The notes beneath the pieces were generated by a model. It was not told where the DNA came from and searched no databases. It saw only the letters and a program-made list of their open reading frames with translations. This document shows positions 1-64,000 of a stretch of 64,000 bases of DNA, piece by piece. The translations under genes were made by a program, and so were the position numbers. Position 1 is the stretch's first letter. Each line of letters begins with the position of its first letter. The stretch spans positions 124,001-188,000 of the forward strand of contig NZ_JAMLIW010000001.1 in the NCBI RefSeq assembly GCF_023953935.1, written 5' to 3'. Origin of the DNA: Thermomonas sp. (lineage in GTDB: Bacteria; Pseudomonadota; Gammaproteobacteria; Xanthomonadales; Xanthomonadaceae).

Positions 1-213
1 CAGCGCGGCGCGCAGCGGTTCGATCAGCATCACCATGCCAGGACCGCCGCCGAACGGGCGATCGTCCACGCGCCGGTAATTGCCTTCGGCGTAGTCGCGC
101 GGATTCCAGCCGTGGATATCAATCAACCCGCGCTCGCCCGCCCGCCCGACCACACCGTGGCCGGCGAGGCTGGCCACGAAGTCTGGAAACAGGCTGATGA
201 GGTCGATGCGCAT
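1..213 (-). CDS. trmD: tRNA (guanine-N1)-methyltransferase TrmD, N-terminal part
   Basis: TrmD makes m1G37 in tRNAs that read CNN/GNN codons and so prevents +1 frameshifting; it is a SPOUT-fold dimer in the cytoplasm. Only the first 71 codons are in the window; the gene runs off the left edge. The reading starts [12 protein letters not shown] and carries the conserved [16 protein letters not shown] segment, which is diagnostic for TrmD. It follows rimM and rpsP on the same strand, the standard rpsP-rimM-trmD order, separated from rimM by about 120 bases that hold a hairpin repeat. The remaining SAM-binding trefoil knot lies outside the window. The family call is firm; completeness cannot be judged. 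Confidence 0.95.
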
Positions 214-243
214 GGCCCCTCCGAAATGCAATGGCGGCTTGTC

Positions 244-319
244 TGTGGGAGCGCACCGCAGGAGTACGATTGAAGCTCCGCGGGAAACAGCTTTCGCGCC
301 CCTGCGGTGCGCTCCCACA
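244..319. repeat. Inverted repeat between rimM and trmD
   Basis: A perfect 19-bp inverted repeat (arms 244-262 and 301-319, starting tgtgggagcgcaccgcagg) brackets a 38-base loop. The same 'gtRggagcgcaccg...cggtgcgctcYac' style recurs, degenerate, at 58253-58344. Xanthomonads carry many such dispersed intergenic hairpins. It sits inside the rpsP-rimM-trmD operon, so its transcript can form a stem-loop that might tune trmD expression; it lacks a U-tract, so it is not an ordinary terminator. Confidence 0.75.
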
Positions 320-332
320 ATGCCCAGATCCG

Positions 333-854
333 TCAGAAATCCGCGTCCCAATCAACCCGGATGGTGCCCGCATCGAAATCCACTTCGTGAACGTATTCCG
401 GCTGCACGAACGGAATCATCCGTTCGCGCTCGCCGATGACGACCAGCACCAGATTGGCACCGGTATCGAACAGATGCGAGACGGTGCCGAAAGCAACGCC
501 CTCCAGATTGACGACGCGCAGGCCTTCCAGATCGACCCAGTAATACTCACCGGGTGAAGGCGGCGGCAGCGCCGAACGTGGCACCAGCACCTCGAACCCG
601 CGCAGCGCCTCGGCACCGTCGCGATCGGCAACCCCCGGCACGGTGGCGACCAGGCCCTTGCCGCCGACGCGCACGCGCACGCCGGCGACACTGAGCGCAT
701 CGCCACGCGCATCACGCAGGATCCAGGGTTGATAGCGGGCGATGGCCGGCGCGGGATCGGTGAAGCTTTCCAACTTCACTTCACCGCGCACGCCGAACGC
801 ACCGTGCAGGCGACCGACGGTGATCAACCGCTGGCCGGCATCCGGTGCGTTCAT
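333..854 (-). CDS. rimM: Ribosome maturation factor RimM
   Basis: RimM binds ribosomal protein S19 in the 30S head and assists late processing of 16S rRNA. The 173-residue product has the N-terminal RimM beta-barrel ([16 protein letters not shown]) and the C-terminal PRC-barrel ([13 protein letters not shown]..., ending in DW-DADF), the expected two-domain layout and length. I take the ATG at 854; a GTG two codons upstream (860) is in frame and cannot be excluded. It lies 45 bases downstream of rpsP and before trmD, and should be transcribed from the rpsP promoter. Confidence 0.96.
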
Positions 855-899
855 GTCCACTGCCTGCGGTTCCGGCGGGAATCGCCGGAGCCAGCCGGG

Positions 900-1148
900 T
901 CAGGCCGCCTGCGCGGCCTGCTTGTACAGGTCGGCGACCTTGTCGGACAGCTGGGCGCCGCGGTCGAGCCAGAACTTCACGCGCTCGGCATCGAGCTGGA
1001 CGCGCTGTTCGCCGCCCTGCGCCACCGGGTTGTAGAACCCGACGCGCTCGATGTTGCGGCCATCGCGCGCGCTGCGGCTGTCGGTGACGATGATGTGGTA
1101 GAAGGGGCGCTTCTTGGCGCCGCCGCGGGTGAGGCGGATCTTGACCAT
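900..1148 (-). CDS. rpsP: 30S ribosomal protein S16
   Basis: S16 is an early-assembling protein of the 30S subunit that contacts 16S rRNA. The 82-residue product starts [19 protein letters not shown] and contains the conserved [12 protein letters not shown] segment; length is normal for the family. The start is the ATG at 1148, because upstream codons do not match the family. It is the first gene of the rpsP-rimM-trmD operon and has a good sigma70-type promoter just upstream. Confidence 0.98.
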
Positions 1149-1193
1149 GGTTGTACTGCCATCCAGCGGTCGGAATGACCGGGTAAGCCGATA

Positions 1194-1222
1194 AGTATAG
1201 CTGTGATTGCCACGACAACCAA
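1194..1222 (-). promoter_or_regulatory. Predicted sigma70 promoter of the rpsP operon
   Basis: On the minus strand a -35 TTGGTT (1222-1217) and a -10 TATACT (1199-1194) are separated by 17 bases, about 46 bases upstream of the rpsP ATG. Spacing and sequence fit a housekeeping promoter. Confidence 0.65.
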
Positions 1223-1307
1223 GGGACAGGGGCACGCGGCCCCACGCCCCGGTTCCGTCTCTCTGAGCCAGCGTTCGCCACATGACCCGGCCCGGCCACC
1301 CCGGTAC

Positions 1308-2675
1308 CTAGGTGGAATCGACAGTCAGACGGTCACGCCCGGACGCCTTGCTGCCGTACAGTGCCGCATCGGCGCGGCGCAGCAGGTCTTCGGGGGGCTC
1401 CCCTTCGCGTGCCACTGCGGCGCCAATGCTGACGGTCATGGCACGCTGGGGCCAGGCATGCCCTCGGAATGCATCAAGGATGCGCTGCCCTGCCAGCTGC
1501 GCCTGCCTTTCGCCGCCTTCCGGGAGCAGGATCACGAACTCCTCGCCACCATAGCGCGCCGCCATGTCCTGCGAACGCATGACCGTGCGCAATATTCGCC
1601 CAGCCTCGCGCAGGACATCGTCACCGGCTTGGTGCCCGAAACTGTCGTTGAAATCCTTGAAACGATCCAGGTCGAGCATCAGCAGCGAAAATTCACCCGG
1701 CCTGCGCTTTGAATTGGACAGCGCAGCGTCGAACGCACGTCGATTGGCAAGCCCGGTCAACCCATCGCTGTGGGCATCTTGGCGCAGCAAAACCTCCACG
1801 CGCCGCTGGCGTTCCACCCGATCCAGCAGGAATCCGACCCAGACGATCATGGTCGCCACTGCGCCCCCGGCAACGACCGATGCCAGCGCAAGTGACAGTG
1901 ACTCCGACATGCCGAGCCACTCACGTCCGGCCCGGAGGGCGAATGTCATCAGCGACGGCAGCAGCAGCGACGGCAGGATCAATCGTCGCGCGAACGCCCC
2001 GCCAAGGCTGTCCGCCACGGCGACCCGGGTCATCCCGGTCGTCGGCACCGACGACAGCCAGCCCAGCACCAGCAGCAGTTGCATCGCGGCAGTGAGGATC
2101 GGCAGTTTCTCCAGCAGGGCCAACCCGTCGCCTGCCAAGACCTGGCCATAGGTCGCGGCGGATGCCAATACGCTGGCAATGACAGCCAGTGCAGCCGCTT
2201 CACGCAGCCACAGCGCCCGCTTTGCCACAACCAACAGGCCCACGCCGGCGAGCAGGAGATAGGAAAGCGTCGCAAGCCCGGTCATGTGCGCCGAAGGGCG
2301 ACCCGCATAGTCCGGGAAACTGACATCCAGCCAGTGCGATTGTGCGTGGGTGGGCTCGGTCGCATGCAGCCATAGCTCATGCCCCCCCAGCAGAGCAACC
2401 ATCAGCGACATGGCCATGCTGGCGGCAGGAAATCTGCCAGCCAACAGCAACGCACTGCCCGCAAACACGCAGGCCAAGGCAGATGCGGCGTGCATCCCGG
2501 CTTGCACATGTGCAAACAAGTCTATCGGGCCAACCCCTGCCACCCACAAGGCCAACACCAGGATCCCGATTGCCAGGGCGACCCACCCGGCCACTCGTGA
2601 AAACACCACGAAACCGCGCACCACCGCCGCATTGAAGCGGATTCCGTTCTCTGCGGAGTGCGCCATCTGTGCCAT
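1308..2675 (-). CDS. Membrane-bound diguanylate cyclase (GGDEF)
   Basis: Makes cyclic di-GMP from two GTP. The 455-residue protein has about eight hydrophobic segments in residues 20-285, then a GGDEF domain starting near residue 300 (HSDGLTGLANRRAFD). The active-site loop reads GGEEF at 376-380, a functional variant, and the allosteric inhibitory I-site RxxD is present at 367-370 (RSQD), five residues before it, so product inhibition is expected. The N-terminal region is a multi-spanning sensor of no family I can name and has no PAS or HAMP domain that I recognise. It stands alone between rpsP (separate promoter) and the AhpD-like gene, all on the minus strand. Ligand unknown. Confidence 0.88.
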   Translation of the reverse strand: MAQMAHSAENGIRFNAAVVRGFVVFSRVAGWVALAIGILVLALWVAGVGPIDLFAHVQAGMHAASALACVFAGSALLLAGRFPAASMAMSLMVALLGGHELWLHATEPTHAQSHWLDVSFPDYAGRPSAHMTGLATLSYLLLAGVGLLVVAKRALWLREAAALAVIASVLASAATYGQVLAGDGLALLEKLPILTAAMQLLLVLGWLSSVPTTGMTRVAVADSLGGAFARRLILPSLLLPSLMTFALRAGREWLGMSESLSLALASVVAGGAVATMIVWVGFLLDRVERQRRVEVLLRQDAHSDGLTGLANRRAFDAALSNSKRRPGEFSLLMLDLDRFKDFNDSFGHQAGDDVLREAGRILRTVMRSQDMAARYGGEEFVILLPEGGERQAQLAGQRILDAFRGHAWPQRAMTVSIGAAVAREGEPPEDLLRRADAALYGSKASGRDRLTVDST

Positions 2676-2678
2676 TTC

Positions 2679-3143
2679 CTAACGGGAATGAGAACTAAGG
2701 TAATCCTTCACCGTGGTGCGGAACGCGATGTTGAAGCGGTTCCAGCCGTTGATGGCGATGATGGCCAGGGTCAGGTCCACCAGCTCCTTGTCGCTGAACT
2801 GGCGATGGGCGTCTTCCCACGCCGCATCCGACACGTCCTGAGTGTTCGCAACCCGCGTCACCTCTTCGGTCCAGGCCAGCGCGGCGCGTTCGCGCGGGGT
2901 GTAGCAATGGGCGTCGCGCCAGGCCGGCAGCAGGTACAGGCGCTGCTCGGTTTCGCCCTGCGCGCGGGCGTCCTTGGTGTGCATTTCCAGGCACCAGGCG
3001 CAGCCATTGATCTGCGAGGCGCGCGATTTGACCAATTCGAGCAGGGATTCCTCCAGACCCAGGTGGTGGATCTGCTGTTCGAGGTGAAGCATGGCTTTGA
3101 ACGCTTCCGGGGAAGCGGTTTGGTAGGCAAGACGCTGGGACAT
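2679..3143 (-). CDS. AhpD-like carboxymuconolactone decarboxylase family protein
   Basis: A 154-residue all-helical protein of the CMD/AhpD family. It has the redox CxxC in the context NGCAWCLEMH (residues about 47-56), with the downstream His that serves as proton relay in AhpD peroxidases. The family detoxifies peroxides using a thiol donor; the true donor here is unknown. It resembles the short 'arsenate/peroxidase-related' CMD group rather than full AhpD because there is no second repeat. It lies 20 bases downstream of the PEP-mutase-like gene and could be cotranscribed with it. Function beyond a thiol-active peroxidase-like role is inference. Confidence 0.85.
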   Translation of the reverse strand: MSQRLAYQTASPEAFKAMLHLEQQIHHLGLEESLLELVKSRASQINGCAWCLEMHTKDARAQGETEQRLYLLPAWRDAHCYTPRERAALAWTEEVTRVANTQDVSDAAWEDAHRQFSDKELVDLTLAIIAINGWNRFNIAFRTTVKDYLSSHSR

Positions 3144-3163
3144 CGGAACCTCCGTGAATGACG

Positions 3164-4003
3164 TCAGTGTTTCGGGAACAACTGTTGTAGCGCGTCGTAG
3201 CCGAAACTGGCGTCAAGGCCTGCGAATTCGCCGGTGGCACGCAGGGCTTGCGCCGTTTCCCGGGCCGCCGAATACGCCACCATGGCCAATCGCGTGGCGG
3301 TGCTGACGCGCGCCACGCCGAGCTGTTTCAGCGCCTCCAGCGACGACGACCCGGCGCGGGCGCCGACGTTGATCGGCGTCGGTACCGCGCGGCAGAAGCG
3401 CTCGATGAGCTCCGGGTCGGACAGCGCGATCGGATAGATGCCGTCTGCACCCGCGTCGATGTAGGCGCGGGCGCGCTGAACGGCCTCTTCGAAGAGCGCC
3501 GCCGCATCCATCCCGCCGACGATCCAATTGTCCACGCGGGCATTGATGAACACATCGACGCCCGCGGATGCGGCAGCGGCGCGGGCGGCGGCAATACGCG
3601 CGGCGGCGTCACCCACCGGCCGCAGCCAGGCGTGCTCCACGCCGTCTTCCAGATTCAGGCCCACCGCGCCGGTGTCCAGCAGCGCGCGCACGCTTTCGCC
3701 GACCTGTTGCGGCGTGGCACCGAAGCCCGCTTCGAAATCCACCGTGACGGGCACATTCACCACCCGCACCATCCGCCGCACCGCCGCGAGCAACTCGGCC
3801 AGCGCCAGCACTTCGCCATCGGCGTGACCCAGCGACCACGCCACCCCGCCGCTGGTGGTGGCGATGGCCGGATAGCCCAATGCCGCGAAGATCGCCGCGC
3901 TGCCGGCATCCCAGGCATTGGGCAGCAACAGCGGACGGGCACCGTGGTGCAGCGCCGCGAACCGCCGCGCCAGATCGTGCTGCGCCTGCGTCGTCTCGCC
4001 CAT
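3164..4003 (-). CDS. Isocitrate lyase/PEP mutase family protein
   Basis: A 279-residue TIM-barrel protein of the PEP mutase/isocitrate lyase superfamily, whose members make or break C-C or P-C bonds next to a carboxylate through a Mg-enolate. Visible family signatures are LLLPNAWDAGSA near the N-terminus, the metal-binding VDFEAGFG segment (about residue 89), and GLNLEDGVEH. The typical catalytic KxxPTC-like loop of isocitrate lyase is absent, so it is neither true isocitrate lyase nor methylisocitrate lyase; a carboxyvinyl-phosphonate or oxaloacetate-hydrolase-like activity is possible but unproven. The ATG at 4003 overlaps the ffh stop by one base (TGATG), implying translational coupling; an in-frame TTG sits one codon upstream. 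Confidence 0.82.
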   Translation of the reverse strand: MGETTQAQHDLARRFAALHHGARPLLLPNAWDAGSAAIFAALGYPAIATTSGGVAWSLGHADGEVLALAELLAAVRRMVRVVNVPVTVDFEAGFGATPQQVGESVRALLDTGAVGLNLEDGVEHAWLRPVGDAAARIAAARAAAASAGVDVFINARVDNWIVGGMDAAALFEEAVQRARAYIDAGADGIYPIALSDPELIERFCRAVPTPINVGARAGSSSLEALKQLGVARVSTATRLAMVAYSAARETAQALRATGEFAGLDASFGYDALQQLFPKH

Positions 4004-5373
4004 CAATGCATCGGCGGCATGCCGCCGCGCCCGCCCATCATCCCGGACAGGCCGCGCATCATGCCCTTCATGCCGCCGCGGCCGAGCTTGCCCATCATCT
4101 TTTCCATCTGCTGATACTGCTTCATCAGCTTGTTGATGTCGGCCGGGGTCAGCCCGGAACCGCGGGCGATGCGGGCGCGCCGCGAGCCGTTGAGGAGGTC
4201 GGGATTGCGGCGCTCCTTCTTGGTCATCGAATTGATGATCGCGATCATCCGCGGCATTTCCTTGCCGGTGACCTGCTGCTTGACCGATTCGGGCAGTTGC
4301 CCCATGCCCGGCAGCTTGTCCATCAGCCCGTGCAGGCCACCCATGTTCTGCATCTGCTCGAGTTGGTCGCGCATGTCGTTGAGGTCGAAGCGCTTGCCCT
4401 TGGCGACTTTCTCGGCCAGTTTCTGCGCCTTGTCCTTGTCGACCTGCGATTCCACCTGCTCGACCAGCGACAGCACATCGCCCATGTCGAGGATGCGGCC
4501 GGCGGCGCGCTCGGGGTGGAACACGTCGAGGCCATCGGGCTTTTCGCCGACGCCGATGAACTTGATCGGCTTGCCGGTGATGTAGCGCACCGACAGCGCC
4601 GCGCCGCCGCGCGCATCGCCGTCGGTCTTGGTCAGCACCACGCCGGTCAGCGGCAGCGCCTCGCCGAAATGCCTGGCGGTGACGGCGGCGTCCTGGCCGG
4701 TCATCGAATCGACCACGAACAGGGTCTCGACCGGATGCACGGCGGCGTGCAGGGCCTTGATCTCGGCCATCATGGCGTCGTCGATCGAGGTGCGGCCGGC
4801 GGTATCGACGATCAGCACGTCGGCGAAGGTCTTCTTCGCCTCGTCGATCGCCGCCCTGACGATGGCCTCGGGCTTCTGCGACGCCGCCGACGGGTAGAAC
4901 ACCACGCCGACCTGCCCGGCCAGCGTCTGCAGCTGCTCGATCGCGGCCGGACGGTAGACGTCGGCGGACACCACCATCACCTTCTTCTTGCGCTTGTCCT
5001 TCAGGTGCTTGGCCAGCTTGGCCACGGTGGTGGTCTTGCCGGCACCTTGCAGGCCCGCCATCAGGATGACGGCCGGCGCGGGCACGTTGAGGTTGAGCTC
5101 GGTGGCCTGCGACCCCATCACCGCCGCCAGTTCGTCGCGCACGATCCGCACCAGCACCTGGCCGGGGGTCAATGAACGCAGCACTTCCTGGCCCAGCGCA
5201 CGCACCTTGATGCGCTGGATCAGGGCCTGCACCACCGGCAGCGCAACGTCGGCTTCGAGCAGGGCGATGCGCACTTCGCGCATGGCCTCGCTGATGTTGG
5301 ATTCGGTCAGGCGGCCACGGCCGCGCAGGCGTTCGATCGTGCCGGACAGGCGTTGGGTCAGGGATTCAAACAC
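4003..5373 (-). CDS. ffh: Signal recognition particle protein Ffh (SRP54)
   Basis: Ffh is the GTPase of the bacterial SRP: with 4.5S RNA it binds signal sequences of nascent inner-membrane proteins and docks on FtsY. The 456-residue product shows the NG domain (P-loop GLQGAGKTTTVAKLAKHLK, VDTAGR, TKTDGDARGG) and a methionine-rich M domain (MGGLHGLMDKLPGMGQ, C-terminal MMGKLGRGGMKGMMRG). The best start is GTG at 5373 (VFESLTQRLSG), which aligns with the normal family N-terminus; the frame stays open upstream but that part is not conserved. It overlaps the PEP-mutase-like gene by one base. Confidence 0.96.
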   Translation of the reverse strand: MFESLTQRLSGTIERLRGRGRLTESNISEAMREVRIALLEADVALPVVQALIQRIKVRALGQEVLRSLTPGQVLVRIVRDELAAVMGSQATELNLNVPAPAVILMAGLQGAGKTTTVAKLAKHLKDKRKKKVMVVSADVYRPAAIEQLQTLAGQVGVVFYPSAASQKPEAIVRAAIDEAKKTFADVLIVDTAGRTSIDDAMMAEIKALHAAVHPVETLFVVDSMTGQDAAVTARHFGEALPLTGVVLTKTDGDARGGAALSVRYITGKPIKFIGVGEKPDGLDVFHPERAAGRILDMGDVLSLVEQVESQVDKDKAQKLAEKVAKGKRFDLNDMRDQLEQMQNMGGLHGLMDKLPGMGQLPESVKQQVTGKEMPRMIAIINSMTKKERRNPDLLNGSRRARIARGSGLTPADINKLMKQYQQMEKMMGKLGRGGMKGMMRGLSGMMGGRGGMPPMH

Positions 5374-5406
5374 GCGACGGGGCCACTCTTCGGACTGAGG
5401 ACGGGA

Positions 5407-5412
5407 ATTATA
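5407..5412 (-). promoter_or_regulatory. Candidate -10 element of ffh
   Basis: A perfect TATAAT on the minus strand lies 34 bases before the GTG of ffh. No convincing -35 is present at 16-18 bases, so this is only a partial promoter call. Confidence 0.4.
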
Positions 5413-5765
5413 GGTGACCGCGAAAAACCCTGTTTGTCTCGCTGGGGCCCTCAACGAGCAACTTCAAGTCATTGAATACAAGAGCAATGGATTGGACAAA
5501 CATGCGTTTGTCAGACGCGGCCTGCTTGCGCGGGAATGACGAGCGATGACCCGGTTTTTCGAGGTTCCCCATGGAGAACCCGGAGCATTCGCGACTGGCC
5601 TGGCGCCGGAGGGCCCCGGTCTGCCGTGGATGACTCGGCTGACTCGGCACCGGCGGCAGGCCCAGGCATCGGAAGGACCACGAACGGCAACGGCAAACCC
5701 CGGGGATCATTTCGACGAAGCAAGCCGCTAGACTGTCGGCACCAGCGCAGTAAGGAAGGGCCGGA
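5413..5765. other. Intergenic region between ffh and modA
   Basis: About 350 bases separate the divergent ffh and modA. No conserved protein is visible; short frames here end in repeat-derived peptides. Bases around 5519-5541 (gcctgcttgcgcgggaatgac) look like a decayed half of the REP-type repeat seen intact at 53682-53767. The modA ribosome binding site (aaggaaggg, 5752-5760) lies at the right end. I found no ModE-like operator, though none can be ruled out by eye. Confidence 0.5.
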
Positions 5766-6560
5766 ATGACACAAGGCGGTTGGTTGGCAAAACTGCTCAC
5801 GCTCGCTGCGGCGCTGCTGCTTGCGGCAACGCCCGCGCTAGCCGCCACCGCACCCGCCGGGCCGAAGCCGGCGCCAGTGACCGCACGGATCGCGGTGGCG
5901 GCAAACTTCGCCGACGTCGCCCGCCAGCTGGCCAGCGAGTACGGCCGGCAGAGCGGCCATCGGATCACGATCTCCTCCGCCTCGACCGGCAAGCTGTACG
6001 CGCAGATCCACAACGGTGCGCCGTTCGATGCGCTGCTGTCGGCTGATGCCTCGACGCCGCGCCTGCTGGTGAATGAAGGCCTCGCCGATGGCAGCACGGT
6101 GCAGGATTATGCCACCGGCCGACTGGTGCTGTGGAGCCGCGACCCGAACCTCGTTCGCAATGGCGAAGCCCTGCTGCGCCAAGGCAGCATCAGCAAACTC
6201 GCCATCGCCAATCCCGAACTGGCCCCCTACGGCGCGGCCGCCCGCGAGACCCTGCAATACCTGCGCCGCTGGACCGAATTGCAGCCGCGACTGGTGATCG
6301 GGGAGAACGTCGGCCAGGCGGCGCAGTTCGTCGCCAGCGGTGCCGCGCCGCTGGGCCTGTTGCCGGCCTCGCTGGTGCGCCCGGCACGCGGGCGGCCCAC
6401 CGGCTCCGCGTGGGAAGTGCCGGCGGCGTGGCATGCGCCGATCGTGCAAAGTGCGGTGCTGCTGCGCCACGGGCGCGGCAATGCCGCCGCGCGCGGCTTC
6501 CTGCGCTACCTGCAAAGTCCGGCGGTGCGCGCCCGGATCCGCAGCCTCGGCTACGACTGA
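5766..6560 (+). CDS. modA: Molybdate ABC transporter, periplasmic binding protein
   Basis: Binds molybdate (and usually tungstate) in the periplasm and hands it to ModB. The 264-residue precursor has a Sec signal peptide (hydrophobic core LLTLAAALLLAATPALA, cleavage probably after ALA near residue 27). The mature part shows the ModA pattern: VAANFADVARQLASEY, the oxyanion-binding ISSASTGKLYAQIHNGAPFDALLSAD region split over two strands, and a late GENVGQAAQFVASGAAPLGL segment. A strong RBS (aaggaaggg) precedes the ATG by five bases. It leads a modABC operon, and supplies the metal needed by the nar/moa genes downstream in the window. Confidence 0.95.
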   Translation: MTQGGWLAKLLTLAAALLLAATPALAATAPAGPKPAPVTARIAVAANFADVARQLASEYGRQSGHRITISSASTGKLYAQIHNGAPFDALLSADASTPRLLVNEGLADGSTVQDYATGRLVLWSRDPNLVRNGEALLRQGSISKLAIANPELAPYGAAARETLQYLRRWTELQPRLVIGENVGQAAQFVASGAAPLGLLPASLVRPARGRPTGSAWEVPAAWHAPIVQSAVLLRHGRGNAAARGFLRYLQSPAVRARIRSLGYD

Positions 6561-6568
6561 GCATTGCC

Positions 6569-7261
6569 GTGCCGCTTGACGCCGCCCCTCCGGCTTGGCT
6601 GATGGCCGCATGGGTGTCATTCAAGCTGGCCGGCCTGACCACCTTGATCCTGCTGGCCATCGGCACCCCGCTGGCGTGGTGGCTGGCGCGCACGCACTCG
6701 CGCTGGCGCGCACCCATCGGCGCGGTGGTGGCCCTGCCAATGGTATTGCCGCCGACCGTGCTCGGCTTCTACCTGCTGGTCGCGTTCGCACCGCAGGGGC
6801 CGATCGGCCAAGCCACGGCAGCGTTGGGCCTGAGTACGCTGGCCTTCACCTTCAACGGCCTGCTGCTGGCCTCGGTGCTGTATTCGCTGCCGTTCGTGGT
6901 GCAACCGCTGCAGGCGGGCTTCGCCGGCATTCCGCAAGCCACGCTCGACGCCGCCGCGACCCTGCGCGCCTCGCCGCTGGATCGCTTCTTCAGCGTGGCG
7001 CTGCCACTGGCACGCCCGTCCCTGCTCGCCGGCGCCCTGCTCGGCTTCGCCCACACCGTGGGTGAATTCGGGGTGGTGCTGATGGTGGGCGGCAATATCG
7101 AAGGCGAAACCCGGGTGCTGTCGGTGCTGCTCTACGATCAGGTCGAGGCCATGGCCTATGGCGACGCGCACCGGCTGGCGGCGGGTCTGCTGTTGTTCTC
7201 GTTCGCGCTGCTGCTGTTGATGCAATGCCTGGGCCGGCGCACGGCGATGGCCAATGACTGA
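6569..7261 (+). CDS. modB: Molybdate ABC transporter permease
   Basis: Inner-membrane channel of the molybdate importer. The 230-residue product has five to six membrane segments and the permease coupling loop, here ATLDAAATLRASPLDRFFSVALPLARPSLLAG with the EAA-type glycine region. The frame is open far upstream inside modA, but homology starts only at residue AWLMAAWVSFKLAG, so I choose GTG 6569 (nine bases after the modA stop); ATG 6602 is an alternative. The end overlaps modC by eight bases. Confidence 0.92.
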   Translation: MPLDAAPPAWLMAAWVSFKLAGLTTLILLAIGTPLAWWLARTHSRWRAPIGAVVALPMVLPPTVLGFYLLVAFAPQGPIGQATAALGLSTLAFTFNGLLLASVLYSLPFVVQPLQAGFAGIPQATLDAAATLRASPLDRFFSVALPLARPSLLAGALLGFAHTVGEFGVVLMVGGNIEGETRVLSVLLYDQVEAMAYGDAHRLAAGLLLFSFALLLLMQCLGRRTAMAND

Positions 7262-8327
7262 GCGCGATTCAACCCTGGACATTGCGCTGCGGTTGAATCG
7301 CGGCACATTTCGGCTGGACGTGGATCTGCATTTGCCGACATGCGGGACGACCGTGGTGTTCGGCCCTTCCGGCTGCGGCAAGAGCACCCTGCTGCGTGCG
7401 GTCGCGGGACTGGAACCGGCGGCCAGCGGCGTGCTGCGGGTGGCCGGCCGCACCTGGCAGGACGCGACCACCCGCCTGCCCGCGCATCGGCGTGCGGTCG
7501 GCATGGTGTTCCAGCACAGCGCCCTGCTGCCGCATCTGCGCGTGCTGGACAACCTGCGCTACGGCTGGAAGCGCGCCGGCGCGCGTGCCGATTTGCTCGA
7601 CAGATGGATCGATCGTTTGGCGCTCAAGCCCCTGCTGGCACGTAAACCCGACTCGCTGTCGGGCGGCGAACGCCAGCGGGTCGCGCTGGCCCGGGCGCTG
7701 GCCTGTGCGCCGGAAATCCTGCTGCTGGACGAACCCCTGAGCGCACTGGACGCGCCGCGCCGCGCCGAGATCCTGCCGTTCCTCGAAGCCGTCCGGCGTG
7801 AGGCGGGCATCCCGCTGCTGTACGTCACCCACGCGGTGGAAGAAGTGGCTCGGCTGGCCGATCACCTGGTGCTGCTCGACGCTGGCCGCGTCGTCGCCAC
7901 CGGCGCGGCGCTGGACCTGCTCAACCGCCCCGACCTGCCGCTGGCGCTGCGCGACGATGCCGGCGTGGTGCTGGACGCCCACGTCATCGAGCGCGACCCA
8001 TACGGGCTGTTGGCCCTGCAAACCGCCATCGGAACCCTGCACGCGCAGGGCGACGCGCACCCGCCGGGCACCGCGCTGCGCCTGCGCATCCTCGCCCGCG
8101 ATGTCAGCCTGGCGCTGAGCCGGCACGAGGATTCCAGCCTGCTCAATCTGCTGGAAGTCCGCATTGTCGATCTGGTCGAATTGCCCGGCGGCCAGGTACA
8201 GGTGCGGCTGGAGGCTGCCGGCAACCCGCTGCTGGCGCGCATCTCGCACCGTTCACTGGAACGGCTGCAGCTGCAGCCGGGAATGGCGCTGTGGGCACAA
8301 ATCAAGGCGGTGGCCCTGTTGCTGTGA
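7254..8327 (+). CDS. modC: Molybdate ABC transporter ATPase
   Basis: ATP-hydrolysing subunit of the molybdate importer. The 357-residue protein has the Walker A GPSGCGKST (residues about 37-45), Q-loop, signature LSGGERQRVALARALA, Walker B ILLLDEPLSALD and the switch His (LYVTHAVEEV). The C-terminal 120 residues form a Mop/TOBE domain (LRLRILARDVSLALS..., LLNLLEVRIVDLVEL), which in ModC senses oxyanion and trans-inhibits transport. It overlaps the modB end by eight bases and completes the operon. The next gene, 108 bases on, has its own FNR-type promoter. Confidence 0.96.
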   Translation: MTERDSTLDIALRLNRGTFRLDVDLHLPTCGTTVVFGPSGCGKSTLLRAVAGLEPAASGVLRVAGRTWQDATTRLPAHRRAVGMVFQHSALLPHLRVLDNLRYGWKRAGARADLLDRWIDRLALKPLLARKPDSLSGGERQRVALARALACAPEILLLDEPLSALDAPRRAEILPFLEAVRREAGIPLLYVTHAVEEVARLADHLVLLDAGRVVATGAALDLLNRPDLPLALRDDAGVVLDAHVIERDPYGLLALQTAIGTLHAQGDAHPPGTALRLRILARDVSLALSRHEDSSLLNLLEVRIVDLVELPGGQVQVRLEAAGNPLLARISHRSLERLQLQPGMALWAQIKAVALLL

Positions 8328-8348
8328 TGGTTTCCAGCGCACTCCCGA

Positions 8349-8362
8349 TTGATCACGATCAA
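8349..8362 (+). promoter_or_regulatory. FNR/Dnr-type box upstream of the TehA-like gene
   Basis: TTGATcacgATCAA is a perfect match to the FNR/ANR/Dnr consensus TTGAT-N4-ATCAA. A possible -10 (TTTAGT/TAGTCT, 8382-8389) places the start near 8396, about 41 bases from the centre of the box, which is class II activation geometry. It reads toward the gene at 8436 and implies induction in the absence of oxygen. Confidence 0.8.
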
Positions 8363-8435
8363 ATCAGGGAGCGTCCGCAGGTTTAGTCTGGAAAGTCGCC
8401 CGCCCACCCGCCAGCCACCCGCCCGTCGCCATCCC

Positions 8436-9530
8436 ATGTCCCAGTCAGACGCCACCTTGAAGCACGACGATGGATCGCTGCATGAACCCGCGCCGCAGGC
8501 GGGTCTGGCAAGCCTGTCGCCGGCCTATTTCGGCATGGTCATGGCCACCGGCATCGTCTCGCTGGCCGCGTGGATGCGCGGCTGGCCACGGCTGGCGGAA
8601 TTCCTGTTCGCCCTGAATCTTGCGGTCTACGTGCTGCTGTGGGTGCTGTACCTGCTGCGGCTGTTCCGCCACCCGCGTAGCTTTCTCGGCGATTTGTTCG
8701 ACCACCTGCTGGGCCCGGCCTTTTTCACCGTGGTCGCCGCCACCGGCGTTTTGGGCTCGCAGTTCCTGCTGCTGGACTCGGCGCTGCGCGCCAGCTGGAT
8801 ACTGTGGACGCTGGCGATCGCGCTGTGGCTGGTGCTGACCTACACCATTTTCACCGTGCTCACGGTCAAGGAAAACAAGCCCACGCTGGATCGCGGCATC
8901 AGCGGTGGCTGGCTGCTGGCGGTGGTAGCTACCCAGTCGCTGACCGTCCTGAGCGCGCTGCTGGCCGCGCGCACCGGGCAGCCGTGGAAGCTGGAGCTCA
9001 ATTATTTCGCGCTGTCGATGTGGCTGTGGGGCGGGATGCTCTACATCTGGATGATGTCGCTGATCTTCTACCGCTACACCTTCTTCCGCTTCCAGCCGCA
9101 CGATCTGTCGCCGCCGTACTGGATCAACATGGGCGCGATGGCCATCTCCACCCTGGCCGGCTCGTTGCTGATCCTCAACGCGGATGAAGCGCCGTTTTTG
9201 ACCTCGGTGCTGCCCTTCATCAAGGGCTTCACGGTGTTCTACTGGGCCACCGGCACCTGGTGGATCCCGATGCTGCTGGTGCTGGGCGTCTGGCGCCACA
9301 TCTACAAGCGCTTCCCGCTGCGCTACGACCCGCTGTACTGGGGCGCGGTGTTCCCGCTGGGCATGTACGCGGCCTGCACCCACCAGCTGGCACTGGCGAT
9401 GAAACTGGATTTCCTCGACCCGATCCCGGACCTGTTCTTCGCCGCCGCGATCGTCGCCTGGACCGCCACCTTCCTCGGCGCCCTGCGGCGCGGCGCGCAA
9501 TCGCTGCTGGCGCTGCGGGCTGCGGGCTGA
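8436..9530 (+). CDS. TehA/SLAC1-family (TDT) transporter
   Basis: A 364-residue inner-membrane protein of the tellurite-resistance/dicarboxylate transporter (TDT) family, which includes TehA, Mae1 and the plant anion channel SLAC1. About ten membrane helices are visible, beginning with SPAYFGMVMATGIVSLAAW, a typical TDT first helix. The family moves monovalent and dicarboxylic anions; the substrate here is not known. Start: ATG 8436 (MSQSDATL); no clear Shine-Dalgarno. A perfect FNR box lies 74 bases upstream, and the gene converges with narK, so an anaerobic anion (nitrite, nitrate or C4-dicarboxylate) channel is a reasonable inference. Confidence 0.85.
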   Translation: MSQSDATLKHDDGSLHEPAPQAGLASLSPAYFGMVMATGIVSLAAWMRGWPRLAEFLFALNLAVYVLLWVLYLLRLFRHPRSFLGDLFDHLLGPAFFTVVAATGVLGSQFLLLDSALRASWILWTLAIALWLVLTYTIFTVLTVKENKPTLDRGISGGWLLAVVATQSLTVLSALLAARTGQPWKLELNYFALSMWLWGGMLYIWMMSLIFYRYTFFRFQPHDLSPPYWINMGAMAISTLAGSLLILNADEAPFLTSVLPFIKGFTVFYWATGTWWIPMLLVLGVWRHIYKRFPLRYDPLYWGAVFPLGMYAACTHQLALAMKLDFLDPIPDLFFAAAIVAWTATFLGALRRGAQSLLALRAAG

Positions 9531-9556
9531 GCGCGACGGTTCAGGCGCTTTCCCGA

Positions 9557-10975
9557 CTACGCCTTCGCGCCGCGCTTGCGCGCCGCTTCCGCCGCCGCAG
9601 CCGCCGCCTGCGCGGCCTGCTGCGCGGCGTCGGCAGCAGCTTGGGCGTGGCGGGCGGCTTCCTGCGCGGCCATGATTTCCGGCAGGTCGGTGTCTGCAAC
9701 CAGCTCCGGATGGCGGGCGCGGTTGGCGCGCAGGATGGCGAAGTGCATCCACAGCAGGTTGGTCAGGGCGATCGCAAACAGCAGCATGAAGCAGCTGGAC
9801 CAGATGCCGACCAGATCGTTCATCACGCCGAAGGCGATCGGCAGGACGAAGCCGCCGAGGCCACCGATCATGCCGACCACGCCACCCACCGAACCGACGT
9901 GCTTGGGGTAGTAGGTCGGAATGTGCTTGAACACGGCGGCCATGCCCAGCGACATCACGAAGCCGAGGATGAACAGCACGATCGCGCGTTCCAGCATGGT
10001 CGGCGCGATGGTGAAGGCGATCGGCCCCTTGATGCCTTCGATCACGTAGTGGGTGTTCGGGTAGGACAGCAGGAACAGGCCGACCATGCACACCGAAAAC
10101 GAGATGTACATGATCTTGCGGGCGCCGTAGCGGTCGGCCATGACGCCGCCGAAGGCGCGGAAGATGGTGGCCGGGAGGCCGAAACTGGCTGCCAGCATGC
10201 CGGCGGTGGCGATGTCGACCTTGTACACGCCCATGTAATAGCGCGGCAGCCACGAGGTCAGGGCGACGAAGCCGCCGAACACCAGGAAGTAGTACAGCGA
10301 GAACCGCCAGACCTGCAGGTTGCCCAGCGGGGCGAGGCGCTCCTTGAGTGAGGCCGGCTGGCCCGCGGTTGCGGGATCCTTCGGGGCCGGCTCGGCCAGC
10401 AGGTAGAACAGCACGGCGGTGACAAGGACTGCGGTGGCATAGACGTTGATCGCCTGGCGCCAGTCCATCACCGCCAGCAGCAGCGGTGCGCCGAAGCTGG
10501 TGACGGCGGCGCCGACGTTGCCCATGCCGAACAGGCCCAGCGCGGTGCCCTGCTTCTCGCGCGGGAACCAGGCCGACACATAGACCACGCCGATCGAGAA
10601 GGTGCCGCCGGCCAGCCCCAGCCCGAGGCCCAGCGCCAGCATCATCGGGTAGCTGCTTGCATGCGGCAAGGCATAGGCGAAGCCCGCCACCACCAGCATG
10701 GCCAGGGCAAACACCCGGCGCCCGCCGATCATTTCCGACCAGATCCCGAGGATCGGCCGGCTGATCGAGCCGGTCAGCACCGGGGTGGCCACCAGCAGGC
10801 CGAACTGGGTATCGGACAAGCCCAATTCTTCCTTGAGCTTCATGCCGATGATCGAAAAGACCACCCAGATGGCGAAGCAGACGCCGAAGGCAAAGGTGCT
10901 CAGCCACAGCGCCCGCTGGCGGCGTGCGTTGCTGATCTCGACGTGCTCTTGCATGGTCGCGTTTCCGTTTGTCAT
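9557..10975 (-). CDS. narK: Nitrate/nitrite transporter NarK
   Basis: Major-facilitator transporter for nitrate uptake (with proton or in exchange for nitrite) at the inner membrane. The 472-residue protein has 12 predicted helices and the nitrate signature glycine-rich segments (GLALGLGLGLAGGTFSIGVVY near helix 5, split here by context; GSVGGVVGMIGGLGGF near helix 11). The C-terminal 45 residues form an unusual Ala/Gln-rich tail (QAAADAAQQAAQAAAAAAEA). Alternative start: ATG 10954, which has a weak GGAA upstream. Last gene of the moa-nar block; 38 bases after the parvulin gene. Confidence 0.94.
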   Translation of the reverse strand: MTNGNATMQEHVEISNARRQRALWLSTFAFGVCFAIWVVFSIIGMKLKEELGLSDTQFGLLVATPVLTGSISRPILGIWSEMIGGRRVFALAMLVVAGFAYALPHASSYPMMLALGLGLGLAGGTFSIGVVYVSAWFPREKQGTALGLFGMGNVGAAVTSFGAPLLLAVMDWRQAINVYATAVLVTAVLFYLLAEPAPKDPATAGQPASLKERLAPLGNLQVWRFSLYYFLVFGGFVALTSWLPRYYMGVYKVDIATAGMLAASFGLPATIFRAFGGVMADRYGARKIMYISFSVCMVGLFLLSYPNTHYVIEGIKGPIAFTIAPTMLERAIVLFILGFVMSLGMAAVFKHIPTYYPKHVGSVGGVVGMIGGLGGFVLPIAFGVMNDLVGIWSSCFMLLFAIALTNLLWMHFAILRANRARHPELVADTDLPEIMAAQEAARHAQAAADAAQQAAQAAAAAAEAARKRGAKA

Positions 10976-11013
10976 ATTGCGGGGGCAGGAGGACGCGGCG
11001 TGCGGGAACTCGC

Positions 11014-11922
11014 TCAGCCGGCTTCCGCCTCGATTTCGGCCAGTCCACGCACCTCGAAGCGCTCCTGCAGGGTTTGCAGATAGAGCTGCAGCTCGCGCTG
11101 GCGCACTTGCAGTTCAAGGTAGTCCGAGATGCGCGCGCGGGCTTGATCGAACGCAAGCTTTTCGCCGGCGGCGATCGCATCCACGCACACCACGTGGTAG
11201 CCCCAGCGTGACTCCACCGGGAAGGCGGCAAGGCCTTCGCGCAGGCGGAACACCTGCCGATCGAACTCCGGCGTGGTCTGGCCGCGTTCCAGCCAGCCCA
11301 AGTCGCCGCCTTCTTCCTTCGAGGGGCAATCGGAATGGCGCAGCGCGAAGTCGGCGAACAGGTGCGGCTGCAATTTCAGCTCACCGATCATCTTTTCGGC
11401 GCGGGCGCGGGCATCGAAGCGGCCGTTGACATCATCGGCCGCGGCCCCGCACAGGATGTGGCGCAGGCGGATCCGGTCGGGCGCGTGGAAGCGCTCCGGA
11501 TTCTGCTCGTAATAGCGCAGGCAGTCGTCTTCGCTGGGGACGCGGTTTTCCACCTCGCGTTCCAGCAGGACGCGGATGCAGGCTTCCTCGACCGCCTCGC
11601 CACCGCCAGCGTCCACTTCGTCCTGCAACCCGAGCCGTTCGACCTCGCGCCGCAGCAGTTCGCGCACCACCAAGGCACGCGCCGCATCGGCGCGTGATTG
11701 CTCGGGTTTCATCGCACGGTGGAACTGCATTTCCCGCGCAATTTCGGCTTCGCTGATGGCGGTGTCGCCCACCGACAGATAGCTCGGCGCCGCCTGCCCC
11801 AGCGTGCGCGGGCCCTCGCCCGCATCGTCGTGATGATGCGCGTGGGCTTCCTGCGCCACCGAATTGCCTGAATCGATGACGGTGATCGGCAGCTCGCGGC
11901 TGCCCGGCTTGCGCTCGCCCAT
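11014..11922 (-). CDS. Parvulin-type peptidyl-prolyl isomerase of the nar operon
   Basis: A 302-residue protein with an N-terminal SurA/NifM-like helical region and a parvulin PPIase domain at about residues 145-245 (RIRLRHILCG..., FADFALRHSDCPS, GGDLGWLERGQ..., VESRWGYHVVCVDA). There is no signal peptide, so it acts in the cytoplasm, as NarGH assembly requires. The N-terminus carries a histidine-rich stretch (HAHHHDD, about residues 27-33) that could bind metal. RBS AGGAG eight bases before ATG lies within the end of narI. Related genes follow narGHJI in several proteobacteria; a role in folding nitrate reductase is inference from context. Confidence 0.85.
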   Translation of the reverse strand: MGERKPGSRELPITVIDSGNSVAQEAHAHHHDDAGEGPRTLGQAAPSYLSVGDTAISEAEIAREMQFHRAMKPEQSRADAARALVVRELLRREVERLGLQDEVDAGGGEAVEEACIRVLLEREVENRVPSEDDCLRYYEQNPERFHAPDRIRLRHILCGAAADDVNGRFDARARAEKMIGELKLQPHLFADFALRHSDCPSKEEGGDLGWLERGQTTPEFDRQVFRLREGLAAFPVESRWGYHVVCVDAIAAGEKLAFDQARARISDYLELQVRQRELQLYLQTLQERFEVRGLAEIEAEAG

Positions 11923-11925
11923 GGT

Positions 11926-12630
11926 TCAGCTCCTCGGCCCGTAGCGCAGCCCGGGCTGGCGCCGGCGCACGACCTGATACGGCCGCCACAGGTAGCTCAG
12001 CGGGATGCTCCAGATGTGCACGAGGCGGGTGAACGGGGTCACCAGGAACAGGGTCAGGCCGAGGATGATGTGGGCCTTGTATACCCAGTGCACGCCGGAG
12101 ATCAGCTCGGCCGCGCCGCCGCGGAAGGTGGCGATGCGCTGCGCCCAGTCGGCCAGCAGCGTCATCACGCTGCCGTCGAGGTGGTGCGCAGACTGGAAGA
12201 TGGTGCTCAGCCCGAGCAGCAGCTGCGCCATCAGCATCGCCAGCAACAGCACGTTGCGCCAGTTGTCGGTGGCGCGGATGCGCGGGTTGAACAGGTGCCG
12301 CCACATCAGGATCACCATGCCGATCAGGCACAGGACGCCGAAGGTGCCGCCCACCACCATCGCCAGCATTTGCTTGTTTTCCTGGCTGATGAAAATCGAG
12401 TAGATCGAATGCGGGGTCAGCAGGCCGACGATGTGGCCGCCCAGCACCACCAGGATGCCGACGTGGAACAGGTTGCTGCCGATCCGCATGCCGCGGCTGG
12501 ACAAGAGCTGGCTGGAACCGCTGCGCCACGTGTACATCGAGTGGTCGAAGCGGACCAGGCTGCCGACGAAGAACACCGCCATGGCGATGTAGGGATAGAT
12601 CTGGAACCAGAAGACGTCGAAATAGCTCAT
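11926..12630 (-). CDS. narI: Respiratory nitrate reductase gamma subunit (cytochrome b)
   Basis: Membrane anchor of NarGHI; oxidises quinol and passes electrons through two b hemes to NarH. The 234-residue protein has five membrane helices. All four heme ligands are present at the E. coli positions: His56 and His66 (FHVGILVVLGGH) and His187 and His205 (AHIILGLTLF...RLVHIW). The start is ATG 12630, overlapping the narJ stop by four bases (ATGA); longer frames upstream are not conserved. Confidence 0.97.
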   Translation of the reverse strand: MSYFDVFWFQIYPYIAMAVFFVGSLVRFDHSMYTWRSGSSQLLSSRGMRIGSNLFHVGILVVLGGHIVGLLTPHSIYSIFISQENKQMLAMVVGGTFGVLCLIGMVILMWRHLFNPRIRATDNWRNVLLLAMLMAQLLLGLSTIFQSAHHLDGSVMTLLADWAQRIATFRGGAAELISGVHWVYKAHIILGLTLFLVTPFTRLVHIWSIPLSYLWRPYQVVRRRQPGLRYGPRS

Positions 12631-13304
12631 GGCTGCACCTGGCGTTGGGCGGTGGCGGGGCGGCGGGTCGGTGGCGCGCAGTCTTCGGATGGCGCATCGG
12701 CGCCGAAGCGCACCGCCTCCTCTTCCCACAGCCGATCCATTTCCTCGTTGGTGTCGTCGCGCGGCTCTTCGCTGGCGCGGCGGCGCAGCGGGCCGAGGTC
12801 GAGCTTGCCGTCGGCCAGTTCGACCAGCAGTTCCAGCAGCAGCGCGTACGGGCTGCCGCGTTCGCCGGCGCGTGCGGCCAGCAGGCCGACGATGTGGGCG
12901 ACGTGATGCAACCAGTCGCGGGCTTCCTCGGCCGGCCGCTGGCTGAGGTATTCCAGCAGCAGCGGCAGGTAGTCCGGCAGCTCCCGCGCCGACAGCTCGA
13001 AGCCGTTCTTGCGGTAGGTGTTGATCAGATCGACCATGGCCTGGCCGCGATCGCGGGATTCGCCATGGATGTGCTCGAACAACAGCAGGCTCATGCTGCG
13101 GCCGCGGTCGAACAAGCTCAGCCAGCGGTCCTGCGCGTCGAGCGGATCGGTGTCGAGCAGGCCGCGAACGAAACCGACGAGCTGCGCACGCCGCGCTTTC
13201 GACAAACCCGGATCGTCGGCAGCCGCCAGCAGCTCGTCACCGTGCTGCCAAAGCGCGTCCTGCGGATAGTCCAGCAGCACGCCCACCAGCTTGAGCAGGC
13301 TCAT
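12627..13304 (-). CDS. narJ: Nitrate reductase assembly chaperone NarJ
   Basis: NarJ (TorD/DmsD-like family) binds apo-NarG in the cytoplasm, holds NarGH until molybdenum cofactor is inserted and NarI attachment occurs; it is not part of the mature enzyme. The 225-residue, mainly helical product has the family pattern LLDYPQ..., RSMSLLLFEHIHGESRDRGQAM, and ELPDYLPLLLEYLS. The C-terminal 45 residues are charged and low in structure. It overlaps narH and narI by four bases each, so all are translationally coupled. Confidence 0.95.
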   Translation of the reverse strand: MSLLKLVGVLLDYPQDALWQHGDELLAAADDPGLSKARRAQLVGFVRGLLDTDPLDAQDRWLSLFDRGRSMSLLLFEHIHGESRDRGQAMVDLINTYRKNGFELSARELPDYLPLLLEYLSQRPAEEARDWLHHVAHIVGLLAARAGERGSPYALLLELLVELADGKLDLGPLRRRASEEPRDDTNEEMDRLWEEEAVRFGADAPSEDCAPPTRRPATAQRQVQP

Positions 13305-14845
13305 TCGAGCACCTCGGTTTTCTCCTGCCGATTCGGGTGCACTGAGTAGCGGGCGGTCTTGCGCTGGGTGAACAGATCGGCCGGGGTATCGCCGCTGCAG
13401 CCATTGCCCCAGCTGAACCCGCAGCCGCCGCGTTCGCCGAAGGCGTCATTGGCGTATTCGCGATGCGCGGTCGGAATGACGAAGCGGTCCTCGTAATTGG
13501 CGATCGCCAGATAGCGGTACATGTCCTCGGCCTGGGCCACGGTCAGCCCGGCCTGCTCCAGCACCTTGGTGTCCTCGACGCCATCGACGTTGCGGGCACG
13601 GCGCCAGGCGCGCATCGCCATCATCCGCTCCAGCGCGCGGATCACCGGGGCTTCGTCGCCGGCGGTGAGCATGTTGGCCAGATAGCGCACCGGGATGCGC
13701 AAGGACGCCACGTCCGGCAATTCGCCGTTCATGCCGACGCGGCCACGCTCGGCTGCGGACTGGATCGGCGACAGCGGCGGCACGTACCAGACCATCGGCA
13801 AGGTGCGGTATTCCGGATGCAGCGGCAGCGCCAGCTTCCAGTCGATCGCGAGCTTGTAGGTGGGCGAAATCTTCGCCGCCTCCAGCCAGTTGTCGGGGAT
13901 GCCTTCCTTGCGCGCCGCCTCGATCACCTTCGGGTCGAACGGGTCGAGGAAGATGTCCAGATGCGCCTGGTACAGATCTTTCTCGGCCGGCACCGAGGCT
14001 GCTTCCTGGATCCGGTCGGCGTCATACAGCAGCACGCCGAGGTAGCGGATGCGGCCGACGCAGGTTTCCGAGCACACGGTCGGCTCGCCCATCTCGATGC
14101 GCGGGTAGCAGAAGATGCACTTTTCGGATTTGCCCGACTTCCAGTTGTAGTAGATCTTCTTGTAGGGGCAGGCCGAGACGCACATGCGCCAGCCACGGCA
14201 CTTGTCCTGATCGATCAGGACGATGCCGTCTTCCTCGCGCTTGTAGATCGCGCCGGACGGACACGCCGACACGCAGGCCGGGTTCAGGCAGTGCTCGCAC
14301 AGCCGCGGCAGGTACATCATGAAGGTCTTTTCGAAGGCGCCGTAGATCTCCTTCTGCACGCCGTCGAAATTGCGGTCCTTGGCGCGCTTGGCGAACTCGG
14401 TGCCGAGGATCTCCTCCCAGTTCGGACCCCAGTGGATCTTCTGCATGCGCTCCCCGGAGATCAGGGAACGCGGGCGCGCGGTCGGCTGGTGCCTGGAATC
14501 CGGCGCTTCGTGCAGGTGCTGGTAGTCGAAATCGAACGGCTCGTAGTAGTCGTCGATCTGCGGCAGGTCGGGATTGGCGAAGATCTTCGACAGCATCCGC
14601 CAGCGGCCGCCGGCCTTGGGAACCAGCTTGCCGGCCTTGGTGCGCACCCAGCCGCCGTTCCACTTGTCCTGATTTTCCCATTCCTTGGGATAGCCGATGC
14701 CGGGCTTGGTTTCGACGTTGTTGAACCAGGCGTACTCGACGCCCTCGCGGCTGGTCCAGACGTTCTTGCAGGTGATCGAACAGGTGTGGCAGCCGATGCA
14801 CTTGTCCAGGTTCAGCACCATCGCGATTTGTGCACGGACCTTCAT
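13301..14845 (-). CDS. narH: Respiratory nitrate reductase beta subunit (Fe-S)
   Basis: Electron-transfer subunit of cytoplasmic NarGH with three [4Fe-4S] and one [3Fe-4S] cluster. The 514-residue protein shows the cysteine groups CIGCHTCSITC, CEHCLNPACVSACP, CRGWRMCVSACP (Trp replacing one Cys, the hallmark of the 3Fe cluster) and CIFCYPRIE...CSETCVG. ATG 14845 matches the family N-terminus (MKVRAQIAMVLNLDKC) and overlaps the narG stop by one base (TGATG). Overlaps narJ by four bases. Confidence 0.98.
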   Translation of the reverse strand: MKVRAQIAMVLNLDKCIGCHTCSITCKNVWTSREGVEYAWFNNVETKPGIGYPKEWENQDKWNGGWVRTKAGKLVPKAGGRWRMLSKIFANPDLPQIDDYYEPFDFDYQHLHEAPDSRHQPTARPRSLISGERMQKIHWGPNWEEILGTEFAKRAKDRNFDGVQKEIYGAFEKTFMMYLPRLCEHCLNPACVSACPSGAIYKREEDGIVLIDQDKCRGWRMCVSACPYKKIYYNWKSGKSEKCIFCYPRIEMGEPTVCSETCVGRIRYLGVLLYDADRIQEAASVPAEKDLYQAHLDIFLDPFDPKVIEAARKEGIPDNWLEAAKISPTYKLAIDWKLALPLHPEYRTLPMVWYVPPLSPIQSAAERGRVGMNGELPDVASLRIPVRYLANMLTAGDEAPVIRALERMMAMRAWRRARNVDGVEDTKVLEQAGLTVAQAEDMYRYLAIANYEDRFVIPTAHREYANDAFGERGGCGFSWGNGCSGDTPADLFTQRKTARYSVHPNRQEKTEVLE

Positions 14846-17800
14846 CACACCACCTCCTGTGCGGACGCCGGCACCGCCTCGCCATCCAGCCAATCGACTT
14901 TCTTCATCTTGCGCACGATCACGAACTCGTCACGGTTGCTGCCCACCGTGCCGTAGTAGTTGAAGCCGTAGGCGAACTGGGCATAGCCACCGATCATGTG
15001 GGTGGGCTTTTGCACCACGCGGGTCACCGAGTTGTGGATGCCGCCGCGGGTGCCAGTGATCTCCGAGCCCGGGATGTTGATGATGCGTTCCTGCGCGTGG
15101 TACATCATCGCCATGCCGTTCATCACGCGCTGGCTGACCACCGCGCGGGCGGCAATCGCGCCGTTGACGTTGAACAGTTCGATCCAGTCGTTGTCCTCGA
15201 TCCCGGCCTCGCGCGCATCGTCCTCGCTGATCCACACGATCGGGCCACCGCGCGAGAGGGTCTGCATGATCAGGTTGTCGGAATAGGTACTGTGGATGCC
15301 CCACTTCTGGTGCGGGGTGATCCAGTTCAGCACGATCTCCTTGTTGCCGTTGCTGCGCTGGTTGAGCAGCGGCTGCACGGTCTTGGTATCGACCGGTGGG
15401 CGGTACTGCATGAAGCCCTCGCCGAACGCGATCATCCACTCGTGGTCCATGTAGAACTGCTGGCGGCCGGTGACGGTGCGCCACGGAATATGCTCGTGGA
15501 CATTGGTGTAGCCGGCGTTGTAGCTGACGTGCTCGTCTTCCAGGCCTGACCAGGTGGGGCTGGAGATGATCTTGCGCGGCTGCGCCTGGATGTCGCGGAA
15601 GCGGATCGCCTCGTGCTCCTTGCCCTCCGCCAGATGCGTGTGGCTGCGCCCGGTGAACTTGCCCAGCGCCTCCCACGCTTTCACCGCGACGTGGCCATTG
15701 GTCTCGGGAGCGAGGTGCAATACGCACTCGGCCGCGTCGATCGCCGACAGCATGTTCGGGCGCCCCTTGCTGACGCCTTCCTCGCGCACGCGATGGTTGA
15801 GCTCACCGAGGAATTCCACTTCATCCTTGGTATCCCAGTTGATGCCCTTGCCGCCATTGCCCTGCGCATCCAGCAGCGGCCCCAGCGAGGTGAACTTCTT
15901 GTAGATATCGCGGTAATCGCGCTCGACCACCGCGACCGCCGGCATCGTCTTGCCCGGGATCGGCTCGCACTCGCCCTTCTTCCAGTCGGCGACAACGGGC
16001 ATCGCCAGTTCATTGGGCGTGTCGTGCAGGGTCGGCACCAGCACCACGTCCTTGACGACCTCCAGCACGCCCGGCGCCATGTCGCTGACGGTCCTGGCCA
16101 CGCCCTTGAAGATGTCCCAGTCGCTGCGCGCTTCCCAAGCCGGGTCCACCGCCTTCGACAGCGGGTGGATGAACGGATGCATGTCCGAAGTGTTGAGGTC
16201 GTTCTTCTCGTACCAGGTCGCGGTCGGCAGCACCACGTCGGAGTAAAGGGCTGTGGTGCACATGCGGAAGTCGAGCGTCACCAGCAGGTCGAGCTTGCCT
16301 TCCGGCGCCTGGTCATGCCACTTCACGTCTTCCGGCTTGACCGCGCCGCGCTCGCCCAGATCCTTGCCCTGCAAGCCATGCTTGGTTCCAAGCATGTGCC
16401 GCAGCATGTACTCGTGGCCCTTGCCGGAACTGCCGAGCAGGTTCGAACGCCAGACGAACATCACCCGCGGGAAATTCTTCGGCGCGTCCGGATCGGCATA
16501 GGCGAAATCCATCGCCCCGCTCTTGAGCTGACTCGCCACGAACTCCGGAACCGCCATCCCGGCGCCCTCGGCCGCCTTGGCGATGCCCAGCGGGTTCCGA
16601 TCCAGCTGCGGCGCGCTGGGCAACCAGCCCATCCGGATCGCCTTGAGGTTGAAATCGGCCTGACTGCCGCTGTACTTGGCCGGATCGGCCAGCGGCGACA
16701 GCAGTTCGCTGATCTCGACCTTTTCGTAGCGCCATTGATCCGAGTTGAAGTAGTAGTACGAGGTGCCGTTCATGTGCCGCGGCGGCTTGCTCCAGTCAAG
16801 GCCGAACGCCACCGGCAGCCAGCCGGTCTGCGGACGCAGCTTTTCCTGCCCGACGTAATGCGCCCAACCGCCGCCGGTCTGGCCCACGCAACCGCACATC
16901 ATCAACATGTTGATGAGGCCGCGGTAGTTCATGTCGTTGTGGAACCAGTGGTTCATGCCGGCGCCGACAATGATCATGCTGCGACCGCCGGTCTTGGCGG
17001 CGGTACTGGCGAACTCGCGGGCGATCTCGATCACGTCCGCGCGCGGCACGCCGGTGATGATTTCCTGCCAGGCCGGCGTGCCCGGCAGGTTGTCGTCATA
17101 ACTCGACGCCACGTTGCCGCCGCCGAACCCGCGATCGACGCCGTATTGCGCCAGCAGCAGGTCATAGACGGTGGCGACCATCCATTCCCTGCCATCGGCC
17201 AGGGTCAGCTTGCGCACCGGGATGTTGCGCTCGAGGATGTCATCGAACTTGGCGGCGGTGAAACGGTCGTGCACGACCCCGCCGAAGTACGGGAAGCTGA
17301 CCGCGGCCATGCCGTCGTTGCCGTCCTTGAACGACAGCAGCAAGCGGGTCTCGCGGCCGGAGGCGTCTTTTTCCTCGATGTTCCACTTGCCTTTTTCGCC
17401 CCAGCGGAAACCGACCGAACCGTTGGGCACGACCACCTGCCCGCTGAGCTCATCGAACGCCAGCGTCTTCCACTCGGGATTGTTGCTTTCACCCAGCCCG
17501 CCCAGATCCGAAGCACGCAGGAAGCGCTCCGCGACCACGCGACCATCGGCGCGCTGTTCGAGGCGCACCAGCATCGGCATGTCGGTCGTTTTCCGGCAAT
17601 AGTCGACGAAGTACGGCGTCGGCTTGTCGACGTGGAATTCCTTCAGGATCACGTGGCCGAAGGCAAACGCCAGCGCCGCATCGGTGCCCTGCTTGGGGTG
17701 CAGCCAGTGGTCGCACAGCTTGGCGACTTCCGCGTAATCCGGGGTGATGGCGACGGTCTTGGTGCCGTTGTAGCGGGACTCGGTGAAGAAATGCGCATCC

Positions 17801-18585
17801 GGCGTGCGCGTCTGCGGGACATTGCTGCCCCAGGCGATGATGTAGCGGCTGTTGTACCAGTCCGCCGATTCGGGCACGTCGGTCTGCTCGCCCCACACCT
17901 GCGGGCTGGACGGCGGCAGGTCGCAATACCAGTCATAGAACGACAAACAGGCGCCACCCATCAGCGACAGATAGCGCGCGCCCGAGGCATAGGAAATCAT
18001 CGACATCGCCGGAATCGGCGAGAAGCCCACCACGCGGTCGGGGCCGAATTCCTTGCTCGTGTACAGGTTCGAGGCGGCGATGATCTCGTTTGCCTCATCC
18101 CAGGAAACCCTGGCAAAGCCGCCCATGCCGCGCCGGGTCTTGTACTCGCGGGCCTTGTCCGGGTCACTGACAATACTGGCCCAGGCATCGACCGGGCGCA
18201 TGGTCTGGCGCGCCTGGCGCCACATCTTCAGCAGCGCGCCGCGCACCAGCGGGTACTTCATGCGGTTGGCGCTGTACAGGTACCAGGAATAGCTGGCGCC
18301 ACGCGGGCAGCCGCGCGGCTCGTGGTTGGGCAGGTCCGGGCGGGTGCGAGGGTAGTCGGTCTGCTGGGTTTCCCAGGTGACGAGCCCGTTCTTGACGTAA
18401 ATCTTCCAGCTGCACGAGCCGGTGCAGTTCACGCCGTGGGTGGAACGCACGATCTTGTCGTACTGCCAGCGCGAACGATACGCGTTTTCCCATTCGCGAC
18501 TTTCGGTCTTGGTGAAGCCATGACCATCGGCAAACGGCTCGGGATTGCGCTTGAAGAACTGCAGACGATCGAGGAAATAGCTCAT
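14845..18585 (-). CDS. narG: Respiratory nitrate reductase alpha subunit
   Basis: Catalytic molybdenum subunit that reduces nitrate to nitrite on the cytoplasmic face. The 1246-residue length is normal. The N-terminal [4Fe-4S] (FS0) ligands are His50, Cys54, Cys58 (THGVNCTGSCSW) and Cys93 (RGCPRG), matching E. coli numbering; the molybdenum ligand Asp222 is present (WYCDLPPSSPQVWG). The N-terminus keeps the vestigial, non-exported Tat-like sequence of NarG. It begins a coupled narGHJI run; an imperfect FNR box lies about 195 bases upstream, and the Moco genes precede it on the same strand. Confidence 0.99.
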   Translation of the reverse strand: MSYFLDRLQFFKRNPEPFADGHGFTKTESREWENAYRSRWQYDKIVRSTHGVNCTGSCSWKIYVKNGLVTWETQQTDYPRTRPDLPNHEPRGCPRGASYSWYLYSANRMKYPLVRGALLKMWRQARQTMRPVDAWASIVSDPDKAREYKTRRGMGGFARVSWDEANEIIAASNLYTSKEFGPDRVVGFSPIPAMSMISYASGARYLSLMGGACLSFYDWYCDLPPSSPQVWGEQTDVPESADWYNSRYIIAWGSNVPQTRTPDAHFFTESRYNGTKTVAITPDYAEVAKLCDHWLHPKQGTDAALAFAFGHVILKEFHVDKPTPYFVDYCRKTTDMPMLVRLEQRADGRVVAERFLRASDLGGLGESNNPEWKTLAFDELSGQVVVPNGSVGFRWGEKGKWNIEEKDASGRETRLLLSFKDGNDGMAAVSFPYFGGVVHDRFTAAKFDDILERNIPVRKLTLADGREWMVATVYDLLLAQYGVDRGFGGGNVASSYDDNLPGTPAWQEIITGVPRADVIEIAREFASTAAKTGGRSMIIVGAGMNHWFHNDMNYRGLINMLMMCGCVGQTGGGWAHYVGQEKLRPQTGWLPVAFGLDWSKPPRHMNGTSYYYFNSDQWRYEKVEISELLSPLADPAKYSGSQADFNLKAIRMGWLPSAPQLDRNPLGIAKAAEGAGMAVPEFVASQLKSGAMDFAYADPDAPKNFPRVMFVWRSNLLGSSGKGHEYMLRHMLGTKHGLQGKDLGERGAVKPEDVKWHDQAPEGKLDLLVTLDFRMCTTALYSDVVLPTATWYEKNDLNTSDMHPFIHPLSKAVDPAWEARSDWDIFKGVARTVSDMAPGVLEVVKDVVLVPTLHDTPNELAMPVVADWKKGECEPIPGKTMPAVAVVERDYRDIYKKFTSLGPLLDAQGNGGKGINWDTKDEVEFLGELNHRVREEGVSKGRPNMLSAIDAAECVLHLAPETNGHVAVKAWEALGKFTGRSHTHLAEGKEHEAIRFRDIQAQPRKIISSPTWSGLEDEHVSYNAGYTNVHEHIPWRTVTGRQQFYMDHEWMIAFGEGFMQYRPPVDTKTVQPLLNQRSNGNKEIVLNWITPHQKWGIHSTYSDNLIMQTLSRGGPIVWISEDDAREAGIEDNDWIELFNVNGAIAARAVVSQRVMNGMAMMYHAQERIINIPGSEITGTRGGIHNSVTRVVQKPTHMIGGYAQFAYGFNYYGTVGSNRDEFVIVRKMKKVDWLDGEAVPASAQEVV

Positions 18586-18777
18586 CGGGCCGTCCTCCCT
18601 TCACTGCGGTGGTCGCGGCACAGAGGCCACGCCTCGCTGGAGCCGATTGCCGGTGTCGCCTGCGGATTTGTCATGGGCCTGCCCGTCTGCTTCGAATGGA
18701 TCGGCTACGGGGCAAGCTCGAACCCAGCTGCCACCGTCGCCACCAAGCCATGGTGCCGCGAACGGCCGGCGGCCTTT

Positions 18778-18791
18778 TTGATCGGAGTCAA
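18778..18791 (-). promoter_or_regulatory. Imperfect FNR/Dnr box upstream of narG
   Basis: TTGATcggaGTCAA differs at one half-site base from TTGAT-N4-ATCAA. It lies in the 289-base gap between the small gene at 18875 and narG, the only sizeable gap in the moa-nar block, so it may mark a second, internal promoter. I do not see a strong -10 at class II distance. Confidence 0.5.
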
Positions 18792-18874
18792 AATCCGGGT
18801 TTGCGGCATCCAGGACCGGCGGGAACCGGATACAAGCGCATCCTGGCCACTGGACCGAGCAAAGGGGGCCCTGA

Positions 18875-19222
18875 TCAGCGCTTGGCCTTCCCCCGCAGCC
18901 GGGCGCTGTCGCGCACGTCCACTTCGAAATCAATGGTCAAGGTCCGGCCCGCCGACGCCGGCAGGGCGTAGTGCAACCCGTCCTTGCAAGGCAGGCGCTG
19001 GACGTAATCTTCGACCTGCGCTTGCGGCAGGAGCAGCAGCCAATCGCCGGAACTGCCGGAAAACCCCACCTGCGTGGCATCCGTCAGCGCCATGCGTTGG
19101 GCGCAGGCGCCCGGCCCCGGCAGGGCGGTGGTGTTGGTGATCTCCTCGCCATCGCGCAGCCGCGCCAGTTCGGCCTCGTCGATCCGCAGGCGCAGGGACT
19201 GGCCTTGCAGCTGCACTTTCAT
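18875..19222 (-). CDS. Small uncharacterised protein between moaE and narG
   Basis: A 115-residue protein starting MKVQLQGQSLRLRIDEAEL. I do not recognise a characterised function. The N-terminal 'MK(V/I)x(L/I)xGxSLRLRLxxxEL' pattern resembles a small DUF family (possibly DUF7009) that I recall from other phyla; this is memory, not a search. There is no signal peptide, membrane segment or cysteine motif (only two isolated Cys). ATG 19222 overlaps the moaE stop by four bases, so it is translationally coupled to Moco synthesis genes and placed just before narG, which suggests an accessory role in Moco or nitrate reductase maturation. Confidence 0.75.
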   Translation of the reverse strand: MKVQLQGQSLRLRIDEAELARLRDGEEITNTTALPGPGACAQRMALTDATQVGFSGSSGDWLLLLPQAQVEDYVQRLPCKDGLHYALPASAGRTLTIDFEVDVRDSARLRGKAKR

Positions 19223-19719
19223 GGCGCCAAGCCTTCGCCCGCTGGCGCGTGTGCATCGTGCCCGCACAGCGAGCAGCCTTCGCTCCAGACGCTGTCGCCG
19301 TCGGCGTAGTGTTCCTGCTTCCAGACCGGGCTTTCGTGCTTGACCGCCTCGATCGCGAGCCGGCAGGCGCGGAAGGCTTCATCGCGATGCGGGGTGCCGG
19401 CGGCCACCACTACCGCCAGATCGCCGATCCCGAGCCGGCCTTTGGCGTGGGCGATGTAGAGCTTGAGCTTGGGGCCGAATTGGGCCTCGCCGCGGGCGGC
19501 GATCTCGGCAAATCCATTCAAGGCCAGCGCGTCGAACATGTCGTAGCTGACGCCGGTGACGACGCGGCCGTGATTAAGGTCACGCACCCGGCCCACGAAC
19601 ATCGTGATGCCGCCAAAACCCGGATCGGACACGAATTCCAGCGCGGCGGCGGGATCGAGTTTATCGGTCGCGATATCGACGACGGCGCAATGGTGGCGCG
19701 GCGCGGCGGGTGCGTCCAT
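19219..19719 (-). CDS. moaE: Molybdopterin synthase catalytic subunit MoaE
   Basis: Large subunit of molybdopterin synthase; converts cyclic pyranopterin monophosphate to molybdopterin using the thiocarboxylate on MoaD. The 166-residue product contains the MoaE signatures FVGRVRDLNHGRVVTGVSYD, HAKGRLGIGDLAVVVA, HRDEAFRACRLAIEAVKHESPVWKQEHYADGDSVW (listed in parts), including the conserved catalytic Lys residues of the VK and WK positions. The start at ATG 19719 lies one base after the moaD stop. The C-terminus carries an extra Cys pair (CSLCGH) that is not part of the catalytic core. Confidence 0.95.
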   Translation of the reverse strand: MDAPAAPRHHCAVVDIATDKLDPAAALEFVSDPGFGGITMFVGRVRDLNHGRVVTGVSYDMFDALALNGFAEIAARGEAQFGPKLKLYIAHAKGRLGIGDLAVVVAAGTPHRDEAFRACRLAIEAVKHESPVWKQEHYADGDSVWSEGCSLCGHDAHAPAGEGLAP

Positions 19720-19720
19720 C

Positions 19721-19981
19721 TCAACCTCCACTGACCGGCGGCAGCACGGCCATGCGGCCATCGGCCGGGATCGGGTCGCCCTCGCGCAGCACCGCGCGCT
19801 CGCTGGCGAACGCCGAATACTTCAGCAGCTTCGGGCAGAACTGCGGCCAGTGCGCGCCGGCGTAGGCGGCCAGTGCGTCGCGCACGTCCGCCACCTTCGC
19901 CTCGGGCGTCAATTCCAGCGTCACCCGTGCATCGGCTTCGTAGTCGCGAAACGCGCCAAACAACTTCACTTCGACTTTCAT
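19721..19981 (-). CDS. moaD: Molybdopterin synthase sulfur-carrier subunit MoaD
   Basis: Ubiquitin-like sulfur carrier; its C-terminal glycine is adenylated by MoeB and turned into a thiocarboxylate. The 86-residue protein starts MKVEVKLFGAFRDYEA and ends in the required Gly-Gly (LPPVSGG). ATG 19981 overlaps the moeA stop by four bases. Confidence 0.95.
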   Translation of the reverse strand: MKVEVKLFGAFRDYEADARVTLELTPEAKVADVRDALAAYAGAHWPQFCPKLLKYSAFASERAVLREGDPIPADGRMAVLPPVSGG

Positions 19982-21228
19982 GTCTCCGGTCCCGTCAATT
20001 GCAACCCCGCCAAATGTCCCGGCCCCCAGAACGCCACCGGCGCGCCCGCCGGCAGATCGCGCGCCGCTTCATCGAGCACGATCCAGCCATTGCTGCAAGC
20101 CAATGGCGCGATCCGGAACGATTCCTGCCCCGGCAGTACCTGCGCCTGCAGCTGACCTGCGGCATCCATCGCCAGCCGCCCCTTGAGGTGGAAACGCAGC
20201 GGATGGCGTTTGTTGTAGGCGTGCGCCAGCGGCACCCGCAGCGGTTTTTCCACCGGCAGTCCAAGCATCTGGCGCAGCAACGGTTCGACGAAAAACCGCA
20301 GCCCGACTGCGCTCGATACCGGGTTGCCGGGCAGACCGAAAAACGCCTGACCGCCCGGCAGGGTGGCAAACAGCAGCGGCTTGCCAGGGCGGATGTTCAC
20401 CTTGTGGAAGTGGATCGTCGCACCCAGCGCGCGCAGTGCGTCGGGGATGAAATCGTGGCGTCCCATCGACACCGCGCCGGTGCTCACCAGCACCTGCGCG
20501 CCGGCGTCCAGCGCCTGTTGCAAAGTGGCGGTGAAGGCGGCGGGATCGTCACTGACGGTCTGCCGCAGCACCAGTTCGGCGCCGGCTTCGACCAGCCGCT
20601 GCGACAGATACGGGCCGTTGCTGTTGCGGATCTGGCCCGACGCGAGCGGCAGGCGCGGATCGTCCACCAATTCGCGGCCGGTGTTGAGCAAGGCCACCTT
20701 CGGCGGCGCCACCGCGAGCACTTCCCGCACGCCCAGCGCCGCCAGCAGCATCAACTGTGGCGCCTCGATCCGATTGCCGGCAGCGAGCACCATCGCGCCT
20801 TGCCGCACATCCTCACCCCGCCGGCGAATGTGCTGCCCCGGCGGCACCGCCGCAGCGAGCCGGATGCGCTGCGGGCGACAGTCGCCATCCCGCGCCAGCA
20901 CCTCGATCTGCTCTACCGGGATCACCGCATCCAGCCCGTCCGGCACCCGCGCGCCGGTCATGATTTCCCACGCGCCCGCGCCAGCCAGGACCGCCGCATC
21001 GCCCGCCGCCTGCGCGCCGGCCACATCGAACTCGGCCCCGGCGATAACACCGTTCTCACCGACGTACAGGGCGAAGCCGTCCATCGCCGAGTTGTCGAAC
21101 GGCGGCAGGTGTTCCTCGCTGAAGATCGCGGCCCCCAGCACTTGCCCGAATGCCGGCGGCACGCGCTGCATCTGCGCGGTGGGCGCTTCCCGCAAGATCA
21201 AGGCCAAGGCGTCCTGATAGCCGATCAT
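19978..21228 (-). CDS. moeA: Molybdopterin molybdenumtransferase MoeA
   Basis: Inserts molybdate into adenylylated molybdopterin, the last common step of Moco synthesis. The 416-residue protein has the family hallmarks LPPFDNSAMDGFA (with the conserved Asp), IMTGARVPDGLDAVIPVE, STGAVSMGRHDFI in the MoCF domain, and LPGNPVSSAV. ATG 21228 overlaps the upstream moaC-moaB stop by four bases (ATGA); the frame stays open upstream but without homology. A moeA in the nar cluster may supplement housekeeping copies elsewhere. Confidence 0.95.
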   Translation of the reverse strand: MIGYQDALALILREAPTAQMQRVPPAFGQVLGAAIFSEEHLPPFDNSAMDGFALYVGENGVIAGAEFDVAGAQAAGDAAVLAGAGAWEIMTGARVPDGLDAVIPVEQIEVLARDGDCRPQRIRLAAAVPPGQHIRRRGEDVRQGAMVLAAGNRIEAPQLMLLAALGVREVLAVAPPKVALLNTGRELVDDPRLPLASGQIRNSNGPYLSQRLVEAGAELVLRQTVSDDPAAFTATLQQALDAGAQVLVSTGAVSMGRHDFIPDALRALGATIHFHKVNIRPGKPLLFATLPGGQAFFGLPGNPVSSAVGLRFFVEPLLRQMLGLPVEKPLRVPLAHAYNKRHPLRFHLKGRLAMDAAGQLQAQVLPGQESFRIAPLACSNGWIVLDEAARDLPAGAPVAFWGPGHLAGLQLTGPET

Positions 21229-22223
21229 GCGTGCGGCCTGCCATCGATCATCGCCAGCGCATGCGCCAGCAGTGGGGCGAGGATGTCCATGCACTGCCTG
21301 GCCGCACGCGGGCTGCCGGGCAGCGCGAACGCCAGCATCGACCCGATCTGCACCACCTCGGCCCGGCTGAGCCAGGCCAGCGGCGTGTGCTTGGCACTTT
21401 CGATGCGCAGCAGTTCGGCCAGCCCTTCGACTTGCCGATCCGCCACCATCCGCAGCGCTTCCGGCGTCACGTCGCGCCGCCCGAGGCCGGTGCCGCCGGT
21501 GCACAGGCAGATTCGCACGCCTTCATCCGACAATTTGCGCAGCCGTTCGGCCAATGGATCAATACCATCGGGAAGCACTTCGACATGGGCAAGCGTCGCG
21601 CCAAGTCGCTCCAGCCCCGCCACCAGTTCCGGCCCCGAACGATCCTCGTATTCTCCGCTGCTGGCGCGATCGCTCAGGGTCAGCACCGCACAGGACACGC
21701 CATCGAGCCTGGCCATGCCACGCGGACGATAGTGGTCACGCTCGTCATCACTTATGCCTTCGGGATGCAGCCACAGGCCTTTCTTGCCGCCTTCCTTGAA
21801 CAGCAGACGCACGCCGCTGATCATCAACGCCGGCTGCACCGGCTTGGTCAGGTCGTAGAGCGTGAGCAGGGCGGCATTGACGCCGGCCAAGGCTTCCATC
21901 TCGACGCCGGTGCGCGCTTCGGTCGCGCATTCGCAATAGACCCGGATCACCTGGCGCGCGGCCACCGGCACGCAGCGCGCCCGCACCAGTTCCAGCGCCA
22001 GCGGATGGCACAGCGGCATCAATTGCGAGGCCATCTTGGCGCCCTGCAAGCCGGCGATTTCCGCCATCACCAGCGCGTCGCCCTTGGGCAGGCGGCGTTC
22101 GATAATCGTGGCAAATGCGTCCTGGCCCGGATGGAACTCACCCACCGCTACCGCACGCCGGCGAGTCGGGCGCTTGTCGCGGATATCGGCCATATGGAAG
22201 GCCGCGGCCTGTAGTTCATTCAT
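21225..22223 (-). CDS. MoaC-MoaB fusion, molybdenum cofactor biosynthesis
   Basis: One chain joins two Moco enzymes. Residues 1-155 are MoaC (cyclic pyranopterin monophosphate synthase): MADIRDKRPTRRRAVA, LMPLCHPLALELV, and YDLTK keeping the catalytic Asp and Lys, then VRLLFKEGGKKG. Residues about 165-325 are MoaB/MogA-like (molybdopterin adenylyltransferase): AVLTLSDRASSGEYEDRSGP, CTGGTGLGRRDVTPEA, LPGSPRAARQCMD. The enzymes act at different pathway steps, so the fusion may serve stoichiometry rather than channelling. Start ATG 22223, four bases after the moaA stop; GTG 22235 is possible. Confidence 0.93.
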   Translation of the reverse strand: MNELQAAAFHMADIRDKRPTRRRAVAVGEFHPGQDAFATIIERRLPKGDALVMAEIAGLQGAKMASQLMPLCHPLALELVRARCVPVAARQVIRVYCECATEARTGVEMEALAGVNAALLTLYDLTKPVQPALMISGVRLLFKEGGKKGLWLHPEGISDDERDHYRPRGMARLDGVSCAVLTLSDRASSGEYEDRSGPELVAGLERLGATLAHVEVLPDGIDPLAERLRKLSDEGVRICLCTGGTGLGRRDVTPEALRMVADRQVEGLAELLRIESAKHTPLAWLSRAEVVQIGSMLAFALPGSPRAARQCMDILAPLLAHALAMIDGRPHA

Positions 22224-22227
22224 GCGT

Positions 22228-23208
22228 TCAACCACCGATCGAGGCCAGGTGCGGAGTGATCCCGCTGTTGCCTTGGTGCAGGCCGTGCCCGGCCGCCTTC
22301 AGGCCGAGCTGGGTGGCGATGCGGCCCATCAGGGCTTCGTGGTCATCATCCGATTGCAGCAGCGGGCGCAGCGGAATGCCGAACTCGCCGAACAGGCACA
22401 GCCGCAGATCGCCGCGTGCGGTGACGCGCAGGCGATTGCAGCCGGCGCAGAAATCCTTCGAATACGGCGCGATGATGCCGATCCGGCCGCGATAGTCCGG
22501 ATGCCGGTATTCCAGCGCCGGGCCGGCGTCGGCGGCGCGCGGGGTCAGGGTCCAGCCGCCGTCCTGCAGCTGTCGCTGCAAGGTGTCGGCGCGGACGTGG
22601 TGTCGTTCGAAATAGGCGTGGTTGTCGCCGGTGCGCATCAGCTCGATGAAGCGAATGGCGATATCACGTTCGCGCAGAAAGTCCAGCCACTGCGGCAATT
22701 CGTCATCATTGCGGCCACGCAGCAGCACTGCGTTGAGCTTGACCGCATCGAAACCCAACCCGAGCGCGACATCGACCCCGGCCATCACCTCGTCGAAACG
22801 ATCATGCCCGGTGATCGCGTGGAAGCGCTGCGGGTCGAGGCTGTCGACGCTGACGTTGAGCGCGGTCAGGCCGGCTTCGCGCCACTGCCGCACCTTCGAG
22901 AGCAGCAGACATCCGTTGGTGGTCATCGCCACCTTGCGCACGCCGGGGGTGCTGGCGGCGATCGCGATGATTTCAGGAAGATCCTTGCGCAGGCTGGGTT
23001 CACCGCCGGTCAGGCGTACCTTGCGCATGCCGAGGCCGGCAAAGGCGCGCAGCAGGTGGCGGATTTCATCGAGGCCAAGGAAACTCGGGCGGCCGTTGGC
23101 TTGGTAGCCATCGGGCAGGCAATAGCTGCAACGGAAATTGCAGGCTTCTGTCAGCGACAGTCGCAGGTAGGGAAAGCTCCGGCCGAAGCCGTCGACGAGG
23201 GACGCCAT
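22228..23208 (-). CDS. moaA: GTP 3',8-cyclase MoaA
   Basis: Radical-SAM enzyme of the first Moco step. The 326-residue protein has the N-terminal radical-SAM cluster CNFRCSYC (Cys23, Cys27, Cys30), GGEPSLR, and the C-terminal cluster FCAGCN...LRLC that binds GTP. It ends in Gly-Gly (LASIGG), the C-terminal tail needed for activity. ATG 23208 has a clear GGAG Shine-Dalgarno nine bases upstream. First gene of the moa-nar block, behind an FNR-type promoter and a roughly 120-base structured leader. Confidence 0.97.
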   Translation of the reverse strand: MASLVDGFGRSFPYLRLSLTEACNFRCSYCLPDGYQANGRPSFLGLDEIRHLLRAFAGLGMRKVRLTGGEPSLRKDLPEIIAIAASTPGVRKVAMTTNGCLLLSKVRQWREAGLTALNVSVDSLDPQRFHAITGHDRFDEVMAGVDVALGLGFDAVKLNAVLLRGRNDDELPQWLDFLRERDIAIRFIELMRTGDNHAYFERHHVRADTLQRQLQDGGWTLTPRAADAGPALEYRHPDYRGRIGIIAPYSKDFCAGCNRLRVTARGDLRLCLFGEFGIPLRPLLQSDDDHEALMGRIATQLGLKAAGHGLHQGNSGITPHLASIGG

Positions 23209-23328
23209 GTTGTTGCTCCTTTCCAAACACGGGAGGTCGGCCCGTTTCCGAAGCCGACCCGGTGGCGGTAGCGCCACGGCCCAAGCGCCCTATCCGAAGA
23301 CGTAGGCGCCGGGGCTCGGAGGTGTTGC
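23209..23328 (-). promoter_or_regulatory. Structured 5' leader of moaA, possible Moco riboswitch
   Basis: The predicted leader can fold into at least three hairpins: GCGCC/GGCGC (23309-23305 with 23289-23285), GTGGCG/CGCCAC (23277-23272 with 23267-23262) and GGTCGG/CCGACC (23259-23254 with 23240-23235, enclosing a GGAAAC loop). The last sits just before the Shine-Dalgarno. moaA leaders of many gammaproteobacteria carry the Moco RNA (Rfam RF01055). The call is a resemblance only; no covariance model was run. Confidence 0.4.
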
Positions 23329-23334
23329 CCGTGC

Positions 23335-23375
23335 AGGATAGGGCCGAATCGCGTTTCGTGTTTGATCCCGATCAA
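23335..23375 (-). promoter_or_regulatory. FNR/Dnr-type promoter of the moa-nar block
   Basis: TTGATcccgATCAA (23375-23362) is a perfect FNR/ANR/Dnr box. A -10 TATCCT lies at 23340-23335, putting the start near 23328, about 41 bases from the box centre: textbook class II geometry. The block should be switched on by low oxygen (or NO, if the regulator is Dnr-like). Confidence 0.8.
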
Positions 23376-23422
23376 GATTTGCGCCCATCCGGCATCTGCC
23401 CCTCATCCGGCGCTTCGCGCCA

Positions 23423-23563
23423 CCTTCTCCCCGCGCAGCGGGGAGAAGGGACGCAGTCAGCCTGAAAGCACCAAGGCTTGTCTCCCTGCGGCAGCAGGGT
23501 GTTCTCCCGGACGTAGCCACTGCCAAGGCTTGTCCTCCTCTCCCTGCGCCAGCGGGGAGAGGG
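23423..23563. repeat. Intergenic hairpin repeats before the moaA promoter
   Basis: A perfect 12-bp inverted repeat (23423-23434 and 23438-23449, ccttctccccgc, 3-base loop) and a second imperfect one (about 23537-23562, cctctccctgc with gcggggagagg) lie in the divergent gap between moaA and the gene at 23653. Both belong to the C/G-rich 'ctccccgc...gcggggag' hairpins dispersed in xanthomonad genomes. No coding sequence is evident in the rest of 23376-23652. Confidence 0.65.
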
Positions 23564-23652
23564 CCGGGGTGAGGGGCCGCAGACGATGTCACAGCGCCAA
23601 GCCTGGTGACGTGCTAGGGTTCGCGCCCTGCACGACTTGCCGGATCGATCCG

Positions 23653-24057
23653 ATGGAACTTGCCAGCTTCGACGATTTGCTCACCGCCGCCCGCCAGCAG
23701 CCGGAGCCGCAGCGGCTATTGTTTGTTTTTGCCCGGATCGAACTCCCGGAAAACGCCACGCCGGCCCAGCGCGAGCGCTTCGAACGCCGCGAGGGCGGCA
23801 CCATCAGCCCCTGCCTGTGCGTCGACAAGGCACCCGGCGAGGTGGCCGATTTCGCCGCGCTGAAAGTCGAATCGGAAGCCACCGGCCAGCGCTGGGACAT
23901 GGTCTTCGTCGGCAGCCTCGACGGCCGCGGCGGCATCGCGCCCAGCGCCGACGAGGCGGCCCAGCCGCTGCGTTTCATGGTCAATGCGATCAACGATGGG
24001 CGGGTGTCGGATTTCGCCGCTTTCGATCACGACGGCCAGGTCCTGCGCTTTGCCTGA
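23653..24057 (+). CDS. Small conserved hypothetical protein
   Basis: A 134-residue acidic soluble protein starting MELASFDDLLTAARQQPEPQRLLFVFA. Related xanthomonad proteins are known to me only as hypothetical or under a doubtful 'ribonucleotide reductase' label. It has one Cys pair (SPCLCVD), no signal peptide and no membrane segment. Start ATG 23653 is chosen because the upstream frame runs through the repeat. The next gene starts 38 bases downstream. Function unknown. Confidence 0.75.
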   Translation: MELASFDDLLTAARQQPEPQRLLFVFARIELPENATPAQRERFERREGGTISPCLCVDKAPGEVADFAALKVESEATGQRWDMVFVGSLDGRGGIAPSADEAAQPLRFMVNAINDGRVSDFAAFDHDGQVLRFA

Positions 24058-24095
24058 TCCGGCGGCCGGTGCCGCCGCTGTGCGACACTTTCGCC

Positions 24096-24890
24096 ATGCT
24101 CCCGATTGTTCTCGCCGCCACCTTCTACGCCATCGCAACGCTGTGGCTGGCCCGAGACGCGCGCGCGTTTGGCGAGCCGCAGGGCCGCGGCTGGCTGTGG
24201 GCGGCCATTCCGGCGGTGACGCTGCACGCCTTCATCCACTGGCTGGGCTGGCACCAGACCGGCGCCACCGACATGCATTTCTTCGCCGCGCTGTCGCTGG
24301 TGGGCCTGGGCATGGCCGCGCTGACGGTGCTGGGGGCGGTTGGAGGCCCGGCGCGGGCACTGGGCGTGGTGGTGTTTCCACTGGCGGCCTGCGCGATGAT
24401 CGCCTACGCGCTGTACGGCCACACCACGCGCCCCGAACCGTTGGGCTGGCAGCTGCTGCTGCACGCCTGGCTGGCCCTGCTGGCCTATGCCACGCTGTCG
24501 CTGGCCGCCGTGCTGGCGGTGTTCCTGTGGACGCAGGAACGCGCCCTGCGTCGGCGTGAGTTCCACGCTTGGCTGCGCGTGCTGCCGCCGCTGACCGAAC
24601 TGGAATCGCTGCTGTTTCGCACCATTGGCGCCGGCTTCGTGCTGCTGACGGCCACCCTGCTCACCGGGGCCGTGTTCGTGGAGAACCTGTTTGCCCAGCA
24701 CATCGTCCACCACACCGCACTGAGCATCCTGTCGTGGCTGGCCTTCGGTGCGCTGCTGCTGGGCCGCTGGCGGCTCGGCTGGCGCGGCCGGACCGCCGTC
24801 CGCTGGACGCTGACGGCGATGACGCTGCTGGTGCTGGCTTTTTTCGGCAGCAAATTCGTGCTGGAACTGGTGCTGCGGCGCGGGGTTTGA
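24096..24890 (+). CDS. CcsA/YpjD-family inner-membrane protein
   Basis: A 264-residue protein with about eight membrane helices, of the CcmC/CcsA/YpjD family. The tryptophan-rich heme-handling WWD motif of true heme lyases is not evident; conserved features are the family His positions (VTLHAFIHWLGWH, LLLHAWLALLAYA, HHTALSILSWLAFG). YpjD relatives often sit next to ffh; here ffh is 19 kb away. Likely linked to cytochrome or membrane biogenesis, but the exact role is unclear. Confidence 0.82.
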   Translation: MLPIVLAATFYAIATLWLARDARAFGEPQGRGWLWAAIPAVTLHAFIHWLGWHQTGATDMHFFAALSLVGLGMAALTVLGAVGGPARALGVVVFPLAACAMIAYALYGHTTRPEPLGWQLLLHAWLALLAYATLSLAAVLAVFLWTQERALRRREFHAWLRVLPPLTELESLLFRTIGAGFVLLTATLLTGAVFVENLFAQHIVHHTALSILSWLAFGALLLGRWRLGWRGRTAVRWTLTAMTLLVLAFFGSKFVLELVLRRGV

Positions 24891-24921
24891 TCCCTGTTTA
24901 CTTGCCGCTGATATATTTGCA

Positions 24922-24949
24922 TTGACAACAATTGCATGGGCTATAAAAT
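24922..24949 (+). promoter_or_regulatory. Promoter and possible operator of marR, probably leaderless
   Basis: -35 TTGACA (24922-24927) and -10 TAAAAT (24944-24949) have a 16-base spacer (an overlapping TATAAA gives 14). The start of transcription would fall at about the ATG at 24956, and there is no Shine-Dalgarno, so the mRNA looks leaderless. An imperfect inverted repeat, TGCATTG-acaa-CAATTGCA (24919-24935), overlaps the -35 and spacer and could be the MarR operator. Confidence 0.6.
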
Positions 24950-24955
24950 ACGCCC

Positions 24956-25426
24956 ATGCCCAGTTCACTTCCTCCCGTTCCTCCCGCCGCCGCCAGCAGC
25001 GGCTCGGCGCTTGGCCTGCTGTTTCGCCAAGTGCGTGATGCGATGTGGGCACGGATGGAGCGCGAGCTGGCCGCCTCCGGCCACGCGCTGAACTTCAGCC
25101 AGTTCATCACCATCAAGGCCTTGGCGATTGGCGGCCCCACCGGGGTCACCGATCTGGCGCGTCTGGCCGACCTCAACCCCGGCGCAATGACGCGCCTGCT
25201 CGACAAGCTCGAAGCCCGCGGCCTGCTGGCCCGCAGCGCCGACCCGAACGACCGTCGCGCGCTCAATATCGATCTCACCCCGGCCGGACTTGCGATTTGG
25301 CAAGACATCGACCAGTGCGGCCAGCGCGTGCGTGAGCGCGCGCTGCACGGCATGGATGAGGCCACCCGCATCCAACTGACCCGGCTGCTCGAACAGGTCC
25401 GGGACAATTTGACCAGCGAAGACTGA
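24956..25426 (+). CDS. MarR-family transcriptional regulator
   Basis: A 156-residue winged-helix repressor. It shows the family core: LFRQVRDAMWARME, LNFSQFITIKALAIGGPTGVTDLARLADLNPGAMTRLLDKLEARGLLARSADPNDRRALNIDLTP (in parts), with the wing DRR motif. MarR/EmrR proteins release DNA on binding phenolic or hydrophobic drugs. It is the first gene of a four-gene efflux operon (3 bases to the next gene) and likely autoregulates through the palindrome in its promoter. Confidence 0.92.
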   Translation: MPSSLPPVPPAAASSGSALGLLFRQVRDAMWARMERELAASGHALNFSQFITIKALAIGGPTGVTDLARLADLNPGAMTRLLDKLEARGLLARSADPNDRRALNIDLTPAGLAIWQDIDQCGQRVRERALHGMDEATRIQLTRLLEQVRDNLTSED

Positions 25427-25429
25427 GCC

Positions 25430-26881
25430 ATGCCTCGATCGATCCTCCTGCTTGCGTGCGCCGCCGCGCTGCTGTCCGGCTGCACCTCGATGGGCCAGCT
25501 GAGCACGGCGCAGACGCCGCGCGACCCGGCCACGCTGTCCGCCCAACGCACGTTCGGTGAAGTCAGCCTGTCGCCGGCGGCCTGGCCCGATGCCCGCTGG
25601 TGGAGCGCTTTCGGCGATCCACAGCTGGACGCGCTGGTCGAAGAAGCGCTGGCAAATTCGCCGACCCTGGCCATCGCCGACGCGCGCGCACGCAAGGCGC
25701 AGGCGCAGGCCGGCGTGGCCGATGCCGCCCGTCTGCCGGCGGTCGGCGCCAGCGCCCAGATCAACGGCATCCAGCTCCCGGAGGGCATGGCCGGATCGAA
25801 GGTCGGCGGCAAGCTCAACGTCGCCGATGTCCTGATGCTGAGCCTGAAGTTCAGCCCGGATCTGTGGGGCCAATCGCGCAATCGCTGGGAAGCTGCCGTC
25901 GACAACGCCCACGCCGCCGAGGTGGACGCGCAGGCGGCGCGGATCACGCTGGCAGCCAACGTCGCCCGCACCTACATCGCGCTGGCTCAGGCGTTCGACG
26001 TGCGCGACGCCGCGCAAGCCGAAGTCGCCCGCAGCGCCAGCGCGCTGCGGCTGGCCGAACAGCGTCAGCAGGCCGGCATCGACAACGCCATCGCGGTGGA
26101 TGCCAAGCGCAGCGCCGCCGCCACCGCGCAGCAGCAGGCACAGCTGACCGACCAGCGCATCGCGGCCCTGCGCACCGCCCTGGCCACCCTGGTCGGCGCC
26201 GATCCGGATCGCGGCCTTGCACTCACCCGGCCGCAGCTGGCACAACCGGCGCTGGCGATTCCCTCCGGGCTGTCCAGCGACCTGCTGGCGCGGCGCGCTG
26301 ACGTCGTTTCCGCACGCTGGCGCGTGGAAGCCACGCAGCGCGGGATCGACGCCAGCAAGGCGGCCTTCTATCCCAGCCTCAACCTCAGCGCGATCGTGGG
26401 GCTGGTCTCCGGCGGCCTGTCCGAGCTGTTCAACAGCAAGGCCCTGCTGCTCAACGGCGGCCCGGCGCTGAGCCTGCCGATTTTCGAAGGTGGCCTGCTG
26501 CGCAGCCAGCTGCGTGGCAGCCAGGCCGATCACGACCTGGCCGTGGCCAGCTACAACCAGACCTTGCTGATCGCCATCCGCGAAGTCGCCGACGCGGTGC
26601 AGGCCGCACACGCGCTGGATGCCCAGATCGCCAGCACAACCCAGGCACAGGCGGCCGCAGCCAGCGCCCACGCCCGGGTCCAGCAGCGTTTCCGTGCCGG
26701 CCTCGCCACCCGGCTCGACGTGCTGGGCGCCGAACAGCCGGTGCTCCAACTCGATCAACTCCTGTCCAGCCTGCGCGCGCAGCGCCGCAGCGCCAGCGTG
26801 GACCTCGACCAGGCGCTGGGCGGCGGCTTCTCGTCCACAGCTCCCGAGCAAATGGCTCCCGACCAAACCGCTTCCAAGTAA
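25430..26881 (+). CDS. Outer-membrane efflux lipoprotein (NodT/OprM family)
   Basis: TolC-like outer-membrane exit duct of a tripartite pump. The 483-residue precursor has a lipoprotein signal with lipobox LLSGC (Cys18), followed by the NodT pattern WWSAFGDPQLDALVEEAL and two coiled-coil hairpin repeats; NLSAIVGLVSGGLSELF and GGPALSLPIFEGGLLRSQL are typical. It precedes the membrane-fusion protein by six bases and follows marR by three. Confidence 0.93.
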   Translation: MPRSILLLACAAALLSGCTSMGQLSTAQTPRDPATLSAQRTFGEVSLSPAAWPDARWWSAFGDPQLDALVEEALANSPTLAIADARARKAQAQAGVADAARLPAVGASAQINGIQLPEGMAGSKVGGKLNVADVLMLSLKFSPDLWGQSRNRWEAAVDNAHAAEVDAQAARITLAANVARTYIALAQAFDVRDAAQAEVARSASALRLAEQRQQAGIDNAIAVDAKRSAAATAQQQAQLTDQRIAALRTALATLVGADPDRGLALTRPQLAQPALAIPSGLSSDLLARRADVVSARWRVEATQRGIDASKAAFYPSLNLSAIVGLVSGGLSELFNSKALLLNGGPALSLPIFEGGLLRSQLRGSQADHDLAVASYNQTLLIAIREVADAVQAAHALDAQIASTTQAQAAAASAHARVQQRFRAGLATRLDVLGAEQPVLQLDQLLSSLRAQRRSASVDLDQALGGGFSSTAPEQMAPDQTASK

Positions 26882-26887
26882 TCGCCC

Positions 26888-28108
26888 ATGACCACCGAAA
26901 CCACGCCGAACACCTCCACCGGCAGCGGCGCCACCCTGCCCGCCGCGCAAACCGCGCTCAAGCCGGTCAACGGCAAGCGCCGCCGTGCCCTGCTGATCCT
27001 GCTGGCGATCATGCTGTTCGTCGGCATCGGCTGGCTGGCGTATTACCTTCTGATCGCGCGCTGGGAGCAGGGCACCGACGATGCCTATGTGCAAGGCAAC
27101 ATCGTCAGCATCACCCCGCAGACGCTGGGCACGGTGGTGGCGATCAATGCCGATGACGGCATGCGCGTGCGCGCCGGCCAGGTGCTGGTGCAGCTCGATC
27201 CGAACGACGCCAAGGTGGCGCTGGAACGCGCCGAAGCCAACCTCGCCGGCACCGTGCGCCAGGTGCGCGGGCTGTACAGCAGCGTGGCAACTGCGCAGGC
27301 CGACATCGCCGCGCGCCAGGTCGCGCTCAAGCAGGCGCAAGCCGATGTGGCGCGTCGCAGCGGGCTGGTCGCCAGCGGCGCGGTCTCCGCCGAAGAGCTC
27401 GCACACGCGCGCACCGCGCTGGATGCCGCCCGCGCCGCGCTGGGCGCCTCGCAGGGCCAGCTGGCACGCAGCCGCGCGCTGGTCGATGCCACCACCGTGG
27501 CCAGCCAGCCGCAGGTGCAGGCCGCCGCGGCGCAGCTGCGCGAGGCCTACCTGAACCTGCAGCGCGCCGCGATCGTGTCCCCGATCGACGGCTACGTCGC
27601 CCGCCGCAGCGTCCAGCTCGGCCAGCGGGTCGCGCCTGGCGCACCGCTGATGGCGGTGATCCCGCTGGACGAGGTCTGGGTCGACGCCAATTTCAAGGAG
27701 ACCCAGCTCCACAACCTGCGCCTGGGCCAGCCGGTCAAACTGACCGCGGATCTGTACGGCGACAGCGTCAACTTCGATGGCAGGCTGGTCAGCCTGGGCA
27801 TCGGCACCGGCGGCGCCTTCGCCCTGCTGCCGCCGCAAAATGCCAGCGGCAACTGGATCAAGATCGTCCAGCGCATCCCGGTGCGGGTGGCGCTGGAGCG
27901 CAAGCAGCTGGCCGAACACCCGCTGCGGCTGGGCATGAGCATGGATGCTACGGTCAACGTCCGCGACCAGAGCGGCCCGGTGCTACCGGCCGCGCCGCCA
28001 AGCAAGCCGGTGCTCAGCACCGACGCCTACGCGCGCCAGCTGCACGACGCCGACGCGCGGATCGAGGCGATCATCGCCGCCAACCTGCCGGACAGCTCGC
28101 GGAACTGA
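26888..28108 (+). CDS. emrA: EmrA-type membrane-fusion protein (HlyD family)
   Basis: Periplasmic adaptor that links the inner-membrane transporter to the outer-membrane duct. The 406-residue protein has one N-terminal membrane anchor (LLILLAIMLFVGIGWLAYYL, about residues 36-55), the biotinyl-lipoyl half motifs around TDDAYVQGNIVSITPQ and GYVARRSVQLGQRVAPG, a long coiled-coil hairpin between them, and the EmrA pattern VWVDANFKETQL. It sits between the outer-membrane and MFS genes. Confidence 0.92.
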   Translation: MTTETTPNTSTGSGATLPAAQTALKPVNGKRRRALLILLAIMLFVGIGWLAYYLLIARWEQGTDDAYVQGNIVSITPQTLGTVVAINADDGMRVRAGQVLVQLDPNDAKVALERAEANLAGTVRQVRGLYSSVATAQADIAARQVALKQAQADVARRSGLVASGAVSAEELAHARTALDAARAALGASQGQLARSRALVDATTVASQPQVQAAAAQLREAYLNLQRAAIVSPIDGYVARRSVQLGQRVAPGAPLMAVIPLDEVWVDANFKETQLHNLRLGQPVKLTADLYGDSVNFDGRLVSLGIGTGGAFALLPPQNASGNWIKIVQRIPVRVALERKQLAEHPLRLGMSMDATVNVRDQSGPVLPAAPPSKPVLSTDAYARQLHDADARIEAIIAANLPDSSRN

Positions 28109-28118
28109 GCGGCGCGCC

Positions 28119-29714
28119 ATGGCGACCATCGCAGACCAGGAAGGCGCACTCGGCATCCCGCCGGGTCAGGAGGCGGCCAAGCCGACGCTGGCCGATTTCC
28201 GCCCGCCCAGCGTGCCGCTGACCACGCTCGGGCTGGCGCTGGCCAGCTTCATGCAGGTGCTCGACACCACGATTGCCAATGTCTCGCTGGCGACGATTTC
28301 CGGCAACCTCGGCGGCAGCGCCAACCAGGCCACTTGGGTCATCACCTCGTTCGCGGTCAGCACCGCCATTGCCTTGCCGCTGACCGGCTGGCTGGCGCGC
28401 CGCTTCGGCGAACGCAAGCTGTTCATGTGGTCCACGCTGGGCTTCGTGTTCGCCTCGTTCCTGTGCGGACTGGCGCACAGCATGGGCCTGCTGGTGATGG
28501 CGCGCGCGCTGCAAGGGCTGCTGGCCGGGCCGATGTATCCCGTCACGCAGGCGCTGCTGCTGTCGATCTACCCGCCGGCCAAGCGCGGCCACGCGATCGC
28601 GCTGCTGGCGATGGTGACCGTGGTCGCGCCGATCGCCGGCCCGATCCTCGGTGGCTGGATCACCGACAACTACAGCTGGGAATGGATTTTCTTCATCAAC
28701 ATCCCGATCGGCATCTTCGCCAGCACCGTGGTCGGCGCGCAGCTCAAGGGCCGCCCGGAGAAACTCGAAAAACCGAAGATGGACTACGTCGGCCTGACCG
28801 CGCTGGTGTTCGGCGTCGGCGCGCTGCAGATCCTGCTGGACCTGGGCAACGACGAGGACTGGTTTTCCTCCCACCTGATCGTGATCCTGGCGATCGTCGC
28901 CGTGGTCGGGCTGGCGGTGTTCGTGATCTGGGAGCTGACCGACGATGATCCGATCGTCGACCTGCGCCTGTTTCGCCACCGCAATTTCGCCTACGGCACC
29001 CTGGCGATGGTGCTGGCCTATGGCGCGTTCTTCAGTGTCGGCATCCTGGTGCCGCTGTGGCTGCAATACGACCTCGGCTACACCGCGATCTGGGCCGGTT
29101 TTGCCACCGCGCCGATTGGCCTGCTGCCAATCCTGCTGACGCCGTTCATCGGCAAATACGCCAACCGCTTCGACCTGCGGATGCTGGCCAGCTTCGCTTT
29201 CATCGCCATGTCGCTGACCAGCTTCCTGCGCTCGGCGTTCAACCTCGACGTCGATTTCTCCCACGTCGCCTGGGTGCAGTTCCTGCAGGGCCTGGGCGTG
29301 GCGCTGTTCTTCATGCCGGTACTGCAGATCCTGCTGTCCGACCTGGAACAGCACGAAATCTCCGCCGGTTCCGGGCTGATGACCTTCCTGCGCACCTTGG
29401 GCGGCAGTTTTTCGGCATCACTGACCACCTATGCATGGACCTCGCGCGGCGCCATCCACCACGCGCAGTTGACCGAACATGTCTCGACCCTCGATCCCGC
29501 CGCCATGCAGCAGGTGGCCGCCTACGGTGGTGGCGATCTGCAGCACGGCGCCGCCGTGGTCGAGATGATGATTTCCAATCAGGCTTCGCAGATCAGCTTC
29601 AACGAAATCTTCCACCTGCTGGGCATCCTGTTCCTGGTCGTGATCGCCTTCGTCTGGTTGGCCAAACCGCCGTTCGGGGCGAAGACCAGCGGCCCGCCCG
29701 GCGGCGGTCACTGA
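28119..29714 (+). CDS. emrB: EmrB/QacA-type MFS multidrug exporter (DHA2)
   Basis: Proton-driven drug exporter with 14 predicted helices. The 531-residue protein has the DHA2 motifs LDTTIANVSLATI (motif D1), WLARRFGERKLF (motif A) and VVAPIAGPILGGWI (motif C). ATG 28119, ten bases after the emrA stop, is chosen because homology begins at the MFS N-terminus. With marR, the outer-membrane lipoprotein and EmrA it forms a complete EmrAB-TolC-style operon; substrates are probably hydrophobic or phenolic compounds but are not known. Confidence 0.93.
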   Translation: MATIADQEGALGIPPGQEAAKPTLADFRPPSVPLTTLGLALASFMQVLDTTIANVSLATISGNLGGSANQATWVITSFAVSTAIALPLTGWLARRFGERKLFMWSTLGFVFASFLCGLAHSMGLLVMARALQGLLAGPMYPVTQALLLSIYPPAKRGHAIALLAMVTVVAPIAGPILGGWITDNYSWEWIFFINIPIGIFASTVVGAQLKGRPEKLEKPKMDYVGLTALVFGVGALQILLDLGNDEDWFSSHLIVILAIVAVVGLAVFVIWELTDDDPIVDLRLFRHRNFAYGTLAMVLAYGAFFSVGILVPLWLQYDLGYTAIWAGFATAPIGLLPILLTPFIGKYANRFDLRMLASFAFIAMSLTSFLRSAFNLDVDFSHVAWVQFLQGLGVALFFMPVLQILLSDLEQHEISAGSGLMTFLRTLGGSFSASLTTYAWTSRGAIHHAQLTEHVSTLDPAAMQQVAAYGGGDLQHGAAVVEMMISNQASQISFNEIFHLLGILFLVVIAFVWLAKPPFGAKTSGPPGGGH

Positions 29715-29717
29715 GGC

Positions 29718-30605
29718 TCAATCTTCCGGCACGTGGATGGTCGCTTTCACATGCTTGAGCCCGGCCACGATCGTGAAGGTCATGATCACCAGCAGCGACC
29801 ACGAGCTCCACTTGCCAAGGTGCACGCGCGACCACGCGCCCATCTGGTTCGGATAGCTCCAGATGGCATAGAAGGTGCTGAGGTTTTCCGCCAGCCACAG
29901 GAAGAACCCGATCAGCACGAAGGCCAGCAGCAGCGGCATCCGGCGCTCGCGGTCCAGCGGGCGAAACACCACGGTGGCGCGGGCATACAGGCCCAGCACC
30001 AGCGCCGTGATGTACCAGCGGTAGTCGCCGATGACGTGATGGGTGAAGAAGTTGGCGTAGATCAGCAGCGCCGCGCCGGCCGCCATCCAGTACGGCGGAT
30101 GGTGGCGGATGCGCACCTCGAGCAGGCGCCAGGCCTGGATGATGTAGCTGCCCACCGCCGCGTACATGAAGCCGGAAAACAGTGGCACGCCCAGGAACTT
30201 GCTGTAGGCGAAGTCCGGGTAGCTCCACATCCCGATCCGGGTCTTGTAGGCCTCCAGCAAGAAGCCGACAACGTGGAACAGGCAGATCGCGCGGAACTCG
30301 TCGAAGCTCTCCAGTTTCGACCACAGCATCCACGCCTGCACCGCCAGCGCCCACAGCAGCAGCGCGTCGTAACGCGGCAGCCCGAACACGCCCGCGCGCG
30401 GCATCGCGAATACGGCGACGAAGAACAAGCCGGCGAACAGGCAGGCGCGCGCCTCCTTCAGCCCGAACCAGAGCAACTCGCGCAGACCCGCCGGCAGCCA
30501 CGCCAGCGCCGCAACGGGCGGCGCCAGCAGCCATGCATCCAGCGCGTGCAGCCAGCCGCCGATGCCACGCCAGCGCATCCGGGCAAGCGCGGCGGTTTCG
30601 TTCAC
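29718..30605 (-). CDS. DUF817 family membrane protein
   Basis: A 295-residue integral membrane protein with about eight helices and aromatic-rich conserved stretches (SYPDFAYSKFLGVPLFSGFMYA, in part; FFTHHVIGDYRWYI; WLAENLSTFYAIWSYP). These match the DUF817 family, which has no known activity. It starts at ATG 30605, overlapping the radA stop by four bases, and converges with emrB three bases away. Confidence 0.85.
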   Translation of the reverse strand: MNETAALARMRWRGIGGWLHALDAWLLAPPVAALAWLPAGLRELLWFGLKEARACLFAGLFFVAVFAMPRAGVFGLPRYDALLLWALAVQAWMLWSKLESFDEFRAICLFHVVGFLLEAYKTRIGMWSYPDFAYSKFLGVPLFSGFMYAAVGSYIIQAWRLLEVRIRHHPPYWMAAGAALLIYANFFTHHVIGDYRWYITALVLGLYARATVVFRPLDRERRMPLLLAFVLIGFFLWLAENLSTFYAIWSYPNQMGAWSRVHLGKWSSWSLLVIMTFTIVAGLKHVKATIHVPED

Positions 30606-32002
30606 GCCTGCTCCAGCGCGTCGGCCAGGCGCTCCACGCCGATCACCTCCATGCCCTTGTAGCTGCCGGATTTCGGCGCATTGGCCTTGGCCACGATCGC
30701 CCGCTTGAAGCCGTGCGTCGCCGCCTCCTTCAGCCGTTCCTCGCCATTGGGCACCGGGCGGATTTCACCGGACAGCCCGACCTCGCCAAAGGCCACGGTT
30801 TTCTCCGGCAGCGGCGCGTTGCGCAGCGACGACAGCACCGCCAGCAGCACCGGCAGATCGGCCGCGGTTTCCTGCACGCGGATGCCGCCGACCACGTTCA
30901 CGAACACGTCCTGGTCGCCAGTCATCACCCCGCCGTGGCGGTGCAGCACGGCCAGCAGCATCGCCATCCGATTGCCTTCCAGCCCCACCGCCACGCGCCG
31001 CGGATTGGACAGCGGCGAGGCATCCACCAGCGCCTGCACTTCCACCAGCAGCGGGCGGGTGCCCTCGCGGGTCACCATCACGCAGCTGCCCGGCTGCGGC
31101 TGGCCGCTGCCGGACAGGAAAATGGCCGACGGGTTCGCCACCTCGCGCAGACCACGATCGGACATCGCGAACACGCCCAGCTCGTTGACCGCGCCGAAGC
31201 GGTTCTTGAACGCCCGCAGCACCCGGAAGCGGCTGCCGGAATCGCCCTCGAAATACAGCACCGCATCGACCATGTGTTCCAGCACCCGCGGCCCGGCGAT
31301 GCCGCCTTCCTTGGTGACGTGGCCGACCAGAAACACCGCAGTCCCGGTTTCCTTGGCATAGCGCACCAGCCGCGCCGCCGCTTCGCGCACCTGCGAAACC
31401 GAACCCGGCGCGGCGGTCAGGGTTTCCGTCCACAGGGTCTGGATGGAATCGGCGATCAGCAGCCGTGGCCGCGCCTGCACCGCATGTTCGAGAATGCGCT
31501 CCACGCAGGTTTCCGCCAGCGCCTGCAAACCCTCCAACGGCAGCCCCAGCCGCTGAGCGCGGCCGGCCACCTGCGCCAGCGACTCCTCGCCCGTCACATA
31601 CAACCCCGGCAGGGTTCCGGCCATCTGCGCCAATGCCTGCAACAGCAGCGTGGACTTGCCGATGCCCGGATCGCCGCCCACCAGCACCACCGCGCCTTCA
31701 GCGAGGCCGCCACCAAGCACGCGGTCGAACTCGCCGATCCCGGTCGATGCCCGCGCCTGTTCATCGGTCTGCACCTGCGCCAACGGCGTCACCTTCGGCG
31801 CGTCCACCTTGCCCGCCCAGCCGCTGCGCCGCGCCGCCGGTGACTTCGCCTGCGCAGCGGATTCCAGCGCGATTTCCGCCAGCGTATTCCACGCCCCGCA
31901 GGCCTCGCACTGCCCTTGCCATTTGGCGTAATCGGCGCCGCACTCATTGCAGACGTAGGCGGTGCGTGATTTGGAGGATGCGGACTTGGCCATGGCCATC
32001 AT
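30602..32002 (-). CDS. radA: DNA repair protein RadA (Sms)
   Basis: RecA-related, DnaB-type helicase that promotes branch migration of recombination intermediates. The product (up to 466 residues) has the N-terminal C4 zinc finger (CNECGADYAKWQGQCEACGAW), Walker A GGDPGIGKSTLLLQ, the RadA-specific KNRFG motif (FKNRFGAVNELGVF) and the C-terminal Lon-like domain (NVVGGIRVQETAADLPVLLA). Three possible ATGs (32002, 31999, 31993) differ by two or three codons. Coupled to the DUF817 gene by a four-base overlap. Confidence 0.97.
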   Translation of the reverse strand: MMAMAKSASSKSRTAYVCNECGADYAKWQGQCEACGAWNTLAEIALESAAQAKSPAARRSGWAGKVDAPKVTPLAQVQTDEQARASTGIGEFDRVLGGGLAEGAVVLVGGDPGIGKSTLLLQALAQMAGTLPGLYVTGEESLAQVAGRAQRLGLPLEGLQALAETCVERILEHAVQARPRLLIADSIQTLWTETLTAAPGSVSQVREAAARLVRYAKETGTAVFLVGHVTKEGGIAGPRVLEHMVDAVLYFEGDSGSRFRVLRAFKNRFGAVNELGVFAMSDRGLREVANPSAIFLSGSGQPQPGSCVMVTREGTRPLLVEVQALVDASPLSNPRRVAVGLEGNRMAMLLAVLHRHGGVMTGDQDVFVNVVGGIRVQETAADLPVLLAVLSSLRNAPLPEKTVAFGEVGLSGEIRPVPNGEERLKEAATHGFKRAIVAKANAPKSGSYKGMEVIGVERLADALEQA

Positions 32003-32172
32003 CGTAATGGGAAAGCCGTCATTCTGGCCGTGCCGAGTCGCAAGAACCGCGACGATGCATCCTCATGGCGGTCATGCAGCCCGTCAGGCCTGATTGACCC
32101 CATTCCCGGGCTTGGTACGTTTACCCGGGATGTGGCCACCGCCGACTCCTCATCCCAACGCCGGAATTGCCG

Positions 32173-35079
32173 ATGAAACCCTTGCCCGCATGCACCACCC
32201 TCGCCTTCGCACTTGCCGCCGCCATCGCTTCCAGCAGCGCCCTTGCCGAGTCGCCGCAGATCCGCGTCGAGGGCGAGGTGCAAACCCGGGCCACCGCGCT
32301 GGAATGGACGCTGGACGGGCCGTTCGCGCTGCGTCGTATCGAACTGGTGGTGCGCAATCCGCACAACCGTCCGCTGGAAGCCGTGGTGCGGCTGCCGCTG
32401 GCGGCCAACGAACGTCTGCGCGGCTATGCGCTCGACGTCGATGGCCAGCTGCGCGACGCGGTGCCGGTGGAACGGGTGCAGGCGCGGGTGGCGTTCGAGG
32501 AAATCGAGCGCCGCGGGATCGATCCGGCCTTAGCGGAAAAAGACGTCGGCAACAGCTACCGCATCCGGGTGTTCCCGGTGCCGGCCCACGGCGAACGGCG
32601 GGTGCGGATCGAGGTGGCCAGCCTCGGTGAGCGCCGCGTCTGCGGCTGGGAGCACGTTCTGGACGCCGGCCTGCCTGCGGGCAGCGCGCTGCAGGCCAGC
32701 GCCAGCGTGCGCGGGCCGCTGGCCCACGGCGGCGATGCCGGTCTGGCATGGGCCGCCAGCGGCGAGCGGCTGTCCGCCCATTGGAATTCCGATCGCACCG
32801 GCACCGCGCGCAATCTGTGCGTGCAGGCCCCCGTGGGCAATGCCGGCTTCAGCGCGCGCTTTGACGACGGCCTGCGCATGCATTGGCTGGAAGTGCCGGT
32901 GCCGCCACAGCCCGCACGCGCCAGCACGCCGTTCCCGGCGCGCATCGAAATCGTCTGGGATGCCTCCTACAGCACCCTCGGCAAGGACCGCCGCGCCGAG
33001 CTGGAACTGCTCGCGAACTATCTGCGCGGCCACACGGTGGAGATCCAGCTGAACGTGCTGCGGGAAACCCTGCAACGCAGTCAGGTCCGCATCGCAACGC
33101 AGGCAGATGTTGATGCGCTGATTGCCAGACTGGCCAGGGAAACGCCCGACGGCGCCACCGCGCTGGCCGACTGGCACGCCAGCGGTCGCGCCGAGCGCGT
33201 GCTGTTGTTCAGCGACGCCGTCAACACCCTGCCCGGCCTGATGCAGCCCGACGCCGCCATGCCGGTGTTCGTGATCGCACGCGGTATCGGTGATCCCGCG
33301 CTGGCGCGCTGGCTGACCCGCTCCGGCGGGCAGGTGCTGGATCTGGCCACCCTCGCGCCCGCCGACGCGCTGCGCGCCCTGACCCACGCGCCGGCGCTGG
33401 AGGCGCGGCTGGGCGCGCTGGACGGCGATTGGCACATGGACAGCATCGCCGCCAACAACGGCGCCCTGCGCGGCTGCCATGTTTCCTCCGATGCCACTTC
33501 CGTTCCGCGCTTGCCGGTCGCCCACGCCACCGCGACCGGCGTGGCGGTGCGCCGCCACGTCAGCACCGAACTGCGCGCTTCCGAGCTGGCCGCGTTCTGG
33601 TGTGCGGTCTGGCAGGCCGAGGATCTGGAAGCCCAGCCGCAGCGCAACGCTGCGCAACTGGCCGCGCTGGGCCAGCGCTTCGGCGTGCCCAACCGCGAAA
33701 CCAGCCTGCTGGTGCTGGAGCGCGACGAGGATTACGTGCGCTACGGCATCCTGCCGCCGCAGGCCGACGCTGCGCTGTACGCGCGTGTACTCGCCCGCCG
33801 CGCCGAGCAGGAAAACGAGAAAGCACGCGACTGGGCCGCCAACCGCAGCGCGATTGCCCAGGGCTGGCAGGCGCGCATCGACTGGTGGAATACCCGATTT
33901 CCGAAGAACGCGCCACCCCGCCAGCCCAAGGTGGCGGGTGGCAACGGGGGTCGCGATGCATCCCTGGATTCTGCTGACGTGATGATGGCGCGCCCCACGC
34001 CGGCGCCGATGTATGCCCCGATGGCAGAGTCCGCGCCCCCGCCTGCGGCCAGGGCCAGTTCGGTCGCACTGCTCGCACCGGGTACGGTGGCCGCCACGGC
34101 CTCCGACGCCGGCACCTCACCCGCCATCAGCATGCAACTGAAAGCGGTGGCGATGGACGCGCCCTACGTCGCCGAGCTGAGTACCGCACAAAGCGCCACC
34201 GCGCTCTATCAGCGCTATCTCGACCTGCGCACGCAGTACGGCCAGAGCCCGGCCTTCCACTTCGACGTGGCCCAGCGCCTGTTCGAACTGGGCGATGCGG
34301 CGCTGGGCTGGCGGGTGCTGAGCAACATCGTCGAATTGATGCCCACCCAGCAGGCGGCGCTGCGACTGGTTGCCTACCGGCTGCGGGAGGCCGGCATGGC
34401 GAAGGAAGCCATCGCCCTGCTGCGGCAGATTCGCGCGCTCGCGCCTGACGAACCGCAGTCGTTCCGCGACTTGGCGCTGGCGCTGGCCCAGCCGGCCACC
34501 TGCCGCGAAGCGCTGGATCTGTTCCAGCACGTGGTCGATTCGCCCTGGGATTCGCGCTTCGCCGACATCGGCCTGATTGCCCTGGCCGAACGCAACGACC
34601 TGCACAGCCGTTGCCCCACCATTCCGCTGCGCGACGCCGGCGAGGCCACCGCGCAGGCCCTGCCGGTCGGCCTGCGCGTCACCCTGCGCTGGGACCTCAA
34701 TGACACCGACATCGACCTGCACGTGACGGACCCGAACGGCGAAGAGGTCTATTACGCCCACCGCAACAGCTACCAGGGCGGCGCGCTGTCGCGCGACTTC
34801 ACAGGCGGCTACGGGCCGGAGGAATTCATCCTGCGCGATCCCAAGCCGGGCGACTACACGGTCTCGGTGGTGTATTTCGGCAGCCGGTTGGCGCAGCTGG
34901 CACGCGGTGCGACCATCAACGTCGCCCTGCAAACCGGCTTCGGCACGCCCGCGCTGCGCCAACAGGCGATCAACATGCGCCTGCTGGAACGAACCGGCAA
35001 CGTGCGGGTCGGTCGCTTCCGCGTCGCCGGCAATGGCCAACTGCAGGTGGCGCCGGCGGATCCTGCTGCGGACAAGTGA
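32173..35079 (+). CDS. Secreted VIT/vWA/DUF2135 protein
   Basis: A 968-residue protein with a Sec signal peptide (LAFALAAAIASSSALA). A VIT domain occupies about residues 25-150 (GYALDVDGQLRDAVPVER, KDVGNSYRIRVFPVP). A vWA-like region starts near residue 255 with the MIDAS motif DASYS intact, though the rest is divergent. A Pro/Ala linker (about 600-650) leads to a helical TPR-like section, and the C-terminus (about 835-950) is a DUF2135/YfaP domain (RWDLNDTDIDLHVTDPNGEE). VIT-vWA proteins are often surface or matrix-binding; the function here is unknown. It stands alone, divergent from radA. Confidence 0.82.
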   Translation: MKPLPACTTLAFALAAAIASSSALAESPQIRVEGEVQTRATALEWTLDGPFALRRIELVVRNPHNRPLEAVVRLPLAANERLRGYALDVDGQLRDAVPVERVQARVAFEEIERRGIDPALAEKDVGNSYRIRVFPVPAHGERRVRIEVASLGERRVCGWEHVLDAGLPAGSALQASASVRGPLAHGGDAGLAWAASGERLSAHWNSDRTGTARNLCVQAPVGNAGFSARFDDGLRMHWLEVPVPPQPARASTPFPARIEIVWDASYSTLGKDRRAELELLANYLRGHTVEIQLNVLRETLQRSQVRIATQADVDALIARLARETPDGATALADWHASGRAERVLLFSDAVNTLPGLMQPDAAMPVFVIARGIGDPALARWLTRSGGQVLDLATLAPADALRALTHAPALEARLGALDGDWHMDSIAANNGALRGCHVSSDATSVPRLPVAHATATGVAVRRHVSTELRASELAAFWCAVWQAEDLEAQPQRNAAQLAALGQRFGVPNRETSLLVLERDEDYVRYGILPPQADAALYARVLARRAEQENEKARDWAANRSAIAQGWQARIDWWNTRFPKNAPPRQPKVAGGNGGRDASLDSADVMMARPTPAPMYAPMAESAPPPAARASSVALLAPGTVAATASDAGTSPAISMQLKAVAMDAPYVAELSTAQSATALYQRYLDLRTQYGQSPAFHFDVAQRLFELGDAALGWRVLSNIVELMPTQQAALRLVAYRLREAGMAKEAIALLRQIRALAPDEPQSFRDLALALAQPATCREALDLFQHVVDSPWDSRFADIGLIALAERNDLHSRCPTIPLRDAGEATAQALPVGLRVTLRWDLNDTDIDLHVTDPNGEEVYYAHRNSYQGGALSRDFTGGYGPEEFILRDPKPGDYTVSVVYFGSRLAQLARGATINVALQTGFGTPALRQQAINMRLLERTGNVRVGRFRVAGNGQLQVAPADPAADK

Positions 35080-35083
35080 GCAT

Positions 35084-35116
35084 GCGGCCCGCTGCGCCCG
35101 TCGGCGCAGCGGCCGC
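35084..35116. terminator. GC-rich hairpin between convergent genes
   Basis: Arms gcggcccgctgcgcc (35084-35098) and ggcgcagcggccgc (35103-35116) fold into a strong hairpin midway between the convergent VIT-protein and M24 peptidase genes. There is no U-run on either side, so it may be a weak bidirectional terminator or mRNA-end protector. Confidence 0.4.
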
Positions 35117-35136
35117 CCGTCTTCGTGATGCCGGCC

Positions 35137-36432
35137 TCAGCCAAACGGCAGCTCGATCGACGGGCTCTGCGGCGTGAACCAGCGCCCGCCCGCGGGCGTG
35201 GTCACCATGCACTCCTCCAGCCGCACGCCGAACTCGCCGGGGATGTAGATGCCGGGCTCATCGCTCAGGGTCATGTTCGACAGGATCGGCTGCCGGCTGT
35301 CCCCCACCGCGTAATACCATTCGTGCATGTCCATGCCGATGCCGTGGCCCAATCGGTGGGTGAAGTATTTGTAGCCCGGTCCGTAGCCACCATCGACGAT
35401 TACCTTGCGGGCGGCGGCGTCGATGTCGCCCATCACCCCGCCGGTGCGCGCTGCCTCGCGGGCGGCGATCTGCGCCTGTTGCACCAGCGCGAATACCCGC
35501 TGCATCTTGTCGCTGGCCTTGCCGAGTACGAAGGTGCGGGTGATGTCGCTGGTGTAGCCGTGGACCTGGCAGCCATCGTCGAGGATCACCACCGTGCCTT
35601 CGACGATCTTCTGCGGCTCGATCGAACCGTGCGGTTGCGCGGTGTACTTGCCAACGTTGATGTCGACAAAGCCGCGCACGCCCATCCGGCCGTAGGCCTG
35701 CGCCACCAGCGCCTGCACGTCCTGCTGGGTCATCCCCGGCTGCAGCGCCTGCCAGACCGCGTGATAGCAGGCCAAGGTGGCGTCGTTGGCGATCTGCAGC
35801 AGCGCGATTTCGGCTTCGGACTTCACCGCCCGGCAGCCGGCCGTCACCGGCGTGGCGTTGACCAGATGCAGCTGCGGCGCGGCCTTGCCGATGCCGTCGG
35901 CCATGAAGAACGGCAGCTGTTCCTCGATGCCCAAGGTGCCGGTGGCGATGCCGCGGTCGCGCAGGGTGCGCGCAATCAATTCAAACGGGCTTTCGTTTTC
36001 CTGCCAGGTGCGGATCTCGCTGCCGAAGCGCACCTGCTCCATGGCCCGACTGCGCTCGAACTCCGGGGTGATGTAGATCGGATCGCCGCTGCGGGTGAGC
36101 AGCACGCCGGCGGTGCGCTCGCTGCCCCACCAGTTCAGGTCGACGAAATACTTCAGCGTGGTGCCCGAGCCGATGAAGATCGCCTGCATGCCCTGCTCGG
36201 CCATCAGCCGCTGCGCCTTGGCCAGCCGCGCACGGTATTCGTCGTCGGCAATCGGCACCGCCTTGTCCAGCACCGGCCGCAGCGCGGCGATCGAGGGCGG
36301 CAAGCGTGAGGCGCCCGGTGGCGTTTGCGCCGCCGCGCTCCCGGCCATGCCCAGCCCCAGCGCCGCCGCACCCGCCGCCGACAACCCGAGGAAACGGCGC
36401 CGGTCCAGTGTGCTTCGCCCTTGTGTCGCCAT
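35137..36432 (-). CDS. Tat-exported M24 family metallopeptidase (Xaa-Pro type)
   Basis: A creatinase-fold peptidase likely to cleave Xaa-Pro bonds in the periplasm. The 431-residue precursor starts at ATG 36432 with a twin-arginine signal (LDRRRFLGLSAAG...GSAAAQ). The creatinase N domain is followed by the pita-bread domain with the metal ligands visible as ILDDGCQVHGYTSDITRTF (two Asp), HRLGHGIGMDMHE (His) and LSDEPGIYIPGEFGVRLEE (two Glu). Export by Tat suggests the metal is loaded in the cytoplasm. It stands 57 bases from the converging VIT gene. Confidence 0.9.
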   Translation of the reverse strand: MATQGRSTLDRRRFLGLSAAGAAALGLGMAGSAAAQTPPGASRLPPSIAALRPVLDKAVPIADDEYRARLAKAQRLMAEQGMQAIFIGSGTTLKYFVDLNWWGSERTAGVLLTRSGDPIYITPEFERSRAMEQVRFGSEIRTWQENESPFELIARTLRDRGIATGTLGIEEQLPFFMADGIGKAAPQLHLVNATPVTAGCRAVKSEAEIALLQIANDATLACYHAVWQALQPGMTQQDVQALVAQAYGRMGVRGFVDINVGKYTAQPHGSIEPQKIVEGTVVILDDGCQVHGYTSDITRTFVLGKASDKMQRVFALVQQAQIAAREAARTGGVMGDIDAAARKVIVDGGYGPGYKYFTHRLGHGIGMDMHEWYYAVGDSRQPILSNMTLSDEPGIYIPGEFGVRLEECMVTTPAGGRWFTPQSPSIELPFG

Positions 36433-36588
36433 CTTCGCCTCTCCCGGACCGCCAAAGTTTGCACAGACGCACAGCATGCCTCGCAGCGTGCCGGCGGGAA
36501 CCTGCCAAAAGTCTTCGCCCCGCGCACCCGCCGCAGGATGTGACGCCAGCGGGCAGGCCATGCCGGACTCCGCTGCGGCCGGGTGCGA

Positions 36589-37644
36589 TCAGCGCAAGGC
36601 CGCGTTGATCGCCTCCAGCGCCGCATTGCCCGGGCACAGCTCGGCTTCGCCCAGCTGATTGAACGGGGTGGCGACGGTGTTCAGATGCGCGTGCAGGTCG
36701 CGCGGGTCGGGGTCGATGTACAGCAGGCCGGTGGCCACTTCGCCCTCGGCCGCGGTGGTGCGCGCATAGCGGATCGCCGCGGTGCGGTCACGGGCATCAT
36801 AGGTCGCTGCCAGCTTGCGCAGCCGCAGCACACTGCCGTCGTGCTGTTCGACGTCGAGCACGCTGCCGGCTTCGTAATCGACCACGATTTCGTCACGACA
36901 GGGCACGAAGTCCACGCGATTGGCCACTTCATTGTGATCGCGCACGAAGTCGTAGCTCTTGGTGCTGCCGGCGTGGTTGTTGAACGCCACGCAGGGGCTG
37001 ATGACGTCGATCAAGGCCGCGCCCGGATGCAACATCGCGCCCTTGATCAAGGGCACCAGCTGGCGCTTGTCGCCGGAAAATCCGCGCGCCACGTAGGTTG
37101 CGCCCAATTGCAGCGCCAGCCCGACCAGATCCAGCGGCGCATCGGTATTGACCACGCCCTTCTTCGACACCGAGCCATGGTCCGCGGTGGCCGAGAACTG
37201 CCCTTTGGTCAGGCCGTAGACGCCGTTGTTCTCGACGATGTAGACCATGTTCACGCCGCGCCGCAGCGCGTGCACAAACTGGCCGATCCCGATCGATGCG
37301 CTGTCGCCATCGCCGGACACGCCCAGATACAGCAGCTCGCGATTGGCGAGATTGGCGCCGGTCAGCACCGACGGCATGCGCCCGTGCACGGTATTGAAGC
37401 CGTGCGAGTTGCCGAGGAAATAGGTCGGTGTCTTCGAGCTGCAACCGATGCCCGAGAGCTTGGCGACGCGGTGCGGTTCGATGTCCAGCTCCCAGCAGGC
37501 ATGGATGATCGCCGCCGAAATCGAATCGTGGCCACAGCCGGCGCAAAGCGTGGAAACGGCGCCCTCGTAATCGCGGCGGGTGTAGCCGACCTTGTTGCGG
37601 GTCAGGCTGGGGTGGTGGAGTTTGGGCTTGGCGAGATAGGTCAT
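36589..37644 (-). CDS. korB: 2-oxoacid:ferredoxin oxidoreductase, beta subunit
   Basis: Thiamine-diphosphate subunit of a KOR-type enzyme that oxidatively decarboxylates a 2-oxoacid (2-oxoglutarate likely) to acyl-CoA with ferredoxin as acceptor. The 351-residue protein has the TPP motif GDGDSASIGIGQFVHALRR...NNGVYGLTKGQ and the cysteines for the proximal [4Fe-4S] cluster (LCAGCGH, GIGCSS, SPCVAFNNH). It overlaps the alpha-subunit gene by four bases and is the last gene of a three-gene operon. Confidence 0.92.
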   Translation of the reverse strand: MTYLAKPKLHHPSLTRNKVGYTRRDYEGAVSTLCAGCGHDSISAAIIHACWELDIEPHRVAKLSGIGCSSKTPTYFLGNSHGFNTVHGRMPSVLTGANLANRELLYLGVSGDGDSASIGIGQFVHALRRGVNMVYIVENNGVYGLTKGQFSATADHGSVSKKGVVNTDAPLDLVGLALQLGATYVARGFSGDKRQLVPLIKGAMLHPGAALIDVISPCVAFNNHAGSTKSYDFVRDHNEVANRVDFVPCRDEIVVDYEAGSVLDVEQHDGSVLRLRKLAATYDARDRTAAIRYARTTAAEGEVATGLLYIDPDPRDLHAHLNTVATPFNQLGEAELCPGNAALEAINAALR

Positions 37645-39485
37645 GCGGCCTGCTCCTGGTCCGATGGGCGCGTGGCCGTGGACACGCGTTCCCCGATCGC
37701 CGCGGCGATGAAGCGCGCGGTGATCGGGGTGCCGTCGTAGTGCAGCACCGAGACCAGCCTGGCCGGATCAACGCCCAGCTCGTTCACCAGCAGGGCCTTC
37801 ATCTGGGCATCGCGGTTTTGTTCGACCACGAACACCACCTCGTGCCCGGCGATGAACTCGGCGACCACCTGCGGGAACGGGAACGCGCGCAGGCGCAGAG
37901 TGTCGAGGTGGATGTCATGCCCATCCAGCAAGGCCCGGGCTTCGGCCATCGCCGGGCTGGTGGAACCGAAATAGATCGCACCGTGCCGGGTTGGTTGCTC
38001 GGCGTGGTGCAGCACCGGCTGCGGCACCAGGGCCTTGGCGGTATCGAATTTCTTCAGCAGTCGCTCCATGTTGTAGATGTAATCCGCGCCGCGCTCGGAA
38101 TAGCGCGCGTAGGCATCGCGCGACGTGCCGCGGGTGAAGTAGCCGCCCTTGGTCGGGTGGGTGCCGGGATAGGTGCGGTACGGAATGCCGTCGCCATCGA
38201 CGTCGAGGTAACGGCCGAAATCGCGCCCGGCTTCCAGTTCCTCGGCGGTCATCACCTTGCCACGGTCGAGGCGGCGCGATTCGTCCCAAGCGAACGGCTC
38301 GCACAGGCGCTGGTTCATGCCGATATCCAGATCGGTAAGCACGAACACCGGGGTTTGCAGGCGGTCCGCCAGATCCAGCGCGGCGGCGGAGAACTCGAAA
38401 CACTCGCGCGGATCCTCGGGCAGCAGCAGGACGTGCTTGGTATCGCCGTGCGAGGCGTAGGCGCAGAGCAGGACATCGGATTGCTGGGTGCGCGTTGGCA
38501 TGCCGGTGGACGGACCGCCGCGCTGCACGTCGATCAAGGTGACGGGAATCTCGGCAAAATAGGCCAGGCCGATGAACTCGCTCATCAGCGAAATCCCCGG
38601 CCCGGAGGTGGTGGTGAACGCGCGCGCGCCGTTCCAGCCGGCGCCGACCACCATGCCGATCGAGGCGATTTCGTCTTCGGCCTGCACGATGGCGTAGCGG
38701 CTGCGGCCCTGTTCGTCCTTGCGCAGTTTCGTGCAATAGCGCTCGAACGCCTCGGCGCATGACGATGAAGGCGTGATCGGGTACCAGGCGCACACCGTCG
38801 CGCCGCCGTACACGCAGCCGAGCGCGGCGGCCGAATTGCCGTCGACGAAGATGCGATCGCCGACGTTGTCGGCGCGCCGCACGCGCAGGTGCATCACGTC
38901 ACCGAGCTGCTCGCGGGCGTGGTCGCGGCCAAGGTGCAATGCTTCCCGATTCGCGGCAAGCAGCTTTTCCTTGCTCCGGTACTGCTCGCCGATCAGTTGT
39001 TCGATGACCTCGATCTCAATGCCGAGCAGCTGCGAGAGCGCGCCGACGTACATGATGTTCTTGAACAACTGGCGCTGGCGCGGATCGGCGTAGGTGGCAT
39101 TGCAGATCGCGGTCAGTGGCATGCCGATCACGGTGATGTCGTCGCGGAACTTCGAGGCCGGCAGCGGCTTGCTGCTGTCGTGGAACAGGTACCCGCCCGG
39201 CGCGATTTCCGCCACATCCTGCGCCCAGGTCTGCGGGTTCATCGCCACCATCAACTCGACGCCGCCACCGCGCCGCCCGAGCCAGCCTGCTTCGGTGACG
39301 CGCACCTCGTACCAGGTCGGCAGGCCCTGGATGTTGGACGGGAAGATGTTGCGCGGCGACACCGGCACACCCATGCGCAGGATGGATTTGGCGAACAGTT
39401 CGTTCGCCGAGGCAGAACCCGATCCGTTGACGTTGGCGAACTTGACGACGAAGTCGTTGCAGGCGGCAATCGGCGTGACGGTCAT
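37641..39485 (-). CDS. korA: 2-oxoacid:ferredoxin oxidoreductase, gamma-alpha fusion subunit
   Basis: A 614-residue chain in which a gamma domain (residues about 1-190, FVVKFANVNGSGSASANELFAKSI, in part) is fused to the alpha pyrimidine-binding domain (GNSAAALGCVYGG, WYPITPSSS, RGGPSTGMPTRTQQSD). This fused layout is typical of two-subunit bacterial KORs. ATG 39485 overlaps the upstream flavoprotein stop by four bases; an in-frame TTG two codons upstream is less likely. The substrate choice (2-oxoglutarate versus pyruvate or branched oxoacids) cannot be read from sequence alone. Confidence 0.92.
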   Translation of the reverse strand: MTVTPIAACNDFVVKFANVNGSGSASANELFAKSILRMGVPVSPRNIFPSNIQGLPTWYEVRVTEAGWLGRRGGGVELMVAMNPQTWAQDVAEIAPGGYLFHDSSKPLPASKFRDDITVIGMPLTAICNATYADPRQRQLFKNIMYVGALSQLLGIEIEVIEQLIGEQYRSKEKLLAANREALHLGRDHAREQLGDVMHLRVRRADNVGDRIFVDGNSAAALGCVYGGATVCAWYPITPSSSCAEAFERYCTKLRKDEQGRSRYAIVQAEDEIASIGMVVGAGWNGARAFTTTSGPGISLMSEFIGLAYFAEIPVTLIDVQRGGPSTGMPTRTQQSDVLLCAYASHGDTKHVLLLPEDPRECFEFSAAALDLADRLQTPVFVLTDLDIGMNQRLCEPFAWDESRRLDRGKVMTAEELEAGRDFGRYLDVDGDGIPYRTYPGTHPTKGGYFTRGTSRDAYARYSERGADYIYNMERLLKKFDTAKALVPQPVLHHAEQPTRHGAIYFGSTSPAMAEARALLDGHDIHLDTLRLRAFPFPQVVAEFIAGHEVVFVVEQNRDAQMKALLVNELGVDPARLVSVLHYDGTPITARFIAAAIGERVSTATRPSDQEQAA

Positions 39486-41326
39486 GCGCAACCACCTTGT
39501 TGGTCTTTGGCCGTTTCACCGCCGCCGGTGCCGGCGTGCGGCTGCTGGAACAGGTATTTGCGCATGTCCCAGGCCCCGGTCGGGCAGCGCTCGGCGCACA
39601 GGCCGCAGTGCAGGCACACGTCCTCATCCTTGACCATCACCCGCGTGGTCCGCAGTTCCCCCGAGACATACAGGTCTTGCGCGAGGTTGACCGCCGGTGC
39701 GCTCAGCCGGGTGCGCAATTCGGCTTCCTCGCCATTGGCGACGAAAGAGATGCTGTCCATCGGGCAGATATCGACGCAGGCGTCGCACTCGATGCACAGG
39801 TTGTCGGTGAACACGGTTTGCACATCGCAGTTCAGGCAGCGCTGCGCTTCCTTGAACGCTGTGGCCGCATCGAAGCCCAACTCCACCTCGACCGTCATCG
39901 AATCGAGTTTCTTCGCCTGCTCGGCCCACGGCACCACGTAGCGCTCGTCGCGCACGATCTCGTTGTCGTAGCTCCACTCGTGGATGCCCATTTTCTGCGA
40001 CATCAAATTGGTGGTCGGCGGTGGGCGCACCGCCGGGTCGGCACCGGACAGCAGCTGATGGATCGTCACCGCCGCCTCGTGGCCATGCGCCACGGCCCAG
40101 ATGATGTTCTTCGGCCCGAATGCGGCATCGCCCCCGAACAGCACCTGCGGCAGCGAGGATTGCATGGTCGCCTTGTCCACCACCGGCATGTCCCACTGCC
40201 CGAACGCGATGCCGCAATCGCGCTCGATCCACGGGAACGCATTTTCCTGCCCCACCGCGATCAGCACCTCGTCGCAGGCATGGTCTTCATCGGGTTCGCC
40301 GGTCGGCACCAGCTTGCGACGGCCGCCCTCGTCATAGACCGACTGCACGATCTCGAAACGCATCCCGACCAGTTTGCCGTTCTCGTGCAGGAAAGCCTTG
40401 GGCACGCGGCAAGGCAGGATCGGGATGCCCTCATGCGCGGCATCCTCCTTTTCCCAAGGGCTGGCCTTCATGTCCTCGAAGGTCGAGCGCACCAGCACCG
40501 TCACCGATTCACCGCCGAGCCGGCGCGCGCTGCGGCAGCAGTCCATCGCGGTATTGCCGCCGCCGAGCACCAGCACCCGCTTGCCAACCTGGGTGGCGTG
40601 GCCGAAATACACGTTGGCCAGCCAATCCAGGCCGACATGGATGTGCGCGGCGGCCTCCTGCCGGCCGGGCAGGTCGAGGTCGCGCCCGCGCGGCGCGCCG
40701 CAGCCGACGAACACCGCATCCCAGCCCTCGTCCAACACGGCTCGCATCGAATCGATGCGGCGGTTGCCGACGAAATTCACGCCCAAGTCGAGGATGTAGC
40801 CGGTCTCTTCGTCGATCACCGCTTCCGGCAGTCGGAAGCGCGGCACCTGGGTGCGCATGAATCCGCCGGGCTTGGGATCGGCTTCGAACACCGTCACGTC
40901 ATAGCCCAGCGGCGCCAGATCGCGGGCCACCGTCAGTGAGGACGGCCCGCCGCCGATGCAGGCGATGCGCTTGCCGTTGCGCGGCCGCGTCGGCGGAAGC
41001 TTTTCGCGCAGGCGTGCGGCCACGTCCGGATCCTTGTGGTCGGCGGCCACGCGTTTGAGCCGGCAGATCGCCACCGGCTCGGGCTTGCCGGTGTTCTTTT
41101 CCTCCACCCGCCCGCGCCGGCAGGCCGGCTCGCAGGGGCGGTCGCAGGTGCGCCCGAGGATGCCGGGGAACACGTTCGATTCCCAGTTGACCAGATAGGC
41201 ATCGGTGTAGCGGCCAGCCGCGATCAGGCGGATGTATTCGGGCACCGGGGTATGCGATGGACAGGCCCATTGGCAGTCCACCACCTTGTGGAAATACTGC
41301 GGATCGCGCACATCGGTCGGACGCAC
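39482..41326 (-). CDS. GltD-like FAD/NAD(P) oxidoreductase with ferredoxin clusters
   Basis: A 614-residue flavoprotein. The N-terminal about 115 residues are a GltD-type Fe-S domain (DCQWACPSH, GRTCDRPCEPACRRG). Two Rossmann folds follow: FAD site CIGGGPSSLTVARDLAPLG and NAD(P) site VLVLGGGNTAMDCCRSARR. The C-terminus adds two 4Fe-4S motifs (CIECDACVDICPMD, CLHCGLCAERCPTG) plus an upstream CLNC. It could move electrons between NAD(P)H and the KorAB enzyme. I choose GTG 41326 because GAGGAG lies six bases before it; TTG 41332 is in frame. First gene of the kor operon, coupled to korA. Confidence 0.88.
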   Translation of the reverse strand: MRPTDVRDPQYFHKVVDCQWACPSHTPVPEYIRLIAAGRYTDAYLVNWESNVFPGILGRTCDRPCEPACRRGRVEEKNTGKPEPVAICRLKRVAADHKDPDVAARLREKLPPTRPRNGKRIACIGGGPSSLTVARDLAPLGYDVTVFEADPKPGGFMRTQVPRFRLPEAVIDEETGYILDLGVNFVGNRRIDSMRAVLDEGWDAVFVGCGAPRGRDLDLPGRQEAAAHIHVGLDWLANVYFGHATQVGKRVLVLGGGNTAMDCCRSARRLGGESVTVLVRSTFEDMKASPWEKEDAAHEGIPILPCRVPKAFLHENGKLVGMRFEIVQSVYDEGGRRKLVPTGEPDEDHACDEVLIAVGQENAFPWIERDCGIAFGQWDMPVVDKATMQSSLPQVLFGGDAAFGPKNIIWAVAHGHEAAVTIHQLLSGADPAVRPPPTTNLMSQKMGIHEWSYDNEIVRDERYVVPWAEQAKKLDSMTVEVELGFDAATAFKEAQRCLNCDVQTVFTDNLCIECDACVDICPMDSISFVANGEEAELRTRLSAPAVNLAQDLYVSGELRTTRVMVKDEDVCLHCGLCAERCPTGAWDMRKYLFQQPHAGTGGGETAKDQQGGCA

Positions 41327-41481
41327 GGGCAACTCCTCGCAGGCAGCCTTCGGCGGAGTCTAGCCTGCCCCGGCGCGGGCGTCATGCTGCAGGAAAATTC
41401 CCCGTGGGACGTGCTTTCGAACGGGCGTCCGACCCGGCAAACGCACGGAATCGCGACGAACAATCCCGCGCTTGCGCCAGC

Positions 41482-41506
41482 AAAAAACCCGCCGCAGCGG
41501 GTTTTT
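41482..41506 (-). terminator. Rho-independent terminator after tRNA-Thr
   Basis: Stem CCCGC/GCGGG (41488-41492 with 41497-41501) with a CGCA-type loop, flanked by A6 on one side and T5 on the other, so it can end the tRNA transcript on the minus strand and may also work in the opposite direction. Confidence 0.75.
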
Positions 41507-41513
41507 GTGCAAC

Positions 41514-41589
41514 TGGTGCCGGAAATAGGATTCGAACCTACGACCTACGCATTACGAATGCGCCGCTCTACCAGCTGAGCTATTCCGGC
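41514..41589 (-). tRNA. tRNA-Thr (anticodon CGT)
   Basis: A 76-base cloverleaf with encoded CCA. The acceptor GCCGGAA pairs with TTCCGGC; the D-arm AGCTCAGCTGGTAGAGC, the anticodon arm with loop TTCGTAA and CGT at positions 34-36, and the T-arm GTAGGTTCGAATCCTAT are all regular. It reads ACG codons and closely resembles E. coli tRNA-Thr(CGT). A terminator lies eight bases past the CCA. Confidence 0.97.
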
Positions 41590-41649
41590 AAGGCCGGGCA
41601 TTTTATCGGCTGTGGGGAGTTTGCGCCAGTCGGGCCAAGGGCCGCGAGG

Positions 41650-42588
41650 TCAGCGCAGTTCCTTGGGCAAGGCGAAGATCATGGTTTCCGGCTCCCCGCG
41701 CAGTTCCTGCACGTCCGGGGCGCCGAGGTCGCGCAGCCGCGCCAGCACGCCTTGCACCAGCACTTCCGGAGCCGAGGCGCCGGCGGTCACGCCGATGCGT
41801 TTGTGGGCGGCCACCCAGGCCGGGTTGATTTCGTCGGCGCTGTCGATCAACAGCGCGGCGGCGCCTTCGCGCTGCGCCAGTTCGCGCAGACGGTTGGAAT
41901 TGGAGCTGTTGGGCGAACCGACCACCAGCACCGCGTCGCAGCCGCCGCGCACCAGATCGCGCACGGCGTCCTGGCGGTTCTGGGTGGCATAGCAGATATC
42001 GTCGTGTTTGGGACCCTGGATCGCGGGAAATTTCGCACGCAGGGCGGAGATGATCTCGCGGGTGTCGTCCACGCTGAGCGTGGTCTGGGTGGTGTAGGCG
42101 CAGTTGTCGGGCTGGCCGAGTTCGAGCGTCGCCACGTCGTCCAGGCTTTCGACCAGATGGATCTTGCCGGTCTGGCCGGCGGCGGTCCATTGCCCCATCG
42201 TGCCTTCGACCTCGGGGTGCTTGGCGTGCCCGATCAGCACCATGTCGCGCCCGCGCCGGTTCTGACGGCCGACTTCCTGATGCACCTTGGTCACCAGCGG
42301 GCAAGTGGCGTCGAACACCCGCAACCCGCGACGTTCGGCTTCCAGCCGCACCGCCTGCGAGACGCCGTGGGCGGAAAAGATGACGGTCGCTCCGTCCGGC
42401 ACTTCACTCAGCTCCTCGACGAAGATCGCGCCGCGGCTTTTCAGGTCATCGACCACGAATTTGTTGTGCACGACTTCATGGCGCACATAGATCGGCGCGC
42501 CGAAAATCTCCAGCGTGCGCTTGACGATCTCGATTGCGCGATCGACGCCGGCGCAGAAGCCACGCGGGTTGGCAAGCAGGACATCCAT
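41650..42588 (-). CDS. ispH: 4-hydroxy-3-methylbut-2-enyl diphosphate reductase
   Basis: Last enzyme of the MEP isoprenoid pathway; makes IPP and DMAPP from HMBPP with an iron-sulfur cluster. The 312-residue protein has the three cluster cysteines (GFCAGVDRA with Cys12; [29 protein letters not shown]) and the HEVVHNKFV segment with the conserved His. It follows lspA by ten bases, as in many gammaproteobacteria. Confidence 0.97.
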
Positions 42589-42598
42589 GGCGCTCAGT

Positions 42599-43108
42599 TT
42601 ACGATTCCTTGCCGGGTTTGGACTTGCCTGAGGTCAAGCCGGAAGCCAGCACCAGCCCGATCGCTCCGCCCACCACCGCGCTGTCGGCGATATTGAAGGC
42701 CGGCCAGTAGTGGTTGCCGACGTACCACTGGATGAAGTCGATGACGTGGCCGTGCAGGAAGCGGTCGATCACGTTGCCAAGCGCGCCGCCGATCACCAGC
42801 GCCAGCGGCAGCGCCTGCTTCCAGTCGCCGCGCGGGGTGCGCGCCAGCATCCACGCCAGCACGCCGCTGATCACGAACGCCAGCAGGATGAAGAACCACT
42901 GCTGCCAGCCGCCTGCGTCGGCGAGGAAGCTGAACGCCGCACCGGTGTTGTAGGTGCGGTACCAGTTCCAGAAGCCGTCGATCACGGGTACCGCGGTGTG
43001 TTCGGGCAGCGCAGCCAGCACCCAGGCCTTCGACCACTGGTCAAGGCCGAGGATCAGGGCCGAAATGGCCAGCCATGGCAGCGCGTTGGGTTTGGTGGCG
43101 GATTGCAT
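42599..43108 (-). CDS. lspA: Lipoprotein signal peptidase
   Basis: Type II signal peptidase that removes the signal peptide from diacylglyceryl prolipoproteins in the inner membrane. The 169-residue protein has four membrane helices and the catalytic aspartates Asp124 ([10 protein letters not shown]) and Asp142 (FNIADSAV), with family boxes LDQWSKAW and [12 protein letters not shown] 43108 fits the family; the frame upstream is repeat sequence. IleS and LspA are commonly neighbours; here a 385-base repeat-filled gap intervenes. Confidence 0.96.
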
Positions 43109-43190
43109 CAAGTCTCCAGGCGGTTTGCCATGGGTTTGTCGAAGCCTGATCTGGACGCTGGCGAAGGGGCGAAACGAGTTTCTGTGTGTC

Positions 43191-43478
43191 CCGTTCATGG
43201 TTCGACAAGCTCACCACGAACGGATTTAGATGCTCGGCCGAACGGATTTTGAAGCTCGGCACGAACGGATTTGGATGCTCAGCACGAACGATCCCTTTCT
43301 CCCGTTCGTCCTGAGCCTGTCGAAGGATGAACGGAGTTTCTGGATCTCCGCGTATCCGTTCATGGTTCGACAAGCTCACCTCGAGCGGAGTTTGGAAGCG
43401 CAGCACGAGCGGATTTGGACATCTCAGCACGAACGATCCCTTTCTCCGTTCGTCCTGAGCTTGTCGAAGGGCGTGAGC
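43191..43478. repeat. Cluster of four alternating 33-bp repeats between ileS and lspA
   Basis: A palindrome-like 33-bp element (ccgttcatggttcgacaag...) occurs at 43191-43223 and 43356-43388, with inverted versions at 43302-43334 and 43446-43478. Part of it is carried in a roughly 68-bp direct repeat (43267-43334 and 43411-43478). The core TTCGACAAGCTCA / TGAGCTTGTCGAA is a widely dispersed bacterial intergenic repeat. The whole 43109-43493 gap holds no recognisable gene; short frames are repeat translation. Confidence 0.8.
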
Positions 43479-43493
43479 CGGTGTTGTTTCAAC

Positions 43494-46346
43494 TCAGAAC
43501 CACTTGCGCACCTCCCCCGCACCATCGATATTGTCCACGCAGCGGCCACACAACAACGGATGGTCGGCGTGACTGCCCACGTCCTCGCGGTGGTGCCAGC
43601 AGCGCACGCATTTCGGCTTGGTCGTCGGCTGGGCGAGCACGCTGATTCCGCCCTCGGCATCCTCGTCGGGCGTCACCCGCACATCGCCGCTGATGAACAG
43701 GAAGCGCAGTTCGTCGACCAGTGGTGCCAGTCGGTTCTGCTGGGCGACGCTGCAACGCAATTCGATTTCCGCTTCCAGTGCGGCGCCAATCCTGCCTTCG
43801 GCGCGCAGCGGTTCCAGCGCGCGGGTCACCTGCTCACGCAGCGCCAGCAGTTTGTCGAAGGCGGCGGCCGACAGCGGTGCATCGTCGGCCAGCGGCGCGA
43901 GCTCTTCAGACCAGGTGGCAAACAGCACATTGGCCTCGCGCTGGCCCGGCAGGTAGCCCCACAGCTCATCGGCGGTAAAGCTCAGGATCGGCGCAATCCA
44001 GCGCGCGAAGGCATCGACGATGCGGTACATCGCCGACTGCGCGCTGCGGCGCCCCCGCGAATCTTCCTGCATCGTGTACAGGCGATCCTTGGTGACATCC
44101 AGATACAGCGCGCCGAGATCGACGCTGCAAAAATTCATCAGGGTCTGCACCACCAGCGCGAAGTCATAATCGGCATAAGCCGTCTTGATGGTCTCCTGCA
44201 CCTGCCAGGCGCGATGCAAGATCCAGCGATCCAGCGCCACCATGTCCTGGGCGGCAACGCTGTGCCGCGCCGGCTCGAAGCCGTGCAGATTGCCAAGCAG
44301 GAAACGCGCGGTATTGCGGATGCGGCGGTAGGCGTCGGCGTTGCGCTTGAGGATTTCCTGCGACAGCGACATCTCGTTGCTGTAGTCGGTGGAAGCGATC
44401 CACAGGCGCAGGATGTCGGCGCCCAGCTTGCCCATGATGTCCTGCGGCTCGATGCCGTTGCCCAGTGACTTGGACATCTTGCGGCCGTGCTCGTCGACGG
44501 TGAAGCCGTGAGTCAGGCACTGCCGGTACGGCGCGGCCTTGTCCAGCGCCACGCCGGTCAGCAGCGAGCTCTGGAACCAGCCGCGGTGCTGGTCGGAGCC
44601 TTCCAGATACAGATCGGCCGGCTTGCCCAGGCCGCGCCCGGGCAGCACGCATTCGTGGGTGACGCCGGAATCGAACCAGACATCGAGGATGTCGGTGATC
44701 TTGTCGTACTGCGCCGCTTCGGTGCCCAGCAGTTCGGCCGGGTCCAGCGCGTACCACGCATCGATGCCGCCCTGCTCCACCCTGTCGGCCACCTGTCGCA
44801 TCAAGGCGACGCTGTGCGGATGGATGGCGCCGGTTTCGCGGTGCACGAACAGCGCGATCGGCACGCCCCAGGTGCGCTGGCGCGAGATCGTCCAGTCCGG
44901 GCGGTCGCCCACCATGCCGGCGATCCGGGCCTGGCCCCATTCCGGATACCACTTGACCGTTGCGATTGCGGCCAGCGCATCGCGGCGCAGGCCGGCCTGC
45001 TCCATCGAAATGAACCACTGCGGGGTGGCGCGGAATGCCACCGGGGTCTTGTGCCGCCAGCAGTGCGGGTAGCTGTGGGTGATCTTCGAAAATGCGAGCA
45101 ACGCTCCGCTGGCGCGCAGGACCTCGACGATGGCGTCATTTGCCTTCCACACGTGCAGCTGGGTGAGATCGACATCGCCCGCCTTCGGCGTGGACGGCAG
45201 GTACACGCCGCGTCCGTCGACGGGGTTGAGCTGGGCCGCGCTATAGCGCTCGATCAGGCCGTAGCGCTGGCCGATCGCGAAGTCCTCCTGACCGTGGCCG
45301 GGCGCCGTGTGCACCGCGCCGGTGCCGTCTTCGGCGCTGACATGGTCGCCGACAAGGATCGGGATATCGCGCTCGGGATAGAACGGATGCGCGAACACCA
45401 GGCCTTCAAGTTTTTCGCCCACTGCGCGGCCATGGATGACCAGCGTATCGACGCCATAGCGCGCCAGCGCCTGCTCTGCCAGCGCCTGTGCGAGCACCAG
45501 CCAGCGCGGCGTGCCATCGGCCTTGGCCGGGCCTTCCACCAGCACATAGTCCAGCTCCGGCCCCAGCGAGATTGCAAGCGAGGCCGGCAGCGTCCACGGC
45601 GTGGTGGTCCAGATCGGAATGGCGACTTCCACACCTTCCGGCAGCTCGCTGCCGAACGCGCGGCTGACTTGCTGCGAATTGCGCGCGGCATAGGCCACGT
45701 CGACCGCCGGCGAGGTCTTGTCCTGGTATTCGATCTCGGCCTCGGCCAGCGCGCTGCCGCAGTCGAAGCACCAGTACACCGGCTTCACCCCGCGCAGCAG
45801 ATGGCCGTTGTCGACCACCTTGGCCAGCGCGCGGATTTCATCGGCCTCGTATTTGAAGTCCAGCGTTCGATACGGATGCTCCCAATCACCGAGCACGCCC
45901 AGTCGCTTGAAGTCGCGGCGCTGCACGTCGATCTGCGTGGTCGCGTATTCGCGGCACTTCTGCCGGAACTCGGTGGCGTCGAGCTTGACGCCGACCTTGC
46001 CGAATTTCTTTTCGATGGCGATCTCGATCGGCAGCCCGTGGCAGTCCCAGCCCGGGATGTAGGGCGCATCGAAACCGGCCAGCGTCTTGGATTTGACGAT
46101 GATGTCCTTGAGGATCTTGTTGACCGCATGGCCGAGGTGGATCGCGCCGTTGGCATACGGCGGGCCGTCGTGCAGCACGAACTGCGGGCGGCCCTTGGCT
46201 GCGCTGCGAATCTGCGCATACAAGCCTTCCGACTCCCAGCGCGCCAAGGTGTCGGGCTCGCGCTTGGGCAGGTCGCCGCGCATCGGGAACGCGGTGTCCG
46301 GCAGCAGGATGGTGGCCTTGTAGGGGTTTTCGCTCTGGTCGCTCAC
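43494..46346 (-). CDS. ileS: Isoleucyl-tRNA synthetase
   Basis: Charges tRNA-Ile. The product is 950 residues with the class I motifs HLGH ([15 protein letters not shown]) and KMSKS ([11 protein letters not shown]), an editing domain ([13 protein letters not shown]) and a C-terminal zinc-binding region ([12 protein letters not shown]...CGRCVDNI). The start is GTG 46346, overlapping the ribF stop by four bases (GTGA); the long upstream extension of the frame lies over ribF and is not conserved. Confidence 0.97.
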
Positions 46347-47296
46347 GCAAACACTCGCTGCGGTTCGTGTTGAAGGAGGATGGCTCTTGCTTGCGCATCG
46401 TCGCGCTGCATCTGCGCGGTCAGTGAAGCGAGATCGGGGAATTTTTCCTCGTCGCGCAGGTGGGCGACGAACTCGACTTCGATCCGGCGCCCGTACAGGT
46501 CGCCATCGAAATCGAACAGATGCGCTTCCAGCAGCGGCTCGACGCCGTCCACCGTGGGCCGGGTGCCGAAGCTCGACACCGATGGCCACGGCGCAGCAGC
46601 GACGCCACGCACGCGGGTGGCATAGATGCCGCGCAGCGCCGGAGTCTTGCCGGCGAAACGCAGGTTGGCGGTGGGATAGCCCAAGGTGCGCCCGAGCTGG
46701 CGCCCGCGCACCACCCGGCCGCTGATCGCGTAGGGCCGCCCAAGCAGCGTCGTCGCTTCGGAAAAACCACCCGCTACCAGCGCCGTGCGGATCCGGGTGC
46801 TGGAGACCCGTTCGCCCCCGTGCAGCACCGGCTCGATGGCATGCGCGGTGAACCCGGCCTGCGCGCCCATGGCGTCGAGCAGGGCCAGATCGCCACCGCG
46901 CGCGTGACCGAAACGGAAGCCCGGCCCGACCCAGACTTCGCGCGCGGCCAGCCGCCGTACCAGCAAGTGCTGCACGAAGTCCTCGGCCGTCATCGCCGCC
47001 AGCGCGCGATTGAAACGCAGCAGGCCAACGCCCTCCACACCCAGTGCCCGCAAGCCCGCGGCCTTGTCGTGAGCCAGCATCAACCGTGGAGGCTTGGCGG
47101 CTGGCGCAAACAGTTCACGCGGCAGCGGCTCGAAGCTCACCGCCACCGCCGGCACGTCCAGCGCACGCGCACGCGCGACCGCGCGGTCGATCAGTGCGCG
47201 ATGGCCCAGATGCAGGCCGTCGAACGCACCGATGCAGACCACGCTGCCTTGCGGGCAAAGCACCCGCCCGATGGCGTCACGAAACAACAGGGTCAT
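46343..47296 (-). CDS. ribF: Bifunctional riboflavin kinase/FAD synthetase
   Basis: Makes FMN and FAD. The 317-residue protein has the N-terminal nucleotidyltransferase ([25 protein letters not shown]) and the C-terminal riboflavin kinase ([35 protein letters not shown]). It starts 85 bases from the murJ stop region on the same strand and is coupled to ileS, the common ribF-ileS-lspA-ispH order. Confidence 0.96.
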
Positions 47297-47380
47297 CGAT
47301 GGGAACCCCGGCCACGAGGGGCCGAGAACAGCAGTTCGGAAGAATGTCCGGAAGTATAGCTGCGCTGCAACATGGCGGCT

Positions 47381-49012
47381 TCAGCGCTCGCGGAAATCGC
47401 GCGGCCGGAAGCCCAGCGCCAACATCGCCAGCGCGTACACCAGCGCGCCGCCACCGACCAGGGACGCCAGCCACCACACCCGCGTCATCTGGCCCATCTC
47501 CGGAAACGCCGGCGCCAGCTGCAGGCCGCCCAGCACCGCCGCCGCCATCACCAGATTGGCGACTCCGAGCTTGGACAGGAACCGGCCCCAACCCGGCAGC
47601 GGGTCATACACCCGCGCCCTGCGCAGCCAATACAGCAGCAAGCCAAGGTTGAGATAGCTGGACAGGGCCGAGGCGATCCCCAGCGCGAAATGCAGGCCCG
47701 GCGTGCTGGCCAGCCCGGCCATGACGCCCTTGGCCTGCGCTTCCGGCGGCACGTACAGCACGTACAACAGCGCCAGCAGGGCCACGTTGAACAGCATGTT
47801 CGCCAGCAGCGCGGCAATCCCCGCACGCATCGGCGTCCTGGTGTCCTGGCGCGCATAGAACGCCGGCAGCACGGTCTTGACCAGGGCAAACGCCGGCAGC
47901 CCGAAGCTCAGGCCGAACACCGACAGCGCGGTCATTTCCGCCGCGAATTTGTCGAACTTGCCGGTCTGGAACACGGTCGATACCAGCGGCAGCGCCAGCA
48001 GCATCAGCCCCAGCATCGCCGGCACGATGATCAGGAAGGTGGCGCGCAGGCCCCAATCCAGCGATTTCGAGAACGCGGCGCGGTCATCGTTGACGTGGTG
48101 TCGTGACAGGGTCGGCAGCACCACCGTGCCCAGCGCAATTGCGAACACGCCCAGCGGCAGTTCGAGGAAACGATCCGCGGTCGACAGCCAGCTCTGCGAG
48201 CCGGAGGCGAGCTTGGCGGCGAGGAAGGTGTCGAACAGCAGGTTGATCTGCGCCACCGACGAGCCGATCAGGGTCGGCACCATCAGCGTCATCACCTTGC
48301 GCACCCCGGCATGCCGCCAGCCCCAGCGCGGCAGGCTGAGCAGGTCGAACCGGGCCAGCTGCGGGAACAGGAACAGCAATTGCAGCACCCCGCCCGCCAG
48401 CACCGCCCAGCCCAGGGTCATGATCGGCGGATCGGTGAGCTGTGCACCGAAGATCGCACCCAGGATCATGCACAGATTGAGGATGATCGGGGCGAACGCC
48501 GGCAGGCCGAAGCGGTGGTAGCTGTTGAGCGCGCCGGCGGCCAGCGCGGTTAGCGAGACGAACAGCAGGAACGGGAAGGTCAGCAGCAGCAGACGCACGA
48601 TCAACGCCTGCTGGCCCGGCACCGGCTCGGCGTGGTTGGAAAACAGCGAGGCCAGCAAGGGCGCAGCCAGCATCCCCAGCGCGGTGACGACAAGCAGCAC
48701 CCCGCCGAGGGTGCCGGCCGTGCGCGCCATCAGCTCCTTCAGTTCGGCCTTGCTGCGGGTTTCCTTGAACTCGGTGAACACCGGCACGAAGGCGGTGGAG
48801 AACGAGCCTTCCGCGAACAGGCGGCGCATGAAATTGGGAATGCGAAACGCGACCCAGAACGCGTCGGTCATCGCGTTGGCGCCGAAGTTGTGGCCGATCA
48901 GGCGGTCGCGGATCAGCCCGAAGATCCGGCTGACCATGGTCATGGCCCCGAACGAGACCACCCCGCGCAGCATCCCGCGCGGCTTGCCGCTGTCCTTGGC
49001 CGGGCGGCTCAC
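47381..49012 (-). CDS. murJ: Lipid II flippase MurJ
   Basis: Flips undecaprenyl-linked peptidoglycan precursor across the inner membrane. The 543-residue MOP-superfamily protein has about 14 helices and the MurJ signatures SRIFGLIRDRLIGHNFGANAMTDAFWVAFRIPNFMRRLFAEGSFSTAF (seen in parts). Start is uncertain: GTG 49012 or ATG 48973 (MLRGVVSF), neither with a strong Shine-Dalgarno. It is divergent from rpsT, its usual neighbour. Confidence 0.94.
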   Translation of the reverse strand: MSRPAKDSGKPRGMLRGVVSFGAMTMVSRIFGLIRDRLIGHNFGANAMTDAFWVAFRIPNFMRRLFAEGSFSTAFVPVFTEFKETRSKAELKELMARTAGTLGGVLLVVTALGMLAAPLLASLFSNHAEPVPGQQALIVRLLLLTFPFLLFVSLTALAAGALNSYHRFGLPAFAPIILNLCMILGAIFGAQLTDPPIMTLGWAVLAGGVLQLLFLFPQLARFDLLSLPRWGWRHAGVRKVMTLMVPTLIGSSVAQINLLFDTFLAAKLASGSQSWLSTADRFLELPLGVFAIALGTVVLPTLSRHHVNDDRAAFSKSLDWGLRATFLIIVPAMLGLMLLALPLVSTVFQTGKFDKFAAEMTALSVFGLSFGLPAFALVKTVLPAFYARQDTRTPMRAGIAALLANMLFNVALLALLYVLYVPPEAQAKGVMAGLASTPGLHFALGIASALSSYLNLGLLLYWLRRARVYDPLPGWGRFLSKLGVANLVMAAAVLGGLQLAPAFPEMGQMTRVWWLASLVGGGALVYALAMLALGFRPRDFRER

Positions 49013-49051
49013 GGGCGCCCCGCGCCGGCGCGGACGCGGGCGCACGCATCG

Positions 49052-49080
49052 TTGACCCGAGCCGTTGAATCCATCATAAT
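49052..49080 (+). promoter_or_regulatory. Predicted promoter of rpsT
   Basis: -35 TTGACC (49052-49057), 17-base spacer and -10 CATAAT (49075-49080), giving a leader of nearly 100 bases before the rpsT GTG. Confidence 0.65.
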
Positions 49081-49182
49081 TCGCAGTCTTTCCAAAGCGA
49101 CATTCGGCGCGGCATTGTGCCAGCCGGAGCCGCCGCACGCCAAAACCCGGTTTTTTACCTCCAACGCATCCAGGATTTTCCC

Positions 49183-49452
49183 GTGGCAAACATCAAGTCG
49201 TCCAAGAAGCGCGCCAAGCAGATGGTCGTGCGCAATGCCCGCAACGTCGCCCAGCGCTCGCAGCTCCGCACCGCCGTCAAGCGAGTGCTCAAGGCCCTCA
49301 ACGCCAACGACGCCGCTGCCGCCACCGAGGCGTTCACCGTCGCCCAGCCGCTGCTGGACCGCTTCGCCGCCCGCGGCCTGATCCACAAGAACAAGGCCGC
49401 CCGCCACAAGTCGCGTCTGACCGCACGGATCAAGGCGCTGAAGGCGGCCTGA
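49183..49452 (+). CDS. rpsT: 30S ribosomal protein S20
   Basis: Primary 16S rRNA-binding protein of the 30S body. The 89-residue product begins [13 protein letters not shown] and ends [12 protein letters not shown], as in the family. The start is GTG 49183; weak start codons are typical of rpsT and fit its translational autoregulation. It has its own promoter and is followed by a strong terminator. Confidence 0.97.
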
Positions 49453-49481
49453 GTTCACGCATGTTGCATGCAACGCTGAAA

Positions 49482-49505
49482 AGCCCGGTGCAAGCCGGGC
49501 TTTTT
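49482..49505 (+). terminator. Rho-independent terminator of rpsT
   Basis: Hairpin agcccgg-tgcaa-gccgggct (49482-49501) followed by a T-run, 30 bases after the rpsT stop. The opposite strand has a short A/T side, so it may also serve the converging obgE transcript. Confidence 0.85.
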
Positions 49506-49536
49506 GCTGTGTGCAGTACATTGTGAGCGGTTTGAA

Positions 49537-50704
<1,168 letters not shown>

Positions 50705-50717
50705 CGTTCCAACAACG

Positions 50718-50740
50718 AAAAACCCCGCACGCGGCGGGGC
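50718..50740 (-). terminator. Rho-independent terminator of rplU-rpmA
   Basis: On the minus strand a stem CCCCGC/GCGGGG (50739-50734 with 50728-50723) is followed by five T, about 25 bases after the rpmA stop. obgE is therefore probably expressed by read-through or from a promoter inside the repeat region. Confidence 0.8.
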
Positions 50741-50763
50741 TTCTCGCGCGTGTCGCGTGCCGC

Positions 50764-51024
50764 TTACTGCGCGGCGGCGACGCTGACCGTGCGGCGCTTC
50801 TTCGGGCCCTTGGTGGAGAATTCCACGGTGCCGTCGATGAGCGCGAACAGGGTGTGGTCGCGGCCGAGGCCGACGCCGGTGCCCGGATGGAACTGGGTGC
50901 CGCGCTGGCGCACGATGATGTTGCCGGCTTCGATGGCCTGGCCACCGTAGATCTTCACGCCGAGGTACTTCGGATTCGAGTCGCGGCCGTTGCGGGTCGA
51001 ACCACCAGCCTTTTTATGTGCCAT
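50764..51024 (-). CDS. rpmA: 50S ribosomal protein L27
   Basis: L27 reaches the peptidyl-transferase centre with its N-terminus. The 86-residue product begins [20 protein letters not shown] and contains [15 protein letters not shown]; no cleavable N-terminal extension of the firmicute type is present. It follows rplU by 12 bases. Confidence 0.98.
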
Positions 51025-51036
51025 GACGGCGTCTCC

Positions 51037-51354
51037 TTACTTGCTGCCACCGGCAATGCCGGTGATCTGGATTTCGGTGTAGTGCTGCCGGTGGCCCATC
51101 TGCTTGCGATGGTGCTTGCGGCGGCGGAACTTGACGATGCGCACCTTGTCGGCGCGGCCGTGGCCGACGACCTTCGCGGTGACCGAGGCGCCCTTGAGCG
51201 CGTCGCCGAGCTTGATGCCATCGGCATCGCCGAGCATCAGGATGTTGTCCAGCTTGATCTCGCTGCCGGCTTCGGCTTCGAGCAGTTCGACGCGGAGCGT
51301 TTCGCCCTGCATCACGCGGTATTGCTTGCCGCCGGTGACCAGTACTGCGTACAT
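51037..51354 (-). CDS. rplU: 50S ribosomal protein L21
   Basis: Binds 23S rRNA in the 50S subunit. The 105-residue protein begins [18 protein letters not shown] and contains [21 protein letters not shown], as in the family. It is the first gene of rplU-rpmA and has a strong promoter and a leader of about 78 bases with a GCCCGCC/GGGCGG-type hairpin. Confidence 0.98.
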
Positions 51355-51438
51355 GAAAGGTTTCCTCGTGGGTTCTGTCGTTCTTCTTGGGTGCTCGTGA
51401 TCGAGCCCTGCCCGCCATCGAGGGCGGACAGAAGCGGA

Positions 51439-51468
51439 ATTGTAGCCGATTCATCGAGTTATGGTCAA
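51439..51468 (-). promoter_or_regulatory. Predicted promoter of rplU-rpmA
   Basis: On the minus strand a -35 TTGACC (51468-51463), 18-base spacer and -10 TACAAT (51444-51439), 85 bases upstream of the rplU ATG. Confidence 0.7.
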
Positions 51469-51638
51469 ACGCTGGCTGTGGCCGCGATTGTTGCAGGCGG
51501 CCCGGGCGCCCTGCCGGTTTCACGCCCGGCGCGAGGCCATGCACTCGACCGTCACGCTGGCTGCCTAGACTGAGTGCGTCTTCGCGCTGCGACATGCCGC
51601 TGCGCGATCGAATTCGAGCTCACATCAAGAGGCATCCC

Positions 51639-53651
51639 ATGACGGAAACCGAGGGCCGGAATTCGGCCAATTCCAATTGGCCGGCGATGGCCGGCACCGC
51701 GCTGCGCGTGGCGTTCGGCATGATCTGGGCGGTTGGCGCCGCGCTGACCTTCAGCGCCGATTTCGCCAACAACTACGTGGGCTATCTGCACAATGCCGCG
51801 ACCGGACAACCGGCCTGGTCGGCGTGGTGGTTCAGCATGTGGATCGCGCTGGTGACGCCCAACGTGACCTTCTTCGTGTGGGCGACGCGGATCGCCGAAG
51901 TGCTGCTGGCCGTCGCCCTGCTGTTTGGCATCGCCCGCAAGTTCACCTACATCATCGGCATCCTGTTCAGCCTGCTGATCTGGAGCACGGCCGAGGGTTT
52001 CGGTGGGCCGTATTCGGTGGGCGCCAGCAACATCGGCGCGGCGCTGAGCTATGTGCTGATCTTCGCCGCGCTGATCGTCATCAACATGCGCTCCGGGCCG
52101 AGCCCGTACAGCCTGGACTACCTGATCGAACAGCGCTGGCCGACGTGGCGCAGGCTGTCGGAGTGGAATCCGGACGTGCGCCCCGAACAGGTGCAGCACC
52201 TGTCCTGGCGGGTGCAGGCGCCGGCTTTGGCGGGCGTGCTGCTGTTGACCGCGCTGCTGCTGGCCGGGCTGCACAGTGCCTTGAACGTGCGCTCCGCCAG
52301 TCCGGCTGCCGCGGCCGCCGCGGTATCGCCACTGGCACTGGCGTCCGCCAACCCGGTGGCGCAAGCGCGTGACGCGCGATTGCCGCCGGTGCCCGCGGGC
52401 GATACCGCGGAGATCCGGATCGGCGTGTCCGACGACAACATCGAGATCGCCAGCGGCGTGCAATACCAGGCGTGGACCTTCGGCAAATCGGTGCCCGGCC
52501 CGGTGATCCATGTCCGTCAAGGGCAGATGGTGAAGGTGGTGCTGACCAACAACGGCAGCATGCAGCATTCGATCGACTTCCACTCGGCGATCACGCCGCC
52601 GAACCTGCATTACGTTGACATCATGCCCGGCGAGTCGATCGAGTTCACCTTCGAAGCGAAGGTGGCTGGCGCCTTCCTCTACCACTGCGGCACCCCGCCG
52701 GTGCTGTTGCACATCGGCAATGGCATGTACGGCGCGATGATCGTCGATCCGGCCATCCCGCTGCCGCCGGCCGCCGAAAGCTATGTGCTGGTGCAGGGCG
52801 AGTGGTACACCCAACAGGTGTCCGGCCAGGTCATGGCGGGCAACTACCAGAAGATGCTGGACATCAAGCCGGACGAAGTGGTGTTCAACGGCGTGGCGTT
52901 CCAGTACCGCGACCATCCGCTGACCGCCAGGCCCGGCGATCTGGTGCGGATGTACGTGGTCAACGCCGGCCCGAGCCTGTGGAGCGCGTTCCACGTGATC
53001 GGCGCGATCTTCGACAAGGTCTATCCGGGCGGCAATCCGGCCCAGGCCATCGATGGCGTGTCCACCTACAGCGTGGGGCCGGGTGAAGGCGCGGTATTCG
53101 ATCTGACCCTGGACGAGGCCGGCCACTACCCGTTCGTCGATCATTCGATGGCGCATCTGGAACTGGGCGCGGTGGGCGTGCTGGCCGTAGGCGACGTGGG
53201 CAACGCCAAGCCGCCGATCACGCGCTCGGCAACCCCGGCGCCACCGCCGCCGCAGGCGACCGGCCCGTATGCGTTCAACCCGGCGAAAGCGGAACAACTC
53301 TACAACCGCAATTGCAGCGCCTGCCACCAGCCCAGCGGTGAAGGCACGCCGGGCATGTTCCCGCCGCTCAAGGGCAATGCCGTGGTGCTCGCTCCCGATC
53401 CGACCAAGCAGATCAGCGTCATCCTGAACGGCATGCACGGTGAGGCGATCGACGGCGTCAACTATCAGGGCGCAATGCCTCCGTTCGCCTCGACCCTGAA
53501 CGATGCCGACATTGCCGACATCGCCAATCACGAGCGCACCTCCTGGGGCAACCAGGGCAGGCCGATCACGGCCGACGAGGTGAAACGGGTTCGCGGAACA
53601 CCGGCGGCAGCGCCAGCACCGACACCGGCCGGCGGCGGTCACGCGCATTGA
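51639..53651 (+). CDS. DoxD-like / copper nitrite reductase / cytochrome c fusion
   Basis: Predicted to reduce nitrite to nitric oxide. The 670-residue chain has (1) a DoxD/DoxX-like membrane domain, about residues 20-150, four helices with the hallmark TAEGFGGPYSVGASNIGAA; (2) one further helix at about 195-211; (3) a two-cupredoxin NirK at about 255-520; (4) a cytochrome c domain at about 545-635 (CSACH, Cys559, Cys562, His563; Met613 as likely axial ligand). All NirK residues are present: type 1 copper His310, Cys350, His358, Met363; type 2 copper His315, His349, His502; catalytic Asp313 and His452. The 8-residue Cys-His spacing is class II, as in AniA. The protein lacks a cleavable signal; membrane topology should place copper and heme outside. 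It stands alone, divergent from rplU. Confidence 0.88.
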   Translation: MTETEGRNSANSNWPAMAGTALRVAFGMIWAVGAALTFSADFANNYVGYLHNAATGQPAWSAWWFSMWIALVTPNVTFFVWATRIAEVLLAVALLFGIARKFTYIIGILFSLLIWSTAEGFGGPYSVGASNIGAALSYVLIFAALIVINMRSGPSPYSLDYLIEQRWPTWRRLSEWNPDVRPEQVQHLSWRVQAPALAGVLLLTALLLAGLHSALNVRSASPAAAAAAVSPLALASANPVAQARDARLPPVPAGDTAEIRIGVSDDNIEIASGVQYQAWTFGKSVPGPVIHVRQGQMVKVVLTNNGSMQHSIDFHSAITPPNLHYVDIMPGESIEFTFEAKVAGAFLYHCGTPPVLLHIGNGMYGAMIVDPAIPLPPAAESYVLVQGEWYTQQVSGQVMAGNYQKMLDIKPDEVVFNGVAFQYRDHPLTARPGDLVRMYVVNAGPSLWSAFHVIGAIFDKVYPGGNPAQAIDGVSTYSVGPGEGAVFDLTLDEAGHYPFVDHSMAHLELGAVGVLAVGDVGNAKPPITRSATPAPPPPQATGPYAFNPAKAEQLYNRNCSACHQPSGEGTPGMFPPLKGNAVVLAPDPTKQISVILNGMHGEAIDGVNYQGAMPPFASTLNDADIADIANHERTSWGNQGRPITADEVKRVRGTPAAAPAPTPAGGGHAH

Positions 53652-53681
53652 GGATCCCCATTCGCCGTGAACCGCTTACAT

Positions 53682-53767
53682 CGTCACCCCGGCGAAAGCC
53701 GGGGTCCATTTGGTTCTCCGGCTGCATTGAAGAATCGAAATGGATGCCGGCTTGCGCCGGCATGACG
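53682..53767. repeat. REP-type double hairpin downstream of the nitrite reductase fusion
   Basis: Hairpin ccccggc-gaaa-gccgggg (53687-53704) and hairpin atgccggc-ttgc-gccggcat (53744-53763) are themselves arranged as imperfect inverted copies (about 24 of 30 bases), giving a paired REP/BIME-like element. It lies where the nirK-like transcript should end, and may stabilise or end it. Confidence 0.75.
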
Positions 53768-53860
53768 CGGCTGGTTCTGTTGCGTTGTCGAGTGAACACG
53801 GCGTCACGCCGAACATGCCCGACGCGCTAAACTGCTCGGTCGCTTCCCGAATCCACGACG

Positions 53861-56751
<2,891 letters not shown>

Positions 56752-56755
<4 letters not shown>

Positions 56756-57168
56756 ACGAGACATCCCCCATATTCCGGATGCTTCTGCCGCTGCGCTGGA
56801 GTGACCTGGATGCGTTCAACCACGTCAACAACGCGCGCTATCTGACCTTCCTCGAACAGGCGCGGATCGAGTGGTTCGAAAGCATCGGCGAGCCGTGGGT
56901 GACCGAGGACTTCGCGCCGGTAGTGGCCTCGGCCACGCTGAACTTCAAGCGCCCGATCGAATACCCGTCCAAGGTGTTCGTCGAATTGTTCACCGACCGG
57001 CTGGGCACGCGCAGCGTGGTGATCGGCCACCGTATCGTGGACGAAGACGGCCGCCTGTACTGCGACGGCAACGTGGTTGCGGTCTGGATCGACCGCCGCA
57101 GCGGCCGCTCGACGGACCTGCCGGATTGCGTGCGGCGGGCGGCGGGGAAACTGCTGGCGCAGCCTTGA
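56752..57168 (+). CDS. YbgC/FadM-type acyl-CoA thioesterase
   Basis: A 138-residue hotdog-fold thioesterase. The active-site pattern [23 protein letters not shown] contains the conserved Asp of the 4-hydroxybenzoyl-CoA thioesterase/YbgC family. The GTG at 56752 overlaps the uvrA stop by four bases and has AGGGAG eight bases upstream, so it is translationally coupled to uvrA. The acyl substrate is unknown. Confidence 0.88.
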
Positions 57169-57205
57169 CGGAAGCCTGCCGGGCCCGGGCCGCTTGTTGA
57201 GAAAG

Positions 57206-57317
57206 AAACGCCACGTCCGAACCGGACACAGGGACAATCGGCGCCATGGATGGCGCCGATTAGCCTACATGGATGTACTTGCGGCGTGTCCCTGTGGCCG
57301 GTTCGGACGTGGCGTTT
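57206..57317. repeat. Long inverted repeat with inner palindrome
   Basis: Arms 57206-57234 (aaacgccacgtccgaaccgg...) and 57289-57317 are 29 bases long with a single mismatch. Inside lies a second palindrome, 57237-57260 (11-base arms atcggcgccat). A partial third copy of the 'gtgtccctgtgtccgRttcgg' unit and of 'gccatccatggcgcc' occurs at about 57332-57403. The 57169-57488 gap otherwise shows no gene. Confidence 0.8.
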
Positions 57318-57488
57318 CCGGCGTTTCCGGCGTGTCCCTGTGTCCGATTCGGGTGCCGCGTTTCCGGCGTGTCTCTGGGCACGCCATCCATGGCGCCGGT
57401 TGTTCCCGCGTCAGATCTGGACGCAGCAGTCGTCCTATCCCACCCTGCGCATCCGTATCATTGAGCATCCGGCCATCGAGACCCGCAC

Positions 57489-58256
57489 ATGCCATCCAGC
57501 GCCCTGATTGAAACCACCGTCCACGGCGACATCCACCAGATCCGGATGACGCGGCCACCGGTCAATGCGCTGGATCCGACACTGTGCGCGGCACTCACCA
57601 CGGCCCTGCACGCGGCGATCGCCGCGGATGCGCGCGGCATCGTGCTGGCCGGCGGCGCGAAGGTGTTTTCGGCGGGCCTGGATGTGCCCTACCTGCTGGG
57701 TCTCGGCGAAAACCAGACCGCGCTGGCGCAGGCCTGGGAAGCCTTTTTCGAAGCAGCGCGCGCGCTGGCCACCTGCCCGGTGCCGGTGGTCGCGGCGATG
57801 GCCGGGCACGCACCCGCCGGCGGCTGCGTGCTGGCCCTGTGTTGTGATTACCGAATCTTCGCCGAAGGCCCGTTCCGGATCGGCCTCAACGAGACCCAGG
57901 TCGGGCTGGTCGCCCCGGAAGGCATCCAGGCGCTGCTCGCCCGCGTGGTTGGCCCGCACCGCGCCGAACGCCTGCTGGTGGCCGGCCACATGCCGGAGGC
58001 CACGGAAGCACTGGCGATTGGCTTGGTCGACGAACTGGCTGCCAGTGCCGACGTCGAGACCCGCGCCCGCGCCTGGCTGGGCGAACTGCTGCAACTGCCA
58101 CGCGAGCCGATGCTGGAAACCCGCGCCATCGCCCGCCGCGACGTGGTCGATGCGCTGGCGCCCGAGCGCATCGGCCTGAGCGGATTCATCACCGCCTGGT
58201 CACGTCCCGACACCCAAGCCGGCCTGAAAGCCATGCTGGCGCGGATCGGGAAGTAG
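57489..58256 (+). CDS. Delta3,Delta2-enoyl-CoA isomerase (crotonase family)
   Basis: A 255-residue crotonase-fold protein. The segment GHAPAGGCVLALCCDYRIF and GLNETQVGLVAPEGIQ match mitochondrial-type ECI1/dodecenoyl-CoA isomerase, where only the Glu of the GLNETQ loop is catalytic and the hydratase Glu is replaced (here Val). It would shift double bonds of unsaturated fatty acyl-CoA during beta-oxidation. ATG 57489; no partner genes adjacent on the same strand. Confidence 0.85.
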   Translation: MPSSALIETTVHGDIHQIRMTRPPVNALDPTLCAALTTALHAAIAADARGIVLAGGAKVFSAGLDVPYLLGLGENQTALAQAWEAFFEAARALATCPVPVVAAMAGHAPAGGCVLALCCDYRIFAEGPFRIGLNETQVGLVAPEGIQALLARVVGPHRAERLLVAGHMPEATEALAIGLVDELAASADVETRARAWLGELLQLPREPMLETRAIARRDVVDALAPERIGLSGFITAWSRPDTQAGLKAMLARIGK

Positions 58257-58344
58257 GAGCACACCGAGGCCACTGGCCGAGGGGTGCGAATCGCGACGCA
58301 TCCAGGCAGCCGCGATATCAATCGCACCCCTGCGGTGCTTCTAC
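58253..58344. repeat. Imperfect inverted repeat after the isomerase gene
   Basis: gtaggagcacaccg... (from 58253) faces ...cctgcggtgcttctac (to 58344), with inner arms ggggtgcga/tcgcacccc (58280-58288 and 58322-58330). It is a relative of the repeat at 244-319. It lies between convergent genes, where it could act as a terminator-like structure. Confidence 0.65.
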
Positions 58345-58363
58345 GAGAAACCGTCGCCCGGCT

Positions 58364-58726
58364 TCAGAGGATTTCCAGCACGGTCTCCGGCGGGCGGCAC
58401 AGGCGTGTGCCCTTGGCGGTGAAGACGAACGGGCGGTTGATCAGTTTGGGCGTGTCCACCATCGCCTGCAGCAGGGCGTCGTCGCTCAGGGCGGGATCAC
58501 CCAGGCCCTGCGCCTGGTATTCGGGTTCCTTGCTGCGGATCGCATCGCGCACGCGCAGTCCGGCGTCTTTGATCGCCTTCTTCAGGCGCGTTTTGTCGGG
58601 CGGATTGTTGACGTAATCCACGATCACCGGTTCGATGCCGGCTTCAAGGAGAATCTCCAGCGCGCCGCGCGAATTGCTGCATGTGGGGCGGTGCCAGATC
58701 TCCACCCGCTGCGTCTTGTCCACCAT
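58364..58726 (-). CDS. ArsC/Spx-family (arsenate reductase-like) protein
   Basis: A 120-residue thioredoxin-fold protein. The active site reads RPTCSNSRGALEIL, with the ArsC single Cys followed by Ser-Asn-Ser-Arg, and the C-terminal NRPFVFTAKGTRLCRPPE loop carries the conserved Arg. True glutaredoxin-linked arsenate reductase is possible; without neighbouring ars genes, the YffB/Spx-like relatives are also options. ATG 58726; follows the sulfurtransferase gene by two bases. Confidence 0.85.
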   Translation of the reverse strand: MVDKTQRVEIWHRPTCSNSRGALEILLEAGIEPVIVDYVNNPPDKTRLKKAIKDAGLRVRDAIRSKEPEYQAQGLGDPALSDDALLQAMVDTPKLINRPFVFTAKGTRLCRPPETVLEIL

Positions 58727-58728
58727 CT

Positions 58729-59574
58729 TCAGTCTCCCGTCGCCACCGGTCGGGTCGGGTCGGCGATCCAGCCACTCCACGAGCCGGTGAACAATTTCGC
58801 TCCCTTCAGCCCCGCCCGCTCCATCGCCAGCAGGTTGTGGCAGGCGGTCACGCCGGAGCCGCACATCATCACCACCTCGGACGGGTCGCGGCCTTGCAGC
58901 AGCTCGCGGTACTCCGCGGCCAGCCGCACCGGCGACTTGAAGCGCCCGTTTTCCAGATTCAGCGCGTAGGGCCGGTTGACCGCGCCGGGCACGTGCCCGG
59001 CCACCCGGTCCAATGGTTCTTCGTCGCCGCGGAAGCGCGCCGCGGCGCGGGCGTCGAGCAGCAGATCGTCCACCGCCAGACGGGCCGCCACGCCGTTGGC
59101 ATCGAGCAAGCGGCTGGCATCGAAGCTCCCGCTGATGAACGAAGCCCCCGGCGGCGACGGTGCGGTGGAGACCGGCAGCCCGAGCGAGGTCCAGGCGGTC
59201 CAGCCGCCATCGAGCACGGCGACTTTCTCATGGCCCATGACGCGCAGCATGAACCACAGCCGCGCCGCGATCGCGCCGTCGTTGTCGTCGTAGACGATGA
59301 CCTGCGAGGTCGGCGTCACGCCCCAGCGACGCAGGCGCTCCAGGAAGAGTTTTTCGCTTGGCCACGGGTGGCGGCCGTGGCCGAACTGGGAGATGTCCGA
59401 CAGGTCGCGTTCCAGGTGCGCATACACGGCGCCCGGGATCCGCCCGCGCAGCCACGCCTGCTCGCCCTGGTTGGGATCGAGCAGGGAAAAACGGCAGTCG
59501 ACGATGACCAGGTCGGAACGCCCCAACGCCATCGACAAGACATCCGCCTGCACCAAGGTCGTCCACCCGGCCAT
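58729..59574 (-). CDS. 3-mercaptopyruvate sulfurtransferase (tandem rhodanese)
   Basis: Transfers sulfur from 3-mercaptopyruvate to thiols or cyanide. The 281-residue protein has two rhodanese domains; the second carries the active-site loop CGSGVTAC, which is the mercaptopyruvate type (rhodanese proper has CRKGVT). Start ATG 59574 overlaps the nudix stop by one base (TGATG). The operon order is DUF1289, nudix, sulfurtransferase, ArsC-like. Confidence 0.92.
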   Translation of the reverse strand: MAGWTTLVQADVLSMALGRSDLVIVDCRFSLLDPNQGEQAWLRGRIPGAVYAHLERDLSDISQFGHGRHPWPSEKLFLERLRRWGVTPTSQVIVYDDNDGAIAARLWFMLRVMGHEKVAVLDGGWTAWTSLGLPVSTAPSPPGASFISGSFDASRLLDANGVAARLAVDDLLLDARAAARFRGDEEPLDRVAGHVPGAVNRPYALNLENGRFKSPVRLAAEYRELLQGRDPSEVVMMCGSGVTACHNLLAMERAGLKGAKLFTGSWSGWIADPTRPVATGD

Positions 59575-60203
59575 CACGCTTCTCCCTGATCCACGGCCGC
59601 GAGTCGTTCGCGAAGGTTGTACAGGATCGAGGCCGTCGCGCCCCAGATCCGATGCGCAGCATACCGGTATTGCAGCACATGGCGCGGGCGACCGGCAAAG
59701 CTGATTTCGACCGCTTCGAGCCGGCGTGGATCGAGCAGGAGATCCAGCGGCACCTCGAACACATCCGCCACTTCCGCAGGATTGGCGAGCGGCGAGAACC
59801 CGGTTTCGACAATTGCCAGCACCGGCAGCACGCGATAGCCGGTGACGGTCAGGTACGGATCGAGATAGCCCAGCGGCCGTGCCTGTCCCGCCGGCAGTCC
59901 GATTTCCTCGTTGGCCTCGCGCAGCGCCGCCTGGGCCGGGCTGGCGTCGAGCGGGTCGATCCCGCCGCCGGGGAAACTGACCTGGCCGGCGTGATGGCGC
60001 AACCGCTCGGTGCGCCGGGTCAACAGGACGCCGGCGCCGGCCGGCCGTGGAATCACCCCGATCAGCACCGCGGCCGGACGCGGATGGGCCGCCACCGGCA
60101 GCCCCTCCAATTCCGCAAGGTTCCACGGCGCCGCCGTCGGTGGCGCATCCAGAGGATGGGCGGCGCGGCGCAGGCGCCTGGCGAGGGTGTCGACGTCGCT
60201 CAT
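59574..60203 (-). CDS. Nudix hydrolase, CoA pyrophosphatase type
   Basis: A 209-residue nudix protein. The box GGGIDPLDASPAQAALREANEEIGL follows GX5EX7REUXEEXGU except that the first Glu position is not the strict consensus. The preceding HHAGQVSFPGGG and the RLRHHAGQ context match the NUDT7/YeaB CoA-diphosphatase group. ATG 60203 is chosen for homology; it overlaps the DUF1289 gene stop by four bases. Confidence 0.9.
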   Translation of the reverse strand: MSDVDTLARRLRRAAHPLDAPPTAAPWNLAELEGLPVAAHPRPAAVLIGVIPRPAGAGVLLTRRTERLRHHAGQVSFPGGGIDPLDASPAQAALREANEEIGLPAGQARPLGYLDPYLTVTGYRVLPVLAIVETGFSPLANPAEVADVFEVPLDLLLDPRRLEAVEISFAGRPRHVLQYRYAAHRIWGATASILYNLRERLAAVDQGEA

Positions 60204-60388
60204 GGGAGTGCACGCTGCGCGGCGCGCTCTGGAACAACCACATCCATGATGTGCCGGCGTTCCGCATCGTCCAGCGCCAGCCACGCCGCGATCTCATCGC
60301 CGCTGCGCAGGCAGCCCAGGCACAGGCCATCCGCACCGAGGGTGCAAATGCCCGTGCAAGGACTCAGGATGGCAACCGGTTCACTCAT
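60200..60388 (-). CDS. DUF1289 small zinc-like protein
   Basis: A 62-residue protein with the DUF1289 cysteine pattern PCTGICTLGADGLCLGCLRSGDEIAAW. Four cysteines probably bind Zn or an Fe-S cluster. No function is established. ATG 60388 (MSEPVAI) overlaps the nudix gene by four bases; it heads the four-gene operon. Confidence 0.85.
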   Translation of the reverse strand: MSEPVAILSPCTGICTLGADGLCLGCLRSGDEIAAWLALDDAERRHIMDVVVPERAAQRALP

Positions 60389-60537
60389 GGACGAAATCAA
60401 CGCTCCCGAAACGCGATACGCCGGCACGGGGCCGGCGCATCGACAGGTTTGCCTGGGCAGGTTCCCGATGGAGGCCGCCCGAAACTGCGGGCGACTTCCC
60501 GATCACGGCGAGTCCGCACGCGGACCCGCCTGCCACA

Positions 60538-61272
60538 TCACTTCACCGCGCCAAGCTCGATCTGCAGGGCAATGGCCTGCTGCGCGAACTGGGCATTCTG
60601 ACCCGCACCCAGCGCGGCGCCCGGCGGAATCACGACTTCCCAGACCGCGCCCTGCTGCATCAGCGGCAGGGTGTCCTTGATCGCCGGGATCGGCGCCTGC
60701 GATACCTTGAACGGCGGCGGCGTCTGGACGTTGCTCAGCGGGGTGCCGACCGCGGCAAGGAAGCTGCGGAAGGCAATCGTCACCTCGCTGTTGGCGGTCG
60801 GCTTGGCGCCGGTGCCGGGCTTGACGACGCGATACATGACGCCGCTGGGCAGGGTCAACACGCCCTGCTGGGCCTTGTACTGGGCGAGGAAGCCGGCGGA
60901 CTGCGCCTTGTTGTCTTCCAGCGCCTTGAGGAAGGCGGCCTGAGCCTTGGCTTCCATGCGCGCCTGGAAGCCGGTGAAGGCGGTGCGCAGCTGGTCTTCG
61001 GTATAGGCCGGCTGCTTGTTGCCGAACGCATCCTGCAGACCGCGCACGACGGTGGCGATGTCGATCGGCTCGCCGCCGACCCGCAGTTCCTGGCCGAGGT
61101 TCCAGCCCATCACGTAGCTGGCGTGGGTCTTGTCGACCACCGGCAGGGCCGGGGCCGCAGGCGCCGTCGCCGGACGGGGAGCCGCCGCCGGAGCGGTCTG
61201 GGTCTGCGCGGTAGCCACGCCGGCGCTCAGGGTCAGGGCCACCAGACTGGCAGCGAGTGCATGAAACTTCAT
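60538..61272 (-). CDS. Periplasmic FKBP-type protein with degenerate active site
   Basis: A 244-residue precursor with a Sec signal peptide (MKFHALAASLVALTLSAGVATAQ), a Pro/Ala spacer, the FKBP-N (Mip-like) dimerisation domain (ASYVMGWNLGQELR...DQLRTAFTGFQARM) and an FKBP domain. In the FKBP part the usual YxG...DGxxFDSS active site is replaced by VTIAFRSFLAAVGTPLSNV, so proline isomerase activity may be lost and a chaperone role is more likely. I choose ATG 61272 because GAGG lies six bases upstream; ATG 61284 is in frame. Confidence 0.85.
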   Translation of the reverse strand: MKFHALAASLVALTLSAGVATAQTQTAPAAAPRPATAPAAPALPVVDKTHASYVMGWNLGQELRVGGEPIDIATVVRGLQDAFGNKQPAYTEDQLRTAFTGFQARMEAKAQAAFLKALEDNKAQSAGFLAQYKAQQGVLTLPSGVMYRVVKPGTGAKPTANSEVTIAFRSFLAAVGTPLSNVQTPPPFKVSQAPIPAIKDTLPLMQQGAVWEVVIPPGAALGAGQNAQFAQQAIALQIELGAVK

Positions 61273-61450
61273 CCAGAACCTCATTCGTTGATCGTGACCG
61301 CGCACGCGGCCGGGATGGAAAAAACCGGCCGAGGCCGGATGGGTTTGCCTGCACCGGGCGGCAAGCCGCCTGCGGGACACGATAGGATACAGTTCGCGGC
61401 CCTGAACGGCTACTGAGGCTTCACTGCGACCAATGCCGGCCGGGGAAGTT

Positions 61451-61480
61451 CCGCAATTTCCAGCAATTTCCAGCAATTTC
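61451..61480. repeat. Three tandem decamers before the crotonase start
   Basis: The sequence ccgcaatttc-cagcaatttc-cagcaatttc repeats a 10-base unit three times, ending 10 bases before the ATG at 61491. No good Shine-Dalgarno is seen there. Confidence 0.65.
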
Positions 61481-61490
61481 CGGACACACC

Positions 61491-62273
61491 ATGATCGACG
61501 CCCTGCTCCTGACCGAAACCGCCGACGGTATCCGCACCCTGCGGGTCAACCGGCCGGACAAGCTCAACGCCCTGAATGCGGCCACCCTGGATGCGCTGGA
61601 CGCCGCTTTCGCGGCCGCCGAAGCCGATCCCGAGGTGCGCGTGGTGGTCCTGACCGGGGCCGGCCCCAAGGCCTTCGTGGCCGGCGCCGACATCGCCGAA
61701 ATGCGCACTCTGACGCCGGTGCAGGGCCGGGATTTTTCGCTGCGTGGCACCCGGATGATGCGGCGGGTCGAGAAACTGTCGAAGCCGGTGATCGCCATGA
61801 TCAACGGCTTTGCGCTGGGCGGCGGCCTGGAGCTGGCGATGTGCTGCCATCTGCGCGTCGCCGCCGACACCGCCAAGGTCGGCCAGCCGGAAATCAATCT
61901 TGGACTGATTCCCGGCTTCGGTGGCAGCCAGCGCCTGCTGCGGCTGTGCGGCCGCGCCGCCACCCTGGAACTGTGCCTGACCGGTGCGCCGATCAGCGCC
62001 GAACGTGCGCTGCTGCTGGGCATCGTCAACCGCGTGGTGGCCGCTGCCGATCTGGAGGCAGAAACCATGAAGCTGGCCACGCAGCTCGCCAATGCGGCGC
62101 CGCTGGCGCTGCGCGGAATGCTCGACTGCGTGAACGTGGGCGGCGAGTGCGGGATCGAGGAAGGCCTGGAGTACGAATCCGCGCAGTTCGGGCTGATGTT
62201 CGCCACCGAGGACATGCGCGAAGGCACGTCGGCATTCCTGGAAAAGCGCAAGCCGACCTTCGCCGGGAAATGA
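61491..62273 (+). CDS. Enoyl-CoA hydratase (crotonase family)
   Basis: Hydrates trans-2-enoyl-CoA in beta-oxidation. The 260-residue protein has the oxyanion-hole segment FVAGADIAEM and both catalytic glutamates (GFALGGGLELAMCC; GQPEINLGLIPGFGG), as in bacterial short-chain enoyl-CoA hydratases. It differs from the isomerase at 57489, which lacks the first Glu. ATG 61491; its stop overlaps the next start by four bases. Confidence 0.93.
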   Translation: MIDALLLTETADGIRTLRVNRPDKLNALNAATLDALDAAFAAAEADPEVRVVVLTGAGPKAFVAGADIAEMRTLTPVQGRDFSLRGTRMMRRVEKLSKPVIAMINGFALGGGLELAMCCHLRVAADTAKVGQPEINLGLIPGFGGSQRLLRLCGRAATLELCLTGAPISAERALLLGIVNRVVAAADLEAETMKLATQLANAAPLALRGMLDCVNVGGECGIEEGLEYESAQFGLMFATEDMREGTSAFLEKRKPTFAGK

Positions 62274-62647
62274 CGCGGGCGACCCGCCCCTGCCCGTCCT
62301 GCGGCTGCACGGCACCGGACCGCGCCCACGCGGTGCTGGCCGCGCTGCGGGAAGACGACCTGGACGCGGCGCTGGCGCTCGGCCTGCTCGACCTGCCGCA
62401 CTGCGCAAGCTGCCGCGAAGATTGCAACGCCATGCTGGCCGCCGCCAGCCAGGCCCGCCAGTTTGCCCTCGCCGCCCGCGACCGCCATCGCGCACGGGCG
62501 CTGCGGCTGGCGCGGATCCAGTCCGAACGCGAAGCCGCGCGGCGTCCGGCGCAGGTCAATCGCCTCGCACCGGACCCGGCCCTGCCCGCCGCCGCCGCTG
62601 ACGCCTTGGCCCGCGCGCTGGCGCGGGTGAAGTCGCGGCGCGGATGA
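62270..62647 (+). CDS. Small zinc-ribbon-like protein of unknown function
   Basis: A 125-residue basic protein with an N-terminal CPSCGC motif and a second CASCREDC motif (about residues 46-53), probably one zinc site, followed by an Ala/Arg-rich helix. I recognise no characterised family, though a similar gene before nth appears common in xanthomonads (memory, not searched). It is coupled to the hydratase by ATGA and to nth by a four-base overlap. Confidence 0.75.
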   Translation: MTRATRPCPSCGCTAPDRAHAVLAALREDDLDAALALGLLDLPHCASCREDCNAMLAAASQARQFALAARDRHRARALRLARIQSEREAARRPAQVNRLAPDPALPAAAADALARALARVKSRRG

Positions 62648-63390
62648 GCAAGTCACGCGCCGCCGCGTCACCCCATTCACCCGCACCGACCAAGCCGCGT
62701 GCCGCCCGCGGCAGCAAGCTCACGCCGGCGGAAATCGATGCGTTGTTCGCGCGCCTGCGCGAGGCCAACCCGCAGCCCACCACCGAACTGGAATATTCCA
62801 GCCCGTTCGAGCTTCTGGTGGCCGTGGTGCTTTCGGCACAGGCCACCGACGTCGGTGTCAACAGGGCCACCCGTCGGCTTTATCCGATTGCCAGCACGCC
62901 TGGAGCAATCCTGGCGCTGGGCGAGGACGGCTTGAAGGAGTGCATCAATGGCATCGGCCTGTACAACGCCAAAGCGGCACATCTGATCGCGTTGTGCCAA
63001 TTGCTTCTGGAGCGCCACGGTGGCGAGGTGCCGCGCACCCGCGAGGAACTCGAGGCCCTGCCCGGCGTGGGCCGCAAGACCGCCAACGTCGTCCTCAACA
63101 TTGCCTTCGGGCAGCCCACCATCGCCGTGGACACGCATATCTTCCGGGTCGCCAACCGCACCGGACTGGCGCCTGGAAAGAACGTGCGCGCGGTGGAAGA
63201 CAAGCTGTTGCGCCTGGTGCCGGAGGAATTTCGGCGCAACGCCCACCACTGGCTGATCCTGCACGGGCGCTACGTATGCAGGGCGCGCAAACCGGACTGC
63301 GCGCACTGCCTGCTGCACGACCTGTGCCGGTGGCCGGAGAAGGCGCCGCTGGCCATCGGCGACAGCGCCTGGCGGTCAATCGCGCGATGA
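62644..63390 (+). CDS. nth: Endonuclease III
   Basis: Base-excision DNA glycosylase/AP lyase for oxidised pyrimidines. The 248-residue protein has the HhH motif LPGVGRKTANVV with the catalytic Lys, the catalytic Asp in VDTHIFRV, and the [4Fe-4S] pattern C-X6-C-X2-C-X5-C (CRARKPDCAHCLLHDLC). The first about 22 residues form an Ala/Pro/Lys-rich extension before the usual start of homology. Overlaps the upstream small gene by four bases. Confidence 0.97.
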   Translation: MSKSRAAASPHSPAPTKPRAARGSKLTPAEIDALFARLREANPQPTTELEYSSPFELLVAVVLSAQATDVGVNRATRRLYPIASTPGAILALGEDGLKECINGIGLYNAKAAHLIALCQLLLERHGGEVPRTREELEALPGVGRKTANVVLNIAFGQPTIAVDTHIFRVANRTGLAPGKNVRAVEDKLLRLVPEEFRRNAHHWLILHGRYVCRARKPDCAHCLLHDLCRWPEKAPLAIGDSAWRSIAR

Positions 63391-64000
63391 GCCGCCGTGG
63401 GCCCGCAGCAGGGTGAACGCAAAACCGACGACCACCAGCGCCCCCAGCACCAGCAGCGCCCACAGGGTCAGTGTCTTCCAGTCGCGCGGCGCCGGCGCGG
63501 GCGAATAGGCGGCGGCCCCGGCGCGCGCGCGCGCGGGCCCCAGCACCGCCGGCGCCGGTGACCACTGCGCGCCGCGCTGCGTCCACAGCGCGTCCAGCAT
63601 CGGACCCACGGCGTCGGCTGCGACTTCCTCGGACGCGCTTCCCGCCACCAGCACATACGGCGGCGTGCCCTGATCGAGGAACACCAGACTGCCGGGCACA
63701 TAGCCCAGCCGCAGGGTCGGAGCCAGCGCCGGCGTCGTCCCCGCGTCCGGCTGCAGACGCCAATCGTGGTCCTGGATCACGTAGTGCAGGTCCAGCGGCG
63801 GCGAGGACCGTGCTTCCCCGGCATCGTCCAGGCGCCACGCATTCCAGCCAGCGGCGCGCAGTTTCCACGCCGGTGGACTGGTGTCGGCGCTGCGCGCCGC
63901 CCCATCCCGACTGAACAAGCTCCAGCGCACGCTGCTGTTGGCAGGCATCACCACGTCCACGCGCTGGATCGGATAACGACCTTCGAGTCGATACTGGAAA
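63376..64000 (-). CDS. DUF3999 family protein, C-terminal part
   Basis: The gene is cut by the right edge, so its N-terminus is missing; 208 codons are visible, ending in one membrane helix (ALLVLGALVVVGFAFTLL) and a short basic tail. The visible part reads RYPIQRVDVVMPANSS, WRLQPDAGTTPALAPTLRLGYVPG and GTPPYVLVAGSA, a DUF3999 pattern. These proteins are exported and anchored to the inner membrane by that helix; function unknown. DUF3999 genes often sit next to a DUF2339 gene, which could lie off the window. Confidence 0.8.
   Translation of the reverse strand, partial: FQYRLEGRYPIQRVDVVMPANSSVRWSLFSRDGAARSADTSPPAWKLRAAGWNAWRLDDAGEARSSPPLDLHYVIQDHDWRLQPDAGTTPALAPTLRLGYVPGSLVFLDQGTPPYVLVAGSASEEVAADAVGPMLDALWTQRGAQWSPAPAVLGPARARAGAAAYSPAPAPRDWKTLTLWALLVLGALVVVGFAFTLLRAHGGSSRD

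Follow-up and report, generated by a model that had tools for sequence, protein, structure and literature searches.

At positions 51639..53651 of the window, by which we mean the whole analysed stretch of 64,000 nucleotides of Thermomonas sp. DNA, the forward (+) strand carries a complete gene for a protein of 670 amino acids. The open reading frame starts with an ATG that is suited by a Shine-Dalgarno-like AAGAGG at 51627..51632 (+), and its product has five predicted transmembrane helices. The open frame and the alignment give, from the N-terminus onwards, a DoxX-like membrane domain, a copper nitrite reductase (NirK) core and a cytochrome c domain. This order had been proposed in an earlier note made from the sequence, and it is borne out by Pfam, TIGR02376, PDB matches and the alignment. 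All features described here are on the (+) strand. The probable divergent four-helix domain of the DoxX/DoxD superfamily, delimited by hhalign and an AF2 model, covers residues ~14-162 (51678..52124) and includes two predicted periplasmic loops: loop 1 at residues 38-74 (51750..51860), with 14 of its 37 positions invariant over the 33 rows of the family alignment, and loop 2 at residues 118-131 (AEGFGGPY; 51990..52031), which is the best-conserved stretch of the domain, with 8 of 14 invariant. It is followed by a fifth transmembrane helix, which is little conserved (residues ~190-215; 52206..52283), and by an Ala/Pro-rich linker into the NirK core (residues 216-255; 52284..52403).

The two-domain copper nitrite reductase core, recognized by TIGR02376, PDB sequence matches and Foldseek, spans residues 256-520 (52404..53198), with Pfam Cu-oxidase domains at 264-371 and 380-444. 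The NCBIfam match to TIGR02376 (residues 256-517) reaches 172 bits and stays under the curated cut-off of 296, which is the threshold of an NCBI equivalog model and not a biochemical criterion. The type 1 copper set (H310, C350, H358 and M363) and the type 2 copper set (H315, H349 and H502) are complete and are accompanied by the catalytic Asp (D313) and His (H452); these are presumably the roles of the residues, assigned by the usual NirK numbering. All nine, encoded at 52566..52583 (H310, D313, H315), 52683..52727 (H349, C350, H358, M363), 52992..52994 (H452) and 53142..53144 (H502), are invariant in 33/33 aligned family rows. The cytochrome c domain extends over residues 546-640 (53274..53558), as indicated by PDB sequence matches and by a Pfam match to PF00034 (residues 549-631, E 5e-11). 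It contains a CSACH heme motif (residues 559-563; 53313..53327) and a likely axial heme ligand, M613 (53475..53477); C559, C562 and H563 of this CxxCH, as well as M613, are present in 26/26 rows with a cytochrome domain. The earlier claims of complete copper ligands with a catalytic Asp/His pair, and of a CxxCH with a plausible Met ligand, therefore hold, the first in all aligned rows and the second in those with a cytochrome domain.

The closest solved relatives are the NirK-cytochrome c chains of Ralstonia pickettii (E ~1e-71, residues 259-660). This class III heme-Cu NirK (PDB 3ziy, 4ax3) likewise consists of two cupredoxin domains and a C-terminal cytochrome c. Its core is 39% identical to that of the protein described here, and its cytochrome 41% identical (over 95 residues); the matched chains differ in having no DoxX-like domain, the alignment beginning at query residue 259. 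A Foldseek search with the full-length model is topped by the NirKs of P. haloplanktis and R. pickettii (E 1e-26 to 6e-29). These same matches have low TM-scores and an rmsd of 14-15 A, so that the domain arrangement in this model, which is weak (pLDDT 67.6, pTM 0.46), is unreliable.

Residues 1-230 match none of the Pfam families at E<=10, and proof of a DoxX domain by a single-sequence HMM search thus failed. Across the family, DoxX (PF07681) is matched weakly by 11 of 29 N-terminal domains (best E 0.075, below the Pfam gathering score), and in two of the 29 the implausible, chance-looking PF07234 scored a lower E-value (0.028) than the DoxX matches. One of the 29 matches HvfX, an NCBIfam family of copper-binding-RiPP maturation (E 0.0036). 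Stand-alone and tandem relatives gave E-values of 0.0065, 0.046 and 1.6e-4 against DoxX, the last just short of the gathering score, and the relative L054 scored 22.7 bits against a gathering score of 23.6; nothing matched for two fusion domains tested alongside. A PDB profile search with the N-terminal domain gave no match at E<=10, and Foldseek with the domain model matched no solved structure (best E 1.0).

Relatedness does emerge from the comparison of profiles with each other. A profile of the fusions alone (28 of the 33 aligned N-termini, without L009, L010, L015, L016 and L025, plus the truncated L035) scored 93.3% against 26 DoxX sequences (E 2.8e-7, 134 columns) and just 20.7% against three DoxD sequences, with 0.8-1.7% for four reversed controls. 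When 12 of these 29 rows were combined with 18 stand-alone relatives (from 17 Chloroflexota regions and L191, leaving aside the tandem L189, L190 and L192 and the long-frame L210-L212), hhalign gave 95.7% for DoxX (E 8.7e-9) and 92.1% for DoxD (E 6.1e-7), the reversed controls reaching 1.5% and 7.7%, respectively. The DoxX set was made of 26 of 30 loci (without L070, which has an internal stop, and without L068, L078 and L083); the DoxD set was made of three of 30, which match almost all of the model with E-values no higher than 1.1e-22. Because the profile-profile scores exceed the reversed controls, the placement of the N-terminal domain as a probable, divergent member of the DoxX/DoxD superfamily, outside the DoxD family proper, is supported. 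The label 'DoxD-like' given earlier to residues 20-150 stands at this superfamily level, even though a single-sequence HMM search literally finds no homology there, an outcome that the earlier note had named as refuting its claim. These residues also fit the extent of the four-helix domain, which is followed by a further helix: the AF2 domain model (pLDDT 77) has helices at 14-37, 59-96, 100-117, 128-152 and 190-216.

The likeness to the superfamily (PF07681, PF04173), which includes DoxD of thiosulfate:quinone oxidoreductase (TQO), consists of a membrane domain of four helices, with alignments spanning 137-153 columns, and, by eye, of a similar end motif, G-x4-S-x-D. The domain differs in falling under the Pfam thresholds, in being fused to NirK and in the absence of a DoxA region, which Pfam does not find in the chain. 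One paper cautions that DoxX proteins often go under the wrong name of DoxD (PMC6704655). In the 33-row alignment, none of the residues that are invariant in the domain is a Cys, His or Met. Sequence inspection finds no Cys before residue 350, which rules out thiol-mediated electron transfer within the N-terminal domain.

One scan of genome contigs returned 48 related loci, which were sorted by open frame and alignment. The complete layout is present in 25 of them, in Rhodanobacter, Frateuria, Thermomonas, Castellaniella, Paraburkholderia, Beijerinckiaceae and others; as these 25 are further to the gene in the window, chance or artefact is ruled out as the origin of the layout. Seven loci, from Thermomicrobiota, Planctomycetota and Verrucomicrobiota, encode the N-terminal domain and NirK without a cytochrome. 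The remainder comprises L035, which is cut by a contig end, 14 NirKs without the domain and one fragment. The 33 aligned rows thus include 26 proteins with a cytochrome and seven without. A sample of the phylum had matches in 4 of 398 genomes, with a fusion-size frame in the own genome alone, while a sample of the order had matches in 12 of 398, namely 10 fusion-size frames (the own genome included) and two tandem DoxX-like proteins. The gene is patchy within the genus, since four other sampled members gave no match. As to carriage on plasmids, 3382 plasmid records matched, and none had a single stretch covering 80% of the protein.

In a tree of the NirK core, the 33 fusions form one side of a branch (99/95, and 100/96 once the R. 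pickettii enzyme is added), and the 26 cytochrome forms form one side of another (94/95), with the non-cytochrome forms outside. The simplest reading, which depends on midpoint roots, is that DoxX and NirK may have been joined first and that the cytochrome was probably gained later in the Pseudomonadota. R. pickettii NirK, the sole such sequence in the tree, falls outside the clade of the fusions (100/96), on a very long branch (2.5), so that there may have been two separate gains of the cytochrome. The trees were made without L035, L049 and L050, and the one with R. pickettii NirK also without L041, the core of which is identical to that of L040.

The charges of the loops give an indication of how the protein lies in the membrane. 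Over the 33 rows, the mean number of Lys and Arg residues is 0.5 in loop 38-74 and 0.0 in loop 118-131, 1.9 in loop 97-102 and 5.8 in loop 150-190. The positive-inside rule therefore predicts a periplasmic position for the first two of these loops (38-74 and 118-131) and, given five helices, the NirK core and the heme would be on the periplasmic side too. Heme and copper would thus share one side of the membrane, as the earlier proposal requires, together with the two conserved outer loops of the domain. The charges of the N-terminal tail do not favour 'inside' (K+R 0.9, D+E 1.8, 33 rows).

When cytochrome and non-cytochrome forms are compared by mean identity, the most conserved parts are loop 118-131 (0.78), TM3 (0.71) and the NirK core (0.64), followed by loop 38-74 (0.61), TM2 (0.53) and the linker 213-255 (0.53), and the least conserved are TM1 (0.44), the cytoplasmic stretch 151-189 (0.41), TM4 (0.40) and TM5 (0.29). 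The short cytoplasmic loop 97-101 equals periplasmic loop 1 in conservation (0.61). On these alignments, the N-terminal pattern is unlike what a simple anchor would show.

Stand-alone DoxX-like proteins, from Chloroflexota and others, share much of this pattern. The domain was matched in 40 of 400 genomes of the phylum of locus L030, and stand-alone genes were found in 17 of 20 chosen regions. Among 18 such relatives, R23, W64, W115 and G133 are kept in 18/18, W68 and D160 in 17/18, Q57, P58 and F121 in 16/18, and E119, G120, G123 and P124 in 15/18, so that R23, W64, W68, W115, E119-GFGGP and D160 of the fusion domain recur in 15-18/18; each of W64, W68 and the TAEGFGGPY residues is present in 13 to 18 of these 18 NirK-less proteins. 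Other positions that are invariant in the fusions differ: R84, N131, V47 and N52 are found in 0/18 and Y46 and G48 in 2/18, with Ala for R84 in 18/18 and Asp for N131 in 16/18. Part of the conservation therefore appears to be intrinsic to the domain, and part to have come with the NirK partner. A further difference from the fusions is that tblastn found no NirK beside the stand-alone genes in 24 regions.

Cupredoxin-like genes adjoin the stand-alone genes at 4 of 17 loci (within 1 kb), and at the other 13 there is none within this distance. Three of the four score above a gathering threshold of cupredoxin type (L194, L195 and L199) and L198 does not; at L194, the start of the cupredoxin gene overlaps the end of the DoxX-like gene. 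Cupredoxin_1 is the commonest Pfam family among the open reading frames within 1 kb (4/84), and the metal-sensing repressor family Trns_repr_metal occurs in 2/84. Control windows 3.5-4.5 kb away (74 open reading frames) showed no cupredoxin family among the 25 listed of 143, a listing that could have missed a single distant cupredoxin. As the four neighbours had been spotted by eye before this near/far scan, the scan confirms and does not discover the association.

In the own genome (2.59 Mb, 99.98% complete), the gene described here is the single match to a copper nitrite reductase. The NirS domain has no match in it, and among the 22 genomes searched partial matches were found in four. Its NorB, a cNorB, matches the solved nitric-oxide reductase subunit B (E 1.7e-60), has no NCBIfam match and is preceded by a gene for a 324-residue c-type cytochrome. 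A second NirK above the family cut-off is present in 10 of 16 searched fusion genomes, the six without one being the own genome and those of L003, L004, L005, L012 and L019, the last two from Rhodanobacter strains. The neighbours of the fusion genes in Pseudomonadota are mostly housekeeping-like (comF-, bioB-, bioF- and uvrA-like, names given from the sequence without a family search), and no conserved denitrification genes were seen among them. FNR/DNR boxes are not enriched in 30 upstream regions, with a mean best score of 6.6/10 compared with 6.25 for shuffled sequences. Single upstream regions score higher, for example 9 for L018 and 8 for L023 and others.

No description of a DoxX-NirK fusion was found in the open-access literature searched, a scope outside which most subscription papers fall; the earlier statement that no characterised protein of this layout is known agrees with this. 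Class III NirKs are described, in the accessible part of one paper, as having an additional heme or T1Cu domain, N- or C-terminally, and no membrane module (PMC6400189). A survey of 6422 NirKs deals with 'select structural features', and the word transmembrane is absent from its accessible text (PMC10999283); other chimeric Nir proteins occur in Chloroflexi, in a report whose accessible text contains neither DoxX nor DoxD (PMC8756737). Two systems are reminiscent of the present one. GigT of Cupriavidus metallidurans, likened here by description only, is described as loosely related to DoxX, with a suggested role of moving electrons into the quinol pool from Cu(I) in the periplasm (PMC10304878), but it is encoded in a separate operon and its function is a proposal. 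The NirK of Bacillus azotoformans is membrane-bound with a proposed use of menaquinol, but it is a predicted lipoprotein, and no DoxX-like domain is mentioned in the accessible part of that source (PMC3475470).

The protein is a new form of class III (multi-domain) NirK, and it is well supported as a membrane-bound nitrite reductase. Judging from the ligands, the homology and the predicted topology, it would be located in the inner membrane, face the periplasm and form NO. Electrons would pass, as in the three-domain enzyme of R. pickettii, from heme c to type 1 and then type 2 copper, where nitrite would be reduced to NO; such a periplasm-side route is well supported by the complete ligand set and the homology. 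The DoxX/DoxD-type module would present its conserved loops on the periplasmic face, where copper and heme would also lie.

The prevailing view of NirK enzymes is that they rely on soluble cytochromes or cupredoxins. It is possible, and we tentatively prefer this reading to its rivals, that the DoxX-like domain exchanges electrons between the quinone pool and one of the redox centres of the tethered enzyme, type 1 copper or heme c, as a quinol-to-cupredoxin relay. Several observations support such a relay: the copper and catalytic residues are invariant, the domain groups with DoxX/DoxD in the profile comparison, the W64/W68 and TAEGFGGPY residues are largely kept in NirK-less relatives, the periplasmic loops are more conserved than is expected of an anchor, the stand-alone relatives adjoin cupredoxins at some loci, heme-less forms exist outside the cytochrome clade, and the own genome has a sole Cu-NirK match, no NirS match and a cNorB. 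Furthermore, the literature links both TQO, which uses ferricyanide or decylubiquinone as electron acceptors (PMC6335251), and, as a proposal only, GigT to quinones. The form without a cytochrome would deliver electrons straight to type 1 copper, and the later-added cytochrome of the Pseudomonadota might relay electrons or open a second entry from bc1. The reading is weakened by the lack of Cys and of invariant His or Met in the domain, owing to which a relay through heme, metal or disulfide cannot be made out there, by the bc1 cytochrome b of all eight tested hosts of the cytochrome form, by the weak full-length model, by the second NirK in many fusion genomes, by the conservation of the cytoplasmic loop 97-101 and the charges of the N-terminal tail, by the lack of FNR/DNR enrichment and the housekeeping-like neighbours, and by the majority of stand-alone loci at which no cupredoxin is close.

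Alternatively, the domain may be a membrane tether and docking platform only, with electrons passing from bc1 through a soluble cytochrome c to the fused heme, in the manner of other heme-Cu NirKs. A bc1 cytochrome b is present in the own genome and strongly matched in 8/8 tested hosts of the cytochrome form, so that a bypass of bc1 is not forced. The resemblance of the cytochrome domain to that of R. pickettii NirK and the lack of an evident cofactor ligand in the N-terminal domain point in the same direction, and other membrane-bound NirKs exist, such as the predicted lipoproteins of Bacillus and Geobacillus (PMC3475470). However, TM5 would suffice as an anchor and yet is the least conserved helix, whereas in conservation loop 118-131 surpasses the enzyme core and loop 38-74 comes close to it. 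In addition, seven aligned members lack the cytochrome, and their hosts show no match to bc1 cytochrome b in 4/7 and a weak match in 3/7 (several being MAGs). A lone anchor as the whole N-terminal role thus seems weakened by the conservation, and we consider it somewhat less likely than the relay.

A role in copper handling, in which the domain would oxidise or deliver periplasmic copper for the tethered protein, is improbable. The cupredoxin and Trns_repr_metal genes near the stand-alone relatives, the single match to HvfX and the role proposed for GigT (PMC10304878) would fit it, but Cys, His and Met are missing from the invariant residues of the domain. Moreover, most NirKs are known to be copper-loaded without a DoxX-like fusion. 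More improbable still is a function that is not mainly respiratory (low-flux NO production or detoxification, or another substrate), for while the additional NirKs, the sub-threshold TIGR02376 score and the unenriched FNR/DNR boxes agree with it, the nine catalytic and copper residues are all invariant, the own genome has a cNorB and no alternative Cu-NirK or NirS match, and the gene overlapping the fusion at L027 has a hybrid-cluster-protein-associated domain and an NnrS match.

The relay reading can be carried further. Direct quinol oxidation by the protein is possible, as a putative activity: with no relay cofactor evident in the domain, type 1 copper or heme c would have to take electrons straight from quinol. 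That the protein is a single-chain, NO-forming quinol:nitrite oxidoreductase, the DoxX-type module of which has no cofactor, oxidises quinol on the periplasmic side and directly reduces one of these centres, is doubtful. If true, nitrite respiration could proceed without bc1 or a soluble carrier, and the stand-alone DoxX-like/cupredoxin pairs would represent this relay split over two genes.

With this layout, nitrite respiration may be able to take up its electrons at the membrane itself; relatives, some of them heme-less, occur in several phyla. A NirK on a DoxX-type module would, if the relay exists, be a direct membrane electron entry for denitrification, and the large, poorly understood DoxX superfamily would gain a function that can be tested, namely to exchange electrons with copper proteins. 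The presence of the family in Rhodanobacter, which is reported to dominate nitrate-contaminated acidic groundwater (PMC8809349), may bear on sources of NO and N2O. Eight strains of this genus are reported to have full sets of denitrification genes, FW510-R12 having one additional nirK (PMC8809349), and a nirK of R12, of a type not stated in the accessible part of the source, goes up during nitrite reduction in co-culture (PMC12146267).

Outside the Pseudomonadota, some fusion genes have neighbours of another kind. At L027 (Isosphaeraceae), the following gene begins within the end of the fusion frame and encodes two stretches of a hybrid-cluster-protein-associated domain, DUF1858, an NnrS match that just exceeds its gathering score and a COX1 match that falls short of that level. 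Downstream of the fusion lie an NDH2-like dehydrogenase at L030 and an Fe-S protein at L028.

The fusion gene occupies the same site in the window (49537-56755 with its flanking genes, named by eye) and in two other fusion-bearing loci, L003 and L005, with rplU-rpmA-obgE-like genes on one side and a uvrA-like gene on the other; in L005, additional ORFs lie ahead of the uvrA-like gene. Since the gene is absent from the four other sampled members of the genus, this distribution suggests its gain or loss at this site.

In an Isosphaeraceae MAG, an ORF (L027:2729-4885, + strand) overlaps the end of a DoxX-NirK ORF. Its product contains two stretches of the hybrid-cluster-protein-associated domain and a DUF1858, together with a match to NnrS that narrowly clears its gathering score and one to COX1 that falls short. 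It is perhaps a membrane protein handling NO.

In three Chloroflexota relatives (L210:2912-4312, L211:5127-7226 and L212:5534-7462), Kelch-like repeats, recognized by eye, follow the DoxX-like domain in the same frame. Proteins in L189 (5067-6020, - strand), L190 (4734-5729, + strand), L053 and L054 are built from a pair of DoxX-like halves, and a GGPY-type motif is present in at least one; tblastn found no NirK near such genes in regions L189, L190 and L192. In L199, a stand-alone DoxX-like gene adjoins a cupredoxin gene, immediately followed by one for a polytopic protein resembling, by eye, DsbD/CcdA-type transporters (4445-5335, - strand).

Elsewhere in the Thermomonas genome (C9), cNorB (L146:2730-5407, + strand) is preceded by a gene for a 324-residue cytochrome with two CxxCH motifs, longer than the usual NorC. 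A heme-copper oxidase subunit I (L145:4191-6250, - strand, also C9), distinct from the genome's two stronger COX1 matches, is accompanied by an apparent CuA-type subunit II and a SCO-like gene, both judged by eye.
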